NCBI GenBank assembly: GCA_937873135.1
Contig: CALMVQ010000120.1
Span: 88,414 to 152,413 of the forward strand
DNA from: an uncultured Scytonema sp.
Lineage (GTDB): Bacteria > Cyanobacteriota > Cyanobacteriia > Cyanobacteriales > Nostocaceae
Direction: 5' to 3'
DNA length: 64,000 nt
The notes under the pieces are model-generated. The model had not been told where the DNA came from. It did no database searches and saw only the letters and a list, made by a program, of their open reading frames with translations. Each line of letters opens with the position of its first letter. Within the stretch, counting starts at the first letter, position 1. Shown here piece by piece: positions 1-64,000 of this stretch. A program made the translations under genes and the position numbers.

Positions 1-392
1 AGATCCACTCTTATTTGAAAGTCAGTAGTAGGCTAAACTAACAAAAATAAATAAGTGAGCGTAAATAAACACAATTTTTCATTGGGGCTGTTAATGGTTA
101 AGAATTAGTTATTATTGAGCTTCACAGCATCTCGACTTTTGTATACATATGTAGGTTTTTTTGTGCCAACCTACATAATATTCAGAACTGCTGTTAAAAT
201 CCGAATAATTTTCAAATACAATTGATATCTGATCAATGAATCTTAGTATGGTAGAAGCCGCTTTCCTTCATCTGTGGAGTCAATCTAAAATCCTCACATC
301 CGCATATCTTCCGGACTCAACCGTGGGGTTAATCTCAAAATAACGCCACATGCTTCTAAAATCCACGCATCTAAAATCGAATCACGACTCCC
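1..392. other. Upstream non-coding region
   Basis: No convincing gene is seen. The stretch is AT-rich and should hold the promoter and leader of the ABC ATPase gene that starts at 393. No clear -35/-10 pair or strong hairpin could be identified by eye. Confidence 0.5.
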
Positions 393-2273
393 ATGAGACA
401 AACTGTCCTAAATGTTAATAATCTACAAGTTGAATTTTCCAGTGATGGCAATATCCTTAAAGCCGTAGATAATATTTCCTTTGAGTTGCAACAAGGAGAA
501 ACTTTAGGAATCGTTGGAGAGTCTGGTTCGGGAAAGTCTGTCACATCTTTAGCCGTGATGGGTTTGGTGCAAACTCCAGGTAGGGTAAGTGGTGGTGAAA
601 TTTGGTTTCGACCTCAAGAGAATGGCTCACCCATCAATTTGCGAGAGTTACGTGCCGAAGAAGTGCAGCTTTACCGAGGTGGCGACATCGCCATGATTTT
701 TCAAGAACCGATGAGTTCGCTCAATCCAGTTTATACGATTGGGTTTCAGCTCTTAGAAGCTATCCAGCGACATCAGAACGTTTCTGCGGCTGAAGCACGA
801 CGAATAGCGATCGCCGGACTGCAAGAAGTCAAACTTCTTCCTAGCGATGAGAGTCTCCGTCAGGAGTATCTTGAAACTTGGAAACAAACTTCTTTTCGTT
901 CATCAACCTCAGACGAGCAAAAGCTGTCACAATTGGTGAACCAACACAAAGAAGCAATGCTTGAACGCTACCCGCATCAACTTTCAGGAGGCCAGTTACA
1001 GCGGGTAATGATTGCAATGGCAATTTCGTGCAACCCATTACTATTAATTGCCGACGAACCTACTACAGCGTTAGATGTGACGGTGCAAGCAACAATTATG
1101 GAATTGCTGCGAGAATTACAACTGCGCCGGAACATGGCAATGATATTTGTTACCCATGATTTGGGATTAATTGCGGAAATTGCTGACTCTGTAGCAGTGA
1201 TGTATAAAGGCAAAATTGTCGAACAAGGCTCGTCTGAGCAAATTTTTAATCACCCCCAACATCCATATACGAAAGGTTTGCTAGCTTGCCGCCCGACTCT
1301 CAACCGCCGTCCGCAAAAACTGCTAACAGTTGCCGACTACATGAATGTTGAGGAGAAACCAACAGGAGAGTTGGTGATTCAATCCAAACAACCTACAGAA
1401 CTTCCGGAAGTTACCGCTGAGGCAATAGCACATCGATTGGCTTCTTTAGAACAGCAGCCACCCTTATTACAAGTCAGGGACCTCAAAGTTGGTTTCCCCG
1501 TGCGAGGGGTGTTTGGTGGGACAAAACGCTACACTATGGCAGTGAATGGTGTTTCCTTTGAGAGCAAAAAAGGGGAAACTCTAGGATTGGTAGGAGAATC
1601 TGGTTGTGGCAAAACAACTTTGGGGAGAACTTTGCTGCGACTCATCAAACCCATGGGCGGTCAAATCTTGTTTGAGGGGCGAGAGATCCTTACCCTGAAG
1701 GGACAACAATTGCAGGAGTTACGACGAGAAATGCAAATTGTCTTCCAAAACCCCTTTAGCTCCCTCGATCCTCGTATGAAAATTGGGGATGCAATTATGG
1801 AGCCTTTGGTAATACACTCAATTGGGAAGACAAAACAACAACGCCGAGAACGAGTCGCTTATCTTCTAGAACGGGTTGGATTGAATGCTGACGCTATGAA
1901 CCGTTATGCCCATCAGTTTTCAGGTGGTCAGCGTCAGCGGGTTTGTATTGCCCGTTCCTTGGCATTAAATCCTAAGTTCATCATCTGCGATGAATCAGTG
2001 TCAGCGTTGGACGTGTCCGTACAGGCACAGGTGCTGAATCTCTTGAAAGAATTACAAGAGGAGTTTGGGCTGACATACATCTTCATCTCGCATGATTTGA
2101 GTGTGGTGAAATTTATGAGCGATCGCATCTTAGTTATGAATCGCGGTCAAATTGTCGAACAAGGAACAGCGGAAAATATCTACCTTTCACCTAAAGAGGA
2201 ATACACCCGCAAGTTAATTGAGTCGATTCCCACAGGTAGTGCCGAACGAATGCAAAAGCGGCAAGCAAGATAA
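393..2273 (+). CDS. Double-domain peptide ABC transporter ATP-binding protein
   Basis: This protein energises uptake of di- or oligopeptides (or glutathione-like substrates) at the cytoplasmic face of the inner membrane. It carries two complete ABC ATPase modules in 626 residues, as in GsiA or a DppD-DppF fusion. Module 1 has Walker A GESGSGKS at 42-49, signature LSGGQ near 197-201 and Walker B with DEPT at 221-224. Module 2 has Walker A GESGCGKT at 401-408, signature FSGGQ near 510 and a Walker B. Short C-terminal segments after each module (HPYTKGL near 290) match the oligopeptide-transporter tail domain. No permease or binding-protein gene is adjacent, so partners lie elsewhere, which is common in cyanobacteria. 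Family assignment is firm; the exact substrate is not. Confidence 0.93.
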
Positions 2274-2290
2274 TTCGTAATTAAGTAGAT

Positions 2291-2659
2291 ATGCGAAATT
2301 CAACACAACTACAAGCAGAAATTGATAAAGCTAGAGTTGCTGGTGAGGCACTGGAAGATACTGAACCAAGAACAATGAAAGTCTGGTATGCGGCTGATAC
2401 CAATCGGATATTTATTGAGTTAAATACGGAAATTATTATGGGGTTTCCCTGTAGGATGTTGCAGGGATTGAATAATGCCACTCCTGAACAGTTAGCGGAT
2501 GTAGAAGTTACTCCCTCTGGATACGGACTTCATTGGGAGAGTTTAGACGTAGATTTAGGTGTCCCACAATTAGTCGCCGGTTTATTTGGGACGAAAGCTT
2601 GGATGGCTGAATTAGGTCGTCTTGGTGAACCAGCGCCTACGGCGGGAAACCCGCCGTAG
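2291..2659 (+). CDS. DUF2442 domain protein
   Basis: This small protein of unknown function is 122 residues long. The central part (about residues 28-105) has the DUF2442 pattern: a short strand-rich region with a TPEQLADVEVTPSGYGLHWESLD-like core (LHWE.LD) followed by a LxAGLFG segment. Members often sit beside DUF4160 genes and are suspected antitoxin-like partners, but no such partner is present here. The last roughly ten residues (EPAPTAGNPP) are encoded by a palindromic repeat, so the native C-terminus was probably replaced when that repeat inserted. The gene follows the ABC ATPase by 17 bp and may be co-transcribed with it. Confidence 0.7.
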   Translation: MRNSTQLQAEIDKARVAGEALEDTEPRTMKVWYAADTNRIFIELNTEIIMGFPCRMLQGLNNATPEQLADVEVTPSGYGLHWESLDVDLGVPQLVAGLFGTKAWMAELGRLGEPAPTAGNPP

Positions 2660-2662
2660 GCG
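2634..2662. repeat. Perfect palindrome, 13-bp arms
   Basis: Arms CGCCTACGGCGGG and CCCGCCGTAGGCG flank a 3-nt AAA loop. The element overlaps the 3' end of the DUF2442 gene and supplies its last codons and stop. It matches the style of dispersed palindromes in Nostocales genomes. It could also act as a terminator-like hairpin, though no T-run follows. Confidence 0.85.
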
Positions 2663-2775
2663 ACTGGTGTTAGCGTTAGCGAAGCGTTAGCGAGTCTTCT
2701 CCCAAAGGGAGACGCTTCGCGAACGAGCGTCAGCGGTAGCGAGGAACGAGCGTCACCCGAAGGGCGGTAAATCCC
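2663..2775. repeat. Short-repeat cluster (GCGTTAGCGAAGC type)
   Basis: The stretch reads as overlapping units such as GTTAGCGAAGCGTTAGCGAG, GGGAGACGCTTCGCGAACG and AGCGTCACCCGAAGGGCGG. These are dispersed cyanobacterial repeats, and a related GCGTTAGCGAAGC unit recurs near 11862. Nothing coding is supported here. Confidence 0.7.
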
Positions 2776-2941
2776 GGTCGGGAGCTAAAGCACAAGCGTC
2801 ACGAGATAATTGAAAGCATGGCGGGACCTCGTAAACCTTGCTAATTGCTTACATTCCAATATACCTTCGGTTGAATGTTATTATTATTGCGTTCACCAAA
2901 ATTTTCCACCAATTACATTAACCGCCTGGAGGAATCAACGT

Positions 2942-4396
2942 ATGGCTAGAAAGATCTCCTTTTCCTGGCGTTGGCTTTGTATTATCCTTTTTTTTACAGT
3001 AACTTTTTCCACAATTGTCTCTGCTCAGATAACACAAAATCCGATTCCCGAACCTATTGAAAAGTCCAATATTTCTCTTGCGTTGGCAGAATTAGTGAAA
3101 ATTCCCGATAGCGGCGGAGATCAACCATCTGCTCAATTGAACTTGCTGGCTGCGGCAGGTGATGGCACCGGGCGGTTATTTGTCAACGATACACGCGGTA
3201 AACTCTACCTGATTATTGATAGCAGTGCTAGCGTTTACATGGATTTTCAAAGTTTAGTAGGCGCAGGATTTCGTGGGAGTCAACAGGGATTTTCATACTT
3301 TGCCTTTCACCCAGATTTTGCCACCAATGGGCGATTTTACACGGTAGACGCTGAAAATAAAGATACTGGAACACCTGATTTTCCAGTGACGAAGACAATT
3401 TTTGACCGAAATAATAATATTATAGAAAGCTCTCACCATGACGTAATTCGCGAATGGACTGCAAGCGATCCTACAGCCAACACTTTTTCTGGCACAGGTC
3501 GCGAGATTCTCAGAATCGAACAGCCTTATGGGGATCACAACGTGGGACAATTGGCGTTTAATTCTAACGCCAAACAGGGTGATGCCGATTATGGTCTGCT
3601 TTACATTGCTACAGGTGATGGAGGCAGTGATGGCTTTCCTGTAGGCAGGACAGATCATCTTGATAATGCACAAGATTTAAACACACCATTGGGAAAAATT
3701 CTCCGCATCGATCCTCTTGGGAGTAATAGTACAAATGGTAAATATGGTATCCCCGGTGATAATCCTTTTGTAAACAATGGCAATGCCAGTACACTAGGTG
3801 AAATTTGGGCTTATGGACTGCGTAACCCTCATCGTTTTAGTTGGGATACAGGTGGTGATGGCAAAATGCTGATTGCCGATATCGGTCAAGCTTTTATCGA
3901 GGAAGTGAATCTCGGTAAAAAAGGAGCCAATTACGGTTGGCCTGATCGGGAGGGTACCTTCAGTACTGATAGAAACAACGAGAACGTTATTTTTGAATTA
4001 CCTGCCAACGATGCCGATTTTAATTATACATACCCGGTGGCGCAATACGAGCATAACATACCGCAAAACACTGTAGGATTTTATGGGATTGCGATCGCAG
4101 GCGGTTTTGTTTACCGAGGCGCTACAATCCCGGAACTCGTCGGTCAATATGTTTTTGCAGACTTCGCTAATGATGGGCGATTTTTCCATGTCCCTGTCGA
4201 TAACCTGATTGATGGTGGACAAGCACAGGTGAAAGAACTCAGATTATTTGATGGCGATCGCGAACGAACATTTCTGGAAATTGTTGGCAACCCCAGATCT
4301 GAAGCTCGATTTGGGATAGATGAACAAAGAGAACTTTACGTAACATCTAAAAGCGACGGCAAAGTTAGAAAAATAGTCTCCTCTGGAGGAAAATAA
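2942..4396 (+). CDS. Exported PQQ-dependent sugar dehydrogenase (glucose/sorbosone type)
   Basis: This is a secreted six-bladed beta-propeller oxidoreductase of the soluble glucose dehydrogenase / sorbosone dehydrogenase family, expected to oxidise an aldose or aldehyde in the periplasm with PQQ. The ATG at 2942 is chosen over upstream in-frame starts because GGAGG lies 9 bases before it and the product then begins with a clean signal peptide (MARKISFSWRW, hydrophobic core, cleavage near VSAQ, residue 28). Family signatures are visible: PYGDHNVGQLAF, YIATGDGG, LGKILRIDP, GDNPF, WAYGLRNPHRFSWD and a C-terminal YVFADF...GRF. Length of 484 residues is normal for the family. A strong terminator follows. 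True substrate and PQQ dependence are not shown by sequence alone. Confidence 0.88.
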   Translation: MARKISFSWRWLCIILFFTVTFSTIVSAQITQNPIPEPIEKSNISLALAELVKIPDSGGDQPSAQLNLLAAAGDGTGRLFVNDTRGKLYLIIDSSASVYMDFQSLVGAGFRGSQQGFSYFAFHPDFATNGRFYTVDAENKDTGTPDFPVTKTIFDRNNNIIESSHHDVIREWTASDPTANTFSGTGREILRIEQPYGDHNVGQLAFNSNAKQGDADYGLLYIATGDGGSDGFPVGRTDHLDNAQDLNTPLGKILRIDPLGSNSTNGKYGIPGDNPFVNNGNASTLGEIWAYGLRNPHRFSWDTGGDGKMLIADIGQAFIEEVNLGKKGANYGWPDREGTFSTDRNNENVIFELPANDADFNYTYPVAQYEHNIPQNTVGFYGIAIAGGFVYRGATIPELVGQYVFADFANDGRFFHVPVDNLIDGGQAQVKELRLFDGDRERTFLEIVGNPRSEARFGIDEQRELYVTSKSDGKVRKIVSSGGK

Positions 4397-4406
4397 TTAA
4401 AAGTCT

Positions 4407-4448
4407 GAGATCCCCGACTTCGTAAAAGTTGTCGGGGATCTCATTTTT
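4407..4448 (+). terminator. Rho-independent terminator after the sugar dehydrogenase
   Basis: A 12-bp perfect stem (GAGATCCCCGAC / GTCGGGGATCTC) with a 12-nt loop is followed by a T-run, 11 bp after the dehydrogenase stop codon. Confidence 0.88.
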
Positions 4449-4503
4449 CCCGATCACTGTGAGCTTAACCCGGAGTTAGGTGCATTCCTTCCTTATTATA
4501 ATT

Positions 4504-5811
4504 ATGCATATTGAAAAGCTGCATATTCAAAACTTTAGAGGATTGCCTGAAATTATCTTAAATTTTCCTCGTTCCAACTTAGTTGTATTTATTGGGATCA
4601 ACGGATCTGGAAAGTCATCAGTTCTAGATTGTATAGGGATAATGTTAGCTCAATTTGTGGCTAGACTCCGGAATAGTAAAAAAGTCGAAGTGCGCTTGAC
4701 AGAAAATGATATAAATATTAATTCTGATTCTACAGTTAATACTATAACAATTGTAAGAGAGGCAAAGAAATTCTCTTGGAAAATGGTTCAAGAACGTATT
4801 TATAAACAAAATCAAAGTAATTATGATGAACTGAATAGTTATATTAAAGGTTTGCAAGAACATTCAAAACTTCAACCGCATTCAAGTTTACCAGTAATGG
4901 TCTATTATCAGACCCATAGAATGATTTTAAAAAATCCATATAAATTTAATAGCAAGGGTAAGAAGACAAGTAATAAAAACATTAATTATCAGTTTTTAGC
5001 TTATGAAAAAGCTTTCTCAATAGGTGTAAATGACTTTCAAGATTTTTTTGATTGGTTTAAAGAAGAGGAAGATTATGAAAATGAAATTAGATTAAGAGAA
5101 GCTCCTGAATACAGAAACCCAAAATTGGAGATTATCAGAAAAGCTATTGTAAGTTTTTTACAGATATTCCCAAATGATCATTTTTCGGACTTGCGAGTAG
5201 TTAGATCAACAGCAGAAAGGGATGTCAATTTTGGTCAGTTTTCCAGTCAACCTTCATTAACTATTACAAAAAACCATCAAGATTTAAAATTGGAGCAACT
5301 TTCTGATGGTGAAAAGATGTTATTGATGTTAGTAACTGACTTGGCAAGGAGATTGGCGATCGCCAACCCAAGTTCTAGTGATGCACTGAAAGGTGAAGGA
5401 ATAGTTTTAATTGATGAAATAGATTTGCATCTACATCCCCAGTGGCAAAGGACTGTAATTCGCAGCTTGACACAAACCTTTCCCAACTGTCAATTTCTCG
5501 TGACTACTCACTCACCACAAGTCTTAAGCGGTGTCAGACGAGAAAATGTATTTATTTTAGAAAATTATGAGATAGTAGAAAATACACCACATACCTATGG
5601 TAAAGATAGTAACTCGATTTTATATGAATTAATGAATGTAAAAGAAAGACCAGATGAGGTACAGCAGCAGATAAATCGCTGTTTTAAGTTAATAGATGAT
5701 GGTTTCCTAGAGTCAGCCAAGTCAGCTTTAAATGAATTATCTAACTTGCTCGGGGAAAATGATACAGAAGTCGTCAGAGCTAATACACTTATTGGTTTTT
5801 TAGAAGAGTAA
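4504..5811 (+). CDS. ptuA: Septu-like defence ATPase PtuA (AAA/SMC-type)
   Basis: This is an ABC/SMC-like ATPase of the AAA_21/AAA_23 type, with Walker A GINGSGKSS at 31-39, a signature-like LSDGEK at 266-271, Walker B VLIDEID at 301-307, a HLHP D-loop and the switch TTHSPQVL at 334-341. The region between Walker A and the signature is lysine-rich and probably helical. Such ATPases pair with the HNH nuclease found 5 bp downstream, which is the PtuA-PtuB layout of Septu anti-phage systems. The ATG at 4504 gives the usual MHIEKLHIQNFRG start; a GTG at 4480 with GGAG upstream would add eight residues and cannot be excluded. Both genes are markedly AT-rich relative to their neighbours, consistent with transfer. 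A RecF/OLD-type repair ATPase is the alternative, but the partner argues for Septu. Confidence 0.8.
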   Translation: MHIEKLHIQNFRGLPEIILNFPRSNLVVFIGINGSGKSSVLDCIGIMLAQFVARLRNSKKVEVRLTENDININSDSTVNTITIVREAKKFSWKMVQERIYKQNQSNYDELNSYIKGLQEHSKLQPHSSLPVMVYYQTHRMILKNPYKFNSKGKKTSNKNINYQFLAYEKAFSIGVNDFQDFFDWFKEEEDYENEIRLREAPEYRNPKLEIIRKAIVSFLQIFPNDHFSDLRVVRSTAERDVNFGQFSSQPSLTITKNHQDLKLEQLSDGEKMLLMLVTDLARRLAIANPSSSDALKGEGIVLIDEIDLHLHPQWQRTVIRSLTQTFPNCQFLVTTHSPQVLSGVRRENVFILENYEIVENTPHTYGKDSNSILYELMNVKERPDEVQQQINRCFKLIDDGFLESAKSALNELSNLLGENDTEVVRANTLIGFLEE

Positions 5812-5816
5812 ATAGC

Positions 5817-6470
5817 ATGAAGCGTATTATCAAAGGCAAAGAACCTTTATCATTAGTTAAACACCGCCTAAAACCTTTTGCTGATTATGATAATTATTCT
5901 AAAAAAGATGAATTACGGGTATCACTACTAACTGAACAAGGACATATTTGCTGCTATTGTATGCAACGTATTAGTGATTCCAGAATGAAAATTGAACATT
6001 GGAAATCACAAGATGACTATCCGCAATTACAATTATATTACAATAATTTGATTGGTGCTTGTCAAGGCGGTGAAGGATCGCCAAAGCATTTACAGCATTG
6101 TGACACTAGGAAGGGTAATACTGAGATAACTATCAATCCCCTTGATACTATTAAAAATTGCGAAGAATTTATTAAGTTTCTTGGTAATGGACAAATTTAT
6201 TCAGAAGATTCAGCTATAGATACAGAATTAAATGATATTTTAAATCTCAATACAGAAACTTTGATTAATCATCGTAAAGAGGTTTTAGAGCTAGCAATTA
6301 AACAGCTAAGAAGTGAATATTCCAAGGGAAATTGGACAAAAGCGATATTAAATAAAAAAATTCAAGAGTGGGATGATAGACAGAGGGCAGGTAAATATAA
6401 ACCTTATTGTCAAGTAGTTATTTATTATCTAAAAAAGAAATTATTAAGTTTGCATAATATCCGGTTATAA
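5817..6470 (+). CDS. ptuB: Septu-like HNH nuclease PtuB (TIGR02646-type)
   Basis: This 217-residue protein has an HNH fold of the type paired with PtuA in Septu and in retron Ec78. The zinc/metal framework is visible as CCYC at 45-48, EH at 60-61, YNNL at 75-78 and a later Cys (HCDTRKGN, 94-101). It is expected to cut nucleic acid when released or triggered by the ATPase. The gene starts 5 bp after ptuA and both share low GC, so one transcript is likely. Catalytic activity is inferred from the motif only. Confidence 0.82.
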   Translation: MKRIIKGKEPLSLVKHRLKPFADYDNYSKKDELRVSLLTEQGHICCYCMQRISDSRMKIEHWKSQDDYPQLQLYYNNLIGACQGGEGSPKHLQHCDTRKGNTEITINPLDTIKNCEEFIKFLGNGQIYSEDSAIDTELNDILNLNTETLINHRKEVLELAIKQLRSEYSKGNWTKAILNKKIQEWDDRQRAGKYKPYCQVVIYYLKKKLLSLHNIRL

Positions 6471-6547
6471 AAACATAGAGGTATGAGAGTCATGCAAAAA
6501 TAGTGGTTAACCACATAAATTATGAAGTGCCACTAACCTAGCTTCTT

Positions 6548-7782
6548 TTAAGCTCTGAGTAAGAGTGCAGCGAGGGAAACTTGAAGGCTAGTAGGCTTGA
6601 TTCCTTCGTCTGCAATTAAGTTCAAGGTATCAGTATCTTGTACTAGGCTAACAACAAAGGTGGCATCATCAAGTTTTACTTTATCTCCATCTGTGTATTC
6701 GCGTAGTAGCTTTTGTAAACCCTTAGTTTCTTTCCAAGTATTTAGTTTTTTGAAAGAATTCCTGACTGTTACTCTATCCAGTTCAGCGGGGAAACTGTCC
6801 AATGTATTGACTCGGCGTTGGATACGAGTAATGCGTTCTGAGGTAATATTAATGTTTTCCAGGGTTTCTGACTGTGTTAATTCAGCAGAACGCTGTTGTT
6901 TGAGGCTTACCAACTGGTTGTAAAGTTTTTGGAGTTCAAACAAAAGATACTTGGTGGAGAATACATCCCCCGCCTCTGGGGTTTTGAAGGCAGTGGCTAT
7001 GGCTACCCCGTATCCATCTCGTTCCCCGGTTTGGTCATTCCAGTAAAGAGTTTGTTTGTGTTCTGGAATTGGTTCGCCATTTGGTCCAAAGTATTCCAAA
7101 GTGAGCGCCACTAATCCAGTTGGCTCACCTTTTTCACCAGTCCGCCGTCCTAAGGAGATCGGTTCTTATAGTTACGAATACCTTCGTGTGCTTCGTCAAT
7201 AATTACTAAATCGGGACCTCCGTAGCGATTAAAGTCTGCTAGGAAGTTATTGCCTTTGCGTCCTAGAAGGTTTTTGTTGTATAATTCATAATCACTATTA
7301 TTAAAGCCTAATTCACCCATTTCTCGTTCCCAGTTGGGAAACAGTTTCTTGGCGGCGATTATGGCAATTTTTGCGCTTACTTTTTGTTCTCGATATAACC
7401 GAGTAACAGCTGCGGCTAGCCGTGTTTTACCTAAACCAACGGCATCGGCACAGACGGCTACACCAAAATCCTGCATCACTCGCAAGCAATGTTGAGATCC
7501 TGACTTTTGATGTTCAAATAGAGTTTCTTGGTTTACCAGTTGGTCAAGTTGATCGCTGCGTTCCACACGGAACTGGCGCGGGCGCTGTTGAGATAGCCAG
7601 TATAAAAAGTCTTCTGGAGTACCGTGCTGAGCTTGGAGAATTATTTCTACGGTCTGGCAAGCGGAAAAGCCCACTTTATTAAACGCTGAATCCCTCTTGC
7701 ATCTGATACTGGCGTTGGGGTTATCCATCATTTTGACCGTCCTATTCCATACGCTAGCGATCCCACTCTGGCAATCCATCAA
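6548..7782 (-). pseudogene. DEAD/SNF2-type helicase with internal deletion
   Basis: Two pieces of one helicase gene lie in different frames. The upstream piece (7150-7782) carries a Walker A ADAVGLGKTRLAAA and a Walker B box IIDEAHEG. It then stops at 7150, right after the Walker B region. The downstream piece (6548-7149) reads EPISLGRRTGEKGEPTGLV... and continues to a coiled C-terminal tail. The rest of the motor, including all of the second RecA domain, is absent. An internal deletion of roughly the middle half plus a frame change explains this. The extreme N-terminus also looks non-native. The gene lies convergent to ptuB and may be the remnant of another defence or mobile-element locus. 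Confidence 0.75.
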
Positions 7783-8112
7783 AGCGTTGCTCTATTGCTA
7801 TCTAAGATCTTCTAAGCTCACCTCTGCTTGAGTCAAGCGTGTGCTACCTTGTGTCAAAAAGAAAGGCAGAGGGCAGAGGGTAGAAGGTATAATAAAATAC
7901 AATAGAGGCTTAAACCCCCATTGATTGAAGACCACCAACCTCCGATATGGTGGGGGCTTGGACCCGATTTGGGCAAGGCAAGATAGAGGTCTTAAAATCG
8001 TATAAAAAGTTACATTTTTCCTTCTGCCCTCTGCCCTCTGCCTTCTGCCTTGCAAGGGAGGGCTGGTCAAAAATATTACCGTTGTTAAAACCATCAAAAC
8101 TTTGGAAAAACT
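7783..8112. repeat. Non-coding gap with inverted GGCAGAG / CTCTGCC short repeats
   Basis: A GGCAGAGGGCAGAGGG block near 7863 faces CCCTCTGCCCTCTGCC near 8027-8043, so the approx. 160 bp between them are bracketed by inverted degenerate heptamer repeats. A similar CTGCCCTCTGCCCTCTGCC run recurs near 47666. No gene is supported. Confidence 0.6.
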
Positions 8113-8721
8113 ATGAAGCAATCAATCCTTTATGGGTTAATGGGCGATCGCGCCGGACGAGTCGTGCAGGCATTTTGGAATTGGCTTTGGGGTAAACCCA
8201 TTGAAGCAGGCGGAAAAATTGCGCTAGAAGTGGCGCAAGCATCGCTACAGGAGATGCAACAATCGGTTTCTCAACTGACAAAATCAGTTGCCCAAGCTGT
8301 TGCCGCCTATGAACAGGCGAAACAACAGCATGTCAAGAGTCAAGGTGATGCAAAGAGAGCGGAGATGCAAGCCAATCAAGCATTCGCGCAAGGAGATGAA
8401 GAGGCTGCTCGACTCGGGATGGCACGCGCAATTCACATCGAAAGGGTATTACCACAATTTGAAACCCAGGTCAAGCAAGCAGAGCAAGCGGTGCAAAGTC
8501 TGAAAGACAAGCTGTATCAGGAGCGCCAAAAGTTGGAGTCTTACCAGATACAAATGCAAACGCTCAAATCCCTGAACCAAGTGAACGAGGCTTTAGCGAT
8601 CATTGCAGATATAAATGGTGAATTAAGGGGGAATTCAATACTGCGCTCGCCTTCCAGGGTGGTCAAGTTGTCGGTGAATACGATCTCGCCAATTCCAGCC
8701 ACAACCACAACCAAAGTTTAG
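8113..8721 (+). pseudogene. PspA/IM30-like protein, 3' end replaced
   Basis: About the first 170 residues form a long charged helical coiled coil typical of PspA/IM30-like proteins, starting with the GDRAGRVVQAFWNW motif and ending LNQVNEALAIIADINGEL. These proteins bind stressed membranes. After about residue 170 (position 8620) the sequence loses the family pattern because the frame runs into DNA belonging to a substrate-binding protein gene that is read in another frame. The product is therefore truncated, with a roughly 30-residue foreign tail. The coiled-coil part may still be expressed; a functional short PspA-like protein cannot be excluded. Confidence 0.65.
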
Positions 8722-9215
8722 AAGCAGCCAAACAACGCGGAGCCGAAGTGATTATGCTAGCCAGCAATACGGGTTCCCTTGATCGCGCTCTGCAAGTTGT
8801 CCAAGCTAATAACAATCGCTTACCTGTACTGGGTGGCGATGATGTTTACAGCCCCAAAACTCTGGATGTCACCCGTGAGCAAGGGCGCGATATGGTTGTA
8901 GCAGTACCCTGGCATATTCTGACAACGGGGTCGCAGGACTTCGCGCAGCGATCTCGCAGGCTCTGGGGCGGCGATGTTAACTGGCGCACAGCAACTGCCT
9001 ATGATGCCACTCAAGCCCTCGGCGCGGCTTCGCGACAAAATCCCACCCGTGAAGGCATCCAGCTAGTCTTGCATAGTCCATCATTCGTCGCATCGGGAGC
9101 CTCTCGCACCGTCTCGTTTCTGCCTTCGGGCGATCGTAATGCTCCAGTGCAATTGGTTAAGGTAGTCCAAGGTGGTCGTTCTACCTACGGTTACGACTTC
9201 ATCCCCATTCCCTAA
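8622..9215 (+). pseudogene. Branched-chain amino-acid-type substrate-binding protein, C-terminal fragment
   Basis: An open frame without its own proper start encodes the last roughly 195 residues of a type-1 periplasmic binding protein. It begins GEFNTALAFQGGQVVGEYDL and continues through AEVIMLASN, LWGGDVNWRTATAYDA and the end FLPSGDRN...YGYDF. The same C-terminal pattern (LWGG.VN.RTAT.YDA, FLPSGDR, GYDF) occurs in the intact paralogue at 30629-32077. The N-terminal half is missing and the fragment is fused to the PspA-like gene, so this is a deletion junction. An internal GTG at 8748 could allow translation of 155 residues, but a working protein is unlikely. Confidence 0.75.
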
Positions 9216-9825
9216 ACTTCAGATAAAAGTGGTTTTATGGCATAGATTGGCGTAGATATAGCGAAGCTATCACTAGGGGAAAGATTGTCTCAAAAGCTTA
9301 ACCTATCGTGTCACTTAAAGGAAAAGTTTGCCGTTTACTAAAGCATAAGCTTGCCGGATTATAGCTTGTCAGGCATATTTTTCTGTTCTCGGATGAAAGC
9401 GGTATTTAAGATTAATTTTGCCGAAAATTCAAATCATAAATATAAGCTTGCCGTTTGTGTATTAAAATGTGCTGAGTTTTAAGGATTTAACTTTTTTTAA
9501 CCCCAAATCAAGACCAGTTATTGATTTTGAGGGAAATAAAGTGAGGAGCAACTAGATGACAGTGAACGTCTGAGTCAAACGAAAAGTCTTATGGAGTCAA
9601 GGTGGAACTCAAATTTAAAATAGACGAACTACTTAAATTAAGTATAAGTTTGCCGGGGTAGAAATAAAGTAAAAGCCTGCCGTCGCGGCAAAATTATCCT
9701 TGCGCTGATACAGCAATCCTAATTGATTTGTAAAAATGAAGGACACAGATCCCCGACTTCTTAGAGGATACAGCTGGCGAATAGGGGGTCTAACCCCCCA
9801 AGAGAAAACTAGTTTAAGAAAAACA
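9216..9825. repeat. Non-coding gap with ATAAGYTTGCCG direct repeats
   Basis: No gene is supported. Five same-orientation copies of a 12-mer close to ATAAGCTTGCCG lie at 9322, 9345, 9442, 9644 and 9671, with a weaker one near 9412 (TAATTTTGCCG). Spacing is irregular (23 to 202 bp). The pattern suggests protein-binding iterons or a transposon end. Confidence 0.6.
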
Positions 9826-9870
9826 TAACGTGAGCTTCTAACGAAAAGCATTCGTTAGAAGCTCACGTTA
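9826..9870. repeat. Perfect 20-bp inverted repeat
   Basis: TAACGTGAGCTTCTAACGAA and its exact complement TTCGTTAGAAGCTCACGTTA flank a 5-nt loop. It lies 42 bp upstream of the gamma-glutamyltransferase start, so it would sit in or near the leader of that mRNA. Confidence 0.9.
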
Positions 9871-9912
9871 ACATAGCAATAATTGGGTAATTATAATATA
9901 AGGAAGCATCAA

Positions 9913-11784
9913 ATGCGTGTTTTTGACCGATGCACGCGGTTTTCAATATTCGTATTTTATATGTGTTTTTCTGTATTGCTGTTTAGCACTCAGAAAAATA
10001 CATCCGCTACTGTCATACCACCTCTACGCACGAAAAAGGGGATGGTGGTTTCGGCTCATCTCTTAGCAAGTGACGCGGGAGCTGCAATGTTACGTAAGGG
10101 TGGTAATGCTGTTGATGCAGCAGTAGCGACAGCCTTAGTCATTTCTGTGGTGGAGCCTTTTTCAGCAGGAATTGGTGGTGGCGGATTTTTGCTATTACGT
10201 TTACAAAATGGCGAAATCAAAGCACTGGATTTTCGCGAACGCGCACCACTCAAAGCGACAAAAAATATGTATTTGGATGCACAAGGCAAGGTGCGTCCCA
10301 ATGCAAGTGTTAACGGTTATTTGGCAGCGGCGACACCGGGGACAGTGGCTGGATTGTATGAAATTCATCGCCGATATGGAAAGTTGCCTTGGCGGGTTTT
10401 GGTTCAGCCAGCGATCGCTCTTGCTCAGAATGGTTTTATTCTTGGTGAAGAACCGACTTGGCGTTCGATAGAGGCTTACAAGGCACGCAAATCGGTGATT
10501 CTTAATTATCCGGCAGCAAAAGAAGTTTTCATTCGCAATGGCGAATTGATTCTTCCTGGTGAAAGGCTGGTGCAGCGAGACTTGGCACGGACTTTATCCA
10601 AAATTGCCGAGAATCCCCAAAGTTTCTACACCGGAGATATTGTGCAGGCGATCGCCTCTGACATGGCAAAAAATGGTGGTTTAATCACTCTTGAAGATTT
10701 GAGATCCTACAAACCCATTTGGCGCACTCCTCTTTGTGGCAATTTCCGCAAAGCGAATATTTGTTCGATGCCGCCTCCTTCATCAGGAGGCGTTCTCCTA
10801 TTGGAGATTTTAAATATTATTGGGGACACCAATTTAAAATCTTTAGGATACAATCACCCTGACGCGCTACATTTGCTCATAGAAGCAATGAAAATTGCTT
10901 ACGCTGATCGCTCACAATATTTAGGCGATCCTGATTTCGAGAAAAACCCTGTAGCACAACTTATCAGCCCTGCCTATGCTAAAAAACGCCGTCAAGAAAT
11001 TAGTATGGATAGGGCTAAACCCTCTAGTGAAGTCAAGCCAGTTGATAAACGCACATTATTGCAGTTTAGTCAAGTTAATCAAGGAGATATGAGGCGCAGA
11101 CTGGGAGAAGCCGGGACGCGGTTCCAGCATACCCATGTATCAGCGTCACAGTCTCTTCTATCTGCGCGTCCAGTGTATGAATCTCCAGAAACAACACATC
11201 TAAATGTTGTCGATGAACAACGTAATGCTGTCAGCCTAACTTTCACAGTGAATCAAGGCTTTGGTTCTGGGGTAGTGACACCAGGAACTGGTATTTTAAT
11301 GAATGATGAGATGGATGACTTTGCTACAGCGCCTGGAGTGCCGAATGGGTTTGGACTTGTGGGTAACGAGGCAAATGCGATCGCACCGCGCAAAACGCCT
11401 CTATCCAGCATGACGCCCACAATTATCACTGAAAACGGACGCCTCAGGATGGTAGTTGGTACACCTGGTGGTAGCACTATCATCACTCAAGTGCTGCAAG
11501 TTATTCTGAATGTACTTGAATACAACATGGATGCTGGCGCAGCTGTTTCTGTTCCGCGCATACATCATCAATGGTTACCAGATGAATTAAGAATGGAACT
11601 ATTCGGTTTGGATGCTCTCACCCTTACTGAATTGCAACGCCGAGGACACAAAATTAAACAGACTGAACCTTGGGGTAATGCGAATGCAATTGTCGTTACA
11701 CCAGATCTCACCTTAGAAGGAGCAGCAGATCCGCGTGGTGAAGGCGTTGCTAGAAGTGAGGAGTTAGGAGTCAAGAAGGACTAA
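9913..11784 (+). CDS. ggt: Gamma-glutamyltransferase
   Basis: This enzyme transfers or hydrolyses the gamma-glutamyl group of glutathione and related compounds, usually in the periplasm after autocleavage into large and small subunits. The ATG at 9913 follows AAGGA with good spacing, in preference to an upstream TTG. The N-terminus has a hydrophobic export segment (residues 9-27). Family motifs include GGNAVDAAVA (63-72), EPFSAGIGGGGF (81-92) and MPPPSSGG (286-293). The autocatalytic site is TTHLNVVD, with the nucleophile Thr at 427, giving a precursor of 623 residues. The linker just before the cleavage site (about 383-425) is longer than in the E. coli enzyme. All key residues are present, so it should be active. 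Confidence 0.93.
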   Translation: MRVFDRCTRFSIFVFYMCFSVLLFSTQKNTSATVIPPLRTKKGMVVSAHLLASDAGAAMLRKGGNAVDAAVATALVISVVEPFSAGIGGGGFLLLRLQNGEIKALDFRERAPLKATKNMYLDAQGKVRPNASVNGYLAAATPGTVAGLYEIHRRYGKLPWRVLVQPAIALAQNGFILGEEPTWRSIEAYKARKSVILNYPAAKEVFIRNGELILPGERLVQRDLARTLSKIAENPQSFYTGDIVQAIASDMAKNGGLITLEDLRSYKPIWRTPLCGNFRKANICSMPPPSSGGVLLLEILNIIGDTNLKSLGYNHPDALHLLIEAMKIAYADRSQYLGDPDFEKNPVAQLISPAYAKKRRQEISMDRAKPSSEVKPVDKRTLLQFSQVNQGDMRRRLGEAGTRFQHTHVSASQSLLSARPVYESPETTHLNVVDEQRNAVSLTFTVNQGFGSGVVTPGTGILMNDEMDDFATAPGVPNGFGLVGNEANAIAPRKTPLSSMTPTIITENGRLRMVVGTPGGSTIITQVLQVILNVLEYNMDAGAAVSVPRIHHQWLPDELRMELFGLDALTLTELQRRGHKIKQTEPWGNANAIVVTPDLTLEGAADPRGEGVARSEELGVKKD

Positions 11785-11826
11785 AGGGAATAGTTTATTT
11801 TGCGTATAGATACGCCACAAGCTTCT

Positions 11827-12111
11827 TTACGACTCCGAACTACTAACTTCCAACTCTAGCGTTGCGTTAGCGAAGCTTACCGGAGGTATCGCTGCGTTTG
11901 CATTGGCGCTCTTGATCAAAACCCAGCCTGCTTTCAACAACTTTTGGTAAGTTGCCCAACCTTTGGAACCGCCAGGTATCTGGTAATCTGGGACTGCAAA
12001 TTGCGGAAAAGCTGTGTAAGGACGCCAAGGTTGATTGGGTGCCGTCTGCAAATGCAAAATTTTTTCCCCACTTTCACCAGCTTTTGATATCCAGCACATT
12101 TGTCGATACAT
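11827..12111 (-). CDS. Small conserved protein of unknown function
   Basis: This 94-residue product is not recognised. The ATG at 12111 is chosen because AAAGGAG precedes it by 5 bases; a longer start at 12144 lacks such a site. The body reads like a folded soluble protein (MYRQMCWISKAGESGEKILHL, later GGSKGWATYQKLLKAGW), with many aromatic residues and no membrane segment. Its last 25 or so residues overlap a GCGTTAGCGAAGC-type repeat, so the C-terminus may have been extended by repeat insertion. It converges on ggt with a 42-bp gap. Confidence 0.55.
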   Translation of the reverse strand: MYRQMCWISKAGESGEKILHLQTAPNQPWRPYTAFPQFAVPDYQIPGGSKGWATYQKLLKAGWVLIKSANANAAIPPVSFANATLELEVSSSES

Positions 12112-12350
12112 TGCAAACTCCTTTCTGTTTTCGTCTAAATGCATATTGACGATATTTTGTCAAGTCATACTTAACATTTAGGGAATAAGACAATCAGAAC
12201 TCAGAACTGTTCCTATAACAAACATACATAAGGACAATATGCCTATGTGTTTATGTAGTGTGTAAACATTCAACTCTGCGGCTGATAGCTAAATGCCTAC
12301 TGTCATCTTATCTGTAGTTTACAAAGGTGTATGTGTCTATAACTACTTTT

Positions 12351-12938
12351 TTATGCGAAAGAAGAATGTGATCGCTGGGAGACAATGTTCCTAATTTCTG
12401 CAACTAACTGAGTGTAGGTAGAATCAGACAAAACTAATTCTGCTCCTTGCAAGTTAATTTCATTTGCTAAATCAATCCATGATTTGCATCCACTGTATTC
12501 AGTACGATAGGGAATTTCCTGCACAAATGGTAGTTTATAAGTTCGCAGCAGTAAAATATAGAGTGGATGACGCGGTTTCCATTTTAGGCGATCGCTAATA
12601 AAATATTCGTTCCAAATATGGAAGGGTAGTAAAGCGTTGACAATTAACTCCTCAGTGACTGGGAAGATATCAGTAATTTCCGCCCAACTACCGATACGAA
12701 CTGTTTCCGGATGCCAACCTGATGTTACCGGATGCACAAGGTGAGCATATTCGGGTTTAAGTAGAAAAGACTGTTGATGCTCATAAGTTGGGTAGAGCAA
12801 AATCTGCTCTTGGGCAACTTGGAAACGTCCACTCCGTTCATGAATACCCCCTTTGCGAAGGAGCATAATTGTTTTACCCGATTCAAGGGCGTTGACGGCA
12901 ACTGCCCATTCTTTAAGTGCATGAAAAGTATGAGTCAA
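12351..12938 (-). CDS. DUF1802 family protein
   Basis: This 195-residue soluble protein matches the DUF1802 pattern. It opens HALKEWAVAVNALESGKTIMLLRKGGI, followed by HERSGRFQVAQEQILLYPTYEHQ and WAEITD. Members are widespread in cyanobacteria and of unknown biochemical role. No signal peptide or membrane segment is seen. The gene stands alone on its strand. Confidence 0.8.
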   Translation of the reverse strand: MTHTFHALKEWAVAVNALESGKTIMLLRKGGIHERSGRFQVAQEQILLYPTYEHQQSFLLKPEYAHLVHPVTSGWHPETVRIGSWAEITDIFPVTEELIVNALLPFHIWNEYFISDRLKWKPRHPLYILLLRTYKLPFVQEIPYRTEYSGCKSWIDLANEINLQGAELVLSDSTYTQLVAEIRNIVSQRSHSSFA

Positions 12939-13397
12939 TTCTATTCTGTGTTAGTTGAAAATCTTTTTGGCACTATTGCCCTCACACACTGATTTAATCA
13001 GTATTTAACCATCAAACCATCAGCCGTCAGCGATGCTGATTAATTTTGTAGAGTATTATTTCCTAAAAATCTCGTTAAATCGAGTATTGGGCATTTGCTT
13101 CCCCACAGTCTACGGGTAGGTTTTAACTTTTTGACTGACTTTGTAATAGTATCATACTCGCACTTAAAAGGGCAATGTGGAGAACTCAGTCACCCACATC
13201 CTCATGGGCTTGAGCATCGGGCGTTGCTAGATTTTCGATTTGTTCGATATTGGAAGCTGGGCGTATCAAACCCAAAGACTCAGGGCATCCGGGCATCCAA
13301 AATCTAAAATTGATACTGTTCTCTATCTAGTGACAGGTAAAAAAGTATGGAATACCTTGTTAACGTAAGAGTTGCATAATATTAAGAACTTATAAAT
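12939..13397. other. Non-coding gap
   Basis: Divergent spacer between the DUF1802 gene and the aldo/keto reductase. A 70-codon open frame at 13095-13307 has no recognisable protein character. No clear promoter motif or strong hairpin was found. Confidence 0.5.
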
Positions 13398-14354
13398 ATG
13401 GAAAAGCGCCGCTTAGGTAAATCGGACGTGCAAATCACACCAATCCTGATGGGAACGTGGCAAGCAGGAAAAAAAATGTGGGTGGGAATTGAGGATGCAG
13501 ACTCGATTAAAGCGATCCGCGCAGCATTTGAAGCTGGAATCACCACAGTTGACACAGCAGAAGTTTACGGTGATGGACACTCAGAGCAGATTGTTGCAGA
13601 AGCTTTGTCTGATGTGCGAGACTCTGTGGAGTATGCGACAAAGGTTTTTGCCAATCATTTAAAGTACGAGCAAGTAATTGAGGCGTGTGATCGCTCGTTA
13701 AAAAACTTGAAAACAGATCGCATTGAACTTTACCAAATTCATTGGCCCTCTGGTGTGTTCAATACTGAAACTGTGCCGATTGAAGAGACAATGAGCGCTT
13801 TAAACCACTTGAAAGAGCAAGGGAAAATTCGAGCGATAGGTGTCTCCAATTTTTCTGGTGTCCAACTTGAAGAAGCAGCTAAGTACGGGCCTATTGATAG
13901 TCTACAACCTCCTTATTCATTATTCTGGAGACAGGTAGAAAAAGACGCTGGACCATATTGTATCGAAAACAATATCTCTATCCTTGCCTATTCACCTTTA
14001 GCACAGGGATTGTTGACAGGTAAATTTGCTCCCGATCATAAATTCGATCCACAAGATAACCGTGCTAAAAACAAACTCTTTCAGGGAGAAAATTACGAAC
14101 GCGCCCAACAAGCCTTATCCAAACTGCAACCCATTGCTGATCGCCTTCAGTGTAGCCTTGCTCAATTAGCGCTAGCGTGGTTGATTGCCCAACCCCAATC
14201 TCAGGCGATCGCTGGTGCGCGTCACGCTGAACAAGCGACAGCAAACGCACAAGCAGAATCGGTTCAACTTTCGGCTGCCGAAGTTCAAGAAATTGATGCG
14301 ATCAGGCGGATTGTAACCGATCATCTAGACGATAATGCTGTCATGTGGAATTAA
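13398..14354 (+). CDS. Aldo/keto reductase
   Basis: This is an NADPH-dependent (beta/alpha)8 oxidoreductase of 318 residues acting on small carbonyl compounds in the cytoplasm. The catalytic tetrad can be read directly: Asp52 and Tyr57 (VDTAEVYGDGHSE), Lys82 (YATKVF) and His115 (QIHWP). The C-terminal cofactor-binding part IAGARHAEQATANAQA is also present. The ATG at 13398 gives the usual MEKRRLGKSD start. Substrate cannot be assigned. It resembles the YajO/Tas-like bacterial branch and is unrelated in base composition to the GC-rich reductase fragment at 15644. Confidence 0.9.
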   Translation: MEKRRLGKSDVQITPILMGTWQAGKKMWVGIEDADSIKAIRAAFEAGITTVDTAEVYGDGHSEQIVAEALSDVRDSVEYATKVFANHLKYEQVIEACDRSLKNLKTDRIELYQIHWPSGVFNTETVPIEETMSALNHLKEQGKIRAIGVSNFSGVQLEEAAKYGPIDSLQPPYSLFWRQVEKDAGPYCIENNISILAYSPLAQGLLTGKFAPDHKFDPQDNRAKNKLFQGENYERAQQALSKLQPIADRLQCSLAQLALAWLIAQPQSQAIAGARHAEQATANAQAESVQLSAAEVQEIDAIRRIVTDHLDDNAVMWN

Positions 14355-14760
14355 TGAGTTAGCAATTAGCCGTTAGCAATAAAAAGGTTGTGCGAATAAG
14401 TCAACAAATGACTGATAGCTAATTGCTGATTGCTTGCCTACTTATTGAGAAGTTAAACAACTTGTAAACTTCGGTAAAGAAAGGGTAGCGACAACTCATT
14501 TCTTTGATAACTTAATAAGTAGGACACCAAACAAAAACTTTAACCCAAAGAGGGCAAATGACTTAGTGTCCTCCTGTCACGAGCCCAAGTAAATATCAGC
14601 ATAATGTTTTGAGTGGCACAGCGCCAGAGTTAGAAAGCGAAGCCAAATTCTAAAGCAGAAAAACGCGAAGATGCTGAGTTTACTCGCCGTCATGTCAACC
14701 CTAGTTGTTTAGTTTACCTATCTTGTAACGAAATTAACTTCTTGAGCGCTAAGAACTGTA

Positions 14761-14792
14761 AAAAGCCCGGTCAACCTTTTGACTGGGTTTTG
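14761..14792 (+). terminator. Isolated Rho-independent terminator-like hairpin
   Basis: AAAAGCCCGGTCAA pairs with TTGACTGGGTTTT (one bulge and one G-U pair) around a 4-nt loop and ends in T4. The nearest upstream + strand gene ends at 14354. Confidence 0.65.
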
Positions 14793-14841
14793 TGGTATTA
14801 GCCTTTTTGAACAATTTTGCTAACCTGCGGATTTCAACTGA

Positions 14842-14869
14842 GTAGGGGCGAACGGCTGTTCGCCCTTAC
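14842..14869. repeat. Palindromic repeat GTAGGGGCGAAC / GTTCGCCCTTAC
   Basis: Twelve-base arms with one mismatch flank a 4-nt loop. It belongs to the dispersed GTAGGGGCG palindromes; a related one lies at 44204-44272. Confidence 0.75.
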
Positions 14870-14938
14870 AATGTGGTGTATTATCAATGCTACCTTTTAG
14901 TAGAATTCTCATGTTTTCCCATAAAGTGCATCACAAAA

Positions 14939-15412
14939 ATGGAAAAGGCAACATTTGGCGCTGGCTGTTTTTGGGGCGTCGAGGCGGCATTTCGCAAAGT
15001 AGAAGGAGTTGTCTCAACTTCAGTGGGCTATATGGGAGGGCATTTTCCCAATCCGTGCTATCTGGATGTGTTATCGAGGATTACAGGTCACGCTGAGGTC
15101 GTGCAAGTAGAGTATGATCCACAATACGTGAGTTATGACGACTTGCTGGCAGTGTTTTGGGATATCCACGATCCAACAACGCTTAACCGCCAAGGGCCAG
15201 ATAGAGGCGAACAGTACAGATCTGTGATCTTTTTCCACAATGCCCAACAGGAAGAAACGGCGAAGCAATCCAAGGCAAAGCTTCAGGCATCCGGCAAATT
15301 TGATAAAGATATTGTGACGGAGATTGTGCAGAAGAGTGATTACTTCTTAGCAACAGAAGAACATCAGCAGTATTTTGATAAGAAGCGGCTGAATAAACAA
15401 GGTTCAAGGTAG
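14939..15412 (+). CDS. msrA: Peptide methionine (S)-S-oxide reductase
   Basis: This enzyme repairs oxidised methionine (S-sulfoxide) using thioredoxin. The catalytic GCFWG motif places the nucleophilic Cys at residue 10 when translation starts at the ATG at 14939, which gives the canonical MEKATFGAGCFWG start; the upstream in-frame extension has no family character. Further family motifs are GYMGG, HAEVVQVEYDP, DPTTLNRQGPDRGEQYRS and a C-terminal EEHQQYF. Length of 157 residues is usual for the short MsrA class. Confidence 0.94.
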   Translation: MEKATFGAGCFWGVEAAFRKVEGVVSTSVGYMGGHFPNPCYLDVLSRITGHAEVVQVEYDPQYVSYDDLLAVFWDIHDPTTLNRQGPDRGEQYRSVIFFHNAQQEETAKQSKAKLQASGKFDKDIVTEIVQKSDYFLATEEHQQYFDKKRLNKQGSR

Positions 15413-15643
15413 CAATTCTATTTGATTCGTAAGAATTGCCAGATTTTGCTATAGCAATCCGCGTAGGAATTGTCAGAAACTTCTCTTTGGTGGCTATCAC
15501 TGTCCCCCAATGTCTGGGAGGAGGAATAGTTTCGGTAGTGAGCGAGTGCAAATCAATACCGCTTCTGCCTCCTGACGAATGCCCTCTGCCAATATTTGGT
15601 CGCCCGAAGGGTGGGACACGGGACCTAAAGGCGCTGGAAACGG
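15413..15643. other. Non-coding gap after msrA
   Basis: No gene is supported. GC rises from about 15590 onward (CGCCCGAAGGGTGGGACACG), merging into the GC-rich reductase fragment. Confidence 0.45.
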
Positions 15644-15883
15644 CTATCGCCAGCCCTGAACGGTCGCGCCGCCGAAGAGGCTGCGGTTCACCTCGGACGT
15701 AAAGATTGAGTAGGGGTGGGCCGGGAGGAGCGCGCTGCTCTCGTCTAGCGAAAGAAGCTGTTCGGGGGTGAGGCGGATGTCCAGCGAGGCCAGGTTGTCG
15801 TGGAGCTGCTCGAGCTTGCTGGTGCCAAGGAGGAGTGAGGTAATGCCGTTATTATCCAAGGTGCCGCCAGACGCCGCCGGCAT
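15644..15883 (-). pseudogene. GC-rich aldo/keto reductase C-terminal fragment
   Basis: Seventy-nine codons end in the C-terminal pattern of aldo/keto reductases: GITSLLLGTSKLEQLHDNLASLD, then RLTPEQLLSLDE and the tail AHPYSIF. The catalytic barrel is absent and no upstream continuation is seen. Base composition is far richer in GC than the flanking DNA, which points to recent import from a high-GC donor followed by truncation. It is not derived from the neighbouring intact reductase at 13398. Confidence 0.75.
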
Positions 15884-16244
15884 TGGCCGCGTTGGTTGAT
15901 GCTCTGTGTATCAAATCGGTCCATGGGCAAACTGCACAGGGAATGTAGCGCCGATTTAAGTCGCACAGAGTAGCGGCAACGAGTATCAAACCTGACTTTA
16001 AGTTGTCAGAGATGTAATAAAAAAAAGGTTAAAAGCCTACAGATAATCAATCACAAATATTGTACGGTTTTACAACGTCATGATGGTTACTTGTACTCGT
16101 TGTCAACTTTTGTCTACTGAATTCTTATTTAGAGGCGATTTGATCGCCACTTGGTACAAAGTGGATAAAGCTCAACTACAAGCCGTAATACATAAGATAA
16201 TTTTATCAAGAATTAATTTGTTTTCGCAAAGAACTACAGGTACA
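15884..16244. other. Non-coding gap
   Basis: Spacer between the reductase fragment and the 3' end of pyrFE. An 82-codon open frame at 16080-16328 overlaps pyrFE and shows no protein character. Nothing else is seen. Confidence 0.45.
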
Positions 16245-17681
16245 CTACACTTCGGAAAAGGCATTGAATTGTTCTTCATTAATCCGTCCTGCTTGGTAGA
16301 GGGTATCTACAATTTCCGACACAGTTAAAACCGCATGACCCCGATAACCATTTTCCTGTAATTTGTCTTTTACCCCTTTTCCGTGGTCGATCAACACTAA
16401 AATGTCATTCACTTTTAAGCCCGCAAATTTTAACTTTTCCGCTCCTTCCATCACACTTTTTCCACTAATGAGAATATCATCCACCACAGCAACGGTTTCA
16501 CCAGGATGGAAATTACCCTCAATCAACTTCCGAGTTCCGTGGGCTTTAACTTCTTTACGAGGAAAAATCATGGGACAATTAAGACGCAAAGCCAAACCAG
16601 TCGCAGTAGGTAAAGAACCGTAGGGAATACCTGCTATCCTATCAAACGTCAGAGTTTTCAAAACATCCTCATAAGCATTGAGAACTAAATTAAAAATTTG
16701 GGGATTGGAAATGATTTTGCGTAGATCGATATAATAAGGAAATGTCGCTCCTGACGCTTGGACAAAGTTGCCAAACATAATACAGCCAACATCATAAAGT
16801 TGCAAAATCAAATCCTGATAGGGATGCTGATTTAAAAAACAAACATCAGGTATCCATAGAGAACAACCAGAAGCATCGTACGTAATTTCTGTTCTCAGTT
16901 GATTAACTTCTGCTTGCAAAGACTGAACTTGTTTTGACAAATCTTCTGCCAACATATCTTGAGGCACAGGAATCAGCAGGTTATCACCATTGACAGTTAA
17001 ACCTGCTGCTAAAATTTTGCCTAAATTGCCACCTTCTGCCCAGATGCTACGAGCCATGATAATACGCTCGGGCGCAACTGCACGAATACGCGCCAGAATA
17101 TCTGGCTCTGTCGTTCCCACTTCCAACCCTAATTGTTCTGGAGTTCCCCAATTTTTAGATTCCTTTGCCACTTGTAGATAAAGAGGCAATTCGGTTGTGT
17201 TTGTGGGATATTGCTGTAACTTCACCGCAGCAGGATTAGAAGTACAACATAAAACAAACACTGCCTTGCCTGGGTAAACTAAAAAGGGTGCTACCTGATC
17301 TTGTCCTGCATAGGGATTCAACGTGATGGCATCGACACCCCAGTCTACAAACACAGTCCGGGCGAGGACAGTACTCGTGTTTAAGTCACTGTATTTGGCA
17401 TCTAAAATAATCGGAATGTGGGCGGGAATGGTTGCTATAGTTTTATACAAAAGCTCTAAACCCGACGTACCTAGGGCTTGGTAAAAGCCAAGTGTAGGTT
17501 TATAGGCACAGACTTTATCAGATGTTTCAGAAATGATAAATTGCAACCAATTCCACAAACTAGCCATGATGTCAGAAGATGCGTAACGACTGGGTATCAT
17601 CTCTGGATTGGGATCAAGTCCTACAAATAGTAAGCTTTGATTTAGTGCGCTCGCCCCACTCAACTTATCAAAAAAATTCAT
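16245..17681 (-). CDS. pyrFE: Bifunctional orotidine-5'-phosphate decarboxylase / orotate phosphoribosyltransferase
   Basis: The protein fuses the last two steps of UMP synthesis. Residues 1 to about 265 form a type-2 OMP decarboxylase: GLDPNPEMIP at 21-30 and the catalytic DxKxxD as Asp94, Lys96 and Asp99 (LDAKYSD). The C-terminal part, about 285-478, is an orotate phosphoribosyltransferase with the PRPP loop VDDILISGKS at 400-409. The order PyrF-PyrE is the reverse of animal UMP synthase and is common in cyanobacteria. A short helical linker near 265 (LSKQVQSLQAEVNQLRTE) joins the two. Length of 478 residues is normal. Confidence 0.93.
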   Translation of the reverse strand: MNFFDKLSGASALNQSLLFVGLDPNPEMIPSRYASSDIMASLWNWLQFIISETSDKVCAYKPTLGFYQALGTSGLELLYKTIATIPAHIPIILDAKYSDLNTSTVLARTVFVDWGVDAITLNPYAGQDQVAPFLVYPGKAVFVLCCTSNPAAVKLQQYPTNTTELPLYLQVAKESKNWGTPEQLGLEVGTTEPDILARIRAVAPERIIMARSIWAEGGNLGKILAAGLTVNGDNLLIPVPQDMLAEDLSKQVQSLQAEVNQLRTEITYDASGCSLWIPDVCFLNQHPYQDLILQLYDVGCIMFGNFVQASGATFPYYIDLRKIISNPQIFNLVLNAYEDVLKTLTFDRIAGIPYGSLPTATGLALRLNCPMIFPRKEVKAHGTRKLIEGNFHPGETVAVVDDILISGKSVMEGAEKLKFAGLKVNDILVLIDHGKGVKDKLQENGYRGHAVLTVSEIVDTLYQAGRINEEQFNAFSEV

Positions 17682-17950
17682 CTAAAAAATCTCCGATACG
17701 TGTGGAAACTGTGTAACTTTAGTTCACAGAGGAAAGACGAACGCTCATTTTAATGAGCGTCAAGCTATGCGCCATGAGTTATAGGTTTGAAATTTGCAGT
17801 CACATGTCACAGCATTTTGAGCAAGTCTCTTACCAGTTTTAAGGCTATGCAAACTGATTGTCTTTCTTGTTGGGTCAAACTTAGTAGGCGATTCGGTCCT
17901 AAGTGTTCTTTCTTTTGACTTTTTACTTTTTACTTTTGCCTTGTTGTACT
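17682..17950. other. Non-coding gap upstream of pyrFE
   Basis: This should contain the pyrFE promoter. A short inverted repeat AATGAGCGTC near 17750 is visible. No riboswitch-like element was recognised. Confidence 0.4.
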
Positions 17951-18155
17951 AGGTATGTATTTCCCTTCGTGACTGACGAATATAGAGGTCATAGGCTTGG
18001 GAGGCACCTTTGGGACGTGACGTATTGCGAGCTACCACGCTCAATTCGTTCAGTTTGGGTTGTTAACCCGTACACTAGACACCGATTTAACTAAATTTAG
18101 AAGATGGTCAATCTTCCTCTTTCAAGCCCCTAGCTTATAGCTAGGGGTTGGTGAC
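17951..18155 (+). repeat. Decayed mobile-element-like repeat, copy 1
   Basis: About 205 bp are homologous, with scattered substitutions, to the reverse strand of 45161-45361. Shared blocks include TATGTATTTCCCTTCG, CTACCACG, TTAACCCGTAC, AATCTTCCTCTTT and a hairpin CCCCTAGCTTATAGCTAGGGG followed by TTGGTGAC. Both copies can be read as the same C-terminal peptide (YVFPF..., ELPRS.RS.W..NPY.RH), here interrupted by stop codons. The hairpin close to the end resembles the right end of IS200/IS605-type elements, but no transposase body is present. Confidence 0.7.
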
Positions 18156-18220
18156 AATTAGCATTTAGCATTTAGCATTTAGCGATTAGCGGTAATTAGG
18201 TAACAGCTAATCGCTATTAC

Positions 18221-19909
18221 CTAAAAGCTAGCATGTTTTCTGATATCGGCATAGTGTTTTGCTTTTGAATTCATTTCAATGACAAACTCCGTGCCTTGAC
18301 CTATCCTAGAGTTACATTTCAACTTTCCTTGATGTTTTTCTACAATAATTTTCTCGCTAATTGATAGCCCTATCCCCTTTCTTCCATCTTGTTTAGTAGT
18401 GAAAAATGGTTCAAATATATGTCTCTGAACGTGAGGGAGAATACCTTTGCCATTGTCAGAAATGCGAATCACGACTTTGTGTTTTTTTGATTCTCTTTCC
18501 ACACTTTTTTGAGATTCATTATTGCCTACTAAGGACAAATGTCTACTGATGATTTCTGTACGAATTAAAATTTGAGGATTAAAAGAGTGTTCCAGTTTCA
18601 TCCTTTCTTCTAAAGCATCAATAGCATTAGTCAAGATGTTCATAAATACCTGATTTATCTCTCCCGGATAACACTCTACTAATGGCAAATTCCCGAACTC
18701 TTTAATTACCTGAATTCCCGGTCTATCTAACCGTTCTTTTAAGCGATTCTGTAAAATCCTGACAACACTGTTAAGTCCCTCATGCATGTCGAATTTTTTT
18801 ATCTGATTATCGTCAAAACGTGAGAAATTATGTAAGGCAAGAACAATTTCTTTGATGTGTTCAAACCCAGATTGCATTGACCAAAGCAATTTCAGGAAGT
18901 CGGTTTTCATGAAATCTATATCGAGGCGTTGAAGTCCAGAGGACTTGACTAACTCAGATGTGGGATAACGATGCTGATAAAGTTCGATTAACTGAATTAA
19001 TTCTTCTGCGTATTGATTTGCCGGATGTAGAGTGCCGTGAATAAAGTTAAGGGGATTATTAATTTCGTGAACCATATCAGCCACAAGTTGACCGAGGTTA
19101 GCCATTTTCTCATTTTGGAACAACTGCTCTTGAACAAATTTCAGTTCGGAGAGGGTATTCTCGCTCTGGTGTGATTTTTCATGAGATATAGCTTCGGCAA
19201 ATTGCCTTGATGCCACTTCTATTTGAACTCGTTCAAATAATTTGCTTTGCTTGATGGCGATCGCAATTTGGAGACTGATTTGTTTGAGACATTCTATCTC
19301 CCAATCTTGCCACAAAAGACAATTGCGCTCATCATGAACAATCAGTAGTCCCCATAAAGGATTTTGGATTTCGGATTGGGAATTTTGGATTGAATCAGAA
19401 ACTTCACTCCTATCTTCTTTTAAAACGATAGGAATAGCTAAACTCGCTTTTACCCCATCCTCTCTAGATGTGTGAGAAGCATTTGGAATATTTTCCTCAA
19501 TTTCTTGTGTAACTTTATAGTGGCACCAGTTTAAATCTTTATTGGCGATGGAAACAAGTGATGTCAAACCCTCTGCCACTGACTCAAAAGCCACTGCTCC
19601 ATCACCCTGAGAGTCAAAACTGAAAATTATAGCGCGATCAGTTTGTAAAAACTGCCGTACATCCTCGACGACAGTTTGTAATATTGTCTCCAGTCGAGAA
19701 CAAGAGTGAATGCGCTTAAGAGTAGATGACAAAAGTCTATCCCGCTTTGCTTGCTGCGGTGTAATTGGTGTAAATTTGTCATTTTTTAGATCCTTGTGAG
19801 TTTCCATCATTTGCACTGGCCTCCCGGATTCATCCCACTCTGTTGTTGTTTGGATGCTTTGTGGTGTTTGAGCTTCCAACTGATGGGTAACTGGTTCTTT
19901 AATATGCAT
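18221..19909 (-). CDS. GAF-domain sensor histidine kinase
   Basis: This is a cytoplasmic two-component sensor of 562 residues with no membrane segment. A GAF domain spans roughly 65-225 (DRAIIFSF, AIPIVL, WGLLIVHD). It has WE..CL in its last helix as in cyanobacterial phytochrome-type GAF proteins, but lacks an obvious chromophore Cys in the usual context. A coiled coil follows (225-270), then the phospho-acceptor His281 in VADMVHEINNPLNF. The ATPase domain shows the N box (NILTNAIDAL), G1 (ISDNGKGI), F box (FEPFFTTK) and G2 (GIGLSISEKI). No partner regulator is adjacent. A short in-frame repeat insertion occurs in the GAF domain. Confidence 0.9.
   Translation of the reverse strand: MHIKEPVTHQLEAQTPQSIQTTTEWDESGRPVQMMETHKDLKNDKFTPITPQQAKRDRLLSSTLKRIHSCSRLETILQTVVEDVRQFLQTDRAIIFSFDSQGDGAVAFESVAEGLTSLVSIANKDLNWCHYKVTQEIEENIPNASHTSREDGVKASLAIPIVLKEDRSEVSDSIQNSQSEIQNPLWGLLIVHDERNCLLWQDWEIECLKQISLQIAIAIKQSKLFERVQIEVASRQFAEAISHEKSHQSENTLSELKFVQEQLFQNEKMANLGQLVADMVHEINNPLNFIHGTLHPANQYAEELIQLIELYQHRYPTSELVKSSGLQRLDIDFMKTDFLKLLWSMQSGFEHIKEIVLALHNFSRFDDNQIKKFDMHEGLNSVVRILQNRLKERLDRPGIQVIKEFGNLPLVECYPGEINQVFMNILTNAIDALEERMKLEHSFNPQILIRTEIISRHLSLVGNNESQKSVERESKKHKVVIRISDNGKGILPHVQRHIFEPFFTTKQDGRKGIGLSISEKIIVEKHQGKLKCNSRIGQGTEFVIEMNSKAKHYADIRKHASF
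19359..19393. repeat. GGATTTTGGATT repeat inside kinase coding sequence
   Basis: Two imperfect units, GGATTTTGGATTTC and GGGAATTTTGGATTGA, encode the in-frame peptide SIQNSQSEIQNP in the GAF domain. Such CCAAAATCC tandem repeats are usually intergenic in Nostocales. Confidence 0.6.
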
Positions 19910-20466
19910 AGCTGCTGGTATTGTAAGAAAGATGTCCTATGCTTCTCTCTCTTGAAGCTGTCTTAGCACCCTGGGGATTCAACAAAGTAGAACGTGCTGA
20001 GTTCACAACTTTTGAACTCGTAGCAAGTAAAGGTTAGCGACGAGGCAAGGTTTGCAATTTTGTTTGCCTTGCAGCTTAAATATGGCGATATCACTAATTT
20101 GGATTGAACTTGGAGATACGTAAACAGAATAATGTAACTTGTCTTCCGACTGTTAAAGTCATTTTCTCAAAAAAAATGGCTACGTTTTGTCTGTCTACCA
20201 TCTAAATATATCTAGAACAAAGTATATAAAATTACTCAAAGCTGGTAAAAAAACTCGTAAAAGCCTGTTTCATAAAAGCTGTGAGTTTATGACCAGATAT
20301 AAACACATGATTTCCGGAAATTGTCAATAGCGTTTTGTAGCTTGTTTTGTTAAAGCTATCTCTTACCTAGACAACGGAGGCTACAGTATAATCAATTCTC
20401 ACAACCTAAACTTTTTTACAAAGAGCGCTTTCCTAGAAAAATTTTTAAAAATAGAGTTGATAACTA
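19910..20466. other. Divergent non-coding gap
   Basis: This 557-bp spacer separates two divergent signalling genes and should hold both promoters. A 32-codon open frame at 19939-20037 (starting MLLSLEAVLAPWGFNKVERA) has protein-like composition but no visible ribosome binding site. No operator or strong hairpin was found. Confidence 0.45.
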
Positions 20467-22443
20467 ATGACGATAGATGAAGTCGTACTGCTACTGAAAG
20501 CAAGCCTTCTCACTACTTTGACTCCTTTACAAGAGATAGTCTTACGCTCTTCATGGGATGGAAAAACTTACACCAGTATAGCACATGAAGCCCACTACGG
20601 AGAAGAGCGAGTTAGGAAAGTAGCTTCTCATTTATGGCAAATGCTCAGTGACTTTTGGCAAGAACCGATTAACAAATCCAACTTCCGCGCCTGTATTGAA
20701 CCTCGTCGTTCTACCAAAACGCAGCAGCAGTTAATTAAGGAATTTAACCATACAGCCACCGCCATATCCTTAGAATTTCCTAACGGTCCAGTATCCGTTA
20801 ACTCTAGATTCTACATTAAGCGTCCACCAACTGAGGAACTTGCTTGTACAGAAATCGCCACACCAGGAAGTGTGATCTGCATTAAAGCTCCTAGGAAAAT
20901 GGGGAAAAGCTCCTTAATTCTACGGATTCTTACTCACGCAACAACTTTGGGTTACAGCACTGTGAGTCTAGATTTTCAGCAAGCAGACAAAGCAATATTC
21001 GCCAATCTTGATAAGTTTTTGCGGTGGTTTTGTGCAAATCTCAGTCGTGAGTTAGGGTTAGAAGCAAAACTCAATGATTATTGGGATGAGGAGATGGGCA
21101 GTAAAGTAAGCTGCTCTCTGTATTTTCAAATGTATTTACTTCCGGCTTTGTCTAGTCCTCTAGTCATAGCATTGAACGAAGTTGATTGGGTATTTGAATA
21201 TCCAGAAATTGCCGGAGACTTTCTACCACTGCTGCGCTCCTGGTACGAACAAGCTAAACGTGTGGAAATTTGGCAAAAACTTCGCCTTGTTCTTGGTTAC
21301 TCAACATCCATTCTGACTCCCCTAAGACTGACTCAATCTCCATTTAACATCGGTTTGCCAATCAAGTTACCACCATTTACTAAAGAACAAGTGGAAGATT
21401 TGGCACAACGTCACGGACTGGATTGGACAGATGGTAACGAGCTTGAGAGGTTGATGGCAATGGTGGGAGGACATCCTTATCTGGTTAGACTAGCTTTGTA
21501 TCACCTTGTGGGTAAGGGGGGATTAGAACGGGATCTGGGGCAGCTCTTGGAACAAGCACCAACGGAAACAGGAATCTATAACGAGCATTTAAGACAGTCT
21601 TTATTAGCACTGATCGAGGAAAGAGAACTGGAAGCTGCTTTCTATGAAGTGATCGCCGCTCCCATGAGCGTGAAATTAGAGCCAGTACTGGCATATAAAT
21701 TGCAAAATATGGGGTTGATTAACCTGGAGGGAGATCGCGCTTACCCTGCTTGCGAGTTATATCGTCTCTATTTTAGAGAGCAACTTAACACAAGGAGGCA
21801 GTTAGAGAATGCGAAGCAGGAACAAATAGAGAAAGAAAGCCAATTGCACCTCCTCTCCAGCTTGGACAAACTGACTCAGTTAGCAAATCGTCGCTACTTT
21901 AACACCTACCTGCAGATGGAGTGGCAACGCTCGGCTCGCGATCACTCTTTCTTCTCGCTAATTCTATGTAATATTGACAATTTCAATATTTACAATAAAA
22001 TGTACGGAATCACAGCAGGAGATGATTGTTTGCGGCAAATCGCTTATGCTATCCGTAACTGCGTAAGACGCTTACTCAGTAATAGCAACTTTTCCTATGC
22101 TAGTTCCTTCAAAAGCACAACCCAAACTACAGATTATAAATATGAGCTAAGCTCGGTGTTAGCATCTCGTTACAGTAGTGAAGAATTTGCTATTCTTACC
22201 CAAGGAGATGGTGCTACTGCTGTACATATCGCTGAAAAGATCCGAGAGCAAATCAAAGCCTTAGCAATTCCTTTTGAATATCCTGGTAGCAGCGGTCTTA
22301 TGAATAATGTTTTAACTGTTAGTTTAGGCGTTGCTAGTATGATTTCTGAAAACGAAAAAGAGCCATCAACTTTAGTCGTGGCTGCTGAAAAAGCCCTGTC
22401 TCAAGCAAAAAGAAAAGGACGCGATTGCGTCATACTCAATTAA
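20467..22443 (+). CDS. AAA-like ATPase with C-terminal degenerate GGDEF domain
   Basis: This 658-residue signalling protein has three parts. Residues 1-65 form a helix-turn-helix-like domain of the kind found at the start of cyanobacterial vWA/MoxR-associated AAA-like proteins (LTPLQEIVLRSSWDGKTYTSIA). Residues about 100-440 are an AAA_35-type ATPase, with P-loop APRKMGKSS at 141-149. A short coiled coil (440-465) leads to a diguanylate-cyclase domain starting LDKLTQLANRRYF at 466. The GGDEF signature is degenerate: RYSSEEF at 568-574, with both glycines changed to serine. Metal-ligand Asp504 remains (NIDNFNIYN), and an unusual serine/threonine-rich insert sits at about 538-562. Cyclase activity is doubtful; a GTP-sensing role is possible. 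Confidence 0.88.
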   Translation: MTIDEVVLLLKASLLTTLTPLQEIVLRSSWDGKTYTSIAHEAHYGEERVRKVASHLWQMLSDFWQEPINKSNFRACIEPRRSTKTQQQLIKEFNHTATAISLEFPNGPVSVNSRFYIKRPPTEELACTEIATPGSVICIKAPRKMGKSSLILRILTHATTLGYSTVSLDFQQADKAIFANLDKFLRWFCANLSRELGLEAKLNDYWDEEMGSKVSCSLYFQMYLLPALSSPLVIALNEVDWVFEYPEIAGDFLPLLRSWYEQAKRVEIWQKLRLVLGYSTSILTPLRLTQSPFNIGLPIKLPPFTKEQVEDLAQRHGLDWTDGNELERLMAMVGGHPYLVRLALYHLVGKGGLERDLGQLLEQAPTETGIYNEHLRQSLLALIEERELEAAFYEVIAAPMSVKLEPVLAYKLQNMGLINLEGDRAYPACELYRLYFREQLNTRRQLENAKQEQIEKESQLHLLSSLDKLTQLANRRYFNTYLQMEWQRSARDHSFFSLILCNIDNFNIYNKMYGITAGDDCLRQIAYAIRNCVRRLLSNSNFSYASSFKSTTQTTDYKYELSSVLASRYSSEEFAILTQGDGATAVHIAEKIREQIKALAIPFEYPGSSGLMNNVLTVSLGVASMISENEKEPSTLVVAAEKALSQAKRKGRDCVILN

Positions 22444-22695
22444 ACTGTATTTGCATTTATGAAGATAGTCATACAACATTCCTACATAATTTGTAAAATG
22501 CTGGCTAATGGAAGATTCGCTAATAGCTGAGGCAAGCGAAGGTCGATAATTTTCGGTACAATGTGGAGAGGCGATCGCGCTATTTGTAAATCCAGTTAAA
22601 AACAACTGATTCATCAAATTTAGTTTGATGAATCATTAAATAACTCAAAACTGTTGCCGCCGATTGCTCAAAAGTTCCCAGAATTTTTTGAGTTG

Positions 22696-23673
22696 ATGGA
22701 AATTGCAAAAAAGCGTTGGAAAATTCTTACGGGTATCGGTGCTGCTACACTTACATTGCTAGCAGGTGCAGGATACTGGTATGTCTTCATTGCGGGAGCA
22801 CCCCAGTTAGATCCACCACCAACAAATGTTGCTGGCAGTGAAATGACGTTTATGCTTGAAACTTTTAACAGCAAGGCAATGGGTGAGGTGCGGCGATATG
22901 GTGTCATTCTACCTCCCGATTACAATCACAATTCGAGCAAACGCTACCCCGTTATTTTTCTTTTGCATGGTGGACACGATGATGCACGCGCTTGGGTAGA
23001 CAAAATTGGCATTATTCCGGTATTAGTTCAACTCTACAAAAGTGGGAAATTACCGCCATCTATTGTGATTACACCAGATGGTAATGATAAACGTGGTTCC
23101 AGTCCTTTTTGGGACCCTGATTATTATGATGGACCTCACGGACAACTTAGTACCTTAATTGGTGAAGAGTTAGTAACTGTCGTGAAAACACGCTATCGTA
23201 CGTTGAATAAACCAGAATTTTGGGCAATGGGTGGACTCTCATCTGGTGCTTGGGGGGCTTTCAATATAGGGCTACGTCATCTCAATAACTTTAATGTTTT
23301 TTTCAGTCAGATCGGTTATTTTACTGATGATAGCGGACCCCAAAATAGTCCCCAAGTCTTTGTACAACAAATTCCCCCAAAACAACGTCAGGCCATACGT
23401 ATTTATCTAGATGCAGGACTTAATGATTTAGTTGGTGGCGAATTTCTCAATTCCAGCGAACGCTTCCATCAAACATTGAATAAACTGGGTATAAAAAACG
23501 TCTTTTATACGTATCCGGGCGGTCATGGGTTGTCTGGTCCCAACTATGGCTGGAATTACGACCACAAACATGCTGTAGATTCTCTCTCATATGTAGGTAA
23601 GCAGTTTAAAGAAGCAATGCAGCAGATCGATTCGGAGAAATTCAAAATTCCAAACTCAAAAAAACCCTTATAA
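22696..23673 (+). CDS. Membrane-anchored putative esterase (alpha/beta hydrolase)
   Basis: This is an esterase of the D-type (PF00756-like) family, anchored or exported through an N-terminal hydrophobic helix (ILTGIGAATLTLLAGAGYW). The hydrolase body has YPVIFLLHGG (oxyanion region), the nucleophile elbow GGLSSGAWG, an acid DAGLNDLVG and the catalytic His in YPGGHGLSG. The ATG at 22696 gives 325 residues; an upstream in-frame TTG at 22654 would add 14. Related enzymes include mycolyltransferase-like and feruloyl/enterochelin-type esterases, so the substrate is open. Confidence 0.85.
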   Translation: MEIAKKRWKILTGIGAATLTLLAGAGYWYVFIAGAPQLDPPPTNVAGSEMTFMLETFNSKAMGEVRRYGVILPPDYNHNSSKRYPVIFLLHGGHDDARAWVDKIGIIPVLVQLYKSGKLPPSIVITPDGNDKRGSSPFWDPDYYDGPHGQLSTLIGEELVTVVKTRYRTLNKPEFWAMGGLSSGAWGAFNIGLRHLNNFNVFFSQIGYFTDDSGPQNSPQVFVQQIPPKQRQAIRIYLDAGLNDLVGGEFLNSSERFHQTLNKLGIKNVFYTYPGGHGLSGPNYGWNYDHKHAVDSLSYVGKQFKEAMQQIDSEKFKIPNSKKPL

Positions 23674-23688
23674 ATGAGACTTAAAAGT

Positions 23689-23730
23689 GAGGTAAGGTAC
23701 GTTATTGTACAGAATAATGCACCTTACCTC
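23689..23730 (+). terminator. Hairpin after the esterase gene
   Basis: GAGGTAAGGT and ACCTTACCTC form a 10-bp perfect stem, extended by further partial pairing, 16 bp after the esterase stop. The following sequence (GATCTTTATATA) has only a weak T-run. Confidence 0.6.
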
Positions 23731-23906
23731 GATCTTTATATAGACTTAATGAAGGACTTGACGTGAAGTAAGTATTCTTAAGAAAATAGTGATAGCTGTT
23801 TTTAGCTCATGTGTAAAAAGAGAAGCATATCGTAAGTAGTGTAGGAAAATCCGCTATACCATTTCACGCTTGTTCCCGCTCCAACTCACTCCCTCTGCTT
23901 GCCTAT

Positions 23907-24878
23907 ATGCAGCTAAAACGCCTCACAAAATATGGCTTACCGCTCTTAGGACTGTTACTTTTCAGCCTCTCTGTATGGGCTATTAATAAACAACTGAAGC
24001 ACTATACCATCCCAGAAATTTGGCATAGTCTTAAGATTGCTCCTATTAATAGTTTACTGCTAGCACTGACATTTACAATCCTCAATTACTTAGTCTTAAC
24101 TACATATGATGTTTTAGCTTGCGGATACATTCGCCATCCTTTACCCTATCCAAAAATTGCTCTAACTGCGTTTACAAGCGCCGCAATTAGTAATACAGTT
24201 GGCTTCGCTTTGTTTACTGGAAGCGCTATTCGCTGTCGCTTATATGTACTTTGGGGCTTAACACCTGTTGAAATTGCCCAGATCATCGCCTTTACCAACT
24301 TAACCTTTTGGCTGGGACTAAGTGTAGTTGGTGGGGTCTTATTTTTAGTTGAGCCTCTAGCAATTCCCAAATTCTTCCATTTGCCTTTCACTTCAGTGCA
24401 TCCAATTGGAATCATTTTGCTAGCACTGAGTTGCGCTTATCTGTTAGCAAGTTTAGGGCTAAAGCGATCGCTGCGGATAGGTCGTTGGTCTTTTTCCATA
24501 CCTTCTTTTGATGTTGCTGTCCTACAGATTATCCTTTCTTCTATTGATTGGAGCATTGCTGTTGCAGCACTTTACGTCTTGCTACCATTATCCGCTAATT
24601 TATCATACTCAACCTTTTTCAGTATTTATCTACTCGGTCAAATTGCAGGACTCGTCAGTTACATTCCAGGTGGGTTAGGCGTGTTTGAGACAGTTTTACT
24701 GTTTCTCCTCTCGCAAACAATTCCTACGACTCAGATATTTATCGCCCTAATCCTCTACCGAGTTATCTACTATTTTATACCTTTAGGAATTGCTGCTTTA
24801 TTACTCGGGATACATGAAATCCAACAGCGTAAGTTAACTGTCTCGCCGCTTCACCCTAAGTCAAAAGTGAAAAGTTGA
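23907..24878 (+). CDS. Lysylphosphatidylglycerol-synthase-type transmembrane protein (UPF0104/DUF2156 N-terminal type)
   Basis: This polytopic inner-membrane protein of 323 residues has about seven to eight hydrophobic segments and matches the transmembrane (flippase-like) half of the MprF/YbhN family. Typical motifs are GYIRHPLPYPKIALTAFTSAAISNTVGFALFTGSAIRCRLY, with the conserved G.A.R.R..Y pattern, and YIPGGLGVFETVLL. No aminoacyl-transferase domain is attached, so transfer of lysine to lipid is not expected; lipid flipping is the usual inference. The gene stands alone. Confidence 0.85.
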   Translation: MQLKRLTKYGLPLLGLLLFSLSVWAINKQLKHYTIPEIWHSLKIAPINSLLLALTFTILNYLVLTTYDVLACGYIRHPLPYPKIALTAFTSAAISNTVGFALFTGSAIRCRLYVLWGLTPVEIAQIIAFTNLTFWLGLSVVGGVLFLVEPLAIPKFFHLPFTSVHPIGIILLALSCAYLLASLGLKRSLRIGRWSFSIPSFDVAVLQIILSSIDWSIAVAALYVLLPLSANLSYSTFFSIYLLGQIAGLVSYIPGGLGVFETVLLFLLSQTIPTTQIFIALILYRVIYYFIPLGIAALLLGIHEIQQRKLTVSPLHPKSKVKS

Positions 24879-25018
24879 TTGAAGTCGTATTGAGGACTAA
24901 AGTCGTGATCTTTTTAATCCAAAAGACATATCCAGAAAGGATATGGAGGGTAGATGCGTAACCTAGCAACTTTCCCTAAAATATAAAATCATCATATTTT
25001 CGTCACCTAACGCACTAT

Positions 25019-25363
25019 TTAAGTTGTCTGCACTCGTAATCCAAAGTAAGTGAGAACTAACTCAGTTGAACCGTTGTTAACAACTTCGTGAACCTCTCCT
25101 CGTTCTACCGCTACGCAATTTCCTGGTAAAAGAGGGTATTCTTTGCTGTCAATATGAATAACACCAGAACCAGACTCGACAAAGAAAACCTCACACATAT
25201 CTTGATGAGCATGTGCTGCTGCAGTTTGTCCGGGGGCAAAACGTGCTTGAGAAAAGTTGGTGAGGTGAGGTAGATCACCCAAACGTAACATCACCTTTTT
25301 CTTAATCTCGGGGTTGTGAGAAACTGCTTCTTCAGGCAAATCGTTCAGAGAAATGAGTTTCAT
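25019..25363 (-). CDS. Cupin domain protein
   Basis: This small single-domain cupin (114 residues) has the first motif H.H......V..G as HAHQDMCEVFFVESGSG and the second as LLPGNCVAVERGEVHEVVN. Several metal-ligand positions (His, His, Glu, His) are present, so a metal-binding fold is likely. Its ATG overlaps the stop of the PlsY/PEP-synthase-like gene by 4 bp (ATGA), so the two are translationally coupled. A sensor or isomerase role in the same pathway is possible but not shown. Confidence 0.85.
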   Translation of the reverse strand: MKLISLNDLPEEAVSHNPEIKKKVMLRLGDLPHLTNFSQARFAPGQTAAAHAHQDMCEVFFVESGSGVIHIDSKEYPLLPGNCVAVERGEVHEVVNNGSTELVLTYFGLRVQTT

Positions 25364-28230
25364 CCTGGTCGCAAATCGTTAGATATCTCCACAATACCTT
25401 TATATCCATCAATCCGTACCTTCTGACCATCTTGTAAAAGCCATGTAGCATTCCTAACATCTGTAATAGCAGGAATACCATACTCCCGAGCTAGAATTGC
25501 ACCATGAGAAAGCCGTCCACCAACCTCTGAAATAAATCCTCCCGCTCTCATCAGGAAGGAAACCAAACTAATATCTGTATAAGGTACTACCAAAATGGTT
25601 TCTCGATCAATTTCTGGCAGAGCTTGTAAGTTTCGCCACACCTTTACCCGTCCTTCCACTTGACCGGGACTGGCGGGAATTCCTTGCAACATTTGATCGG
25701 GATAGAGGCTAGCAGTTCGCAAAGGTACTGTAAGAGAATTATTGCCATAGACTATTGGGGGTACTGGATTTTGCTGAGTATCTTTTGCTTTTTGCGATCG
25801 CCTCAGTTGTACTAAATCCTGCAAATGTTCTACAAACTCAGGCTCAAAACCTTCAACAAGACGCCGGACTTCATCCAACTCTAGAAAAAATATATCCCCA
25901 GGATGCTCAAGTAAGCCCGATTTTAACCAAACTTGCTCCAACGCCACAAAACACCAACGCAATTCAGCCTGGAATTTAGAATAAACCTCCGTAACCCGCC
26001 CTTGGAGATTCACACGTCTTTGTACAAATCCGACATTCCATCTTCCTTTGGTCTTTTTGTCTGTGGATGGTTCTCCTTGTATGAACTGTACAAACAACTG
26101 CTTGATTGCCTCTGGTTCTTCCTTCCAAGTCGGAACAGCAAGATCGCCCTCACTTAAATAAGCGTAACGGTGAAGCAATTTATCCAACTTTGTGAGAATT
26201 TCTTGACCCTGTGGTGTTTGTGCCAACTTTTCAAAGACTTGATCAGCAGTTGCCAGATCGGGTAGAACTTGCTGAGCAGTTACGGCTAAATCTTGAAGCG
26301 ATCGCACTACTGCCACTTCTGGTGTCAAATGGCGATCAACTTCCCAGAAAGTAACATGAAAAATTTTTTGTCGTAACTTCACACTCAAGGAAGCCAGAAT
26401 ATTATAGTAAGTCGCTTTCAGGAGTAACTTTCGGATAAAGTCTATCCTTGCTAACAACGAAGCGGGCTCTAAATCATCAACTAATTCTTGAGTGAACTGA
26501 GATAAGGCTGGAACAAACCGCCTGTGATAATCCCAGTTGAAGTCCGTTGCCAAACAAAATTCTCGCCCTACTAACCGTAGCATTCCTGGCAAATTCTGCA
26601 AAATTGTCTTCAAGGGTGGCTTCGCCAACTTACCTCCCTTAGTTAAAAAATTCAAACTTTCGGCTGGCAAACCCAGGCGGCAAAAAATTTCCCATAGTAG
26701 AGTGGCATTAAAGTAGACTCTTGAATAGTGCAACGTCGCTATTTGGTTGAAATCTAGCCCAACAGCACGTTCACCCAGTACCAAAGCAAAAATTCCTCCC
26801 CAAACACCATTAGTTGATGGTCGATTGATTGACCATGTGAGGGGATGAATTAATTGGGAGAAAGTTTCTGCCGCAATTTTACGTGTCCATATAGGTAATA
26901 GGGTGCTGATGGGTCTAACTTGCAAAACCCAAAGAGTTTGACCATCGTAACTCCACTCAATATCTTGAGGAATGCCGTGGTAACGTTCTTCTAAATGACG
27001 AGCTAAATATGCAACTTGCTTGATTAATGCTGGTGGCACTCGTCCCTCGCCCTCCAATTGCACACCCTGAAAATCTTCCGTCTCGACAACAAAAGCACGA
27101 TATTGCTCTGGTGTCACATGTCCAGAAACGACTTGAGTCGCTTTTCCGGGTAAGGCTTCAATGATGATTGTATCCCCTTGCTTGGTCATGGGGTCGCGAG
27201 TAAAGGCAACTCCAAAAAAGACACTTTGGACTTGTTGTTGAATCAGTACACCCATTCTCTGTTCATTGAGGTTGCGATCGCGTCGATACTGTACTGCGGT
27301 TGGATTGTTGTATGAAGCTTGGACTCTGGCGATTGCTTGTTGCAATCCGTGTTTAGTAGTCACGTGCAAAATTGTCTCGTACTGCCCTGCGGCAGAAGCA
27401 TGTTCTGTATCTTCTCCAATCGCGGAAGAACGCACCACAAGTGGGGATAACTTTGATGGTTGTAGAAATTCTATCAATGGTGCGGGGTCATCGTATGGGG
27501 CAAGAACCCATCCCTTGGGTACTGAATAACCCCATCGCTTCACTTCTGATAATCGAGCTGCTTTGTGTCCAATCAGCGCCGCATCCAAATCCTCATCAAG
27601 CGAGAGAATATCTTGGTTGCTGCGAAGAAATTGAAATACCCCTGCAGATGTTTGTACCTCTTTAACTGAGAGATTCAGATCTTTGGGCATGTTTTTGTAA
27701 ATCCAGCCCAGCAGCGCTGCTAAAGTAAGAGCCGCCAAGATTTTGGATGGATCTTCGATGTGTAAAAGAGCCACAATTAAGGGAAATAGAATCAAAACTC
27801 CAAATTTTGCCAACTGTCTGGAGCGCAGAATGGTAAAACTGGCACCAGTCAGCAAAAATACAAATACCGATGCTAGTGGATCGTGTACGCTAAATCCCCA
27901 AATGACACTTGTCGTACCAGTTCCTTTGCCTGTCGAGTATCGACCAATGACTACGGCTATTAGGGCAATCAGTTCCCAAGCCGATCCATATCCAAAAAAA
28001 GCACGGGCTAGTAAGACTGCGGCAATGCCTTTAAAAGCTTCAGAAAAAACTGCCAAAATTCCTACTAGTGTGCCACCTTGGTAGAAAGCCGCTGATACGC
28101 TGATGCTATCAGTATATAAATGTGCTAATTGCCGCTTATTTAGAAGCTGAGACATCCACGTAATCAGCGGTAATGCTCCTAATAGAGGACACACAATAAA
28201 AATAACTAAGATACCCCAGAATTGAAACAT
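25360..28230 (-). CDS. PlsY-like membrane domain fused to PEP-synthase/PPDK-like domains
   Basis: This 956-residue protein joins two activities. Residues 1 to about 200 are a polytopic membrane domain similar in layout to glycerol-3-phosphate acyltransferase PlsY (EAFKGIAAVLLAR; GRYSTGKGTGTTSV in place of the GGKG loop). Residues about 220-460 match the PEP/pyruvate-dikinase nucleotide-binding domain (IGHKAARLSEVKRWGYSVPKGW, VVRSSAIGED). A long middle region (about 470-860) is of unassigned function. The C-terminus has the swivelling phosphohistidine domain, with His at about 909 in GGRLSHGAILAREYGIP. The ATG at 28230 is preferred over a TTG at 28251. The fusion suggests ATP-driven phosphoryl chemistry at the membrane. 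It overlaps the cupin gene by 4 bp. Confidence 0.82.
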   Translation of the reverse strand: MFQFWGILVIFIVCPLLGALPLITWMSQLLNKRQLAHLYTDSISVSAAFYQGGTLVGILAVFSEAFKGIAAVLLARAFFGYGSAWELIALIAVVIGRYSTGKGTGTTSVIWGFSVHDPLASVFVFLLTGASFTILRSRQLAKFGVLILFPLIVALLHIEDPSKILAALTLAALLGWIYKNMPKDLNLSVKEVQTSAGVFQFLRSNQDILSLDEDLDAALIGHKAARLSEVKRWGYSVPKGWVLAPYDDPAPLIEFLQPSKLSPLVVRSSAIGEDTEHASAAGQYETILHVTTKHGLQQAIARVQASYNNPTAVQYRRDRNLNEQRMGVLIQQQVQSVFFGVAFTRDPMTKQGDTIIIEALPGKATQVVSGHVTPEQYRAFVVETEDFQGVQLEGEGRVPPALIKQVAYLARHLEERYHGIPQDIEWSYDGQTLWVLQVRPISTLLPIWTRKIAAETFSQLIHPLTWSINRPSTNGVWGGIFALVLGERAVGLDFNQIATLHYSRVYFNATLLWEIFCRLGLPAESLNFLTKGGKLAKPPLKTILQNLPGMLRLVGREFCLATDFNWDYHRRFVPALSQFTQELVDDLEPASLLARIDFIRKLLLKATYYNILASLSVKLRQKIFHVTFWEVDRHLTPEVAVVRSLQDLAVTAQQVLPDLATADQVFEKLAQTPQGQEILTKLDKLLHRYAYLSEGDLAVPTWKEEPEAIKQLFVQFIQGEPSTDKKTKGRWNVGFVQRRVNLQGRVTEVYSKFQAELRWCFVALEQVWLKSGLLEHPGDIFFLELDEVRRLVEGFEPEFVEHLQDLVQLRRSQKAKDTQQNPVPPIVYGNNSLTVPLRTASLYPDQMLQGIPASPGQVEGRVKVWRNLQALPEIDRETILVVPYTDISLVSFLMRAGGFISEVGGRLSHGAILAREYGIPAITDVRNATWLLQDGQKVRIDGYKGIVEISNDLRPG

Positions 28231-28630
28231 TTGCGATTCTTCATCAATCAAATGAAGGGTTTAGAACGTTGTACTTAGCTAATGTACACGCTACTTACAA
28301 TTTTGACGGTTAAGGAAGTTAGAAAATAAAAATTTATGTCTTTCGATATACTTGACATACTTACTCGTATAGAATAGAACTTCCCAAGGACTCTTTTCTC
28401 CAAAACAGTTTAGGGAGTTAAATGTAACGTTTCTTACCTGAGTTCGTGTGAGCCTTTAAAAAGGCGGAGTTATATGGATGTCAGGAATTTAAAACCATAG
28501 CAGTTCTCATTTGGCTCTAGAAATAAATGTAGAGACGTTACATGTAACGTCTCTACATTGCAAGCAGAGCGAGCGCTATATTGGCTTTAATGTTCCATTG
28601 AAACGGACACTTCAAATGTCTAATGTCTTC
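28231..28630. other. Non-coding gap with palindrome
   Basis: The stretch contains the 34-bp palindrome at 28526-28559 and an ATGTAACGTTTC half-unit near 28421. It should also hold the promoter for the PlsY fusion gene. No gene is supported. Confidence 0.5.
28526..28559. repeat. Perfect 34-bp palindrome
   Basis: AATGTAGAGACGTTACA is followed directly by its exact complement TGTAACGTCTCTACATT. This GTAGAGACGTTACA palindrome type is a familiar dispersed repeat in filamentous cyanobacteria. Confidence 0.9.
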
Positions 28631-28771
28631 TTAGTTGACGACATAAGCTGCTTTCAGCGCCCAAATAATCAGCACCATAATCGAGCCTAAGATCAGCACG
28701 GTAGAGATGGTGACGGCTTTGGGAGAATCAGCACCCTGAAATTTCATGATTCCTCGGTTTAAATCGGACAT
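28631..28771 (-). CDS. Small single-pass membrane protein (46 residues)
   Basis: An intact 46-codon gene begins MSDLNRGIMKFQGADSPKAV and ends in one hydrophobic helix (about residues 21-43, with LILGSIMVLIIWALKAAYVV). It has a strong ribosome binding site, AAGGAGGA, 10 bases before the ATG at 28771, which supports real translation. Its size and layout resemble low-molecular-weight photosystem or NDH-1 subunits and Hlip-like proteins. However, I cannot match it to a named subunit and the Hlip chlorophyll-binding ExxN/HxR motif is absent. Confidence 0.75.
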   Translation of the reverse strand: MSDLNRGIMKFQGADSPKAVTISTVLILGSIMVLIIWALKAAYVVN

Positions 28772-29082
28772 AGCTCAATCGTCCTCCTTAGTCACGGTGT
28801 TAATTTTCCGTTTCGATTGTAGTCCTTTCATCCCCTGACGATACAAAATTTATTATGTTATTTTGTTTAAGCTTTCAAACACATGCAGTTTATCCATGAA
28901 GCCATCTACAAAAAAAGCTTTAAATAGCGCTGACGTCGCGTTGCTACGAATAGTTGATGAGTTGTATTGGTACGTACTCGTCTTAGCGCGGTCTTAGATG
29001 CTCTGGTACGTAGCAGGAATGAAATAGCAGTAGAAACAATGTTTAAGTATACGCTATCGCGTATATTGTGTGAGGAGATTGC
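28772..29082. other. Non-coding divergent gap
   Basis: AT-rich spacer between the small membrane protein and the SGNH hydrolase, holding both promoters. A short palindrome ATACGCTATCGCGTAT lies near 29049. Nothing else is seen. Confidence 0.45.
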
Positions 29083-30036
29083 ATGGTGGCAGTTATACTG
29101 GTAACAAGTATAGCGATTGTTGTCGGATTATGTGCGGCAATAGAGATAGGACTGCGTACAATTGGTTTTGGTAAACCGCTCATTTACATTGCTGATGAGC
29201 AAATTGGTTATATGTTAGCCCCTAATCAGTCTACTCGTCGTTTCGGTAATCGCATAGCAATTAATCAATATTCAATGCGAAGTGATCCGATACAGAAGAC
29301 GCTTTTACCCTCTACGCTTCGGGTACTCCTTTTAGGAGATTCAATCGCGAACGGCGGTTGGTGGACCGATCAAGCGTGGACAATTTCCAGTTTGATGAGC
29401 AGATCCTTAACACCAGTTGTTAGTCAGTACTTTACGAAAGTGGAGGTGTTAAATGCTTCAGCTAATTCATGGGGACCGAGAAATGAATTAGCTTATTTAC
29501 AGCAATTTGGTAATTTTCATTCCCAAGTCGTCGTGTTGTTGATTAATACCGATGATTTGTTTGCGCCGGCTCCCACTTCTTTACCAGTAGGACGCGATCG
29601 CAACTATCCAGATCGTCAACCTGCTATGGCATTGGTGGAAGCCTTCAACCGTTATATATCCAAGCCAAATCCAATACCAGAAATGAAAGCAGTTTATGAT
29701 GAAGCAGGCGATCGCGTTGGTTTTAATCTGGAAGCAATTAGTAAAATTCAAGCACTAACACATCAAGCTAACAGTCAATTTCTCCTGGTTATGACTCCCT
29801 TACTGCGAGAAATTGGCGAACCAGGATCTCGGGATTATGAAATGAAAGCACGTCAGCGTCTGAGTGAATTTTGTCAAGAACAAAAAATTTCGTATATAGA
29901 TTTTTTACCAGTATTTAACTCAAATTCTGACCCCAAAGCTTTGTATCAAGACCACATCCACCTTAACTTGCAAGGTAATCAGCTTGTGAGTCAGGCGATC
30001 AAGCGCTCAGTTCTAGAGCTATTACTATTAAAATAA
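29083..30036 (+). CDS. Membrane-anchored SGNH/GDSL hydrolase-like protein
   Basis: An N-terminal hydrophobic anchor (residues 2-24) is followed by an SGNH fold. The nucleophile Ser87 lies in VLLLGDSIANGG, the block III Asn is likely in NASANSWGPRNEL, and the catalytic pair is Asp290 and His293 in DHIHLNLQGNQL. GAGGAG precedes the ATG by 7 bases. It probably deacylates a polysaccharide, lipid or peptidoglycan substrate at the cell surface. Length of 317 residues is ordinary. Confidence 0.84.
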   Translation: MVAVILVTSIAIVVGLCAAIEIGLRTIGFGKPLIYIADEQIGYMLAPNQSTRRFGNRIAINQYSMRSDPIQKTLLPSTLRVLLLGDSIANGGWWTDQAWTISSLMSRSLTPVVSQYFTKVEVLNASANSWGPRNELAYLQQFGNFHSQVVVLLINTDDLFAPAPTSLPVGRDRNYPDRQPAMALVEAFNRYISKPNPIPEMKAVYDEAGDRVGFNLEAISKIQALTHQANSQFLLVMTPLLREIGEPGSRDYEMKARQRLSEFCQEQKISYIDFLPVFNSNSDPKALYQDHIHLNLQGNQLVSQAIKRSVLELLLLK

Positions 30037-30101
30037 AAAGCACTCCCGCGACTCGCTTGGGCATCGCCCATGAATATATCGTCAGCGACGAGCATCATAA
30101 A

Positions 30102-30239
30102 CTACCTTAGTGTTAACACTTGCTGAGGTCTATCTACAACTAAGTGCCTAGTTTCCAGCCATTGCAAACCTAATAAAACTTCGGGAATTCCTGCACTTGC
30201 ATGAACTGGGACAATGTACTCTTGATCTTTTAGCAGTAC
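30102..30239 (-). pseudogene. C-terminal fragment of an aspartyl-protease-like protein
   Basis: A 45-codon in-frame stretch reads VLLKDQEYIVPVHASAGIPE and then VLLGLQWLETRHLVVDRP with a final QQVLTLR stop. The LLG.QWLE...LVVD pattern is the C-terminal end of retropepsin-like aspartyl protease domain proteins found in cyanobacteria. The catalytic DTG part is missing, and a stop codon precedes the fragment. It follows the small gene at 30246-30563 closely, suggesting a decayed two-gene unit. Confidence 0.55.
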
Positions 30240-30245
30240 CTAAAA

Positions 30246-30563
30246 TCATATTTTGCCGCAGGCACCTGTCTCATTCAGCCTAAAAGTACCTAGCATCCCA
30301 CGAACATGCTTCTGTCGAGCTTTTTGAATTGCAACTTCTTCGTTAGTATCAATGAAATAATCGCCACTATTTGGTTCAATGATAATGAACCTGTTGTAAT
30401 GCTCATCGATCAGTTCAGGGCGGACTCGCTCAAAAATTACATAACAAAGCTGGTAAAACGCATCTCGTTCAGCTTGACGTCTTGCTAGCTCCTCTGGAGG
30501 TATTATGTATTCTGGAAATATTCTGCCCCGATGTGGGGTGGAAATAGAATGAAGTTGAGTCAT
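30246..30563 (-). CDS. Conserved hypothetical protein (105 residues)
   Basis: This soluble protein, not recognised as a named family, begins MTQLHSISTPHRGRIFPEY. It has a helical centre (EELARRQAERDAFYQLCYVIFERVRPEL) and then a strand-rich part ending in IDTNEEVAIQKARQKH. The layout resembles small cyanobacterial partners of aspartyl-protease-like proteins, and a remnant of such a partner follows at once. No toxin-antitoxin activity is shown. The start ATG at 30563 is the only good choice. Confidence 0.65.
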   Translation of the reverse strand: MTQLHSISTPHRGRIFPEYIIPPEELARRQAERDAFYQLCYVIFERVRPELIDEHYNRFIIIEPNSGDYFIDTNEEVAIQKARQKHVRGMLGTFRLNETGACGKI

Positions 30564-30628
30564 GATTTTTTGAGAATACTAATATTATAGTCAGCAGTCA
30601 GCTATGAAAGGGGATTGTATAAATATTG

Positions 30629-32077
30629 TCACTGAACTATATTAAAATCGTAGCCAGTACCGGAGGTTGAACCTGGGTCAATTCTGACTAAAAATGGTGT
30701 AGCTTTGCGATCGCCTGACGGTAAAAACTGAATTGTTCCTGTTGCTCCGGATGCTGAGAAGTTGCGAAGAGACAACGCCTTTTGCAATTCAGCACGAGTT
30801 TTCCCCGATTTTAAACCTGCGATAATGACTTCAAGTGCGTCATAAGAAGTTGCCGTTCGCGGATTCACTCGTCCGCCCCAAAGTTTACTGGCATTATCAG
30901 TAAAAGAATTACCTGAAACGGCATCAGGATGCCACAGTACAGGGAGTACCATTCCTTTAAAATTCTCTCGCCCCTTATTGAGAGTTTCATATGTATACAT
31001 TCCCCCGTAGGTGAATAGTGCTAACCTGCCGTTATTTGCTCGTGCCATGTCGATAGCTGGGGTAAGTTTGTCTAATTTAGGAAGCAGTAGCAAGCCTTCT
31101 GCTCCATCACTGATGGCTCTACCAATAACAGCATTAGGGTTAAAATTCGGTGCAGAGAAGTCACAAACTGTGCTAGTGATATTCCCACCTGACTGACGTA
31201 GCGACTGAGCGTACTCTTTGATAATACCTTGAATAATGGGGTTATTTGAATCAGAACAAATAGCAATACTTTTTAAACGAGCTGTCTGGGTAATATATTT
31301 AGCTAGGATATCAGCAAAAACATTAGTATTGGGAGAGATGCTAAATATGTATTTGCCACTCTCAGATAACTCAGAGGTATTGCTGGTAGGAGAAACCATT
31401 ACCAAATCGCCTTGATTGTAAATCCGTCCAGCAGCAACTGATATGTCAGGGCGGTTGTGCCCTACAACTGCTAAAACACTCTTGTCTTTGACAAATTCAT
31501 GCGCGAGTTGTCTAGCAATGGCCAAGTCTCCTTCATCATTAGCAATCTCAAGCTGTAACGGCACTCCATTAATCCCACCACTGCGATTCACTTCGTCTTG
31601 AGCCTGCCCTACACCGCGTAAAATTTCTCTAGAAACATTCAAGATGCCGCTAATCGGGACACTCACAACCACTTTCAGGGCTGGGGATTGACCAATTTTA
31701 GCATTATTCAAGTAAATCAAAGTTTCTGGGTCATTACGATTTTTTTCCAGGGATGCTTGAAACTTGCTAACAGCAGTTGCAAAATCTCCTCTGGCAAAGG
31801 CTTGCACCCCATCTTGTTTCTTGGGATTTGTGTCTGCTGTCACTAAAATTTTATCTCCCAAACTCATCCGCGCCTGTACAGGTATGATGGAATCGGTTGT
31901 AACTTTTTGCTGTTCTTTTGTTGCTGATGGACTCAAAGATTCTGTTGATATATTGGGAGTGTTTGCCGGAGGTATAACCCCAATTTGTTTGACTATCCAC
32001 AATAAAATAATGACTATAAACGCTCCAGCAAAAACGAGAGAAGCAAGAAGCCGAGTATATTCTTTTTTTTGTGTCAT
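30629..32077 (-). CDS. ABC-type substrate-binding protein, membrane-tethered (branched-chain amino-acid type)
   Basis: The N-terminus has a single hydrophobic anchor (about residues 10-29), then a linker and a TPR-like helix pair (DGVQAFARGDFATAVSKFQASL, about 88-110). This is followed by a type-1 periplasmic-binding fold of the LivJ kind (about 140-470), with GVGQAQDEVNRSGGINGVPLQLEIANDEGD as a typical ligand-cleft segment. Extracellular amino acid or amide sensing is likely. No permease genes are adjacent. Residues near the end are closely similar to the truncated copy at 8622-9215, which makes the two paralogues. The 482-residue length and intact frame indicate a functional gene. Confidence 0.86.
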   Translation of the reverse strand: MTQKKEYTRLLASLVFAGAFIVIILLWIVKQIGVIPPANTPNISTESLSPSATKEQQKVTTDSIIPVQARMSLGDKILVTADTNPKKQDGVQAFARGDFATAVSKFQASLEKNRNDPETLIYLNNAKIGQSPALKVVVSVPISGILNVSREILRGVGQAQDEVNRSGGINGVPLQLEIANDEGDLAIARQLAHEFVKDKSVLAVVGHNRPDISVAAGRIYNQGDLVMVSPTSNTSELSESGKYIFSISPNTNVFADILAKYITQTARLKSIAICSDSNNPIIQGIIKEYAQSLRQSGGNITSTVCDFSAPNFNPNAVIGRAISDGAEGLLLLPKLDKLTPAIDMARANNGRLALFTYGGMYTYETLNKGRENFKGMVLPVLWHPDAVSGNSFTDNASKLWGGRVNPRTATSYDALEVIIAGLKSGKTRAELQKALSLRNFSASGATGTIQFLPSGDRKATPFLVRIDPGSTSGTGYDFNIVQ

Positions 32078-32340
32078 GGAAAGTTACCTTACAGAAGACA
32101 GGAGACAGGAAAGGTAGAGATATGCTGTTTGAAAGGTCTCTACAGGAGGCACGGAATGATTGTGTTGCGGGTTTAATCTACAGAACATATAAACAAACAC
32201 GATCTGTTCTAAAAAGTTTCTGTACAGAAGTTAGGTTGTACAGCCGTTTAAAATAGTTCGTTTGTATAGGATTCAAAATAATTATATACTGAAATTTATG
32301 GTTTACAAATGTTAATCATTGGAACATAAAGTACATCTTA
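32078..32340. other. Non-coding gap
   Basis: Spacer between two genes on the minus strand; it should hold the promoter of the binding protein. GACAGGAGACAGGAAAGG near 32097 is a typical purine-rich cyanobacterial intergenic string. Confidence 0.4.
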
Positions 32341-33657
32341 TTATCGAATAAATTTAGACATTAAGTTATTAAACAGCAAAGACAAACTCATAATAGTCAA
32401 TGCTAATAAACCAGAAATAATGACTAGAAATACTATCAAAAGGAGTCCATTTGGATCAGATTGTAAAGCCCTACCTATTTGTAATTTTTGAAAAACTAAG
32501 ACAATAAATAAAGTTGTCATTAAAGCAAGAATAAATAAATATGTCTTTTCAAAAAGTGGGCGAGATTGGACAAAGATAAAACCTGCTAAAATGAGCAGCC
32601 AAATTCCCGAACTGATCCAAACTGTTCCTAAAAAACTTAGAAGTGCGATCATCAGCATTGAACTGCCTGATCCTGCAACGACTGCCCAAGGTAATAAATT
32701 CCAACAGAGCAGTTCTTTTTGATTTGGACCGGGTGCAACTATTGTGACAGGTATGTTACGCCCTGATGGTGGTTTGTTCAAATCTTTGAGGACTTCCTCA
32801 GTAGACTGATAACGTTGTGCGTGGTTTTCTTGTAGCAAGCGATCAATAATATGTGCTAATTCCTGAGTGATCGGTTGCTTCAAGTGCTGCCGCCAGTTTT
32901 GAATCCAGCCATAGCCGTGTCTTATCCACAGATCCCTCGTACAAATATTCGTTAGTAGGTGAAAGGAAGTTGCGCCCAAGCTGTAGAGATCGCTTGCGGG
33001 AAAAGCTTCACCCTCCTGCATTTGCTCTATTGGTGCATACCCAAGAGAACCGATCATTGTTCCTGGTTTTGCGATCACAGTTGCCGTTGCTTGCTTAGCC
33101 ACCCCAAAATCAATCAGCACCAACTTGCCATCGCTTTGAAAGCGAAGGATATTTTCAGGTTTAATATCTCTGTGTATAACTTGCTGCTGATGTACTGCTT
33201 GCAGAACAGGTAACAGATCGTGCAAAAGTTCTCGAATCTTTGCTTCGTTAAACACCCCCTGTTGTTGCAACTCCTGCAATAAATTTTGTCCTTCAATAAA
33301 CTGCTGCACTAAGTACAGGTAATTGTCTTCTTTAAAGTACGCATATAGTGTAGGTATTTGATGATGCTGTCCAAGCTGTTGCAAACGTCTTGCTTCTTGC
33401 TGAAACAACTCAGTCGCTTTTTTAAGTGACCAACTACCCTGCGCTTGCGGTGCCAGTTGCTTGACAACACATTGTTCGTCAAGCTTATCAACATCTTCTG
33501 CTAAATAGGTACGAGCAAATCCTCCACCTCCCAAAGGCGCGATCACTCGATATCTACCCCGGAGAAGCGGTATCAAACCTGTCCCACAACTCACACAAAA
33601 ATTTGTTCCAATTGGATTTTGAGGATTTGGGCAATCAGGATTGAGGCAGCAAATCAT
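32341..33657 (-). CDS. Zinc-ribbon Ser/Thr protein kinase with C-terminal membrane segments
   Basis: This Hanks-type kinase of 438 residues opens with a zinc-ribbon-like motif, CCLNPDCPNP then NFCVSCG. The kinase domain (about 35-300) shows the Gly-rich loop LGGGGFARTY, the ATP-anchoring Lys in CVVKQL, the catalytic loop HRDIKPENIL and DFGVAK. The C-terminal third has about four hydrophobic helices, so the kinase is membrane-bound with its catalytic domain in the cytoplasm. The ATG at 33657 (MICCLNPDC) is preferred over the TTG at 33675. This domain order is typical of cyanobacterial Spk kinases. No phosphatase is nearby. Confidence 0.91.
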   Translation of the reverse strand: MICCLNPDCPNPQNPIGTNFCVSCGTGLIPLLRGRYRVIAPLGGGGFARTYLAEDVDKLDEQCVVKQLAPQAQGSWSLKKATELFQQEARRLQQLGQHHQIPTLYAYFKEDNYLYLVQQFIEGQNLLQELQQQGVFNEAKIRELLHDLLPVLQAVHQQQVIHRDIKPENILRFQSDGKLVLIDFGVAKQATATVIAKPGTMIGSLGYAPIEQMQEGEAFPASDLYSLGATSFHLLTNICTRDLWIRHGYGWIQNWRQHLKQPITQELAHIIDRLLQENHAQRYQSTEEVLKDLNKPPSGRNIPVTIVAPGPNQKELLCWNLLPWAVVAGSGSSMLMIALLSFLGTVWISSGIWLLILAGFIFVQSRPLFEKTYLFILALMTTLFIVLVFQKLQIGRALQSDPNGLLLIVFLVIISGLLALTIMSLSLLFNNLMSKFIR

Positions 33658-33989
33658 AAGCGATTCAAAATTCAAACTTAATAAAACTAGTTATATCAAG
33701 CCCCAGGTACTAGCTGTATGGGAATTGTAGATGAGACAGCTTATATTATGTCCGTTTAATTACTCATGCGAAAAAGAACCCCTCCCCAGGGGATGGGATT
33801 CAGACGGAATTAAGCTTAATTTACCGGACATGATATTACTACTATGATAATTTTTTCTAAGCCAAAAAAGTATACATCATGTTACATACGACATGATGTA
33901 TGGGTGATAAATCTTATAGTAATACGCTTCAATCAGTATTAAAAACGCATGTAAAGACTGTTCATGGAAAGTTTCTAGTATTTCCCAAA
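33658..33989. other. Non-coding gap
   Basis: The stretch holds a CATCATGT...ACATGATG inverted repeat near 33886-33909 and a CCCCTCCCCAGGGGATGGG string near 33781. No gene is supported. Confidence 0.45.
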
Positions 33990-34481
33990 CTAAAATCTTA
34001 AACCAACACCACCTTGTACAGCGAAAGCTGTACCACCATCACGAAAGGCATCGAAGGCAATAATAGCGTTACCAAAAATAACGGTGTTGCTATTTGGGAT
34101 AATATAATCGACTCCTGGTTGCAAGGCAAAGCTAATTTGATTGCCTACAGGAGACGGCGTACTACCTCCAGCTAACACAACTCCAGCTCCCAAGTAGGCA
34201 TCAGTTTGCCAATTGATGGGAAAGTCGTAGGATACTGTTGGCACAACTGCTGTACTCTGACCAATGAGAGCTTGAGCACGAAAAGAAACTGGAACTTTCA
34301 GAAGCTTATAGCGGAAAGCAAGAACCCCTCCGGCTTGAACACCATCTGAAAAACCAACAGTTGGACCTACACCAACATAGCTGCCATATGCCACTTGAGC
34401 TTTCGCTGGTTGTACGAATTGGGTAAAACCCAAAAGTGAACCAGCCAAAATCACTGACACCAAATACTGTAGACACTTCAT
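33990..34481 (-). CDS. Exported small outer-membrane beta-barrel-like protein
   Basis: A clear signal peptide (MKCLQYLVSVILAGSLLGFTQ, cleavage near AKAQ at about residue 29) is followed by about 130 residues of alternating polar and hydrophobic strands rich in Gly, ending in the terminal aromatic VGLRF typical of outer-membrane barrels. It is likely a small eight-stranded barrel or porin-like protein. Its function is unknown. A strong start at 34481 (ATG) follows GAGGAGTTGGG. The next gene upstream on this strand (RDD-pentapeptide) is separated by 98 bp. Confidence 0.78.
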   Translation of the reverse strand: MKCLQYLVSVILAGSLLGFTQFVQPAKAQVAYGSYVGVGPTVGFSDGVQAGGVLAFRYKLLKVPVSFRAQALIGQSTAVVPTVSYDFPINWQTDAYLGAGVVLAGGSTPSPVGNQISFALQPGVDYIIPNSNTVIFGNAIIAFDAFRDGGTAFAVQGGVGLRF

Positions 34482-34579
34482 AATCCCAACTCCTCACAAG
34501 ATTTTGGATTAGTCATTATAGTTAGGAATGAGTACGTTTGAGTTGTGAATTAAAAACTCTTTATTCACTCCTTACTCTC

Positions 34580-36727
34580 TTAAGGGCAACGAGGATGAAT
34601 TCCTCCTTGAGTACAAATATAAGCTAGTTGCCTAGGATCTAAATTTTTAACTTGACTAAAATCAACCCCTTGCACTAGTGCAGATTGTGTGCCTACTACA
34701 GGTGTTTTGACAAATTGATCCGTTGGGTCCTGTTTACTGGGAGAGAGTATTGCTCCCTGAAAATTCGCTCCTGCAAGATTTGCTCCCCTTAAATCTGCAA
34801 GACTCAAGTCAGTATTCTGTAGGTTAGCGTTTTCCAGGTTAGCAGAGCGTAAAATAGCACCATTAAGACGAGTAGCACTTAGTTTAGCATTACGGAGATT
34901 GGCACCATCCAAATAAGCTCCTGATAAGTCTGCTCCTTGCCAATCTGTGTTGGTTAAGTTAGCAAATGATAATTGCGTTCCTATAGCGGTGACGCGACCT
35001 AGACTAGCACCGTATAGTTCAGCTTCATTCAATTTCGCCTCACTTAAATCCGCGCCAGTGAGAATAACATTTTCCAAGACCGTGTTGCGTAAATCAGCTC
35101 CCGTTAGCTGGGCACTGCTAAGATTAGCATTAATTAAACGCGCATTAGATAAGTTGGCTTTGTTAAGTATGCTGCGGCTTAAATCGGTACGGTTCATCAA
35201 GACACGGCTCAGGTTAGCATAAGTGAGATTGACTTGTTTCATCTGAGCAAAGCTCAAATCAGCAATCCAATCATCGTCAGTATCCCAGCGACCATCCTCA
35301 CCAGGTCCTCGAAAGCGACTCCCCTTGAAACTAGCTTGGTTAAGATTTGCAAACTTGAAATTAACTCCCGATAGATCAACTCTGTCGAGTATTAAGTTGA
35401 AGGAGTTTTGCCCGGAGCCACTTTGACCTAATTGAACCCGGCTTAGATCAATGCCGTTTATTTGAGTGCTAGATACAGCCAGAATCTTGTTGAGCGTCCG
35501 CTGGTTAATATGTAACTGCTGTTGTCGTAATTCTCGCTGTTGGGGGCTGCTCGATGTAGACTCCACATCCTTGGCAAGCAATTGATTCATGCGTTTTAAA
35601 TTCGGGATGGCTTTAGGTCCAACACTTACTAAAGCTTGTTGAATTGTATCCTGCAGGATGGGATCGGTTTCTTTAACCAGCAGATCGATTAGATATTGGA
35701 TTGCTTGGTGGTTATTGAGGGTACCCAAAGCCAGAATTACACTCCGGCGCTGCCCTTGGGTAGTGCCATTAGAATTTAATTGTTTTACAAGTGCGAGAAA
35801 CTGTTGACTGTTGCGCTGTTCGGTTGCTCGCTGATTTTGCTGATTTTGAATGTAAATTTGGGTACTTACTAAAGCTACTAATACAGCAATCATACTTAAT
35901 AGTGCTACTCCTATCAGAGTCAGACTTGAATTTTGCCGGACTCGCTGCCAAAGGTTATACTGCTGACTTGGTTCTGGTGTAACCACAATTGATGCGATCG
36001 CCGCTTCTTCATCTCCTTCTAACCACTGAGATTGACTTTGCTGATTCTCTTCTAAAGATGAAGGCGTAAACGGCTGACTGGCATCTATTGTGTAAGTACC
36101 TGCTAAGCGATCATGTATTGCACGCCGCCCTTGTTTCCATGGTAACCCCCATGCTTCTCCTAACATCGATAGCACAATCAATCCCGTGAAAATACTTAAC
36201 TCGGGAAAGAACAGGCTGTAGCGCCACAGAAAATAGGCAATGGAAATGGGCAGAGTCCAACGACCGATTCCCTCTCGTATTAAGACTGCTTGAAAACCTG
36301 GTGGTATTCCTGTAGAGGTCACAACTCGAACATAAAACCAACGTTTCGGAATCGTGCTACCAGTTTTCGCTAGTAAGTATAATTGCCAGATAGATACTGT
36401 GATAGGTGCTAAAATAGCTACCGTCCATAAGAAATTAGTCGGCCACGCTACGTTACGGGTGCCAAGCTGCACGGGCAAAGCTAACGGGCGGGCGATCGCT
36501 CTTTCTGTTACTACCAGTATGGGGTTGAGAGGTACTCGGTTGAGATCGCCTCGAGAATTGGCGTACACACCAATACCAAAGGGTACTAACCCACTGGCAA
36601 CCACCAGTGTCATTTCAATAGCCCAAGCGGCAATTCGCCTAGTAGTTAGGGGAAGCGATTTGGCTCTTCCCGGTTCTTGCAAACGGTTGGGTTGATTACT
36701 ACTTCTCCTCACAGTTGGGGTTGCCAT
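34580..36727 (-). CDS. RDD domain membrane protein with pentapeptide repeats
   Basis: This 715-residue protein has an RDD-type membrane domain at about 28-210 (three hydrophobic segments; KRWFYVRVVTSTGIPPGFQAVLIREG and RRAIHDRLAGTYTIDA). A further transmembrane helix lies near 273-292, a helical region at 300-420, and a long right-handed beta-helix of pentapeptide repeats (A(N/D)LXX) from about 430 to 690. The repeats are in several blocks (LSGVNFKFANLNQASFKG, LSRVLMNRTDL, AELYGASLG, ADLSGAYLDG). Role is unknown; such proteins may scaffold membrane-linked complexes. All frames are intact. Confidence 0.88.
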   Translation of the reverse strand: MATPTVRRSSNQPNRLQEPGRAKSLPLTTRRIAAWAIEMTLVVASGLVPFGIGVYANSRGDLNRVPLNPILVVTERAIARPLALPVQLGTRNVAWPTNFLWTVAILAPITVSIWQLYLLAKTGSTIPKRWFYVRVVTSTGIPPGFQAVLIREGIGRWTLPISIAYFLWRYSLFFPELSIFTGLIVLSMLGEAWGLPWKQGRRAIHDRLAGTYTIDASQPFTPSSLEENQQSQSQWLEGDEEAAIASIVVTPEPSQQYNLWQRVRQNSSLTLIGVALLSMIAVLVALVSTQIYIQNQQNQRATEQRNSQQFLALVKQLNSNGTTQGQRRSVILALGTLNNHQAIQYLIDLLVKETDPILQDTIQQALVSVGPKAIPNLKRMNQLLAKDVESTSSSPQQRELRQQQLHINQRTLNKILAVSSTQINGIDLSRVQLGQSGSGQNSFNLILDRVDLSGVNFKFANLNQASFKGSRFRGPGEDGRWDTDDDWIADLSFAQMKQVNLTYANLSRVLMNRTDLSRSILNKANLSNARLINANLSSAQLTGADLRNTVLENVILTGADLSEAKLNEAELYGASLGRVTAIGTQLSFANLTNTDWQGADLSGAYLDGANLRNAKLSATRLNGAILRSANLENANLQNTDLSLADLRGANLAGANFQGAILSPSKQDPTDQFVKTPVVGTQSALVQGVDFSQVKNLDPRQLAYICTQGGIHPRCP

Positions 36728-37586
36728 CAGATAATTCCCTTTAACTTTATTGTTACGCCTTGGCTAATGTAGTTAAATCACGTTACTGAATACGTCGAAA
36801 GCTACTTAATACAATAAATTTGTAGTACACACTCAGCAACGCCAGTCGCCTCAACTTTGGGAACCAAAGCACGGCGCTGGCTCCTCAGTAGTCAGCAATT
36901 GAATTGAATTTTGTTTACATCGGTAACAAAACTCAATTTCTCACAAGACTTGTAGGCTGAGAGATGAGGACTGAATACTGACAATTTTTATCCAAGGTAC
37001 ACTAGTAATGCTTAAAGTGACAAACCAATTGCACGGTAGAGATCACATGTTAAGGAAGTAAGGCAAGCACAAAGAAGTTCTCACTCCTAGCTTTCCCCAA
37101 TCAGAATTTTAAAGGAAAGCAGGAGAGGAAGAGGGTTTTAAAATTTTTAGTTAAAGTTAGTTTTTAAATTATACAAGTAATTGTTTGGAAATCAACGTAA
37201 CAGCTACTACTCTCTGTGTACCCCTTGCCCAAAATTGGGAGAGGGGCTTTCTGGATCTGACAAGGGTAGGTTTTTTACATTCTGGTTAAGGTAAGACTTG
37301 GGAGACTTGAAGACTTGCAGACAAGGAAGATTCTTTAACGGAAAAAAGACTTTTCAGGCAGTTTGTTAGTTAGTACCGTCCGTTTGAGCGGTTCGGTTTT
37401 CCCTCACTCGTCTACGTTCCCCCCAAATCCTCTTTGTCTTGCCACCACCCAATTGTAAAAAACCTACACCTGTAAGGGCACCTGGAGAGGGCGAGAGTGT
37501 ATGAGATCCTGAGAACCGCGATAGTTACATTCCTTTCTGAAATCATTCTGATTGCAGCAGTGACTTTCTTGCCTTCTCGTTCCTTA
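36728..37586. other. Long non-coding gap
   Basis: No gene is supported over about 860 bp. It contains a repeat unit at 36843-36893 (GCACGGCGCTGGCTCCTCAG), which recurs inverted at 49709-49728. A T/A-rich stretch lies near 37140. The promoter of the RDD protein should lie at the left end. Confidence 0.5.
36843..36893. repeat. GGCGCTGGCTCCTCAG repeat, copy 1
   Basis: GCACGGCGCTGGCTCCTCAG at 36873-36892 is the exact complement of CTGAGGAGCCAGCGCCGTGC at 49709-49728. CAGTCGCCTCAAC nearby also matches in complement the GTTGAGGCGACTGG near 49815. Confidence 0.75.
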
Positions 37587-39047
37587 CTACTTACTCCCCT
37601 TCCTCCCATATTCCCTTAACTGTTTCAACAATTTTTCTTGAGATGAAGGGGAAGGAAAGATTGGGGTTGTTGGTTGAGACTGTTTAGTGTCACTTTTTAA
37701 AGCAGTAGGTGAGACATCGAAAACCATCTGCTTTTGGTTTTGATCGATATTGAGTGTGGGAATTGCCGAAGTTTGGTTATTGATAACACGAACTTTTGCT
37801 GAGTCTAAGGTAGCGGGAATTACCGGACTTTGATTATTAATAACAGCAGCTTTTGCCGAGTCTAAGGTAGTAGCAATCTGTACTTGCTGTTGCATCTGTT
37901 GTGTGGAAGACACTAAGGTACTTAGACCATTTACCAACTGCCGAAGATTTCGCCGAAACTTTGGATCACCTGTTAACTCATCAAGATCCGATGTAATTTT
38001 TTGTGTGTTTTCAAATGTGACTCTTGCAGAATCTAAAGTTTGTTGCAGTACCGTGACATTATTTGGATTGTTTAAACCTTTAGTAATATCACGAAGATTA
38101 GCAGAAGCTTGTGCAGCATTTACAGAAAGAGTTTCTAAGTTTTTTAGTAATTGTCCTTGAGTGATGCGATTCAAAGCAGGTGATAGGCTGCTAACTGTTG
38201 AGCGCAGTTGTTCGCTTGTTTGAGTAATATTGTTTAAGGTTGAAACAAGAGAAGAGCGGTTAGTTGTGACTAAAGTATCAAGCTTGTTAACCAGTCTATT
38301 GGCTTGAGTTGCTGTAGTTCCGAATTGACGTGCTGTAACACGCACTTCATTTAAGGTTTGAGTAGAGGATGTCGTAAGTTGATTTGTGGCTCTTTGAACT
38401 GTAGCGCTAGTAGTAGAAATACTGTTAATTTGTTTTTGTAAGCTTTTGCTAACAACATTGAGACTGCGACTTAACTCAGCAACACTAGACGCCGCCAATC
38501 CAGCATTTTCCACAGTCTTATTGAGATTGCGATAGAATTGATCGCTACTGTAAGTCGATGTCAATTGTGTTGAAGAGCGAATAAGTTCATCAATACTGAC
38601 CCCAATTTGACCCATTAAATGAGTGCCGTTACAGACAATAATCTGAGGGTCGCAATTTTTGTCCATTGGTTTAGTGACGACAGTTCCAGCTGGTATCGAT
38701 GCTCTTGGCGTGATGTCGATAATGCCTTCGCTAATCAGTCCTGATTGATTCGCTTCTACCAGCAGATTATGACGAGGGATAACTAAGTTACGTTGGACAA
38801 TTTCAATTTCTACTTCAACTTTATTTGCTCCTGGGCGGATAGCAGAAATATTACCTACTTTGACACCACGATATCGAACAACTGCCCCCTTTTGCATTCC
38901 CCCAGCGTCAGTAAACTCCACAATCGCTTTGTAAGAATTCTTGCTGAATGTAAGTCTATTCAACCAGAGAAGAATTAACCCTAACACCCCCAGTCCTACT
39001 AGGAATAGCAATCCCACAGAGCCTTCTCGAATTGAGCGCGATCGCAT
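37587..39047 (-). CDS. MCE-family lipid-transfer protein (MlaD-like)
   Basis: A single N-terminal membrane helix (about residues 12-30) is followed by an MCE domain at about 38-120, with VVRYRGVKVGNI and the ANQSGLISEGIIDITP segment. A long coiled coil rich in Thr, Ser and Asn comes next (about 150-400). Members span the periplasm and carry phospholipid toward the outer membrane or thylakoid (cyanobacterial relatives of plastid TGD2). The gene follows its ABC ATPase by 23 bp on the same strand. The 486-residue length is typical. The permease component is not in this window. Confidence 0.9.
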   Translation of the reverse strand: MRSRSIREGSVGLLFLVGLGVLGLILLWLNRLTFSKNSYKAIVEFTDAGGMQKGAVVRYRGVKVGNISAIRPGANKVEVEIEIVQRNLVIPRHNLLVEANQSGLISEGIIDITPRASIPAGTVVTKPMDKNCDPQIIVCNGTHLMGQIGVSIDELIRSSTQLTSTYSSDQFYRNLNKTVENAGLAASSVAELSRSLNVVSKSLQKQINSISTTSATVQRATNQLTTSSTQTLNEVRVTARQFGTTATQANRLVNKLDTLVTTNRSSLVSTLNNITQTSEQLRSTVSSLSPALNRITQGQLLKNLETLSVNAAQASANLRDITKGLNNPNNVTVLQQTLDSARVTFENTQKITSDLDELTGDPKFRRNLRQLVNGLSTLVSSTQQMQQQVQIATTLDSAKAAVINNQSPVIPATLDSAKVRVINNQTSAIPTLNIDQNQKQMVFDVSPTALKSDTKQSQPTTPIFPSPSSQEKLLKQLREYGRKGSK

Positions 39048-39070
39048 TTTATTCCTCTCCTAAAATTGTC

Positions 39071-39853
39071 TTAGCCAACAAGATGAATCGGTCCAGAGAT
39101 ACTCGCACTGAAAAATTGTCTAATTAAAGGATTATCTGTGTTGTCAATTTCATTAACTGTACCCTGCCATTGCACTTTACCTTCGTACAGAAACACAATA
39201 TTGTTAGCTGTACGACGAATGGTACTATCTTGATGGGTCACAATAGCATAAGAACCACAAACCCCATGTGTACATTGCAACTGTCGGATTAAATCTTCTA
39301 TCACCGTTGAGGCAATTGGATCGAGTCCGGCTGTAGGTTCATCGTATAGCAAAACTTCTCGTTTATCTTTGGGGTTATCCGGATCGGACATAATAGCACG
39401 AGCAAAACTGACTCTTTTTCGCATCCCTCCGGAAAGTTCGGCAGGGTATCGTTCTGCTGTGTCCGCTAAACCCACCATCTCCAATTTTTCATGGACGAGT
39501 TCTCGAATGCGCGATCGCGAAATTTTTGAGTTTTGAAACAGTGAAAAACCCACGTTTTCTTCCACTGTCAGCGAATCAAATAACGCTGCTTGCTGAAACA
39601 GCATTCCAATACTAACTGGTTCAGAATGATCCTCAATCAACCCTTCTCGCCGTATCCCTTGTACGTAAACTTCCCCTGTATCAGGAGAAGTCAACCCAGC
39701 AATAACCCGCAAAATCGTTGATTTACCAGTACCACTAGGACCAATAATTCCTAGAGCTTCTCCCGGATAAATCGTCAAATCTACATTATCTAAAACCTTT
39801 TTATCACCAAAAGCCTTAGAAACGCCTTTCAGTTCAATCAACGGTTCTTTCAT
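39071..39853 (-). CDS. ABC ATPase of an MCE-type lipid transporter (MlaF-like)
   Basis: This 260-residue ATPase has Walker A GPSGTGKST near 38-46, a Q-loop MLFQQAALFDSLTVEENV, the signature LSGGMRKRVSFARA and Walker B LLYDEPTAGLDP. The LFQQAALFDSLTV wording and the overall order are those of MlaF/TGD3 ATPases. It drives lipid import with the MCE protein encoded 23 bp downstream. It starts with ATG at 39853 and both genes probably share one mRNA. Confidence 0.93.
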   Translation of the reverse strand: MKEPLIELKGVSKAFGDKKVLDNVDLTIYPGEALGIIGPSGTGKSTILRVIAGLTSPDTGEVYVQGIRREGLIEDHSEPVSIGMLFQQAALFDSLTVEENVGFSLFQNSKISRSRIRELVHEKLEMVGLADTAERYPAELSGGMRKRVSFARAIMSDPDNPKDKREVLLYDEPTAGLDPIASTVIEDLIRQLQCTHGVCGSYAIVTHQDSTIRRTANNIVFLYEGKVQWQGTVNEIDNTDNPLIRQFFSASISGPIHLVG

Positions 39854-40028
39854 CGCTTAATCGTTAATGGATAATATATGGTAGATGGTAGAGCGCAAAC
39901 GACTATTAATAACTGTACGGGCGGGTTTTACATTCAATCGTCCTTGTTGCTGACAAGTTGTCTAGATTAAACCACTACCCATTTAACTATTAACAAATAA
40001 CAACTCACTACTAACAAATTACAAAAGA

Positions 40029-41543
40029 ATGCACGATAATGATGTCATAGTCATTGGTAGCGGGATTGGCGGGTTAACTGCTGCTGGGTTGCTTGCTCGT
40101 TACGGTAAGCGAGTCGTTGTCTGTGAAAGCCATACAATTGCTGGAGGTGCTGCTCATAACTTTAGACGACGGGGATATGAATTTGATTCTGGTCCTTCAT
40201 TCTATTGTGGTCTGACTGATGACCAAAGTTTGAATCCCCTCAAACAAGTTCTTGATGTTTTAGGTGAGTCCTTAAAAACTGTACGCTACGAGCCTTTAGG
40301 GCATTATCACTTCCCGGAAGGCAGTTTTCCAGTTTATAGCCATGCTCTTGCTTATCGTGAAGAAATCGCAAAAATTACGCCTCAAGGTGCGATTGAACTC
40401 AAGCAGTTTGAAGAACGCTTGCTCTGTCTGTACGAGGGAATGAAAGGTATTCCAACCTTAGTTTTAAGGACAGATTGGCAGTTGATTCCCGTGTTACTTA
40501 GACGTTACTTGCCATCTTTGTGGAAAATTCTACCTCATTTGCCTATTCTTCAAGCATCTGTTGGCGATGTGATGGATGCAACAGTGCAAGATCCATGGGT
40601 GCGGCGGCTCATCGACCTGGAATGCTTTCTACTATCTGGTTTAAAGGCACATGGTACTATTGCTCCAGAAGTCGCTTTTATGTTAGGTGAACGCTCCCGT
40701 GGTGTTGAGTATCCTTTAGGAGGGAGTGGAGCAATTGTCAGTGCTTTAGTACGGGGATTGGAACGGTGGGGAGGCAAATTGCTGTTGGGATGTCACGTCG
40801 AGCAAATTCTTGTGGAGACAGGCAAAGCCATCGGCGTGCGTTTGCGAAACGGTGAAATCATCAAAGCAAGTGTTGTCATATCTAATGCGAGTATCTGGGA
40901 TACTTACAATCAACTATTACGTCCAACGAACTTACCTCCAACTTACAGAAATGTAGCATTGGAGACGCCTGTTATTGATAGTTTTATGCATTTGCACTTA
41001 GGTATTCGGGCAGAGAACTTAGAGAATTTAACAGGACATCATGTAGTAATCCATGACACTAGTAAGGATATAACAGCGCCGGGTAATACTTGTATGATCT
41101 CAATTCCCAGCGTCTGGGATGCAACACTTGCTCCTACTGGACACCATGTAGTTCACGCTTACACTCTCGAACCTCACATTGGATGGGAACGTAATGATGA
41201 GTATCCACAAAAGAAAAGCGAGAAAGCCCAAACTTTATATCATGCTTTAGAGCGTATCATCCCAGATGTTAGGGAACGTGTAGAGTTGGAACTTATTGGT
41301 ACACCTCTAACCCATGCTCACTATCTCCGAAGGTATCGGGGAACTTATGGTCCGGCGATCGCTGCTGGTAAAGGAATGTTTCCCAGTATGCATACACCCA
41401 TTTCCGGATTGTACCGTGTAGGTGACAGCACTATGCCAGGAATTGGTGTGCCTGCAGTAGCGGCATCTGGTATATTGTGTGCAAATAGTTTGGTGAACGT
41501 TCGCTCCTACACGGAAATCCTAGATTTAGCACTTAACAATTAG
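40029..41543 (+). CDS. FAD-dependent phytoene-desaturase-like oxidoreductase
   Basis: This 504-residue flavoprotein opens with the dinucleotide-binding motif VIVIGSGIGGLTAAGLLARYG and the family's CESHTIAGGAAHNF. It ends with the C-terminal FAD-binding signature GLYRVGDSTMPGIGVPAVAASG. Members of this branch act on carotenoids or retinoids (desaturases, isomerases CrtISO, saturases). The substrate cannot be told from sequence. The stop overlaps the last bases of the small gene on the other strand by 4 bp. The gene is divergent from the MlaF-like ATPase. Confidence 0.85.
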   Translation: MHDNDVIVIGSGIGGLTAAGLLARYGKRVVVCESHTIAGGAAHNFRRRGYEFDSGPSFYCGLTDDQSLNPLKQVLDVLGESLKTVRYEPLGHYHFPEGSFPVYSHALAYREEIAKITPQGAIELKQFEERLLCLYEGMKGIPTLVLRTDWQLIPVLLRRYLPSLWKILPHLPILQASVGDVMDATVQDPWVRRLIDLECFLLSGLKAHGTIAPEVAFMLGERSRGVEYPLGGSGAIVSALVRGLERWGGKLLLGCHVEQILVETGKAIGVRLRNGEIIKASVVISNASIWDTYNQLLRPTNLPPTYRNVALETPVIDSFMHLHLGIRAENLENLTGHHVVIHDTSKDITAPGNTCMISIPSVWDATLAPTGHHVVHAYTLEPHIGWERNDEYPQKKSEKAQTLYHALERIIPDVRERVELELIGTPLTHAHYLRRYRGTYGPAIAAGKGMFPSMHTPISGLYRVGDSTMPGIGVPAVAASGILCANSLVNVRSYTEILDLALNN

Positions 41544-41749
41544 CTATTACCTTGATTATCTGAAATGATGTTTGCTGCCGGAATGTAAGCACTGTTCATC
41601 TGACGTTCTCCAACATTCTCGTTTATTTCTTCATCTGGAGTGCGTTCTTCATTTAGGCCACCTGTATCTGGCTGATTTAAATCCAAAGACGTAGGAGGTT
41701 CCTTAGCTTGAGAAAAATCGATAGGTGGATTGGGTTTTTCAGAAGACAT
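41540..41749 (-). CDS. Small acidic, probably disordered protein
   Basis: A 69-codon frame starts ATG at 41749 (MSSEKPNPPIDFSQAKEPPT). It is rich in Pro, Glu, Asp and Asn and has no hydrophobic core, so it would be disordered. No ribosome binding site is seen. It converges on the desaturase-like gene. It is kept because its composition looks coding, but it could be a chance frame. Confidence 0.42.
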   Translation of the reverse strand: MSSEKPNPPIDFSQAKEPPTSLDLNQPDTGGLNEERTPDEEINENVGERQMNSAYIPAANIISDNQGNS

Positions 41750-41809
41750 AAGTCTAAAAAAAATATGGTTCTCGATTATTCAACTTAACTGTTGTCAGAG
41801 TAGTAAACA

Positions 41810-42778
41810 TCACTCACTTGGTAGACTGTGGCGTTGAAAAAAGTCCCAAATTGTCTTACTCGCCTTAAAACCAAGGTTTTGATTGAACTTCTTTAAGCTG
41901 GCATCACTAGAGGCACCTCCGGGCCAGAAATGTCCACCACCTACTACAGATGCTAGAATAACTTCAGAACCTTTATTACAACCGGAGTACCGAGAGACAT
42001 TGACAAAAAAGCGATCCTTTGGATTGGGATCGGGCAGCTTTCCTACTTGGGGTTGTGAGGCACATCCATCATGTTGACGCCAAAAACTTACCGTTTCTGG
42101 GATAGAGATTAGCGATCCCCTTTTACTGTCATGATCGCCTTGATAGTGTACTGATTGATCGTTTGTACTATTAATCATCAGCATTGATACAGTAGTCGGA
42201 GGATGGCAACTAGGTTTGAATTGAATGGAAAGAGAACCTGCTACTGATGCAAACGCAGCAATGCGATCAGGTAGCTCACAAGCTAGAGCTTGGGTAAGTA
42301 TTGCACCTTTAGAAAAGCCTGTAGCGTAAATTTTCCGACTGTCAATATTTCTGATTTGTTGGATATGCTCGAGCAATGCAGTAGTAAACGAAACATCATT
42401 TACCTTTGCAGCAGATTTACCTCTGAGGCTCCATTCACCATTAACTCCATCTGGATAAACGACAATAAATCCTTTTTGATTTGCCAAATCATTGAAGCGA
42501 GAAACTTGAGCGATGGAATGACCACTACCACCATGCCCGTGAAACACAATTACTAAAGGCATAGACCGATCTGGATCGTAAGATTCTGGAGTGTAAAGAT
42601 AGTAAGTGCGCTCTCTTCCTTGGTCATTTAACTGTCCGTCACTATCACCCGAGGAGCGATTTTCTCCAGGCATCGTCGTTTCTTTTGCATCAATAAATTT
42701 GCAGGATGTTATAACAGTAATTGAAAACAGGCAAACAATAATATATCTGAAAATCGCGAGATTTAGATAGCTATTCAC
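41810..42778 (-). CDS. Lipoprotein esterase of the PHB-depolymerase (LpqC) family
   Basis: With a GTG start at 42778 the product (322 residues) has a lipoprotein signal peptide ending in ITSC, which suggests attachment to the periplasmic face of a membrane. A longer TTG start at 42841 adds a non-hydrophobic leader and is less likely. The hydrolase body has VIVFHGHGGSG, the nucleophile motif GFSKG, and a C-terminal His in GGGHFWPGG. Family members hydrolyse polyesters or feruloyl-type esters. Confidence 0.84.
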   Translation of the reverse strand: MNSYLNLAIFRYIIVCLFSITVITSCKFIDAKETTMPGENRSSGDSDGQLNDQGRERTYYLYTPESYDPDRSMPLVIVFHGHGGSGHSIAQVSRFNDLANQKGFIVVYPDGVNGEWSLRGKSAAKVNDVSFTTALLEHIQQIRNIDSRKIYATGFSKGAILTQALACELPDRIAAFASVAGSLSIQFKPSCHPPTTVSMLMINSTNDQSVHYQGDHDSKRGSLISIPETVSFWRQHDGCASQPQVGKLPDPNPKDRFFVNVSRYSGCNKGSEVILASVVGGGHFWPGGASSDASLKKFNQNLGFKASKTIWDFFQRHSLPSE

Positions 42779-42905
42779 AGTTATTTCAATAGAGAAAGAT
42801 AAATTATTATATTGACTTCCTTGCCTGTCTGTCCAAGGCAAATGATACAGTTTTCACTCCTAAGATGATATTAATGGATACTCCTAATCATAGGCTTGTG
42901 GTAAC

Positions 42906-43565
42906 ATGAACAGCGCGAACGATCACAGGCAATATGCACCAGCAACACAACGTAACCGCGAACCTATTCTTGAAATTCTTCTACAAGTACTGCCTCCTAC
43001 TGGCACCATTTTAGAACTTGCAAGTGGTACTGGGGAACATGCAGTTTTTTTTGCTCCACACCTTATTCCTCGTAAATGGCTACCCTCTGACCCCAATCCA
43101 ATTTCTCGTGATAGTATCATCGCATGGGCTGCACATTTTTCGTCCAATAATCTTTACCCACCTATAGATCTTGATGTTCGTGCCCCCATTTGGTCCGTAG
43201 AGAAAGAGGCATCATCTGGGTGGCTTGATCATCGTGAGTTAGATAACTCACCAATAACAGCCATTGTGAGTATAAATATGATTCATATCTCGCCGTGGTC
43301 GGCAAGCCTTGGATTAATGGCAGGTGCCAACCGTATTCTCTCGCCGGGGGGCATACTCTATTTATATGGTCCATATAAAAAAGGTGGAAAACACACCGCG
43401 CCTAGTAATGCCGCTTTTGATGAAAGTCTCCGCGCACAAAACCCAGAGTGGGGTATACGCGATCTTGATGAGGTTGTCGCAGCAGCTGATACACAACATC
43501 TCACTTTACTTGAGATTTACCAAATGCCAGCCAACAATCTTTCAGTAGTATTCCAACGAGTCTAA
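42906..43565 (+). CDS. DUF938 family methyltransferase-like protein
   Basis: This 219-residue protein has the class-I SAM-binding motif ILELASGTGEHAVFFA (about 35-50) and the DUF938 hallmark start YAPATQRNREPILEIL. INMIHISPW is the family motif in strand 4. It is presumed to methylate a small molecule, with the substrate unknown. A terminator follows. Confidence 0.9.
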   Translation: MNSANDHRQYAPATQRNREPILEILLQVLPPTGTILELASGTGEHAVFFAPHLIPRKWLPSDPNPISRDSIIAWAAHFSSNNLYPPIDLDVRAPIWSVEKEASSGWLDHRELDNSPITAIVSINMIHISPWSASLGLMAGANRILSPGGILYLYGPYKKGGKHTAPSNAAFDESLRAQNPEWGIRDLDEVVAAADTQHLTLLEIYQMPANNLSVVFQRV

Positions 43566-43570
43566 AATAA

Positions 43571-43603
43571 CAATCTCACTCCTTTTTGGGTGAGATTGTG
43601 ATT
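43571..43603 (+). terminator. Terminator after the DUF938 gene
   Basis: CAATCTCAC and GTGAGATTG form a perfect 9-bp stem around a 10-nt loop, followed by GTGATTT with a weak T-run, 5 bp after the stop codon. Confidence 0.7.
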
Positions 43604-43743
43604 TCGGTATAGCTATCTAATGTGAGTTATGATTTTGAAGGAAACTAACCACAGTAAGGAGAGTCATTATTTGTGTAAAATTACACTTAATAATAGTGTT
43701 TAAGTTGAAAAATTCTGATTGAAACTGAGGAGCTAAAACGACT

Positions 43744-44139
43744 GTGGCAAGTGAAATAGCTGAGCGCTTCATGCAAACGCTACAGCAAGTAGAAGAAACT
43801 GGGGACGTGGAAATGCTGGTAGCAATGTTTACTGAAGATGCAAAACTTAGTAATCTCGCTATGCTAGAACCATTATCTGGACGCGATGGCGCACGTCATT
43901 TCTGGCAAAAGTATTTGTCAGTGTTTGAACGTATCCATTCAAAATTCACAAATGTGGTTGAGGGTGATGGCACAGCAGTATTGGAGTGGATTTCTCATGG
44001 GACTTTACCAACGGGTAAGCCTATCAACTACCGAGGTGTAAGTTTGATTGAAACAGCTAACGGGCAAGTGTGTCATTTTCGCACGTACTACGATTCAGCA
44101 GCATTCGTGCCACATAATACGCATGAAAAACCTGAATGA
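43744..44139 (+). CDS. NTF2-like / SnoaL-type protein
   Basis: This 131-residue protein has the cone-shaped NTF2-like pattern: a helix (MQTLQQVEETGDVEMLVAMFTEDAKLS), central GRDGARHFWQKYL, and a strand end FRTYYDSAAF. Members include ketosteroid isomerases and polyketide cyclases; many are of unknown function. The start is GTG at 43744. No partner is evident. Confidence 0.82.
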   Translation: MASEIAERFMQTLQQVEETGDVEMLVAMFTEDAKLSNLAMLEPLSGRDGARHFWQKYLSVFERIHSKFTNVVEGDGTAVLEWISHGTLPTGKPINYRGVSLIETANGQVCHFRTYYDSAAFVPHNTHEKPE

Positions 44140-44203
44140 ACTTTACTCACTAGCACCAGAGAGCTTCATGCAGAAGCTGAGTTGCCGTGAAACATAATAA
44201 CGA

Positions 44204-44272
44204 CAGTAGGGGCGGGTTTGACAGGATTGTTCGTTTTACTCACAAGTTACTAGATGAAACCCGCCCCTACTG
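44204..44272. repeat. Palindromic repeat CAGTAGGGGCGGGTTT
   Basis: CAGTAGGGGCGGGTTT and its exact complement AAACCCGCCCCTACTG flank a 37-nt loop. This is a dispersed GTAGGGGCG element related to that at 14842. Confidence 0.85.
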
Positions 44273-44330
44273 AGCATTCACAGACTCGATATAAAGTCGT
44301 ATTTATTCATACAGACTTACTTATCTAAAT

Positions 44331-44762
44331 ATGTTAGGAAGTATAAAGAGGATATTAATCAGTAATTATTTATTATTACTAACATTATTAAACATTTCTT
44401 GCAGTAGCAATCCAAATGAGGATCTGTCAAAAGAACTAAAAACAGTTTCTTCATGGGCAGCAACAGCACATATGGTAGGTGAAGCATCCATAAGAGGTAC
44501 TGTACCTACAGCCTATGCTAAAGAAACTCTGAAAAAAAGTCGGGAGAAATTACAAGAACAAACTGATAAGTTATCGAAGTCACCAGAAGCACAGGAGAAA
44601 AAAGTTTTAGAATCGCTACAGCAACTCCAAAAAACAATCAGTCAGATGTCAATTGCAGTAGAACAGAAAGACAATAAGGAGATCGCTACTCAGTTAGAAC
44701 ACCTATCAAGGCAAGAAAAAAAGATCCGAACTCTGGCGAAACAAGTCAGTGAAAAATCATGA
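44331..44762 (+). CDS. Putative lipoprotein with helical body
   Basis: A lipoprotein signal (ILISNYLLLLTLLNISC, lipobox Cys near residue 24) is followed by a highly charged, Glu/Lys/Gln-rich helical part of about 115 residues, probably a coiled coil (KKSREKLQEQTDKLSKSPEAQEKK). The function is unknown. The stop overlaps the start of a decayed Nramp gene (ATGA), so the two may once have formed an operon for metal uptake. Confidence 0.7.
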   Translation: MLGSIKRILISNYLLLLTLLNISCSSNPNEDLSKELKTVSSWAATAHMVGEASIRGTVPTAYAKETLKKSREKLQEQTDKLSKSPEAQEKKVLESLQQLQKTISQMSIAVEQKDNKEIATQLEHLSRQEKKIRTLAKQVSEKS

Positions 44763-45139
44763 AGAAATTTCTGAAAATTACTCTGGGAATCCTAACGAGT
44801 ATTGGTGGATTTTTAGATGTAGGTGCGATGCGTTGCAACGGCTCACAAGCAGGTGGATTTCAACTGATTTGGGCAATTCTGCTGGGCACAATTGTGTAAT
44901 TTTCTGAGTGGCAATGTGTGGACGATTGGCAGCAGTAAGCAAACATAGCTTAGCCTCTGCTGTAAGCGAACGTTTTGGGTTCAACTTTGCGCTTGTCCCT
45001 CTTTTGGCGGAAATTACTGTTGATTTTCTCGTTTTAGCATCGGAGATTGGCAGCTTTTGTATTGCCCTACAACTGATTGATTACAGGAATTGACTTTCAG
45101 TGGTATACTTTGCCTATAGGATTTACTCTACTTCTTTAA
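44759..45139 (+). pseudogene. Nramp-family metal transporter, decayed and truncated
   Basis: The reading MKKFLKITLGILTSIGGFLDVGA, then GFQLIWAILLGTIV, then (after frameshifts) CGRLAAVSKHSLASAVSERFGFNF and VDFLVLASEIG...ALQLI is the N-terminal part of an Nramp (MntH-like) Mn2+/Fe2+ transporter. Stop codons and frame changes occur near 44900 and again near 45075. The remaining roughly two-thirds of the transporter are absent. The pieces end 22 bp before the decayed repeat at 45161. Confidence 0.8.
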
Positions 45140-45160
45140 CTTTTAAGTAGACAACAGCTT

Positions 45161-45361
45161 GTCACCAACCCCTAGCTATAAGCTAGGGGCTTCAAAGAGG
45201 AAGATTCACCAACTTCTGAATGAGAGTCAAAACAGTGTCTAGAGTACGGGTTAATAGCCCAAGCTGAACGACTTGAACGTGGTAGTTCAAAACATGTTAT
45301 TGGATGCTTCCCTAGTCTATAACTACTGTAGTCGTCAGCCTCGAAGGGAAATACATACTCG
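45161..45361 (-). repeat. Decayed mobile-element-like repeat, copy 2
   Basis: The reverse strand matches 17951-18155 over nearly its whole length. Its open frame reads YEYVFPFEADDYSSYRLGKH, then ELPRSSRSAWAINPYSRHCF and ends SLKPLAYS stop within the CCCCTAGC...GCTAGGGG hairpin. It lies directly beside the truncated Nramp gene, so insertion of the parent element may have cut that gene. Confidence 0.7.
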
Positions 45362-45623
45362 TAAGAGATTTATCGTACAAGATTATCATTATGCGTACAA
45401 GGTGAAAGATTTGAAGCGGCAATTGTCCCGCTGAAAGTGTAACACAATGGCACCCCAAATTGAGTAGCCTCAAGGCGGTAATGATCTCAAAAGATATTTT
45501 TAAGCTCGTTAAAACGCGAAGCTCGCGCGCTCTTGTAAGCTTCCTCCGGCAGACTTCGCGAGCGTTTGTATAACAGGCGCGAGTTAAAACTGCGCGGTTT
45601 CCATACGTATCGGAGACTTCTAG
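45362..45623. other. Non-coding gap with short repeats
   Basis: CGCGAAGCTCGCGCGC and CTTCGCGAGCG units near 45518-45566 form imperfect inverted repeats of the dispersed GCGAAGC type. No gene is supported. Confidence 0.4.
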
Positions 45624-45809
45624 ATGAGTAAGAAATTTGATATCAGTAATTATGTGGATATGATGGCTTTATTGTTGGATTTGCAATTGAGGGATGAGGA
45701 TCGCAATGGAGTTATGGCAAATTTTGAGAAAATAAAAGCGATCGCTCAATTTGTCAATGAGTTCCCTCTGCCAGAACATATCGAAGCTTCCCCTGTGTTT
45801 GAACCATGA
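45624..45809 (+). CDS. atzG: AtzG-like small subunit (DUF4089)
   Basis: This 61-residue helical protein is GatC-like and of the DUF4089/AtzG kind (MSKKFDISNYVDMMALLLDLQLRDE...VNEFPLPEHIEASPVF). AtzG stabilises the amidase AtzE, whose gene begins within the last codons (ATGA overlap, 45806). Such tight coupling and the matching partner strongly support the call. Confidence 0.83.
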   Translation: MSKKFDISNYVDMMALLLDLQLRDEDRNGVMANFEKIKAIAQFVNEFPLPEHIEASPVFEP

Positions 45810-47284
45810 ATTTAGACTCCGCAGATGTTGTATCAATTGCCACAGCCGTGCGAGAAGGGATGAGCGCTGTGGATGTTGTTAAAGCTGTTTTAAAACGGAT
45901 TGAAGCACGTGATCATCAACTGAATTGTTTTACTGCTGTGACTGCTGAAACAGCTTTAATGGATGCAGAACGAATTGACAGGGAAGTTGCCCGAGGTAAA
46001 AATCCCGGTTCCCTCGCTGGAGTGCCTTTTGCTGTGAAAAATCTTTTTGATGTTGCAGGAGTCACAACGCTTGCAGGTGCAAAAATTAACGTCAAAAATC
46101 CTCCAGCAACTCAAGATGCCACAGCCGTGGCGAAGCTAAAAAAAGCGGGTGCAATACTTGTAGGCACTTTAAATATGGATGAGTATGCCTATGGGTTTGT
46201 GACAGAGAACTTTCATTACGGTGCAACCCATAATCCTTACGATTTAAAGCGAGTCGCTGGTGGTTCATCTGGTGGTTCAGCGGCGGCAGTGAGTAGTGGG
46301 CTAGTTCCCTTGACACTCGGTTCTGATACGAATGGTTCAATTCGGGTTCCGGCGGCTTTGTGTGGTGTTTTTGGCTTTAAGCCAACATATGGGCGGTTAT
46401 CCCGTACTGGAGTCACTTTATTTTCTAGCAGTTTTGACCATATTGGACCCTTCGCCCGTTCGGTAAGAGATATCGCTACGGTGTTTGATGTGCTTCAAGG
46501 GGAAGACGCTCTTGATCCTGTTTGTACAAAGCGCCCTCCTGTAGAGACGCGTTTTTTGAGCCAGTGCGTTGGGGAGCCAGTTCTGCAGGAGGGTTTCCCA
46601 AAACAGGAATCTGGCATCCGAGTCCCCCGACTGGAAGTAACTGGCGTCGTTTCTGTACAAGATGTGGCAAATTTACGAATTGCCATTGCTGGTGATTATT
46701 TTGTGAAAGGAGCAAATCACGAAGCATTGGCTGCAGTTCAAAAGGTTGCTGACGCAATGAATGTCACTGAGTACATTACAATACCTGAAGTTCATCGCGC
46801 TCGTGCGGCAGCGTTTGTGATTACAGCTTGTGAGGGAGCAAATTTACATTTGGATAATTTGCGATCGCTTCCCCAAGATTTTGATCCAGCAACACGTGAT
46901 CGCTTTCTTGCTGGTGCGTTAATTCCTAGTAGTTGGTATATCCAAGCGCAGCGGTTTAGAAGATGGTTTCGTGATCGCCTTCAAGAAGTCTTTCAAAAGG
47001 TGGATGTCATTCTTGCCCCAACTACACCTATTTCAGCACCACTTATCGGTCAACAAACCATGATTTTAGATGGAGAGGAAATTCTCGTCCGTCCTCATTT
47101 AGGGATATTTACTCAACCATTATCTTTCATCGGCTTGCCTGTGTTATCAGTGCCAATCCAGCGCCCAAATGCTTTACCATTAGGTGTGCAGTTAATCGCA
47201 GCGCCATACAATGAAGCCCTGATTTTACAAGTGGCAGCAGTGCTGGAAGCAAACGGCATTATATCATCGCCTGTTGTTTTTTGA
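45806..47284 (+). CDS. atzE: AtzE-family amidase
   Basis: This is an amidase-signature hydrolase of 492 residues with the Ser-cisSer-Lys triad: Lys in PFAVKNLFDVAG, and the Gly/Ser-rich VAGGSSGGSAAAV with both serines. The family name comes from 1-carboxybiuret hydrolase in s-triazine breakdown, but in bacteria at large the AtzEG pair is more often found near urea, ureide or nitrogen-compound genes. The substrate here is open, perhaps a biuret-like or urea-linked amide for nitrogen recovery. The GatA/GatC-like complex with AtzG is expected to be cytoplasmic. The 4-bp overlap with atzG means coupled translation. Confidence 0.88.
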   Translation: MNLDSADVVSIATAVREGMSAVDVVKAVLKRIEARDHQLNCFTAVTAETALMDAERIDREVARGKNPGSLAGVPFAVKNLFDVAGVTTLAGAKINVKNPPATQDATAVAKLKKAGAILVGTLNMDEYAYGFVTENFHYGATHNPYDLKRVAGGSSGGSAAAVSSGLVPLTLGSDTNGSIRVPAALCGVFGFKPTYGRLSRTGVTLFSSSFDHIGPFARSVRDIATVFDVLQGEDALDPVCTKRPPVETRFLSQCVGEPVLQEGFPKQESGIRVPRLEVTGVVSVQDVANLRIAIAGDYFVKGANHEALAAVQKVADAMNVTEYITIPEVHRARAAAFVITACEGANLHLDNLRSLPQDFDPATRDRFLAGALIPSSWYIQAQRFRRWFRDRLQEVFQKVDVILAPTTPISAPLIGQQTMILDGEEILVRPHLGIFTQPLSFIGLPVLSVPIQRPNALPLGVQLIAAPYNEALILQVAAVLEANGIISSPVVF

Positions 47285-47734
47285 CAATGTCCGCTTAAGA
47301 ACGGAGTGGAGATTCGCGTATACTTTCCACTCTTTCACTCTCCGTCCGCGCACTCGCTGTGATTCGCGCATATTTTTCAGTTTTAATATCCTGCTTACAC
47401 AGGAACACATGCTCATCACATTTGCACTCCCCCGGTGCATAGTGATATCTCCTCGCCAATATATTGAGTTTGAGAAGCCAGCTATGCTGGAGGCAGAGGG
47501 TAATCCCCATAAATAATAAATGCGCGTTCTATTCAATAAGGACGCCTCAAGTGCCGCGCTACGCGTCTCGAAATACATATTTTTCTTTATTTCATAAATA
47601 AATTAAGGGGCTTTAAACCCGGTGGCAGAAGGGCAAATCCGAGCGATCTCTTCCCTTCAGCATAGCTGCCCTCTGCCCTCTGCCTTTCTTCAGTAAAAGG
47701 TTACAAAGTTATTTTCATAGCTAATTGCTAATTA
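47285..47734. other. Non-coding gap with CTGCCCTCTGCC repeats
   Basis: A CTGCCCTCTGCCCTCTGCC run lies near 47666-47686, and a TTTCTTTATTTCATAAATAAATTAAG string near 47583. No gene is supported. Confidence 0.45.
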
Positions 47735-48418
47735 CTATTCCACCAAACCATGCTTAATCGCAAAACGCACCAATTCTGCTCGGTTGCTAGTGGCTGTTTT
47801 TCTTAGTAAACTGCTAACGTATTTTTCCACTGTCCGAGGACTGAGGTGCAATTTTTGCCCGATTTCGGCATTAGAAAGACCATGAGTCAAAAGTTCTAGG
47901 ACTTCCTGTTCTCTAGGAGTCAGTTCTGAGAAAATGTTCGATTTCTGAACATGGTTGAACCCATTATGGGCTTCCATTGCTTTTGTCGTGGAAACAGAAG
48001 TTACTGCGTTCTCTTGTTGAAAAAAACGGTACTCAGATTGAATGATTTGCGAACGCTCCAAGAGATTGCGAATTGCTGCGGCTAACTCTTCCAATTCAAA
48101 AGGCTTGGGTAAGTACAAATCGCACCCTGACTGGTAGCCCAAAATTCTTTCTTGAGTCTTTGTTCGTGCCGTTAACAAAATGACAGGTAACAAGCGGAAC
48201 GCAGGTTTTTGACGTACTCGGCGCACCAATTCATAACCGTTTATTTGTGGCATGACAATATCGGTAACAATTAAATCGGTATGGTACTCCTCCACCATTG
48301 CCAAAGCCTCTTGACCGTCATTAGCCACGATCACTGAGTAGCCAGACAGCTCAAGATAATCGCTGATTGACAGACGAGTACCTAGGTCATCATCAACCAC
48401 AAGGATCGTCAAGGGCAT
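47735..48418 (-). CDS. NarL/LuxR-type response regulator
   Basis: This 227-residue regulator has an N-terminal receiver domain with the phospho-acceptor Asp53 (LIVTDIVMPQ), Asp pair DDD at 9-11, and Lys in LPKPF. The C-terminal LuxR-type HTH is SELTPREQEVLELLTHGLSNAEIGQKLHLSPRTVEKYVSSLL. It resembles the Ycf29-type regulator of cyanobacteria and red algal plastids. The ATG at 48418 (MPLTILVVDDD) is chosen over the longer start at 48472. No kinase gene is adjacent. Confidence 0.88.
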   Translation of the reverse strand: MPLTILVVDDDLGTRLSISDYLELSGYSVIVANDGQEALAMVEEYHTDLIVTDIVMPQINGYELVRRVRQKPAFRLLPVILLTARTKTQERILGYQSGCDLYLPKPFELEELAAAIRNLLERSQIIQSEYRFFQQENAVTSVSTTKAMEAHNGFNHVQKSNIFSELTPREQEVLELLTHGLSNAEIGQKLHLSPRTVEKYVSSLLRKTATSNRAELVRFAIKHGLVE

Positions 48419-48794
48419 GGACAATACACCCCTAGCATGTGTTACTAAGAAATTTGCTTCCATGAGCACCATCGTAGAGCAGAAAAAATAACGCTCTTAT
48501 GTTTCATAATATGACAGGAATATAGCTAACAACTCCTTAACGATTTTTTTATTAAGTAAATCTTAAATTTAGACGTATTAACAAACTTTAACATACTTTT
48601 AATTTTTATATAATGTATTTATCACATCTTTATTTAAAAAAGGGAGTCAGGAGTCGGGAATGGGGGAGAAAATTTAAAGCTGCTGATTGCTGACAGCTTG
48701 CATGAGAATTACGCACAAGCAAAAAATAGGTAAATTACTCACCGCATCTATAATTGAATTTGGTTTGTTATTCAAGGCACACGGATTATTAATT
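48419..48794. other. Divergent non-coding gap
   Basis: AT-rich spacer that should hold the promoters of the response regulator and ybaB. A purine string GGGAGTCAGGAGTCGGGAATGGGGGAG lies near 48641. No gene is supported. Confidence 0.45.
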
Positions 48795-49142
48795 ATGACA
48801 GGAAAAGGACAGGGATTTGGCTTTGGCTTGGGAAAAATGAAAGAACTGGCTGAGGCATTTAAAAAAGCACAGCAAGTTCAAGAAGGCGCAAAGCGACTCC
48901 AAGAAGAACTGGAGCAAATGGAGATTCTCGGGGAATCAGGTGGTGGTTTGATCAAGGTGATTGTCAGTGGTAACCAAGAACCCAAGCGAGTGGAAATTTC
49001 TCCTAATGCGCTGAGTGAAGGAGCAGAAGTACTTTCCGATCTTCTGACAGCAGCAATGAAAGACGCTTATAATAAGTCCACAGCAACCATGCGGGAACGC
49101 ATGGAAGAATTAACCAGTGGGCTAGAACTTCCTGGAATGTAG
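48795..49142 (+). CDS. YbaB/EbfC nucleoid-associated protein
   Basis: This 115-residue DNA-binding protein has the YbaB hallmark [22 protein letters not shown], preceded by the helical [29 protein letters not shown]. The ATG at 48795 gives the natural [16 protein letters not shown] start. It binds DNA as a dimer and condenses the nucleoid. A low-molecular-weight phosphatase gene follows by 75 bp. Confidence 0.92.
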
Positions 49143-49217
49143 TTAGTATTCAACAGTCATTTGTCATTTGTCATTAGTCTCATACTAAGGACAAAAGACA
49201 AAGGACAAAGGATTTTT

Positions 49218-49712
49218 ATGACTTACAAGCTGCTGTTTGTTTGTCTGGGGAACATCTGCCGTTCTCCAGCAGCAGAAAACATCATGGAACATTTAATCGA
49301 GCAGGCAGAGTTGAGCGATAGGTTCGCCAAGAGCATTGTCTGCGACTCTGCAGGGACATCTAGTTATCACATAGGTAGCTCACCTGATCGACGCATGAGT
49401 GCCACAGCTGCTAGAAAGCTGGGAATTAAATTGCATGGTCGTGCCCGTCAGTTCCAAAAGTCTGACTTTCAAGACTTTGATTTGATTTTAGCTATGGATC
49501 AAGACAATTATCAAGATATTCTCCTGATTGACCCCACTGGACAAGATCAAAAAAAAGTGCGCTTGATGTGTGACTTTTGCTCCAAACACACTCTCAAGGA
49601 AGTTCCAGATCCTTACTATGGTGGTTCAGAGGGATTTAATCAAGTCATCGATCTACTTGTTGATGCTTGTGAAGGTTTGCTAACATACCTTCGCAGTTTT
49701 GAAGAGTGCTGA
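49218..49712 (+). CDS. Low-molecular-weight protein tyrosine phosphatase
   Basis: The active-site loop VCLGNICRSP gives the C-X5-R motif (Cys9, Arg15) and the general acid Asp sits in DPYYGG. The product of 164 residues is the usual length. AAAGGA lies 5 bases before the ATG at 49218. It acts on phosphotyrosine or related phosphoesters; an arsenate-reductase-like role is less likely given DPYYG. It is downstream of ybaB. Confidence 0.92.
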   Translation: MTYKLLFVCLGNICRSPAAENIMEHLIEQAELSDRFAKSIVCDSAGTSSYHIGSSPDRRMSATAARKLGIKLHGRARQFQKSDFQDFDLILAMDQDNYQDILLIDPTGQDQKKVRLMCDFCSKHTLKEVPDPYYGGSEGFNQVIDLLVDACEGLLTYLRSFEEC

Positions 49713-50203
49713 GGAGCCAGCGCCGTGCGGGGGTTCCCCAACGCAATATAGGAGTACACTGGCTCTCCGTCTTCTCAGGAGCACAGACGCTGCTTTGAAC
49801 AGCACTGGCTCCCGTTGAGGCGACTGGCGTTGCTGAGTACTGAGTGCTGAGTCAAAAAGATGAAGTTTAGCCGCAAAAATACACCTAGCTATCGGGACTT
49901 ATACATTTTTGAGGAAGAAATAAGCCTCAAAACCATACAGGGCAGGGGAAATACACCCAATGCCTAAAAATGCCTGAACCCCAGATATATCAACAAAACA
50001 GGTAAAACGATGTCAAACTCTCTCTGTATACACATTTGAGGTTCAATTCTTGCTATTTTTTGTCTAAGTCCCACTATTGGGTTTGAATACACATACAAAA
50101 ATAGTTCTCCGGTTTCGGGTAAACTAAAACCGGAGAACTGTTTTTGATTTCGTAATTTCTTAGTCCTAACAACTAAGTACTGGGTTCTCTATTAGTAAAA
50201 ATT
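49713..50203. repeat. Repeat-rich gap between the phosphatase and murB
   Basis: Starts with CTGAGGAGCCAGCGCCGTGC at 49709-49728, the inverse of the unit at 36873. Further repeat pieces (GGCTCCCGTTGAGGCGACTGGC near 49806, ACTGAGTGCTGAGTC near 49840) follow. A terminator closes it on the right. No gene is supported. Confidence 0.6.
50103..50145. terminator. Bidirectional terminator 3' of murB
   Basis: AGTTCTCCGGTTT and AAACCGGAGAACT form a 13-bp perfect stem with an 11-nt loop. A T-run follows on the plus strand (GTTTTT), and the minus strand also has T after the stem (ATTTTTGT). It can end murB transcripts arriving from the right. Confidence 0.85.
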
Positions 50204-51202
50204 TCAAACTGCAGCTTGAAACTCTCCGATCATTTTGACTTCTGGTTCTAACCTAATTGACCAATGTTCTTGCACTTGGTTTTGGATGTGATAAATTAAC
50301 TTGAAAATATCACCAGCACAAGCGCCACCACAATTGACAATAAAATTAGCATGGCGCTGTGCGACTTGCGCTTTGCCAATTTTATAGCCTTTTAGACCTG
50401 TTTGTTCTATTAACCAGCCAGCAGTGTAAGGTTTAGGATTGCGAAATACACTGCCACAGCTAGGTAAGTGGTAAGGTTGGGTAGTCAGTCGATGCTCTTT
50501 GTGTTGCTTTGTGATTGCCAAGACTTTTGCGGGATCTGCACCTGGCTGGAGTTGGAAAGTTGCTTGGGTGACGATGCGATCGCTTCTTTGCAGTAAAGAA
50601 GTGCGGTAACTGTAACCCAACTGTTCGCGATTTAGAGTTTCGATATTTCCATTCGCTGAAAGTATCTGGGCGCTGACTACGATATCTGCGATACAGCTAT
50701 TATGTGCCCCTGCATTCATTACTACAGCACCCCCGACAGTTCCAGGGATACCAACCGCCCATTCCAATCCTTGACACCCTTGGTTTGCTGCTTCCCATGC
50801 TAATGCTGGAATTGGTTCTCCTGCTGCCACAGTTAATAGACCTGTTTCCAAGTCAAAGTAAGTATGACGGAAATGACGAGTGACAATCACTAAACCGGGT
50901 ATACCGCGATCGCTCACCAATAAGTTAGAACCAGCACCCAGTATTGTTACTGGTAACTCATGTGTTTGAGCATACTTAATACTTGCTTGTAAACCTTCTA
51001 TATTTCGAGGAGCCGTACACCATTGAGCCGGACCACCCACTCTATACGAAGTATAGCCAGCCAAAGAAACCTGAGACTTAATAACGCAATCAGTTCCAGG
51101 TAAATAAATTTTTTGGCTTTCTCCAGAGTCAGATGCTGCTTGTTTATCGTTAGTCAAGCTTGAAAGTGTGCAGACATTTGCCGATGCCTGATAAGTTGTC
51201 AT
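50204..51202 (-). CDS. murB: UDP-N-acetylenolpyruvoylglucosamine reductase
   Basis: This flavoenzyme reduces UDP-GlcNAc-enolpyruvate to UDP-MurNAc in peptidoglycan synthesis. The FAD-binding domain shows [11 protein letters not shown] and [32 protein letters not shown] is the family's core, and the catalytic Ser lies in CGSVFRNP with the Glu in [10 protein letters not shown]. Length of 332 residues is usual. The gene follows murC with a 111-bp gap in the same direction, so they are likely co-transcribed, as in most cyanobacteria. Confidence 0.95.
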
Positions 51203-51313
51203 ATTTATTTGAATGAGTTGAATAAGGAAGCTTATCTACCGTCAAAATACGGTATTAGTGCGAAGTCATGAAACTACTGCTAGACAGACGCTTCGGCAGT
51301 CTGCTAGAACTAC

Positions 51314-52786
51314 CTAAACTCTCGCAGATGCAGCTGCACTCAGCTCGCTTAGTGTGACGATCACTTCTGGAATGACCTGATTCAAGTTCCCAGCTCCTAA
51401 AAATAGTGCTAAGTCACCAGGACGCAGCGTTTGCCGCAAAAATTCGCACACTGAGGCTAAAGTTGGTTGATAAGTTACATGAGAGTGATGCTTGGCAACT
51501 TCACTCGTCAATTTTTCTCCACTGACTATCCCTAAATCTGCTTCGCCTGCACTATATATATCAGTGAGGACAACGACATCGGCATTACCAAAAGACTGAG
51601 AAAACTCCTCTAAAAAAGTTAGTGTACGACTGTAGCGATGGGGTTGAAAAATCGCCACGACTCTTTGCCCCGGCTTCGTTTGTAGTCTTGCAGCAGCAAG
51701 AGTCGCACGAATCTCGCTGGGATGATGGGCGTAGTCATCAATGAAAGTGATACCATTGACTTCACCCCGAAACTCAAAGCGGCGTCTTGCACCTTCAAAA
51801 GTGGCAAGCCCCTTGGCAATTTCTCCAAATTCTAAGCCCAATATCCGACCGACAGCCACTGCTGCTAAGGCATTGCTAAGATTGTGCCTTCCCAGCAGCT
51901 GTAACTTTAACAAACCTAAGACTCGATCTCTTTCCCATACAAGAGCCGTGGTTCCATCAGCACGATTGTCAATATTTGTGACGGTGTAGTCAGCTCCAGT
52001 ATCAGGGTACAAACTATAGCTGATTGTTGGTTTGAGGCGATCGCGTACCGTAGTACAGTCGATGCTACCTATCAAAGTTTTACAGTTTTGGGCAAATGTT
52101 TGGAAGGTATTAATCACTTCTTCTAATGTGCCGTAGTGGTCGGGATGATCTAGTTCTACATTAGTGACAATCCCAATTTCGGGGGCGTGTTTGATCAAAG
52201 AACCATCTGATTCATCTGCCTCTGCCACTAAATATCGACTTTCTCCTTGTCGGGCATTACCAGACCAAGCATTAACTTCTCCTCCCACTATAATTGTTGG
52301 GTCTAGATCTGCTTTTAGTAGCATATAACCAATCATGCTACTAGTCGTCGTTTTGCCATGCGTTCCTGCCACAGCTATGCTGTAATACTCAGCAATTAAA
52401 GCGGATAGTACATCAGAACGGTGAAAAATTTGACATCCCAATTCTACCGCCGCTTTGTATTCCAAATTATTTTTATTTATTGCTGTTGAACAAACGACTT
52501 GGGGTAAAGTTCCCTTAATAACAGCAGGTAATTCTTCTTGGGTGTTTAATGTTTTTTCATGGACTTGAGCATCAGAATGAAAGAATTCAAGATTTCTTGC
52601 TTCTTGTCTATCAAAAACATGAACTCCTATAGATTCCAGCCGTCTGGTAATGTGATTCGGACGCAGATCCGAACCTGATATAGGCAAATTGCGCTTCGCC
52701 AGTACGTATGCTAAAGCAGACATACCTATACCACCAATTCCAATAAAATGGAATGGCTTTCCGCTAAAGTCTACAGTATTTTTCAT
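51314..52786 (-). CDS. murC: UDP-N-acetylmuramate-L-alanine ligase
   Basis: This ATP-dependent ligase adds the first amino acid (L-Ala) to UDP-MurNAc. The substrate-binding N-terminus has FHFIGIGGIGMSALA, and the ATP P-loop is GTHGKTTTS at 141-149. DDYAHHPSEI and a C-terminal FLGAGNLNQ are also present. A charged insert of about 25 residues (FFHSDAQVHEKTLNTQEE, near 68-86) lies in the N-terminal domain, which is absent from the E. coli enzyme. The 490-residue length fits the cyanobacterial form. Confidence 0.95.
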   Translation of the reverse strand: MKNTVDFSGKPFHFIGIGGIGMSALAYVLAKRNLPISGSDLRPNHITRRLESIGVHVFDRQEARNLEFFHSDAQVHEKTLNTQEELPAVIKGTLPQVVCSTAINKNNLEYKAAVELGCQIFHRSDVLSALIAEYYSIAVAGTHGKTTTSSMIGYMLLKADLDPTIIVGGEVNAWSGNARQGESRYLVAEADESDGSLIKHAPEIGIVTNVELDHPDHYGTLEEVINTFQTFAQNCKTLIGSIDCTTVRDRLKPTISYSLYPDTGADYTVTNIDNRADGTTALVWERDRVLGLLKLQLLGRHNLSNALAAVAVGRILGLEFGEIAKGLATFEGARRRFEFRGEVNGITFIDDYAHHPSEIRATLAAARLQTKPGQRVVAIFQPHRYSRTLTFLEEFSQSFGNADVVVLTDIYSAGEADLGIVSGEKLTSEVAKHHSHVTYQPTLASVCEFLRQTLRPGDLALFLGAGNLNQVIPEVIVTLSELSAAASARV

Positions 52787-53125
52787 TTATTACTCCTCTT
52801 ACACCACACCACACAATCATTGCAAATGACACGCGTATCATAACAGGTATTTTATTTTTCCCTATACTGCTGCTGTATCATCTATATACTTAATGAGTTA
52901 ATTTTTCCTTTGCTTGTTTTGCTGATTCAAAATAATTTTACCTTCGCTGGAGATTTTTTATCCCTAATACAGATATTATGATTATTCATAAAGTTTCTGT
53001 AGAATCTGGAAACAAATAGCTGTAATTGCAAAGACATATTCTTGGCTGATTTACTAGAGTTGGCTATAATGGTACATTATTGGTGGCGAACGTTTTGAAA
53101 GTAAATAAACTTCAGTTGTGAGTGA
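52787..53125. other. Divergent non-coding gap
   Basis: Spacer between murC and nadD, AT-rich; it must hold both promoters. No strong hairpin or recognisable operator was found. Confidence 0.45.
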
Positions 53126-53740
53126 ATGCGTCAATTTGGAATATTTGGTGGCACATTCGATCCAGTTCATTGGGGACATCTACTCGTAGCTGAGACAGCT
53201 TTGCGTCAAGTCCCTCTAGAACAAATAATTTGGGTACCATCATACAATCCTCCTCATAAACAAGCTGCTTTATTTGAACACCGTATTGAAATGGTGCAAC
53301 AAGCGATCGCAGGCAATAGTGAGTTTGTCGTATCACTAATTGAGAGAAATCGCAGTGGAACCTCCTATGCTATCAATACCTTGCTCGACTTGTCTGCTTT
53401 TTCGCCAAACATCCATTGGTACTGGATTGTTGGTTTAGACACATTCAAAACCCTTCCCTATTGGTATCGCCGACACGAATTAGCACAAATGTGTGATTGG
53501 TTAATTGCACCTCGACTCCCAAGTGGCGAGAATATAGCTGAAAGTGAGTTAGTTTGCCAGAAAGTTGAGCAAAAACTGAAGCTAGAATCTATATGCATAC
53601 ACTGGTACTTATTGCATATACCATTAGTTGGAGTTTCGTCAAGTCTAATTCGTCACTTATCCGGTGAAGGCAAATCAATTCGCTATCTAGTCCCAGAATC
53701 TGTAAGGAATTACATCGCTACACACAACCTCTATAACTAG
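53126..53740 (+). CDS. nadD: Nicotinate-nucleotide adenylyltransferase
   Basis: This enzyme makes deamido-NAD from nicotinate mononucleotide and ATP. The nucleotidyltransferase signature (T/H)xGH is in FGGTFDPVHWGHLL (residues 7-20), and SSSLIRHL near the C-terminus corresponds to ISSTxIR. Length of 204 residues is normal. It lies divergent from murC. Confidence 0.94.
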   Translation: MRQFGIFGGTFDPVHWGHLLVAETALRQVPLEQIIWVPSYNPPHKQAALFEHRIEMVQQAIAGNSEFVVSLIERNRSGTSYAINTLLDLSAFSPNIHWYWIVGLDTFKTLPYWYRRHELAQMCDWLIAPRLPSGENIAESELVCQKVEQKLKLESICIHWYLLHIPLVGVSSSLIRHLSGEGKSIRYLVPESVRNYIATHNLYN

Positions 53741-53976
53741 GAGCTAGTTCGTCTTGGATTGGGGAGAGAGGAAAAGCAGGGAATAATCACTGCTGAGTCC
53801 AATCTCCTGTCTCCCACTATCAATTACCAATGACCCATTACCTAGTTATTTTCCCAAAAAAATATTTATTTTTTTTTAAGATTCAACTCTTTATAGTCAT
53901 AAATACTCCTGACTTTGGTATGATCGGGGTCATCTAAGCATTTCTTTAGGCATAAATCTACAGAGGGCAAGAGGCT
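53741..53976. other. Intergenic spacer upstream of gap2
   Basis: An 11-bp T-run (near 53866-53880) is followed by the promoter region of gap2. Confidence 0.45.
53919..53924 (+). promoter_or_regulatory. Possible -10 element of gap2
   Basis: TATGAT lies about 53 bp upstream of the gap2 GTG start. No good -35 box is seen upstream, so this is tentative. Confidence 0.3.
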
Positions 53977-54990
53977 GTGATTAGAGTTGCAATCAACGGT
54001 TTTGGGCGCATCGGGCGTAACTTTGCACGTTGCTGGGTGGGTAGACAGAATAGCAATTTAGACCTTATTGCTATCAATGACACATCAGACCCTAGAACCA
54101 ACGCTCATTTGCTAAAGTATGACTCGATGCTAGGAAAGTTAAAGGATGTTGACATTTCTGCCGATGATAACTCAATCATCGTCAACGGTAAGACCATTAA
54201 GTGTGTATCTGACCGCAACCCAGACAACTTGCCCTGGAAAGAGTGGGAAATCGACCTGATTATAGAAGCGACCGGAGTCTTTACTTCTAGAGAAGGGGCA
54301 TTGAGGCATATTAACGCAGGTGCTAAGAAGGTTCTGATTACTGCACCTGGTAAAAATGAAGATGGTACTTTTGTGGTTGGCGTGAATCATCACGACTACG
54401 ACCACAAACAACACAATATTATCAGTAACGCCAGCTGTACTACCAACTGTTTGGCTCCTATTGCTAAGGTGTTGCACGAGAAATTCAACATCATTAAAGG
54501 CACAATGACCACTACCCACAGCTACACAGGTGACCAGCGCTTATTAGACGCTTCTCACCGAGATCTGCGACGGGCTCGTGCTGCAGCAATCAACATCGTG
54601 CCTACTTCCACTGGTGCGGCTAAAGCCGTAGCGTTGGTATTACCAGCCCTTAAAGGCAAGCTGAATGGCGTCGCCTTGCGCGTACCCACCCCGAACGTTT
54701 CGATGGTGGATTTTGTGGTGCAGGTTGAAAAGCCCACTATTACTGAAGAAGTTAACCAAGTCTTCAAAGAAGCCGCGCAAGGTCATATGAAAGGTATCTT
54801 AGACTACAGCGAATTACAATTGGTATCCTCTGACTATCAGGGTACAGATGCCTCTTCCATTGTTGATTCTAGTTTGACAATGGTGATGGGCAATGACATG
54901 GTAAAAGTCATGGCTTGGTATGACAACGAGTGGGGTTACAGTCAGCGAGTTCTTGACTTGGCAGAGTTAGTTGCCGAAAAGTGGGCTTAA
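53977..54990 (+). CDS. gap2: NAD(P)-dependent glyceraldehyde-3-phosphate dehydrogenase
   Basis: This enzyme runs the reductive step of the Calvin cycle and gluconeogenesis in cyanobacteria. The N-terminal [11 protein letters not shown] and the catalytic SNASCTTNC (Cys154) with His181 ([10 protein letters not shown]) are all present. [20 protein letters not shown] matches the Gap2 (plastid GapB/A-like) form rather than the glycolytic Gap1. Start is GTG at 53977, the usual one for gap2 in this group. Length of 337 residues is normal. Confidence 0.95.
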
Positions 54991-55059
54991 TTTGTCAATG
55001 ATTGATTGTTAGTGGTTAGTTGTTAATTGTCAAAAAGTATTGCTAACCACTAATAACAA

Positions 55060-56091
55060 TTAGCTAAAGTGCTGAAATCCCCGATTAAGAGTCAAAACTT
55101 GGTCGGGATATTCTCCTTTTTGATCGCGTAACAGCACTGTTGACTCATCTGTAACTGTCCCGATCACCGCAGCGCCTTTGCCAAGCTGTTGCACTAATGC
55201 ATGTGCTGGCTCTTTTGGCAAGCACAGCACTAATTCAAAGTCTTCTCCACCATATAAAGCATAGAAGAGCGCTTGTTCGTTTGTCAGCCAGCCATCAAAA
55301 GTTGTTGGTAAGGGGATTTGCGTGCGTTCAACGACAGCACCAACACCACTGGCATGGCAAATTTGCACCACAGCATCAGCTAAACCATCACTGCTGTCCA
55401 TTCCAGAGATAGGGAGTGGAGAGAGAGGAGCAGTGGGAGAGTTAAAAATTGAAAAGAGAATTGGTAATACATCAAGACGCGGTTGGGGGCGTTGATGTGC
55501 TTTGATCAGAGCATCGCGATCACCGTTACTGAGAGGAAATGCTGATTCTGGATGTAAAAGCAATTCTAAGCCAGCAGATGCAGCTCCGTGAACACCTGTT
55601 ACTACGATCACATCGCCAATCTTAGCCTTGTCGCGACGGATGAGACGCAACGGGTCGGCTTGACCAAAAGCTGTGATTGCAATAGTAATCACAGGCGATC
55701 GCACAACATCACCACCAACAATCGGGGTTTTGTATTGTTGCAAACATGCTGTCATTCCTTCATACAACTGCTCAACCCAACTTACTCTGAGAGTCCCAGG
55801 AAGTCCAAGTCCAACAGTAATTCCTAGAGGGTAAGCCCCCATAGCTGCCAAATCTGATAAATTAGCAGCAGCAGATCGCCAACCGACATCTTTTCCAGAA
55901 GTCGTAACTTCACTGAAGTGTACGTTATCAATCAAGACATCGGTTGTGACAACTAGAGATTGCTCCGGAAGAGTTGAAAGCACAGCCGCATCATCCCCAA
56001 TAATTTCTGCGGGACAGAAACGTTGCAATATTTGTAAAAGTTTTTGTTCGCCAAGGTCTTGAACTTGTAGAGAAGATAAGTCGCCGTTCAT
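55060..56091 (-). CDS. thiL: Thiamine-monophosphate kinase
   Basis: This ATP-dependent kinase makes thiamine diphosphate from thiamine monophosphate. Motifs include IIGDDAAVL, TTDVLIDNVHF, GWRSAAANLSDLAAMGAYPL and GGDVVRSP, typical of ThiL. The ATG at 56091 gives MNGDLSSLQVQDLGE; a GTG at 56103 would add four residues. Its 343 residues match the family. Confidence 0.92.
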   Translation of the reverse strand: MNGDLSSLQVQDLGEQKLLQILQRFCPAEIIGDDAAVLSTLPEQSLVVTTDVLIDNVHFSEVTTSGKDVGWRSAAANLSDLAAMGAYPLGITVGLGLPGTLRVSWVEQLYEGMTACLQQYKTPIVGGDVVRSPVITIAITAFGQADPLRLIRRDKAKIGDVIVVTGVHGAASAGLELLLHPESAFPLSNGDRDALIKAHQRPQPRLDVLPILFSIFNSPTAPLSPLPISGMDSSDGLADAVVQICHASGVGAVVERTQIPLPTTFDGWLTNEQALFYALYGGEDFELVLCLPKEPAHALVQQLGKGAAVIGTVTDESTVLLRDQKGEYPDQVLTLNRGFQHFS

Positions 56092-56189
56092 ACCTAGCTG
56101 CACCTGATAAAACGTACATGAGCTTATAGCTAATTTGGCATTTTGGCAACTATGTAGATTAACTAAAGAGTATCTTGGGTATTAATACG

Positions 56190-56257
56190 TTAGTGTGCAA
56201 TAAAATACACATGACGCATAAACCTCCTCTTCCCGGTTAACTACCGGGGTTTTTTTA
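56190..56257 (+). ncRNA. Candidate small RNA with exposed CCUCCUC
   Basis: A TAATAC box (56183-56188) is followed by a short weak hairpin (GTGT...ACAC, 56193-56210), a single-stranded stretch with AAACCTCCTCTT (56220-56231) and then a terminator. The terminator is CCCGGT / ACCGGG (56232-56248) with T7. The layout of a 5' hairpin, an open CU-rich anti-Shine-Dalgarno motif and a terminator, in about 65 nt, recalls Yfr1-type sRNAs, but the Yfr1 core ACUCCUCACAC is not present. Confidence 0.4.
56232..56257 (+). terminator. Rho-independent terminator without an upstream coding gene
   Basis: CCCGGT / ACCGGG stem with a 5-nt loop, followed by GTTTTTTT. On this strand no protein gene lies upstream for about 1.2 kb (gap2 ends at 54990, and thiL is on the other strand). 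Confidence 0.75.
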
Positions 56258-56929
56258 GTGTAGAAAAATTAAAATGTCCTATCAGTGAAGCTTTTGGGGT
56301 TTTAAAACACCCTATATATCAGCATGAAATTCTAAATTAAGTATTTATGCTTAACAGAAATTAACTAGATAATATGTAAAAAATTTTCCTGTTAATCTAG
56401 TTTTATGTATGTAGATGGAATTAAGAAATTTAGATTATCGGAGAGCATCGTGTGATTATCAACGATGACCGCGGCAGCGGCAGATTTAACCTCGAATACT
56501 AACATCAGTTAGCGTTACTAATAGCTTCACTCGTCATAGAGTTCGTGCGCTTGCACCATTTTCCGTTTGCTCCGCTTCATCAAGACTGGACATTCTGAAT
56601 TGAAGAAGAACTCAGAATACAGAACTCAGAACCTGTTAGTGGGGGATTGAGATCCCCCACTAATCACGCACAACCATTAGAGGATGAATTTGAGGAACAC
56701 ATTTAACTACACCTCTAGCAAACTCAGTGACACGAATTGCGTTGAAAAATCGTAGAAGAACTCAGAATGTTTAAAATCATTAAATTCTGAGATTTACGTT
56801 CTTTCTCATAAAATTCTGAGTCCTAAATTCTTTTGCTGAGGTTATTCCTCATTGAACTCTGACCTATTGTGTGTTCTGTATTCTCTCGGTTGTCAAGAAG
56901 GTTTGTATTAGCCATTCACGTAGACGTTC

Positions 56930-57190
56930 TTAGCGGTGAGGCAGCGCTGTAGGGGGCTCACGCCCGCTAGAGACGGCGACTGCGATCTACTCACTCTTTC
57001 TAGACGCTGCCTTGAACGACGTACCCCTGCGATCTCAGCAAGCGTGACAAGTAGCGGACGCTCCAGTTGGAGCGTCACCCGATCTAAAGCAGCGATCAGG
57101 AATTGTCTTCTCACTCCTTCTAGACGCTACCTTGAACGAGCGTCAGGGCTTGTCGTCAGCAGTCCATGTGCGGAGCGCACATTCAGAATG
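56930..57190. repeat. Direct-repeat region TTCTAGACGCTNCCTTGAACGA
   Basis: CTCACTCTTTCTAGACGCTG (near 56989) and CTCACTCCTTCTAGACGCTA (near 57110) are each followed by CCTTGAACGA and are about 120 bp apart. GCGTCACCC, GGACGCTCC and GAGCGTC units between them are of the GCGTTAGC-type dispersed family. Confidence 0.65.
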
Positions 57191-57587
57191 AAACAAAGCT
57201 AGAGTGTAAGTAAGTACCTACACAAAATTATTTACACATCCAATTCCTTTAGCGATGAGATTTTTCAAGGGTTTGAGATCAACCCAGTGTGTAATTAATT
57301 CTATTTGCCTACTTAAGTATTTATGCTTGACGAAAAACAGTTTTGTTAGGAGACATCGCTCTCACAAATGTTAGGAAAGATCTTAGTGCGGTATTAGGCT
57401 CTCATTTTTTCATCCTTTTTCGATAAAGGCGTATTGCAATAGCTCAAGATTCTTAATCAACATCAAGTTATAAATCAATTTATTAAGTTTTTAATAACAC
57501 TTGTGTCAGCCTCTACATTCATGCTGGAAGCTTCTACCGGATTGTGTATCCTGAGAGTAACTAAGCTAATGATTAAATGGAGGTCGA

Positions 57588-57803
57588 ATGACTCCTACGA
57601 TTATGCGTCAGGTTTGGTCTGTAGTTGAAACCGCACAAGCCAAGACGCTGTTGCAGTTAGATGATGCTAGCTTGGTGCAGTGGTTGGTAAAACAAACCAA
57701 GAAGCAAGTGTTACTAGATTGCCGCGAAACCGACTTTCTCAGTGAATACATTCAATCTCGGCTAACCCTCATTCGTGACATTGTTTATGAACGTCATTGT
57801 TAG
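57588..57803 (+). CDS. Small conserved protein of unknown function
   Basis: A 71-codon gene with a strong ribosome binding site, GGAGGT, 5 bases before the ATG. The product is soluble and mostly helical: MTPTIMRQVWSVVETAQAKT, LLQLDDASLVQWLVKQ, and a C-terminal RLTLIRDIVYERHC. It is not recognised as a named family, though its compact length and good start argue it is real and probably conserved in cyanobacteria. No clue to function in its neighbours. Confidence 0.72.
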   Translation: MTPTIMRQVWSVVETAQAKTLLQLDDASLVQWLVKQTKKQVLLDCRETDFLSEYIQSRLTLIRDIVYERHC

Positions 57804-57953
57804 TAAGCGCTTCAGCTATCATGCCCTCAGCTATTGAATTGGATTTTGAGGCACGACAGCTGGTGGCTAAAGGCTAAATACTTACTCTGAAAGCTCCTCG
57901 TTTAAAGAACACAGATGAATACAAACTAAGGACAAATGATCAATAGTAAACAA

Positions 57954-59150
57954 CTACTGACTTTTTTGTGGCAAATAACCTTCTATCAAACAGTCAGAAC
58001 CCACCATACGCACTTCAACACGTTCTAGAGAAAGTGCCTCTGTCATGATAGTAAAACCTAAATCACCCACAGGTGTAGGTGCACTATTACCACCAATGAT
58101 TTTAGGAGCGATAAAGGCAAGAACTTTTTGTACTGCTCCCTGAGCGATCGCACTAGCAGCTAAGATTCCCCCACACTCCCACAGCACGCTGCAAAAACCC
58201 CGATCATACAAGTGAGCCATTGCTCGATCTGGTGTGAGTGATGTTAACTCCACCACTTCCACAGATTGTTTTCGCAACAGTTCTTGAAAATCAGGGTTAG
58301 CTCCAATTTCAGTCAACACCAAAGTAGGTGCCTCCGCAGTCTGCCACAAATGAGCTACCTCTGGTAAGTTGAGATGGCGGCTCATAACGACCCGTAAAGG
58401 ATTATGCGCTCCCTCTTGATGGCTAGTTAAATGAGGATTGTCTTGTCGGACTGTATTACCGCCAACAATTATCGCATCACAGGCAGCCCGCAGTTGATAG
58501 ACTTCACTGCGGGCAACTTGATTTGTCACCCAGGTGCTATGACCGGTAATAGTAGCAATTTTACCATCCAAAGTCATGGCATATTTCAAAATGCCCAAAG
58601 GCCGATGATAGAGAATACGATGGGCAAAGCCTTCATTCAGCTTCTGACAAGCTTCTTGTTCCACTCCCACCAAGACTTCTATTCCAGCTTCACGTAACCG
58701 GGCAATACCACCGCCAGCTACCAAGGGATTGGGATCTACCATACCCACCACTACCTTTGCCACTCCAGCTGCAATCAAGGCGGATGTACAAGGGGGAGTA
58801 CGTCCGTAGTGATTGCAAGGTTCGAGGCTGACGTAGATAGTTGCTCCGCAAGCGCGCTCCTGGGCTGCCTTCAAGGCAAAAATTTCTGCATGAGGCTCCC
58901 CCGCACGCGGATGAAACCCTTCCCCAACAATCTCCCCATCTTTGACAATCACAGCTCCTACCAAAGGATTTGGAGAAGTACGTCCGGTGGCTTGGCGGGC
59001 AAGTTCCAAACACCGCTGCATTATCCTTCGGTCAAAATCTGTTCCTACCGTTTCATTCGGGTGTGAATTCTTAGGAGATATGAGTAGATTTTTGTGGGTA
59101 TTAGCGATATCTGAGTTATCTGGTTGATCGACCACTGAGGAATTATCCAT
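57954..59150 (-). CDS. ribD: Bifunctional riboflavin deaminase/reductase
   Basis: This enzyme catalyses two steps of riboflavin synthesis (deamination and sugar-chain reduction of the GTP-derived pyrimidine). The deaminase domain (about 40-180) has the zinc-ligand motifs PHAEIFAL and PCNHYGRTPPC. The reductase half (about 190-398) has AMTLDGKIAT and DAIIVGGNTVRQDNP. The ATG at 59150 is preferred over a TTG at 59180. No FMN riboswitch was recognised upstream. Confidence 0.93.
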   Translation of the reverse strand: MDNSSVVDQPDNSDIANTHKNLLISPKNSHPNETVGTDFDRRIMQRCLELARQATGRTSPNPLVGAVIVKDGEIVGEGFHPRAGEPHAEIFALKAAQERACGATIYVSLEPCNHYGRTPPCTSALIAAGVAKVVVGMVDPNPLVAGGGIARLREAGIEVLVGVEQEACQKLNEGFAHRILYHRPLGILKYAMTLDGKIATITGHSTWVTNQVARSEVYQLRAACDAIIVGGNTVRQDNPHLTSHQEGAHNPLRVVMSRHLNLPEVAHLWQTAEAPTLVLTEIGANPDFQELLRKQSVEVVELTSLTPDRAMAHLYDRGFCSVLWECGGILAASAIAQGAVQKVLAFIAPKIIGGNSAPTPVGDLGFTIMTEALSLERVEVRMVGSDCLIEGYLPQKSQ

Positions 59151-59614
59151 AATTTTGGGCAATGTTAACTCTAGCTTCAACTAATCCGGCAGAAGTCCCA
59201 TACTCTATCCGTACAAAGGATCGATACTGAGGGAGGAATACCGGGTGATTTTTATCGCGTCCTCTGATTATTTTTCCTCCCATGGGGAACAAACAAGAGG
59301 ACAGCGATAAAAATTACAATAATCTAAACCACTATGCATAATCTTGAAGAACGTTTTATTAACTAGACACATAAAAAATGCGCCACAAGTAATTTTAGGG
59401 CGCATAACAGGTATCTGTAAAAGGGTTGCACGGGGAGCGCAGATTTTTTCCTTGACTAGTTACAATCACAAATAGATATTTTCTTTATCTGAACTGTATC
59501 TGTAAATACACTTGAATAGATGTTATCTCAAATAGTATAATTCTAAGTAAAGGCTGCTTTCATTTTTAATTCCAAGATCCAATCGGTTTCTCTGGGAGTT
59601 CTTGTTGGTGAGTT
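59151..59614. other. Non-coding gap upstream of ribD
   Basis: The gap holds the long stem at 59248-59314 and a smaller stem near 59380-59405 (ATGCGCC / GGCGCAT). No gene is supported. Confidence 0.5.
59248..59314. repeat. Long hairpin upstream of ribD
   Basis: ATTTTTATCGCGTCCTCT pairs with AGAGGACAGCGATAAAAAT apart from one extra base, around a 30-nt loop that itself has a TCCCATGGGGA core. It lies about 100 bp before the ribD start on the transcript side. It does not have the RFN-element (FMN riboswitch) layout. Confidence 0.75.
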
Positions 59615-60067
59615 TCACCAACTGTAAAGTTTAAAGCCTCTTGCTTGATAATTAGCAAGTCCGTAACGATGATCTAAGCTACAGGTATGTACCCACACTC
59701 GCTTTACTCCTGCTGTCCAAGCTTGTTGCACGCCAAAACTCAATAGGTGTCCACCAATATGCTGCCCGATAAACTGAGGTAGTAGACCGAAGTAAACAAT
59801 CTTGACGTTATTGTTCATGTTGTACTCTAACTCAATGTAGCTTGCGGGAGTGCCAGAAACATAAACTACCCACGTTTGGATTTCTGGACAATCGAGGTAT
59901 TCCAGCCAGCGTTGATAAGTCCAACTTAGGCGCTCTATCCAGTAGTAATTGCTACCAACACTTGTATATAGGAAACGACTGAACTCGGGACAGGGAATTT
60001 CGGCACAAGTGATTACTAAGTTTGGGTTGCTTGAGAAAGTAGAACGAAGCTCGCTTGGTGAAAGCAT
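59615..60067 (-). CDS. GNAT-family N-acetyltransferase
   Basis: This 150-residue acetyltransferase has the acetyl-CoA loop motif IGQHIGGHLLSFGVQQAW (Q/RxxGxG/A form) and a C-terminal YQARGFKLY typical of the fold. Substrate is unknown. It follows mreD by 39 bp in the same direction and may be cotranscribed with mreBCD. Confidence 0.85.
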   Translation of the reverse strand: MLSPSELRSTFSSNPNLVITCAEIPCPEFSRFLYTSVGSNYYWIERLSWTYQRWLEYLDCPEIQTWVVYVSGTPASYIELEYNMNNNVKIVYFGLLPQFIGQHIGGHLLSFGVQQAWTAGVKRVWVHTCSLDHRYGLANYQARGFKLYSW

Positions 60068-60106
60068 TTCTAAGTACCAAGTCGTGACATCAACAGCATA
60101 TGCTAT

Positions 60107-60739
60107 TCAAGAAGATTGCTCTGCTAATCTTAACTGATGCCACCAACGATTCAAGGGATAATAAATAACAGGTGCCCAGAGGCTACTAAGAATAGCTGAA
60201 GCCAAGACAACCTTCTGATAGTAACTCCAGATATCTCCTGCTGTATTGCGATCCCTCATGAAAACTAGTTGGGATGCAAAGATTGTATCTGCCAAAACAG
60301 CCATTCCAAAAACAATTAGGGCTATGGAAATAAAGTCTTCTTGGATAAAACGCTGCTTTTGAATATAACCTGTGATCAATCCTACCAATCCTAAACTTAA
60401 GGCATGAGTAGGATCGCTATAGTCGGCAGATGTCATAGCATCTTGAAGTAAACCGATAACTATACCTGCTACGGCACCTTGAAAGGCTGTTCGCTTCACA
60501 CTCCAAACCACTACCCAAATTAATAACCAGTTAGGTTCAATACCTAATAATTCCATTCCTGGAAAACGGGTTGGCAGTATGAGTAAACATAACATGACCG
60601 ACCCTACCGTGACTATTCCGTCCACTAGTTGCCGGAGTCTCGGATGCCACTTAGTCAGAGGGTTGATTTGATTGTTAGATTTTCGCGATCGCGATTTTGG
60701 CCTAGTCTGAGTTCTACCCCAAAATTTAGGAATCCTCAT
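60107..60739 (-). CDS. mreD: Rod-shape-determining protein MreD
   Basis: A 210-residue polytopic inner-membrane protein with about five hydrophobic segments (LLILPTRFPGMELLGIEPNWLLIWVVVW and following helices). Position directly after mreC (22-bp gap) and the ALSLGLVGLITGYIQ segment identify it as MreD. It links MreB filaments to the wall-synthesis machinery. Confidence 0.9.
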   Translation of the reverse strand: MRIPKFWGRTQTRPKSRSRKSNNQINPLTKWHPRLRQLVDGIVTVGSVMLCLLILPTRFPGMELLGIEPNWLLIWVVVWSVKRTAFQGAVAGIVIGLLQDAMTSADYSDPTHALSLGLVGLITGYIQKQRFIQEDFISIALIVFGMAVLADTIFASQLVFMRDRNTAGDIWSYYQKVVLASAILSSLWAPVIYYPLNRWWHQLRLAEQSS

Positions 60740-60761
60740 TTGCTGTTTTAAAATCTAATTA

Positions 60762-61565
60762 TTACTTTTTGGTTGTTGATTGTTCGCTCTGTGGAGAGTT
60801 CTCTGGTTGTGGGTTTTCCTGCTTCGGATATACTGTTACCCAATCCAGAGAGTGGATCGGTGGAAATAATTCAATTTTCGCGACTGATGTGGGCAGTTTC
60901 TTTAAATCCAGAGATTTTACTCGCCCTATAGCCAAACCTGATGGAAACTTTTGACTGTAATTGGACGTAGAGACAACATCTCCAGGTTTTACATTTGGGA
61001 CTTTCTCATAAAATTCCAGAACTGCCTCAGCTGAAGAATCTCCTCGCAAAACACCTTTAGCTCCAGTGCGACTAATTGTGACACCGACTTTACTCTTAAA
61101 ATCACTGATTAATAAGACGCGGCTGGTATTGGGCGTTACACTTGCCACCAAACCGACTAGTCCGCCTTCTGCTCTGACTATATAACCTTCCTTAATTCCC
61201 GCAAGGCTACCACGATTTAAAGTAACCTGCTGCCACCAGTTATCTGCACTACGTCCCACAACCCGAGCCGGAATAGGACGCGATGCAACCGGCTCTTTCT
61301 CAACGTAGTTCAATAATTGTTTTAGCTTTTTATTTTGATTTTCTAAATCTACTATCTGAGTTTGCAGTTCCAATACTCGGGCATCTTTGAGGCGTTCTTC
61401 TTTTGGGAATGTCTGAAACATTTGTAGTGGACGAGTGATTCCCTGATATAACTCAAGTACAAAAGCACCTTGAGTTTGTCGAAGTAGCCACGCACTACCG
61501 AAGATTAAACCCAGCAAACCAATTTGTAAACCTTTTCTTTCCCACTTACGACGTGTTATAAACAT
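60762..61565 (-). CDS. mreC: Rod-shape-determining protein MreC
   Basis: An N-terminal membrane helix (about residues 11-28) is followed by a coiled coil (LKDARVLELQTQIVDLENQNKKLKQLL) and the beta-rich MreC domain (ARVVGRSADNWWQQVTLNRG, VLLISDFKSKVGV, VSTSNYSQKFPSGLAIG). It is a periplasmic scaffold for elongasome proteins. It sits between mreB and mreD. Confidence 0.94.
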   Translation of the reverse strand: MFITRRKWERKGLQIGLLGLIFGSAWLLRQTQGAFVLELYQGITRPLQMFQTFPKEERLKDARVLELQTQIVDLENQNKKLKQLLNYVEKEPVASRPIPARVVGRSADNWWQQVTLNRGSLAGIKEGYIVRAEGGLVGLVASVTPNTSRVLLISDFKSKVGVTISRTGAKGVLRGDSSAEAVLEFYEKVPNVKPGDVVSTSNYSQKFPSGLAIGRVKSLDLKKLPTSVAKIELFPPIHSLDWVTVYPKQENPQPENSPQSEQSTTKK

Positions 61566-61648
61566 AATGAACCTTTTTTATATATAATTTTTATTTAAGA
61601 TATTGAATTTTAGAGCAAATCCAATATCTTAAAATTGTATCAACAGCG

Positions 61649-62692
61649 CTACAGACTGCGAGAACGTCCGCTGAAAACTCTTTCAAGCTGCTTGAAGTTT
61701 TCTAATACACGACCTGTTCCCAAAACAACACAGCTTAGAGGGTCAGCTGCAATATGTGTCACAATCCCTGTTTCATGACTGATTAGGGTGTCTATCCCTT
61801 TTAGGAGAGCACCTCCACCAGCTAGCATAATGCCTCGGTCGATAATGTCTGCTGCTAGTTCTGGAGGTGTACGCTCCAATGTCCGCTTTACTGCTTCTAC
61901 AATGACAGAGAGTGGTTCTGACATACTCTCTCGTACTTCTGGCCCTTTAATTGTGACAGTTCGCGGTAGGCTAGAAAGAAGGTGTAAGCCTCGGACTTCC
62001 ATCATGGCATCATCATTATCAGCTGTAGGGTATGCAGAACCAATCCGAATTTTAATGTCTTCGGCAGTGCGTTCTCCAATCACTAAATTATGAACTTTTC
62101 TCATATACTGCATGATGGCTTCTGTGAGTTCATCCCCGGCAATGCGGACTGATTCGCTCAAAACCGTACCTTGAAGGCTTAACACTGCCACTTCTGTTGT
62201 GCCACCACCAATATCGATTATCATGTTCCCAGTAGGTTCGGCAACAGGGAGTCCGGCTCCTATTGCTGCTGCTACAGGCTCATCAATTAAGTAAACTTCT
62301 CTTGCCCCTGCTTGAGTAGCCGCATCCATCACAGCCCGTCTTTCTACCCCTGTCACTCCACTAGGAATGCCAATGACAATCCGGGGTAATACGAGAGACT
62401 TGCCTTCGTTGACTCGCTGAATAAAACTTTTCAGCATCAGCTCGGCTGTATCAAAGTCAGCGATTACACCATCCCTTAAGGGGCGTACAGCAATCACATT
62501 TCCAGGTGTCCGACCGAGCATTTTTTTGGCTTCTTCTCCAACTGCTATTACAACCTTTTCGTTTTGGTCGATAGCAACCACTGAAGGTTCTTGAAGAACA
62601 ATGCCTTTACCTGATACATATACGAGGGTGTTGGCAGTACCGAGATCGATACCCATATCCCGCGACAAGGAAAACCTACTGAAAAGACCCAC
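61649..62692 (-). CDS. mreB: Rod-shape-determining protein MreB
   Basis: An actin-like filament protein of 347 residues with DLGTANTLVYV (phosphate 1), MIDIGGGTTEVAVL (phosphate 2), MLAGGGALLKG and other family motifs intact. Its N-terminal SRFSLSRD amphipathic tip is membrane-binding. The start is GTG at 62692, just after the AAAGGA of its own ribosome-binding region; a TAG lies immediately upstream in frame, so no earlier start is possible. First gene of the mreBCD cluster. Confidence 0.95.
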   Translation of the reverse strand: MGLFSRFSLSRDMGIDLGTANTLVYVSGKGIVLQEPSVVAIDQNEKVVIAVGEEAKKMLGRTPGNVIAVRPLRDGVIADFDTAELMLKSFIQRVNEGKSLVLPRIVIGIPSGVTGVERRAVMDAATQAGAREVYLIDEPVAAAIGAGLPVAEPTGNMIIDIGGGTTEVAVLSLQGTVLSESVRIAGDELTEAIMQYMRKVHNLVIGERTAEDIKIRIGSAYPTADNDDAMMEVRGLHLLSSLPRTVTIKGPEVRESMSEPLSVIVEAVKRTLERTPPELAADIIDRGIMLAGGGALLKGIDTLISHETGIVTHIAADPLSCVVLGTGRVLENFKQLERVFSGRSRSL

Positions 62693-63662
62693 TCCTTTCT
62701 ACGCCCCCTATTTTTAATATTATTGACAACTATCGTAAGTTGCAATTGTGCTGGATTTTATTATGTTTTTCGACCTGAGTCTAGTAAAGCAGCTTATGTT
62801 TCCACAGATATTTTGGGAATCTTTACCTTGCCTTTTAGCTGCTACTTACTTTTATTCGCTCTCCCCATAGGTACATCAGTATATTTTTGTGAGTAAGAGA
62901 AAATAATTTTTATGTAAGTCCACAGTAATTAGCTATCAATTATCAGCGTACATTAGTTTTTAGGTTTGAGCAGCGTTATCGAGAGATTTACATAATTGAC
63001 TTGATAGCTGCTTGTAAAGTGCCATAACTAACGCTCTTTTATTACTCTCATCAGATTAAATTTGAAATTCTACTTGTTAGAGGATGTTTGAAAAGTCTAA
63101 GAGCGTGTGTTTCACTACCATAGCTACCGAGAAACTGCTACCTTGAGAATATGGGTTTTGGGATTTGCGATACGGATGGCAGCCCCTGAGTCTCACTTAA
63201 GGCTCAAGCAGACCCTTCAAACAACCTCTTACTTTAGTCTGCCCAGGCGAACTTTGTTGGTGCATGCAATTTCCAACTACCTCGATTATTCTCTCTTCAG
63301 AGTCATAAAAGAGCGCTAAAGACTTTAATTTAATTGTTAGATAAATAACAATTAAATTAGAGTCTTTAAACGTAAATTCACAGAAGTATGTAAACAATTG
63401 TTGACCGACTCAGAAACCTACAACCTACTAAGGGGAAACCATAAAAATAAAATACCAGCTACCCGCTTGGGTTGATGGGTTGGTATCGAGGGATCTAGGA
63501 ATGAACGGCACGGTATTTTATTTCCACAGCAAGTGCCTAACAACTATCTCTGTCCATGAACAATGTAAAGTTGTGTTGATTCAGGCCAACTTTCTGATCC
63601 CTTTGCAATTGGCTTCTCTCAAAGTCAGAATAGATAAGTACGTCTGTACTGAGAGGAAACAC
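62693..63662. other. Divergent non-coding gap between mreB and ssb
   Basis: About 970 bp without a recognised gene. It includes a 21-bp hairpin (63318-63367) and a bracketed structured region (63445-63523), and must hold the promoters of mreB and ssb. Confidence 0.5.
63318..63367. terminator. Long AT-rich terminator-like hairpin
   Basis: AAAGACTTTAATTTAATTGTT and its near-complement form a 21-bp stem (one G-U) around an 8-nt loop AGATAAAT, with T-rich ends on both strands. Confidence 0.7.
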
Positions 63663-64000
63663 ATGAGTATTAACGTTGTCACCTTAATCGGTCGTGTAGG
63701 TAACGACCCTGATATGAAGTATTTTGAGTCTGGTAGCATTAAGTGTCGTTTAACGTTGGCTGTCAACCGACGCAGTAGAGACGGTGAACAAACTGATTGG
63801 TTCAATCTCGAAATCTGGGGAAAAACAGCTCAGGTAGCAGGTGACTATGTAAAAAAGGGCAAACAGATTGCCGTCAAAGGTTCTTTGAAATTTGACACTT
63901 GGAGTGATCGCACGACCGGCGCAAACCGTTCTTCACCCGTGATTTTAGTGGAGCAACTGGAGTTATTAGGTTCTAAAAGGGATACAGATTATGAAATGGA
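63663..64000 (+). CDS. ssb: Single-stranded DNA-binding protein (partial, runs off the window)
   Basis: The OB-fold protein begins MSINVVTLIGRVGNDPDMKY and continues ...DWFNLEIWGKTAQVAGDYVKKGKQIAVKGSLKFDTWSDRTTG, with the conserved Trp and Phe used to bind ssDNA. AGGAAA lies 3 bases before the ATG at 63663. The sequence ends at base 64000 in the middle of the reading frame, so 112 codons are visible and the C-terminal tail is not. Confidence 0.93.
   Translation, partial: MSINVVTLIGRVGNDPDMKYFESGSIKCRLTLAVNRRSRDGEQTDWFNLEIWGKTAQVAGDYVKKGKQIAVKGSLKFDTWSDRTTGANRSSPVILVEQLELLGSKRDTDYEM

Follow-up and report, generated by a model that had tools for sequence, protein, structure and literature searches.

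The locus considered here raises the question of what is done by a protein in which a membrane domain resembling PlsY, an enzyme of the acyl-phosphate route, is joined in a single chain to the domains of a phosphohistidine dikinase. It lies in a 64,000-nucleotide stretch of DNA from an uncultured Scytonema sp. (contig CALMVQ010000120.1 of assembly GCA_937873135.1), referred to below as the window. The reading that we favor, at a probability of about 0.5, is that the fusion is a membrane-anchored dikinase of the rifampin phosphotransferase (Rph), or small-molecule dikinase, kind that acts on a lipid-linked substrate. We know of no dikinase that has been shown to work on membrane lipids and, if the fusion does so, it would mark a gap in cyanobacterial envelope-lipid chemistry. 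The fold of an acyl-phosphate-route enzyme is here combined with a phosphohistidine dikinase, and with a new conserved pocket, in a conserved cyanobacterial family. Among the papers listed by literature searches thin on subscription journals, none concerned a PlsY-dikinase fusion, but automatic annotations in public databases may already show this combination of domains.

Two minus-strand open reading frames, a cupin at 25019-25363 (114 residues) and a large frame at 25360-28251 (963 residues when read from a TTG), proved to be real, as the first-pass annotation had proposed, and their overlap of 4 bp (ATGA) was confirmed in the sequence. For the large frame, an in-frame ATG at 28230 is a likelier start than the TTG at 28251 because the orthologues L035 and L104 start at the same methionine; this start reproduces the gene end given earlier. 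No tRNA was found in the window and no Rfam match at the gathering cut-off. The features are as follows.

25360-28230, minus strand: fusion protein, PlsY-fold membrane domain and Rph-type dikinase (ORF, Pfam, predicted structure, orthologue starts)
27694-28230, minus strand: PlsY-like membrane domain, about residues 8-186 (PF02660; structural match to PlsY 5xj7)
26890-27603, minus strand: ATP-grasp domain, about residues 217-454, with Lys230, Arg274, Glu432, Gln444, and Arg446 (PF01326; 5hv6_A, Z 19.5; conservation)
25927-26889, minus strand: middle domain of putative substrate-binding function, about residues 455-775, in a position equivalent to that of the rifampin-binding domain (structure and profile comparison)
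25363-25926, minus strand: linker and C-terminal swivelling phosphohistidine domain, about residues 776-963, with His916 (PF00391; structure; conservation)
25019-25363, minus strand: small cupin overlapping the fusion by 4 bp (ORF; Cupin_2)
29083-30036, plus strand: divergent SGNH/GDSL hydrolase with a hydrophobic N terminus that co-occurs with the fusion (PF13472; co-occurrence counts)

The fusion was recognized, by hand reading, in 84 of 292 sampled genomes, including all 32 from the window's family. Its orthologues, which might have turned out to be separate genes, are fused across cyanobacteria with one exception, L146, which is split into two adjacent open reading frames. Across 44 rows, the distances measured in the PlsY-like part are correlated with the distances in the ATP-grasp part (r = 0.80), the middle part (0.72), and the swivel part (0.69), which is what a single inherited fusion should show. 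In a plasmid collection, 311 records gave a match, none of which covered 80% of the query among the matches listed (30 of 311).

By sequence and by the structural model, the chain is a PlsY-fold membrane domain followed by ATP-grasp, middle, and C-terminal swivelling phosphohistidine domains. Pfam places PPDK_N (PF01326) at residues 269-450 with 138 bits and PEP-utilizers (PF00391) at residues 882-952 with 73.5 bits, and the domain order is that which defines the Rph type in the broad sense, the His domain being last, in the Rph report (PMC4844700). The AlphaFold2 model of the full protein (pLDDT 90.3, pTM 0.79) matches Rph 5hv3 with Z 36.1, and profile-profile comparison with three proteins of Rph architecture, one annotated as rph and two as PEP synthase, gave an E value of 3e-59 over 699 columns. 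Lys230, Arg274, and His916 are equivalent to Lys22, Arg117, and His825 of Rph, whose functional roles are described in the same report (PMC4844700); they are present in the window copy and, among 143 orthologues from genera other than the window's, in 141, 143, and 140, respectively. The phosphohistidine motif, GGRLSHGAILAREYGIPA, which includes His916, is intact in the window copy, as had been noted at first pass, and the catalytic His is replaced by Gln in 3 of 147 full-length members (L020, L119, and L151). Conservation of the catalytic Arg-Glu...Lys block of the Rph substrate domain is not clear, which counts against the favored reading: in this block, where the alignment is insecure, Arg746 and Lys750 are candidates for Arg666 and Lys670, Glu667 has no counterpart, and the window copy has Gln at position 750. 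The NCBIfam model for rifamycin-inactivating Rph gives 211.7 bits against a cut-off of 999, placing the fusion outside that narrower group.

In the favored mechanism, His916 would take the β-phosphate of ATP, with release of AMP and Pi, and the phosphorylated His would swing to the middle domain; a small or lipid-linked acceptor would be phosphorylated at the cytosolic face of the membrane, and the PlsY-fold domain would bind the lipid part of the substrate or product. This domain may have retained the acyl-phosphate "hole" of PlsY in modified form, with Ser53 for Thr41, an invariant Arg104 for His92, and a glycine-rich loop, but with the glycerol 3-phosphate clamp gone it should make no lysophosphatidic acid. 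It counts against this reading that no neighbor shared beyond Nostocales-type genomes pins down a substrate.

The earlier reading of the N terminus as PlsY-like is upheld by both profile and fold. The HMM search, which could have spoken against it, matched residues 21-186 to G3P_acyltransf (PF02660) with 50.9 bits, over the cut-off of 24.1, and PlsY 5xj7 matches the model with Z 18.1 and an rmsd of 3.0 Å over 183 residues; the VIA-align structural comparison tests mainly residues 212-960, PlsY being listed there nonetheless and also by Foldseek. The assignment is not a matter of chance: PF02660 is recognized at E ≤ 0.001 in 42 of 44 diverse orthologues, and the predicted structure agrees with crystal structures of PlsY.

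Fold, however, does not imply activity. The key residues of PlsY were taken from PMC5700162, with the phosphate clamp Ser35, Arg45, Lys104, and Asn180 together with His177 as the test set for the glycerol 3-phosphate (G3P) site, and His92 as the residue in contact with acyl-phosphate; the register is that of an HMM alignment, those from global MAFFT and from hhalign (one PlsY sequence, probability 84%) not being trusted. Among the 143 orthologues, Ser35 is replaced by Thr in 140, Thr41 by Ser (Ser53) in 125, Arg45 by Tyr in 136, and His92 by Arg in 143. The window copy likewise has Tyr57 and Arg104 at the positions of Arg45 and His92, so that neither the G3P phosphate clamp nor the acyl-phosphate contact of PlsY is found. 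The Lys104 position is ambiguous in the register used, and motif 3 is not visible in the fusion sequence, the alignment ending before it. The motif-1 loop reads YTDSISVSAAFYQGG in the window copy and GTGNISVSAAFYHGG in the family, and the second PlsY-like motif reads GRYSTGKGTGTTS and GRYWxGKGAGTTN, respectively. The first-pass term "acyltransferase-type" should not be taken to imply acyltransferase activity, since residues essential to PlsY are exchanged across the whole family and motif 1 is degraded still further in the window.

In the window's genus, probably Rhizonema, motif 1 has decayed, and the window copy also lacks GTGN. The pN/pS in this genus is 0.77 for motif 1 versus 0.16-0.24 for other domains (uncorrected pairwise sums, computed on four sequences from this genus together with five rows of the Fischerella/Chlorogloeopsis type), and the value for motif 2 rests on very few changes. 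Members of the genus depart from near-invariant columns at 29-33 positions versus a maximum of 4 among the 133 remaining rows, a comparison from which nine divergent rows and L020 (4 to 123 departures each) were left out and in which 37 of the 133 rows themselves defined the columns. The binding site of the membrane part appears to be wearing away in this genus, with the ATP-grasp and His domains kept and the substrate domain changed. The window copy differs from the family at 27 of 212 near-invariant columns (29 of 223 in a second count), and 16 of the 27 fall in the middle domain, so its substrate may have changed or been lost. With its site decaying and the ATP and His domains still under constraint, the PlsY-fold domain may in this genus act largely as an anchor.

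Extended to the whole family, such a role gives the best surviving alternative, in which the PlsY-fold domain has no role beyond that of a membrane anchor or sensor and the dikinase phosphorylates a soluble metabolite. The family-wide replacement of the G3P-clamp residues, the decay of motif 1 beside constrained domains, and the absence of most of motif 1 from L119 and L151 all point this way. However, no fewer than 136 of the 143 orthologues retain each of Gly46, Thr47, Asn49, Tyr57, His58, Arg104, Thr114, and Asn115, and a mere anchor would not need these residues; we regard this alternative as possible but rather unlikely.

It is more doubtful that the dikinase phosphorylates an acceptor and the PlsY-like domain then acylates the product from acyl-phosphate, yielding an unusual lipid. 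PlsY itself transfers an acyl group from acyl-phosphate to an acceptor that is already phosphorylated, G3P (PMC5700162); in the fusion the acyl-phosphate side appears to be partly preserved, and the acceptor clamp seems to have been rebuilt in a form that the family conserves. Against this, motif 3 is not visible, Arg45 and the acyl-phosphate-contacting His92 are replaced, no acceptor is known, and in the window's genus the site is degenerating. A speculative extension, to which we give similarly little weight, is a single-chain lipid synthase that, with a rebuilt acceptor pocket and retained hole, would make an undescribed class of cyanobacterial lipid, with trimming or remodeling of the product by the SGNH hydrolase in the envelope; that lipid would then be disappearing from the window's genus, whose members are lichen photobionts if it is indeed Rhizonema.

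A genuine G3P acyltransferase fused to a kinase, as the Pfam name and fold would have it, is very improbable and is rejected at the residue level: the clamp Arg and acyl-phosphate His are lost and motif 3 is not visible. The same genome also has a separate full PlsY (182.8 bits). A membrane-bound PEP synthase or PPDK can be dismissed, even though the ATP-grasp and His domains are held in common (PPDK 1kbl matches the model over these parts with Z 29.6) and PEP synthase is a common annotation among relatives, because the PEP/pyruvate-binding domain PF02896 gave no match in the fusion up to E 0.1 with a Pfam library that detects it in a neighbor protein of L137, the NCBIfam PEP-synthase model gives 158.7 bits against a cut-off of 739.75, and the phosphohistidine domain is last, as in Rph (PMC4844700). 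Of the earlier description of the catalytic part, an intact ATP-grasp and phosphohistidine machine joined to a membrane part stands, but its type is that of rifampin phosphotransferase rather than of PEP synthase/PPDK.

The gene neighborhood was surveyed in the best 80 of 211 candidate loci, which lean to close relatives and include some genomes twice (L028/L115, L031/L133, and L017/L153; further repeats are possible). The small frame matches Cupin_2 (PF07883; 57.3 bits, cut-off 27.2) and shows HxHx4E and HxxxN, which we take to be a metal-site pattern. The coupling of cupin and fusion proposed at first pass is local: of 79 loci in this set, 45 have the cupin close to the fusion (41 of the 79 at a distance of no more than 30 bp, and 3 of the 45 with the cupin in two pieces), but it is beside the fusion in 0 of 39 loci outside the set, which rules it out as an obligate partner. 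The SGNH hydrolase, with its hydrophobic N terminus, co-occurs better and is the partner found most consistently, 60 of its 62 carriers also having the fusion; within the order it is present in 50 of 73 fusion carriers versus 2 of 10 non-carriers, in tests that ignore phylogeny and use only 10 fusion-negative genomes, taken from among the no-match genomes listed in order of kinship (E-value limits, 1e-15 for the cupin and 1e-25 for the others). Two further window neighbors are not supported as partners, an MprF-like flippase that is if anything rarer in fusion carriers of the order (30 of 73 versus 8 of 10, p 0.04) and an esterase (8 of 73 versus 1 of 10); these two are also close together in other genomes. 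Outside Nostocales-type genomes, no general conserved neighbor was found. By Pfam, a PMT-type glycosyltransferase lies directly downstream of the fusion in L119, L125, and L128; the downstream gene in L151 resembles it by sequence only, and a DAG kinase is among the neighbors in L115.

Among known systems, the prodigiosin ligases PigC and RedH share an NCBIfam match over the dikinase part, but the scores (183.4 and 175.9 bits) are far below the cut-offs (1300 and 1350), and to our knowledge neither model includes a PlsY-like domain. PEP synthase and PPDK share the ATP-grasp and phosphohistidine domains, whereas the fusion has no detected PEP/pyruvate-binding domain and carries its His domain at the C terminus. 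With PlsY (5XJ5-9) the fusion family shares the membrane fold, the GxGN and glycine-rich loops, and a PF02660 score over the cut-off, but it has Tyr for Arg45, Arg for His92, no visible motif 3, and an attached dikinase. In comparison with Rph (5FBS/5HV3) and the wider small-molecule dikinases, the fusion adds an N-terminal PlsY-fold membrane domain, has a shorter and diverged middle domain, and scores far below the curated Rph cut-off, but its domain order, ATP-site residues, and fold are the same.

The fusion and its neighbour lie on the minus strand of the window as follows; the three Pfam matches are above cut-off.

25360-28251, minus strand: large open frame of 963 codons, TTG first
25019-25363, minus strand: cupin, 114 aa
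Fusion residues 21-186: G3P_acyltransf
Fusion residues 269-450: PPDK_N
Fusion residues 882-952: PEP-utilizers

The fusion likely starts at the ATG at 28230, and the cupin overlaps its stop by 4 bp, an overlap that the first-pass annotation had stated. That annotation had also described a PlsY-like membrane part joined to domains of the PEP-synthase/PPDK type and had proposed a structure prediction of the full protein. An AlphaFold2 model, built from 67 aligned sequences (mean pLDDT 90.3, pTM 0.79), bears out the join, with structural matches also taken from Foldseek. For residues 11-210 the match is to crystal structures of PlsY (5xj7, Z 18.1, rmsd 3.0 over 183 residues). Rifampin phosphotransferase, Rph (5hv3, Z 36.1, 646 aligned, rmsd 21.4), is matched by residues 209-957, and PPDK (1kbl, Z 29.6, rmsd 3.0 over 346) by the ATP and His parts. 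The large rmsd against 5hv3 would fit moved domains. The catalytic half is thus of the Rph rather than the PEP-synthase kind, since the PEP/pyruvate domain PF02896 was not found in the fusion protein by Pfam search and 5hv3 is matched at high Z. The window has the counterparts of Rph Lys22, Arg117, Glu297, Arg311 and His825, namely K230, R274, E432, R446 and H916; the Rph paper (PMC4844700) describes roles for these Rph residues other than Arg311, whose equivalence comes from alignment only. The Rph block Arg666-Glu667...Lys670 has doubtful counterparts in R746 and K750 (Q750 in the window).

In Aquifex PlsY, according to PMC5700162, Ser35, Arg45, Lys104 and Asn180 clamp the phosphate of G3P, Ser142 and His177 contact its 2-OH, and the acyl-phosphate is held by His92, Thr41 and the Lys104-Ala107 backbone. 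An HMM alignment, with counts over the 143 orthologues from other genera than the window's, shows Thr47 in place of Ser35 in 140, Ser53 in place of Thr41 in 125, Tyr57 in place of Arg45 in 136 and Arg104 in place of His92 in all 143. The equivalent of Lys104 depends on the register, being either position 109, which is K, R or Q, or else Ala111, and PlsY motif 3 is not visible in the fusion family. The family has a conserved set of its own, G46, T47, N49, Y57, H58, R104, T114 and N115, every one of them present in 136 or more of the 143. We take these sequences to mean that the G3P pocket was rebuilt, not merely lost, and that the acyl-phosphate hole may persist in altered form. The window's genome encodes a separate full PlsY elsewhere (182.8 bits).

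The domain order and residues are those of a dikinase. In the best-supported mechanism, which we infer by analogy with Rph, the ATP-grasp part would load His916 with release of AMP and Pi, and the middle domain would be where this phosphate passes to an acceptor. Transfer would occur at the membrane face, the PlsY-fold part holding a ligand that we guess to be a lipid. The PlsY active site is directed towards the cytoplasmic side, as the same PlsY paper describes, which would suit a cytosolic dikinase. A sober rival is that the PlsY-like part is an anchor only; on a bolder view, the dikinase would provide an acceptor in phosphorylated form for the PlsY-like part to acylate.

Some match to the fusion (E 1e-10) occurs in 120 of 292 sampled genomes of the phylum, and the fusion proper, by hand reading, in 84, including 32/32 of the window's family and 4/4 of its genus. 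Orthologues are fused rather than split: only in G215 (locus L146), a genome outside the family, does the protein fall into adjacent ORFs of 186 and 809 aa, 2 bp apart, and in G074, a genome of the family, it is spread over two contig ends. The first-pass annotation was least certain of the PlsY-like N terminus, which an HMM search upheld, PF02660 being found in 42 of 44 diverse orthologues, PPDK_N in 43 and PEP-utilizers in 44 (E <= 0.001). Over the same number of rows (44, 946 pairs), orthologue distances of the PlsY part correlate at r = 0.80 with those of the ATP-grasp part, at 0.72 with those of the middle part and at 0.69 with those of the swivel part, the dikinase parts intercorrelating at 0.75-0.81; these correlations fit one old fusion, inherited vertically. 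Locus L144 (G170 C2) is a second, shorter copy of 591 aa, matching only fusion residues 8-446 (PlsY-like and ATP-grasp).

The closest relatives of the window copy, among the best 80 of 211 candidates, are three Rhizonema sequences (94-96% identity), and because of these nearest relatives we infer that the window's genus is Rhizonema. The four sequences of the genus form one clade (support 100), adjoining L104, and depart at 29-33 of 223 columns that are near-invariant in 37 background orthologues, whereas 133 other rows, counted without nine divergent rows and L020 (4-123 departures), have a median of 1 departure and none more than 4. Most departures of the genus sit in PlsY motif 1 and the middle domain, the ATP-grasp and His domains being largely kept. 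In the window, departures fall at 6/37 columns of the PlsY-like part, 1/3 of the linker, 2/61 of the ATP-grasp, 16/74 of the middle and 2/37 of the swivel part. All four share the middle-domain changes VIPG to TFSQ at 463-466, C481N and K750Q as well as the swivel-part change W896L; motif 1 (residues 46-49) varies among them as YTDS, YTYD, YTDN and SADN. Over residues 40-66, pN/pS is 0.77 in this genus versus 0.11 in the Fischerella/Chlorogloeopsis group, the genus values for the ATP-grasp, middle and swivel parts being 0.20, 0.24 and 0.16. We read these sequence patterns as relaxed constraint on the PlsY-like pocket in this genus, with an acceptor site either shifted or failing and with ATP and phosphohistidine parts that are retained. 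The fusion copy of L020 (G091) carries H916Q and departs at 37 near-invariant columns; this seems to be a second lineage losing activity.

The proposed coupling to the cupin stood in part. Among named-genome loci (best 80 of 211 candidates), the cupin is present in 45 of the 79 with enough downstream sequence and lies <=30 bp from the fusion in 41, three of the matches being in two pieces, as if frameshifted; it occurs in 0/39 loci beyond the named set. It is found in 20 of 292 genomes, 19 of them fusion carriers, and within the order in 15/73 carriers versus 0/10 non-carriers. Since this order-level p is 0.20, co-occurrence does not establish partnership. The divergent SGNH hydrolase, on the opposite strand wherever ORFs are listed, is present in 56 of the 74 named loci with enough upstream sequence (same best 80) and in 0/37 such loci beyond them. 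It occurs in 62 of 292 genomes, 60 of them carriers, and within the order in 50/73 carriers versus 2/10 non-carriers (Fisher p 0.005, phylogeny ignored), compared with 30/73 versus 8/10 for the window's flippase as control and 8/73 versus 1/10 for its esterase. The SGNH hydrolase is a plausible envelope partner of the fusion.

At 22654-24878 the window has an MprF-type flippase domain next to the putative esterase, and similar pairs lie close in genomes G125, G143, G167 and G191 and in a second copy in the window's genome (C140). A 718-aa PEP-synthase-like protein converges on the fusion in two genomes of one genus (L137, 3558-5711; L121, 10444-12600), PF02896 being found in the L137 copy. Divergent fusions at L119 and L151 (G058, G211) lack the ATP-site Lys and most of motif 1 and have Gln where the catalytic His would stand. 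At L119 the next two downstream genes are one for a PMT-type protein and then kaiA, which puts a clock gene next to a likely pseudoenzyme.

No paper on the fusion was among the literature matches listed, and, as far as literature searches reach, the component domains are known and their combination is uncharacterised. Small-molecule dikinases are a large group whose substrates are mostly unexplored, as the Rph paper (PMC4844700) has it, and the fusion family fits among them. It resembles Rph (5hv3) in its ATP-site residues and its C-terminal phosphohistidine, His916, but differs in its NCBIfam score, which lies far under the curated cut-off, as do its scores for every family shown (25 of the 27 matching families).
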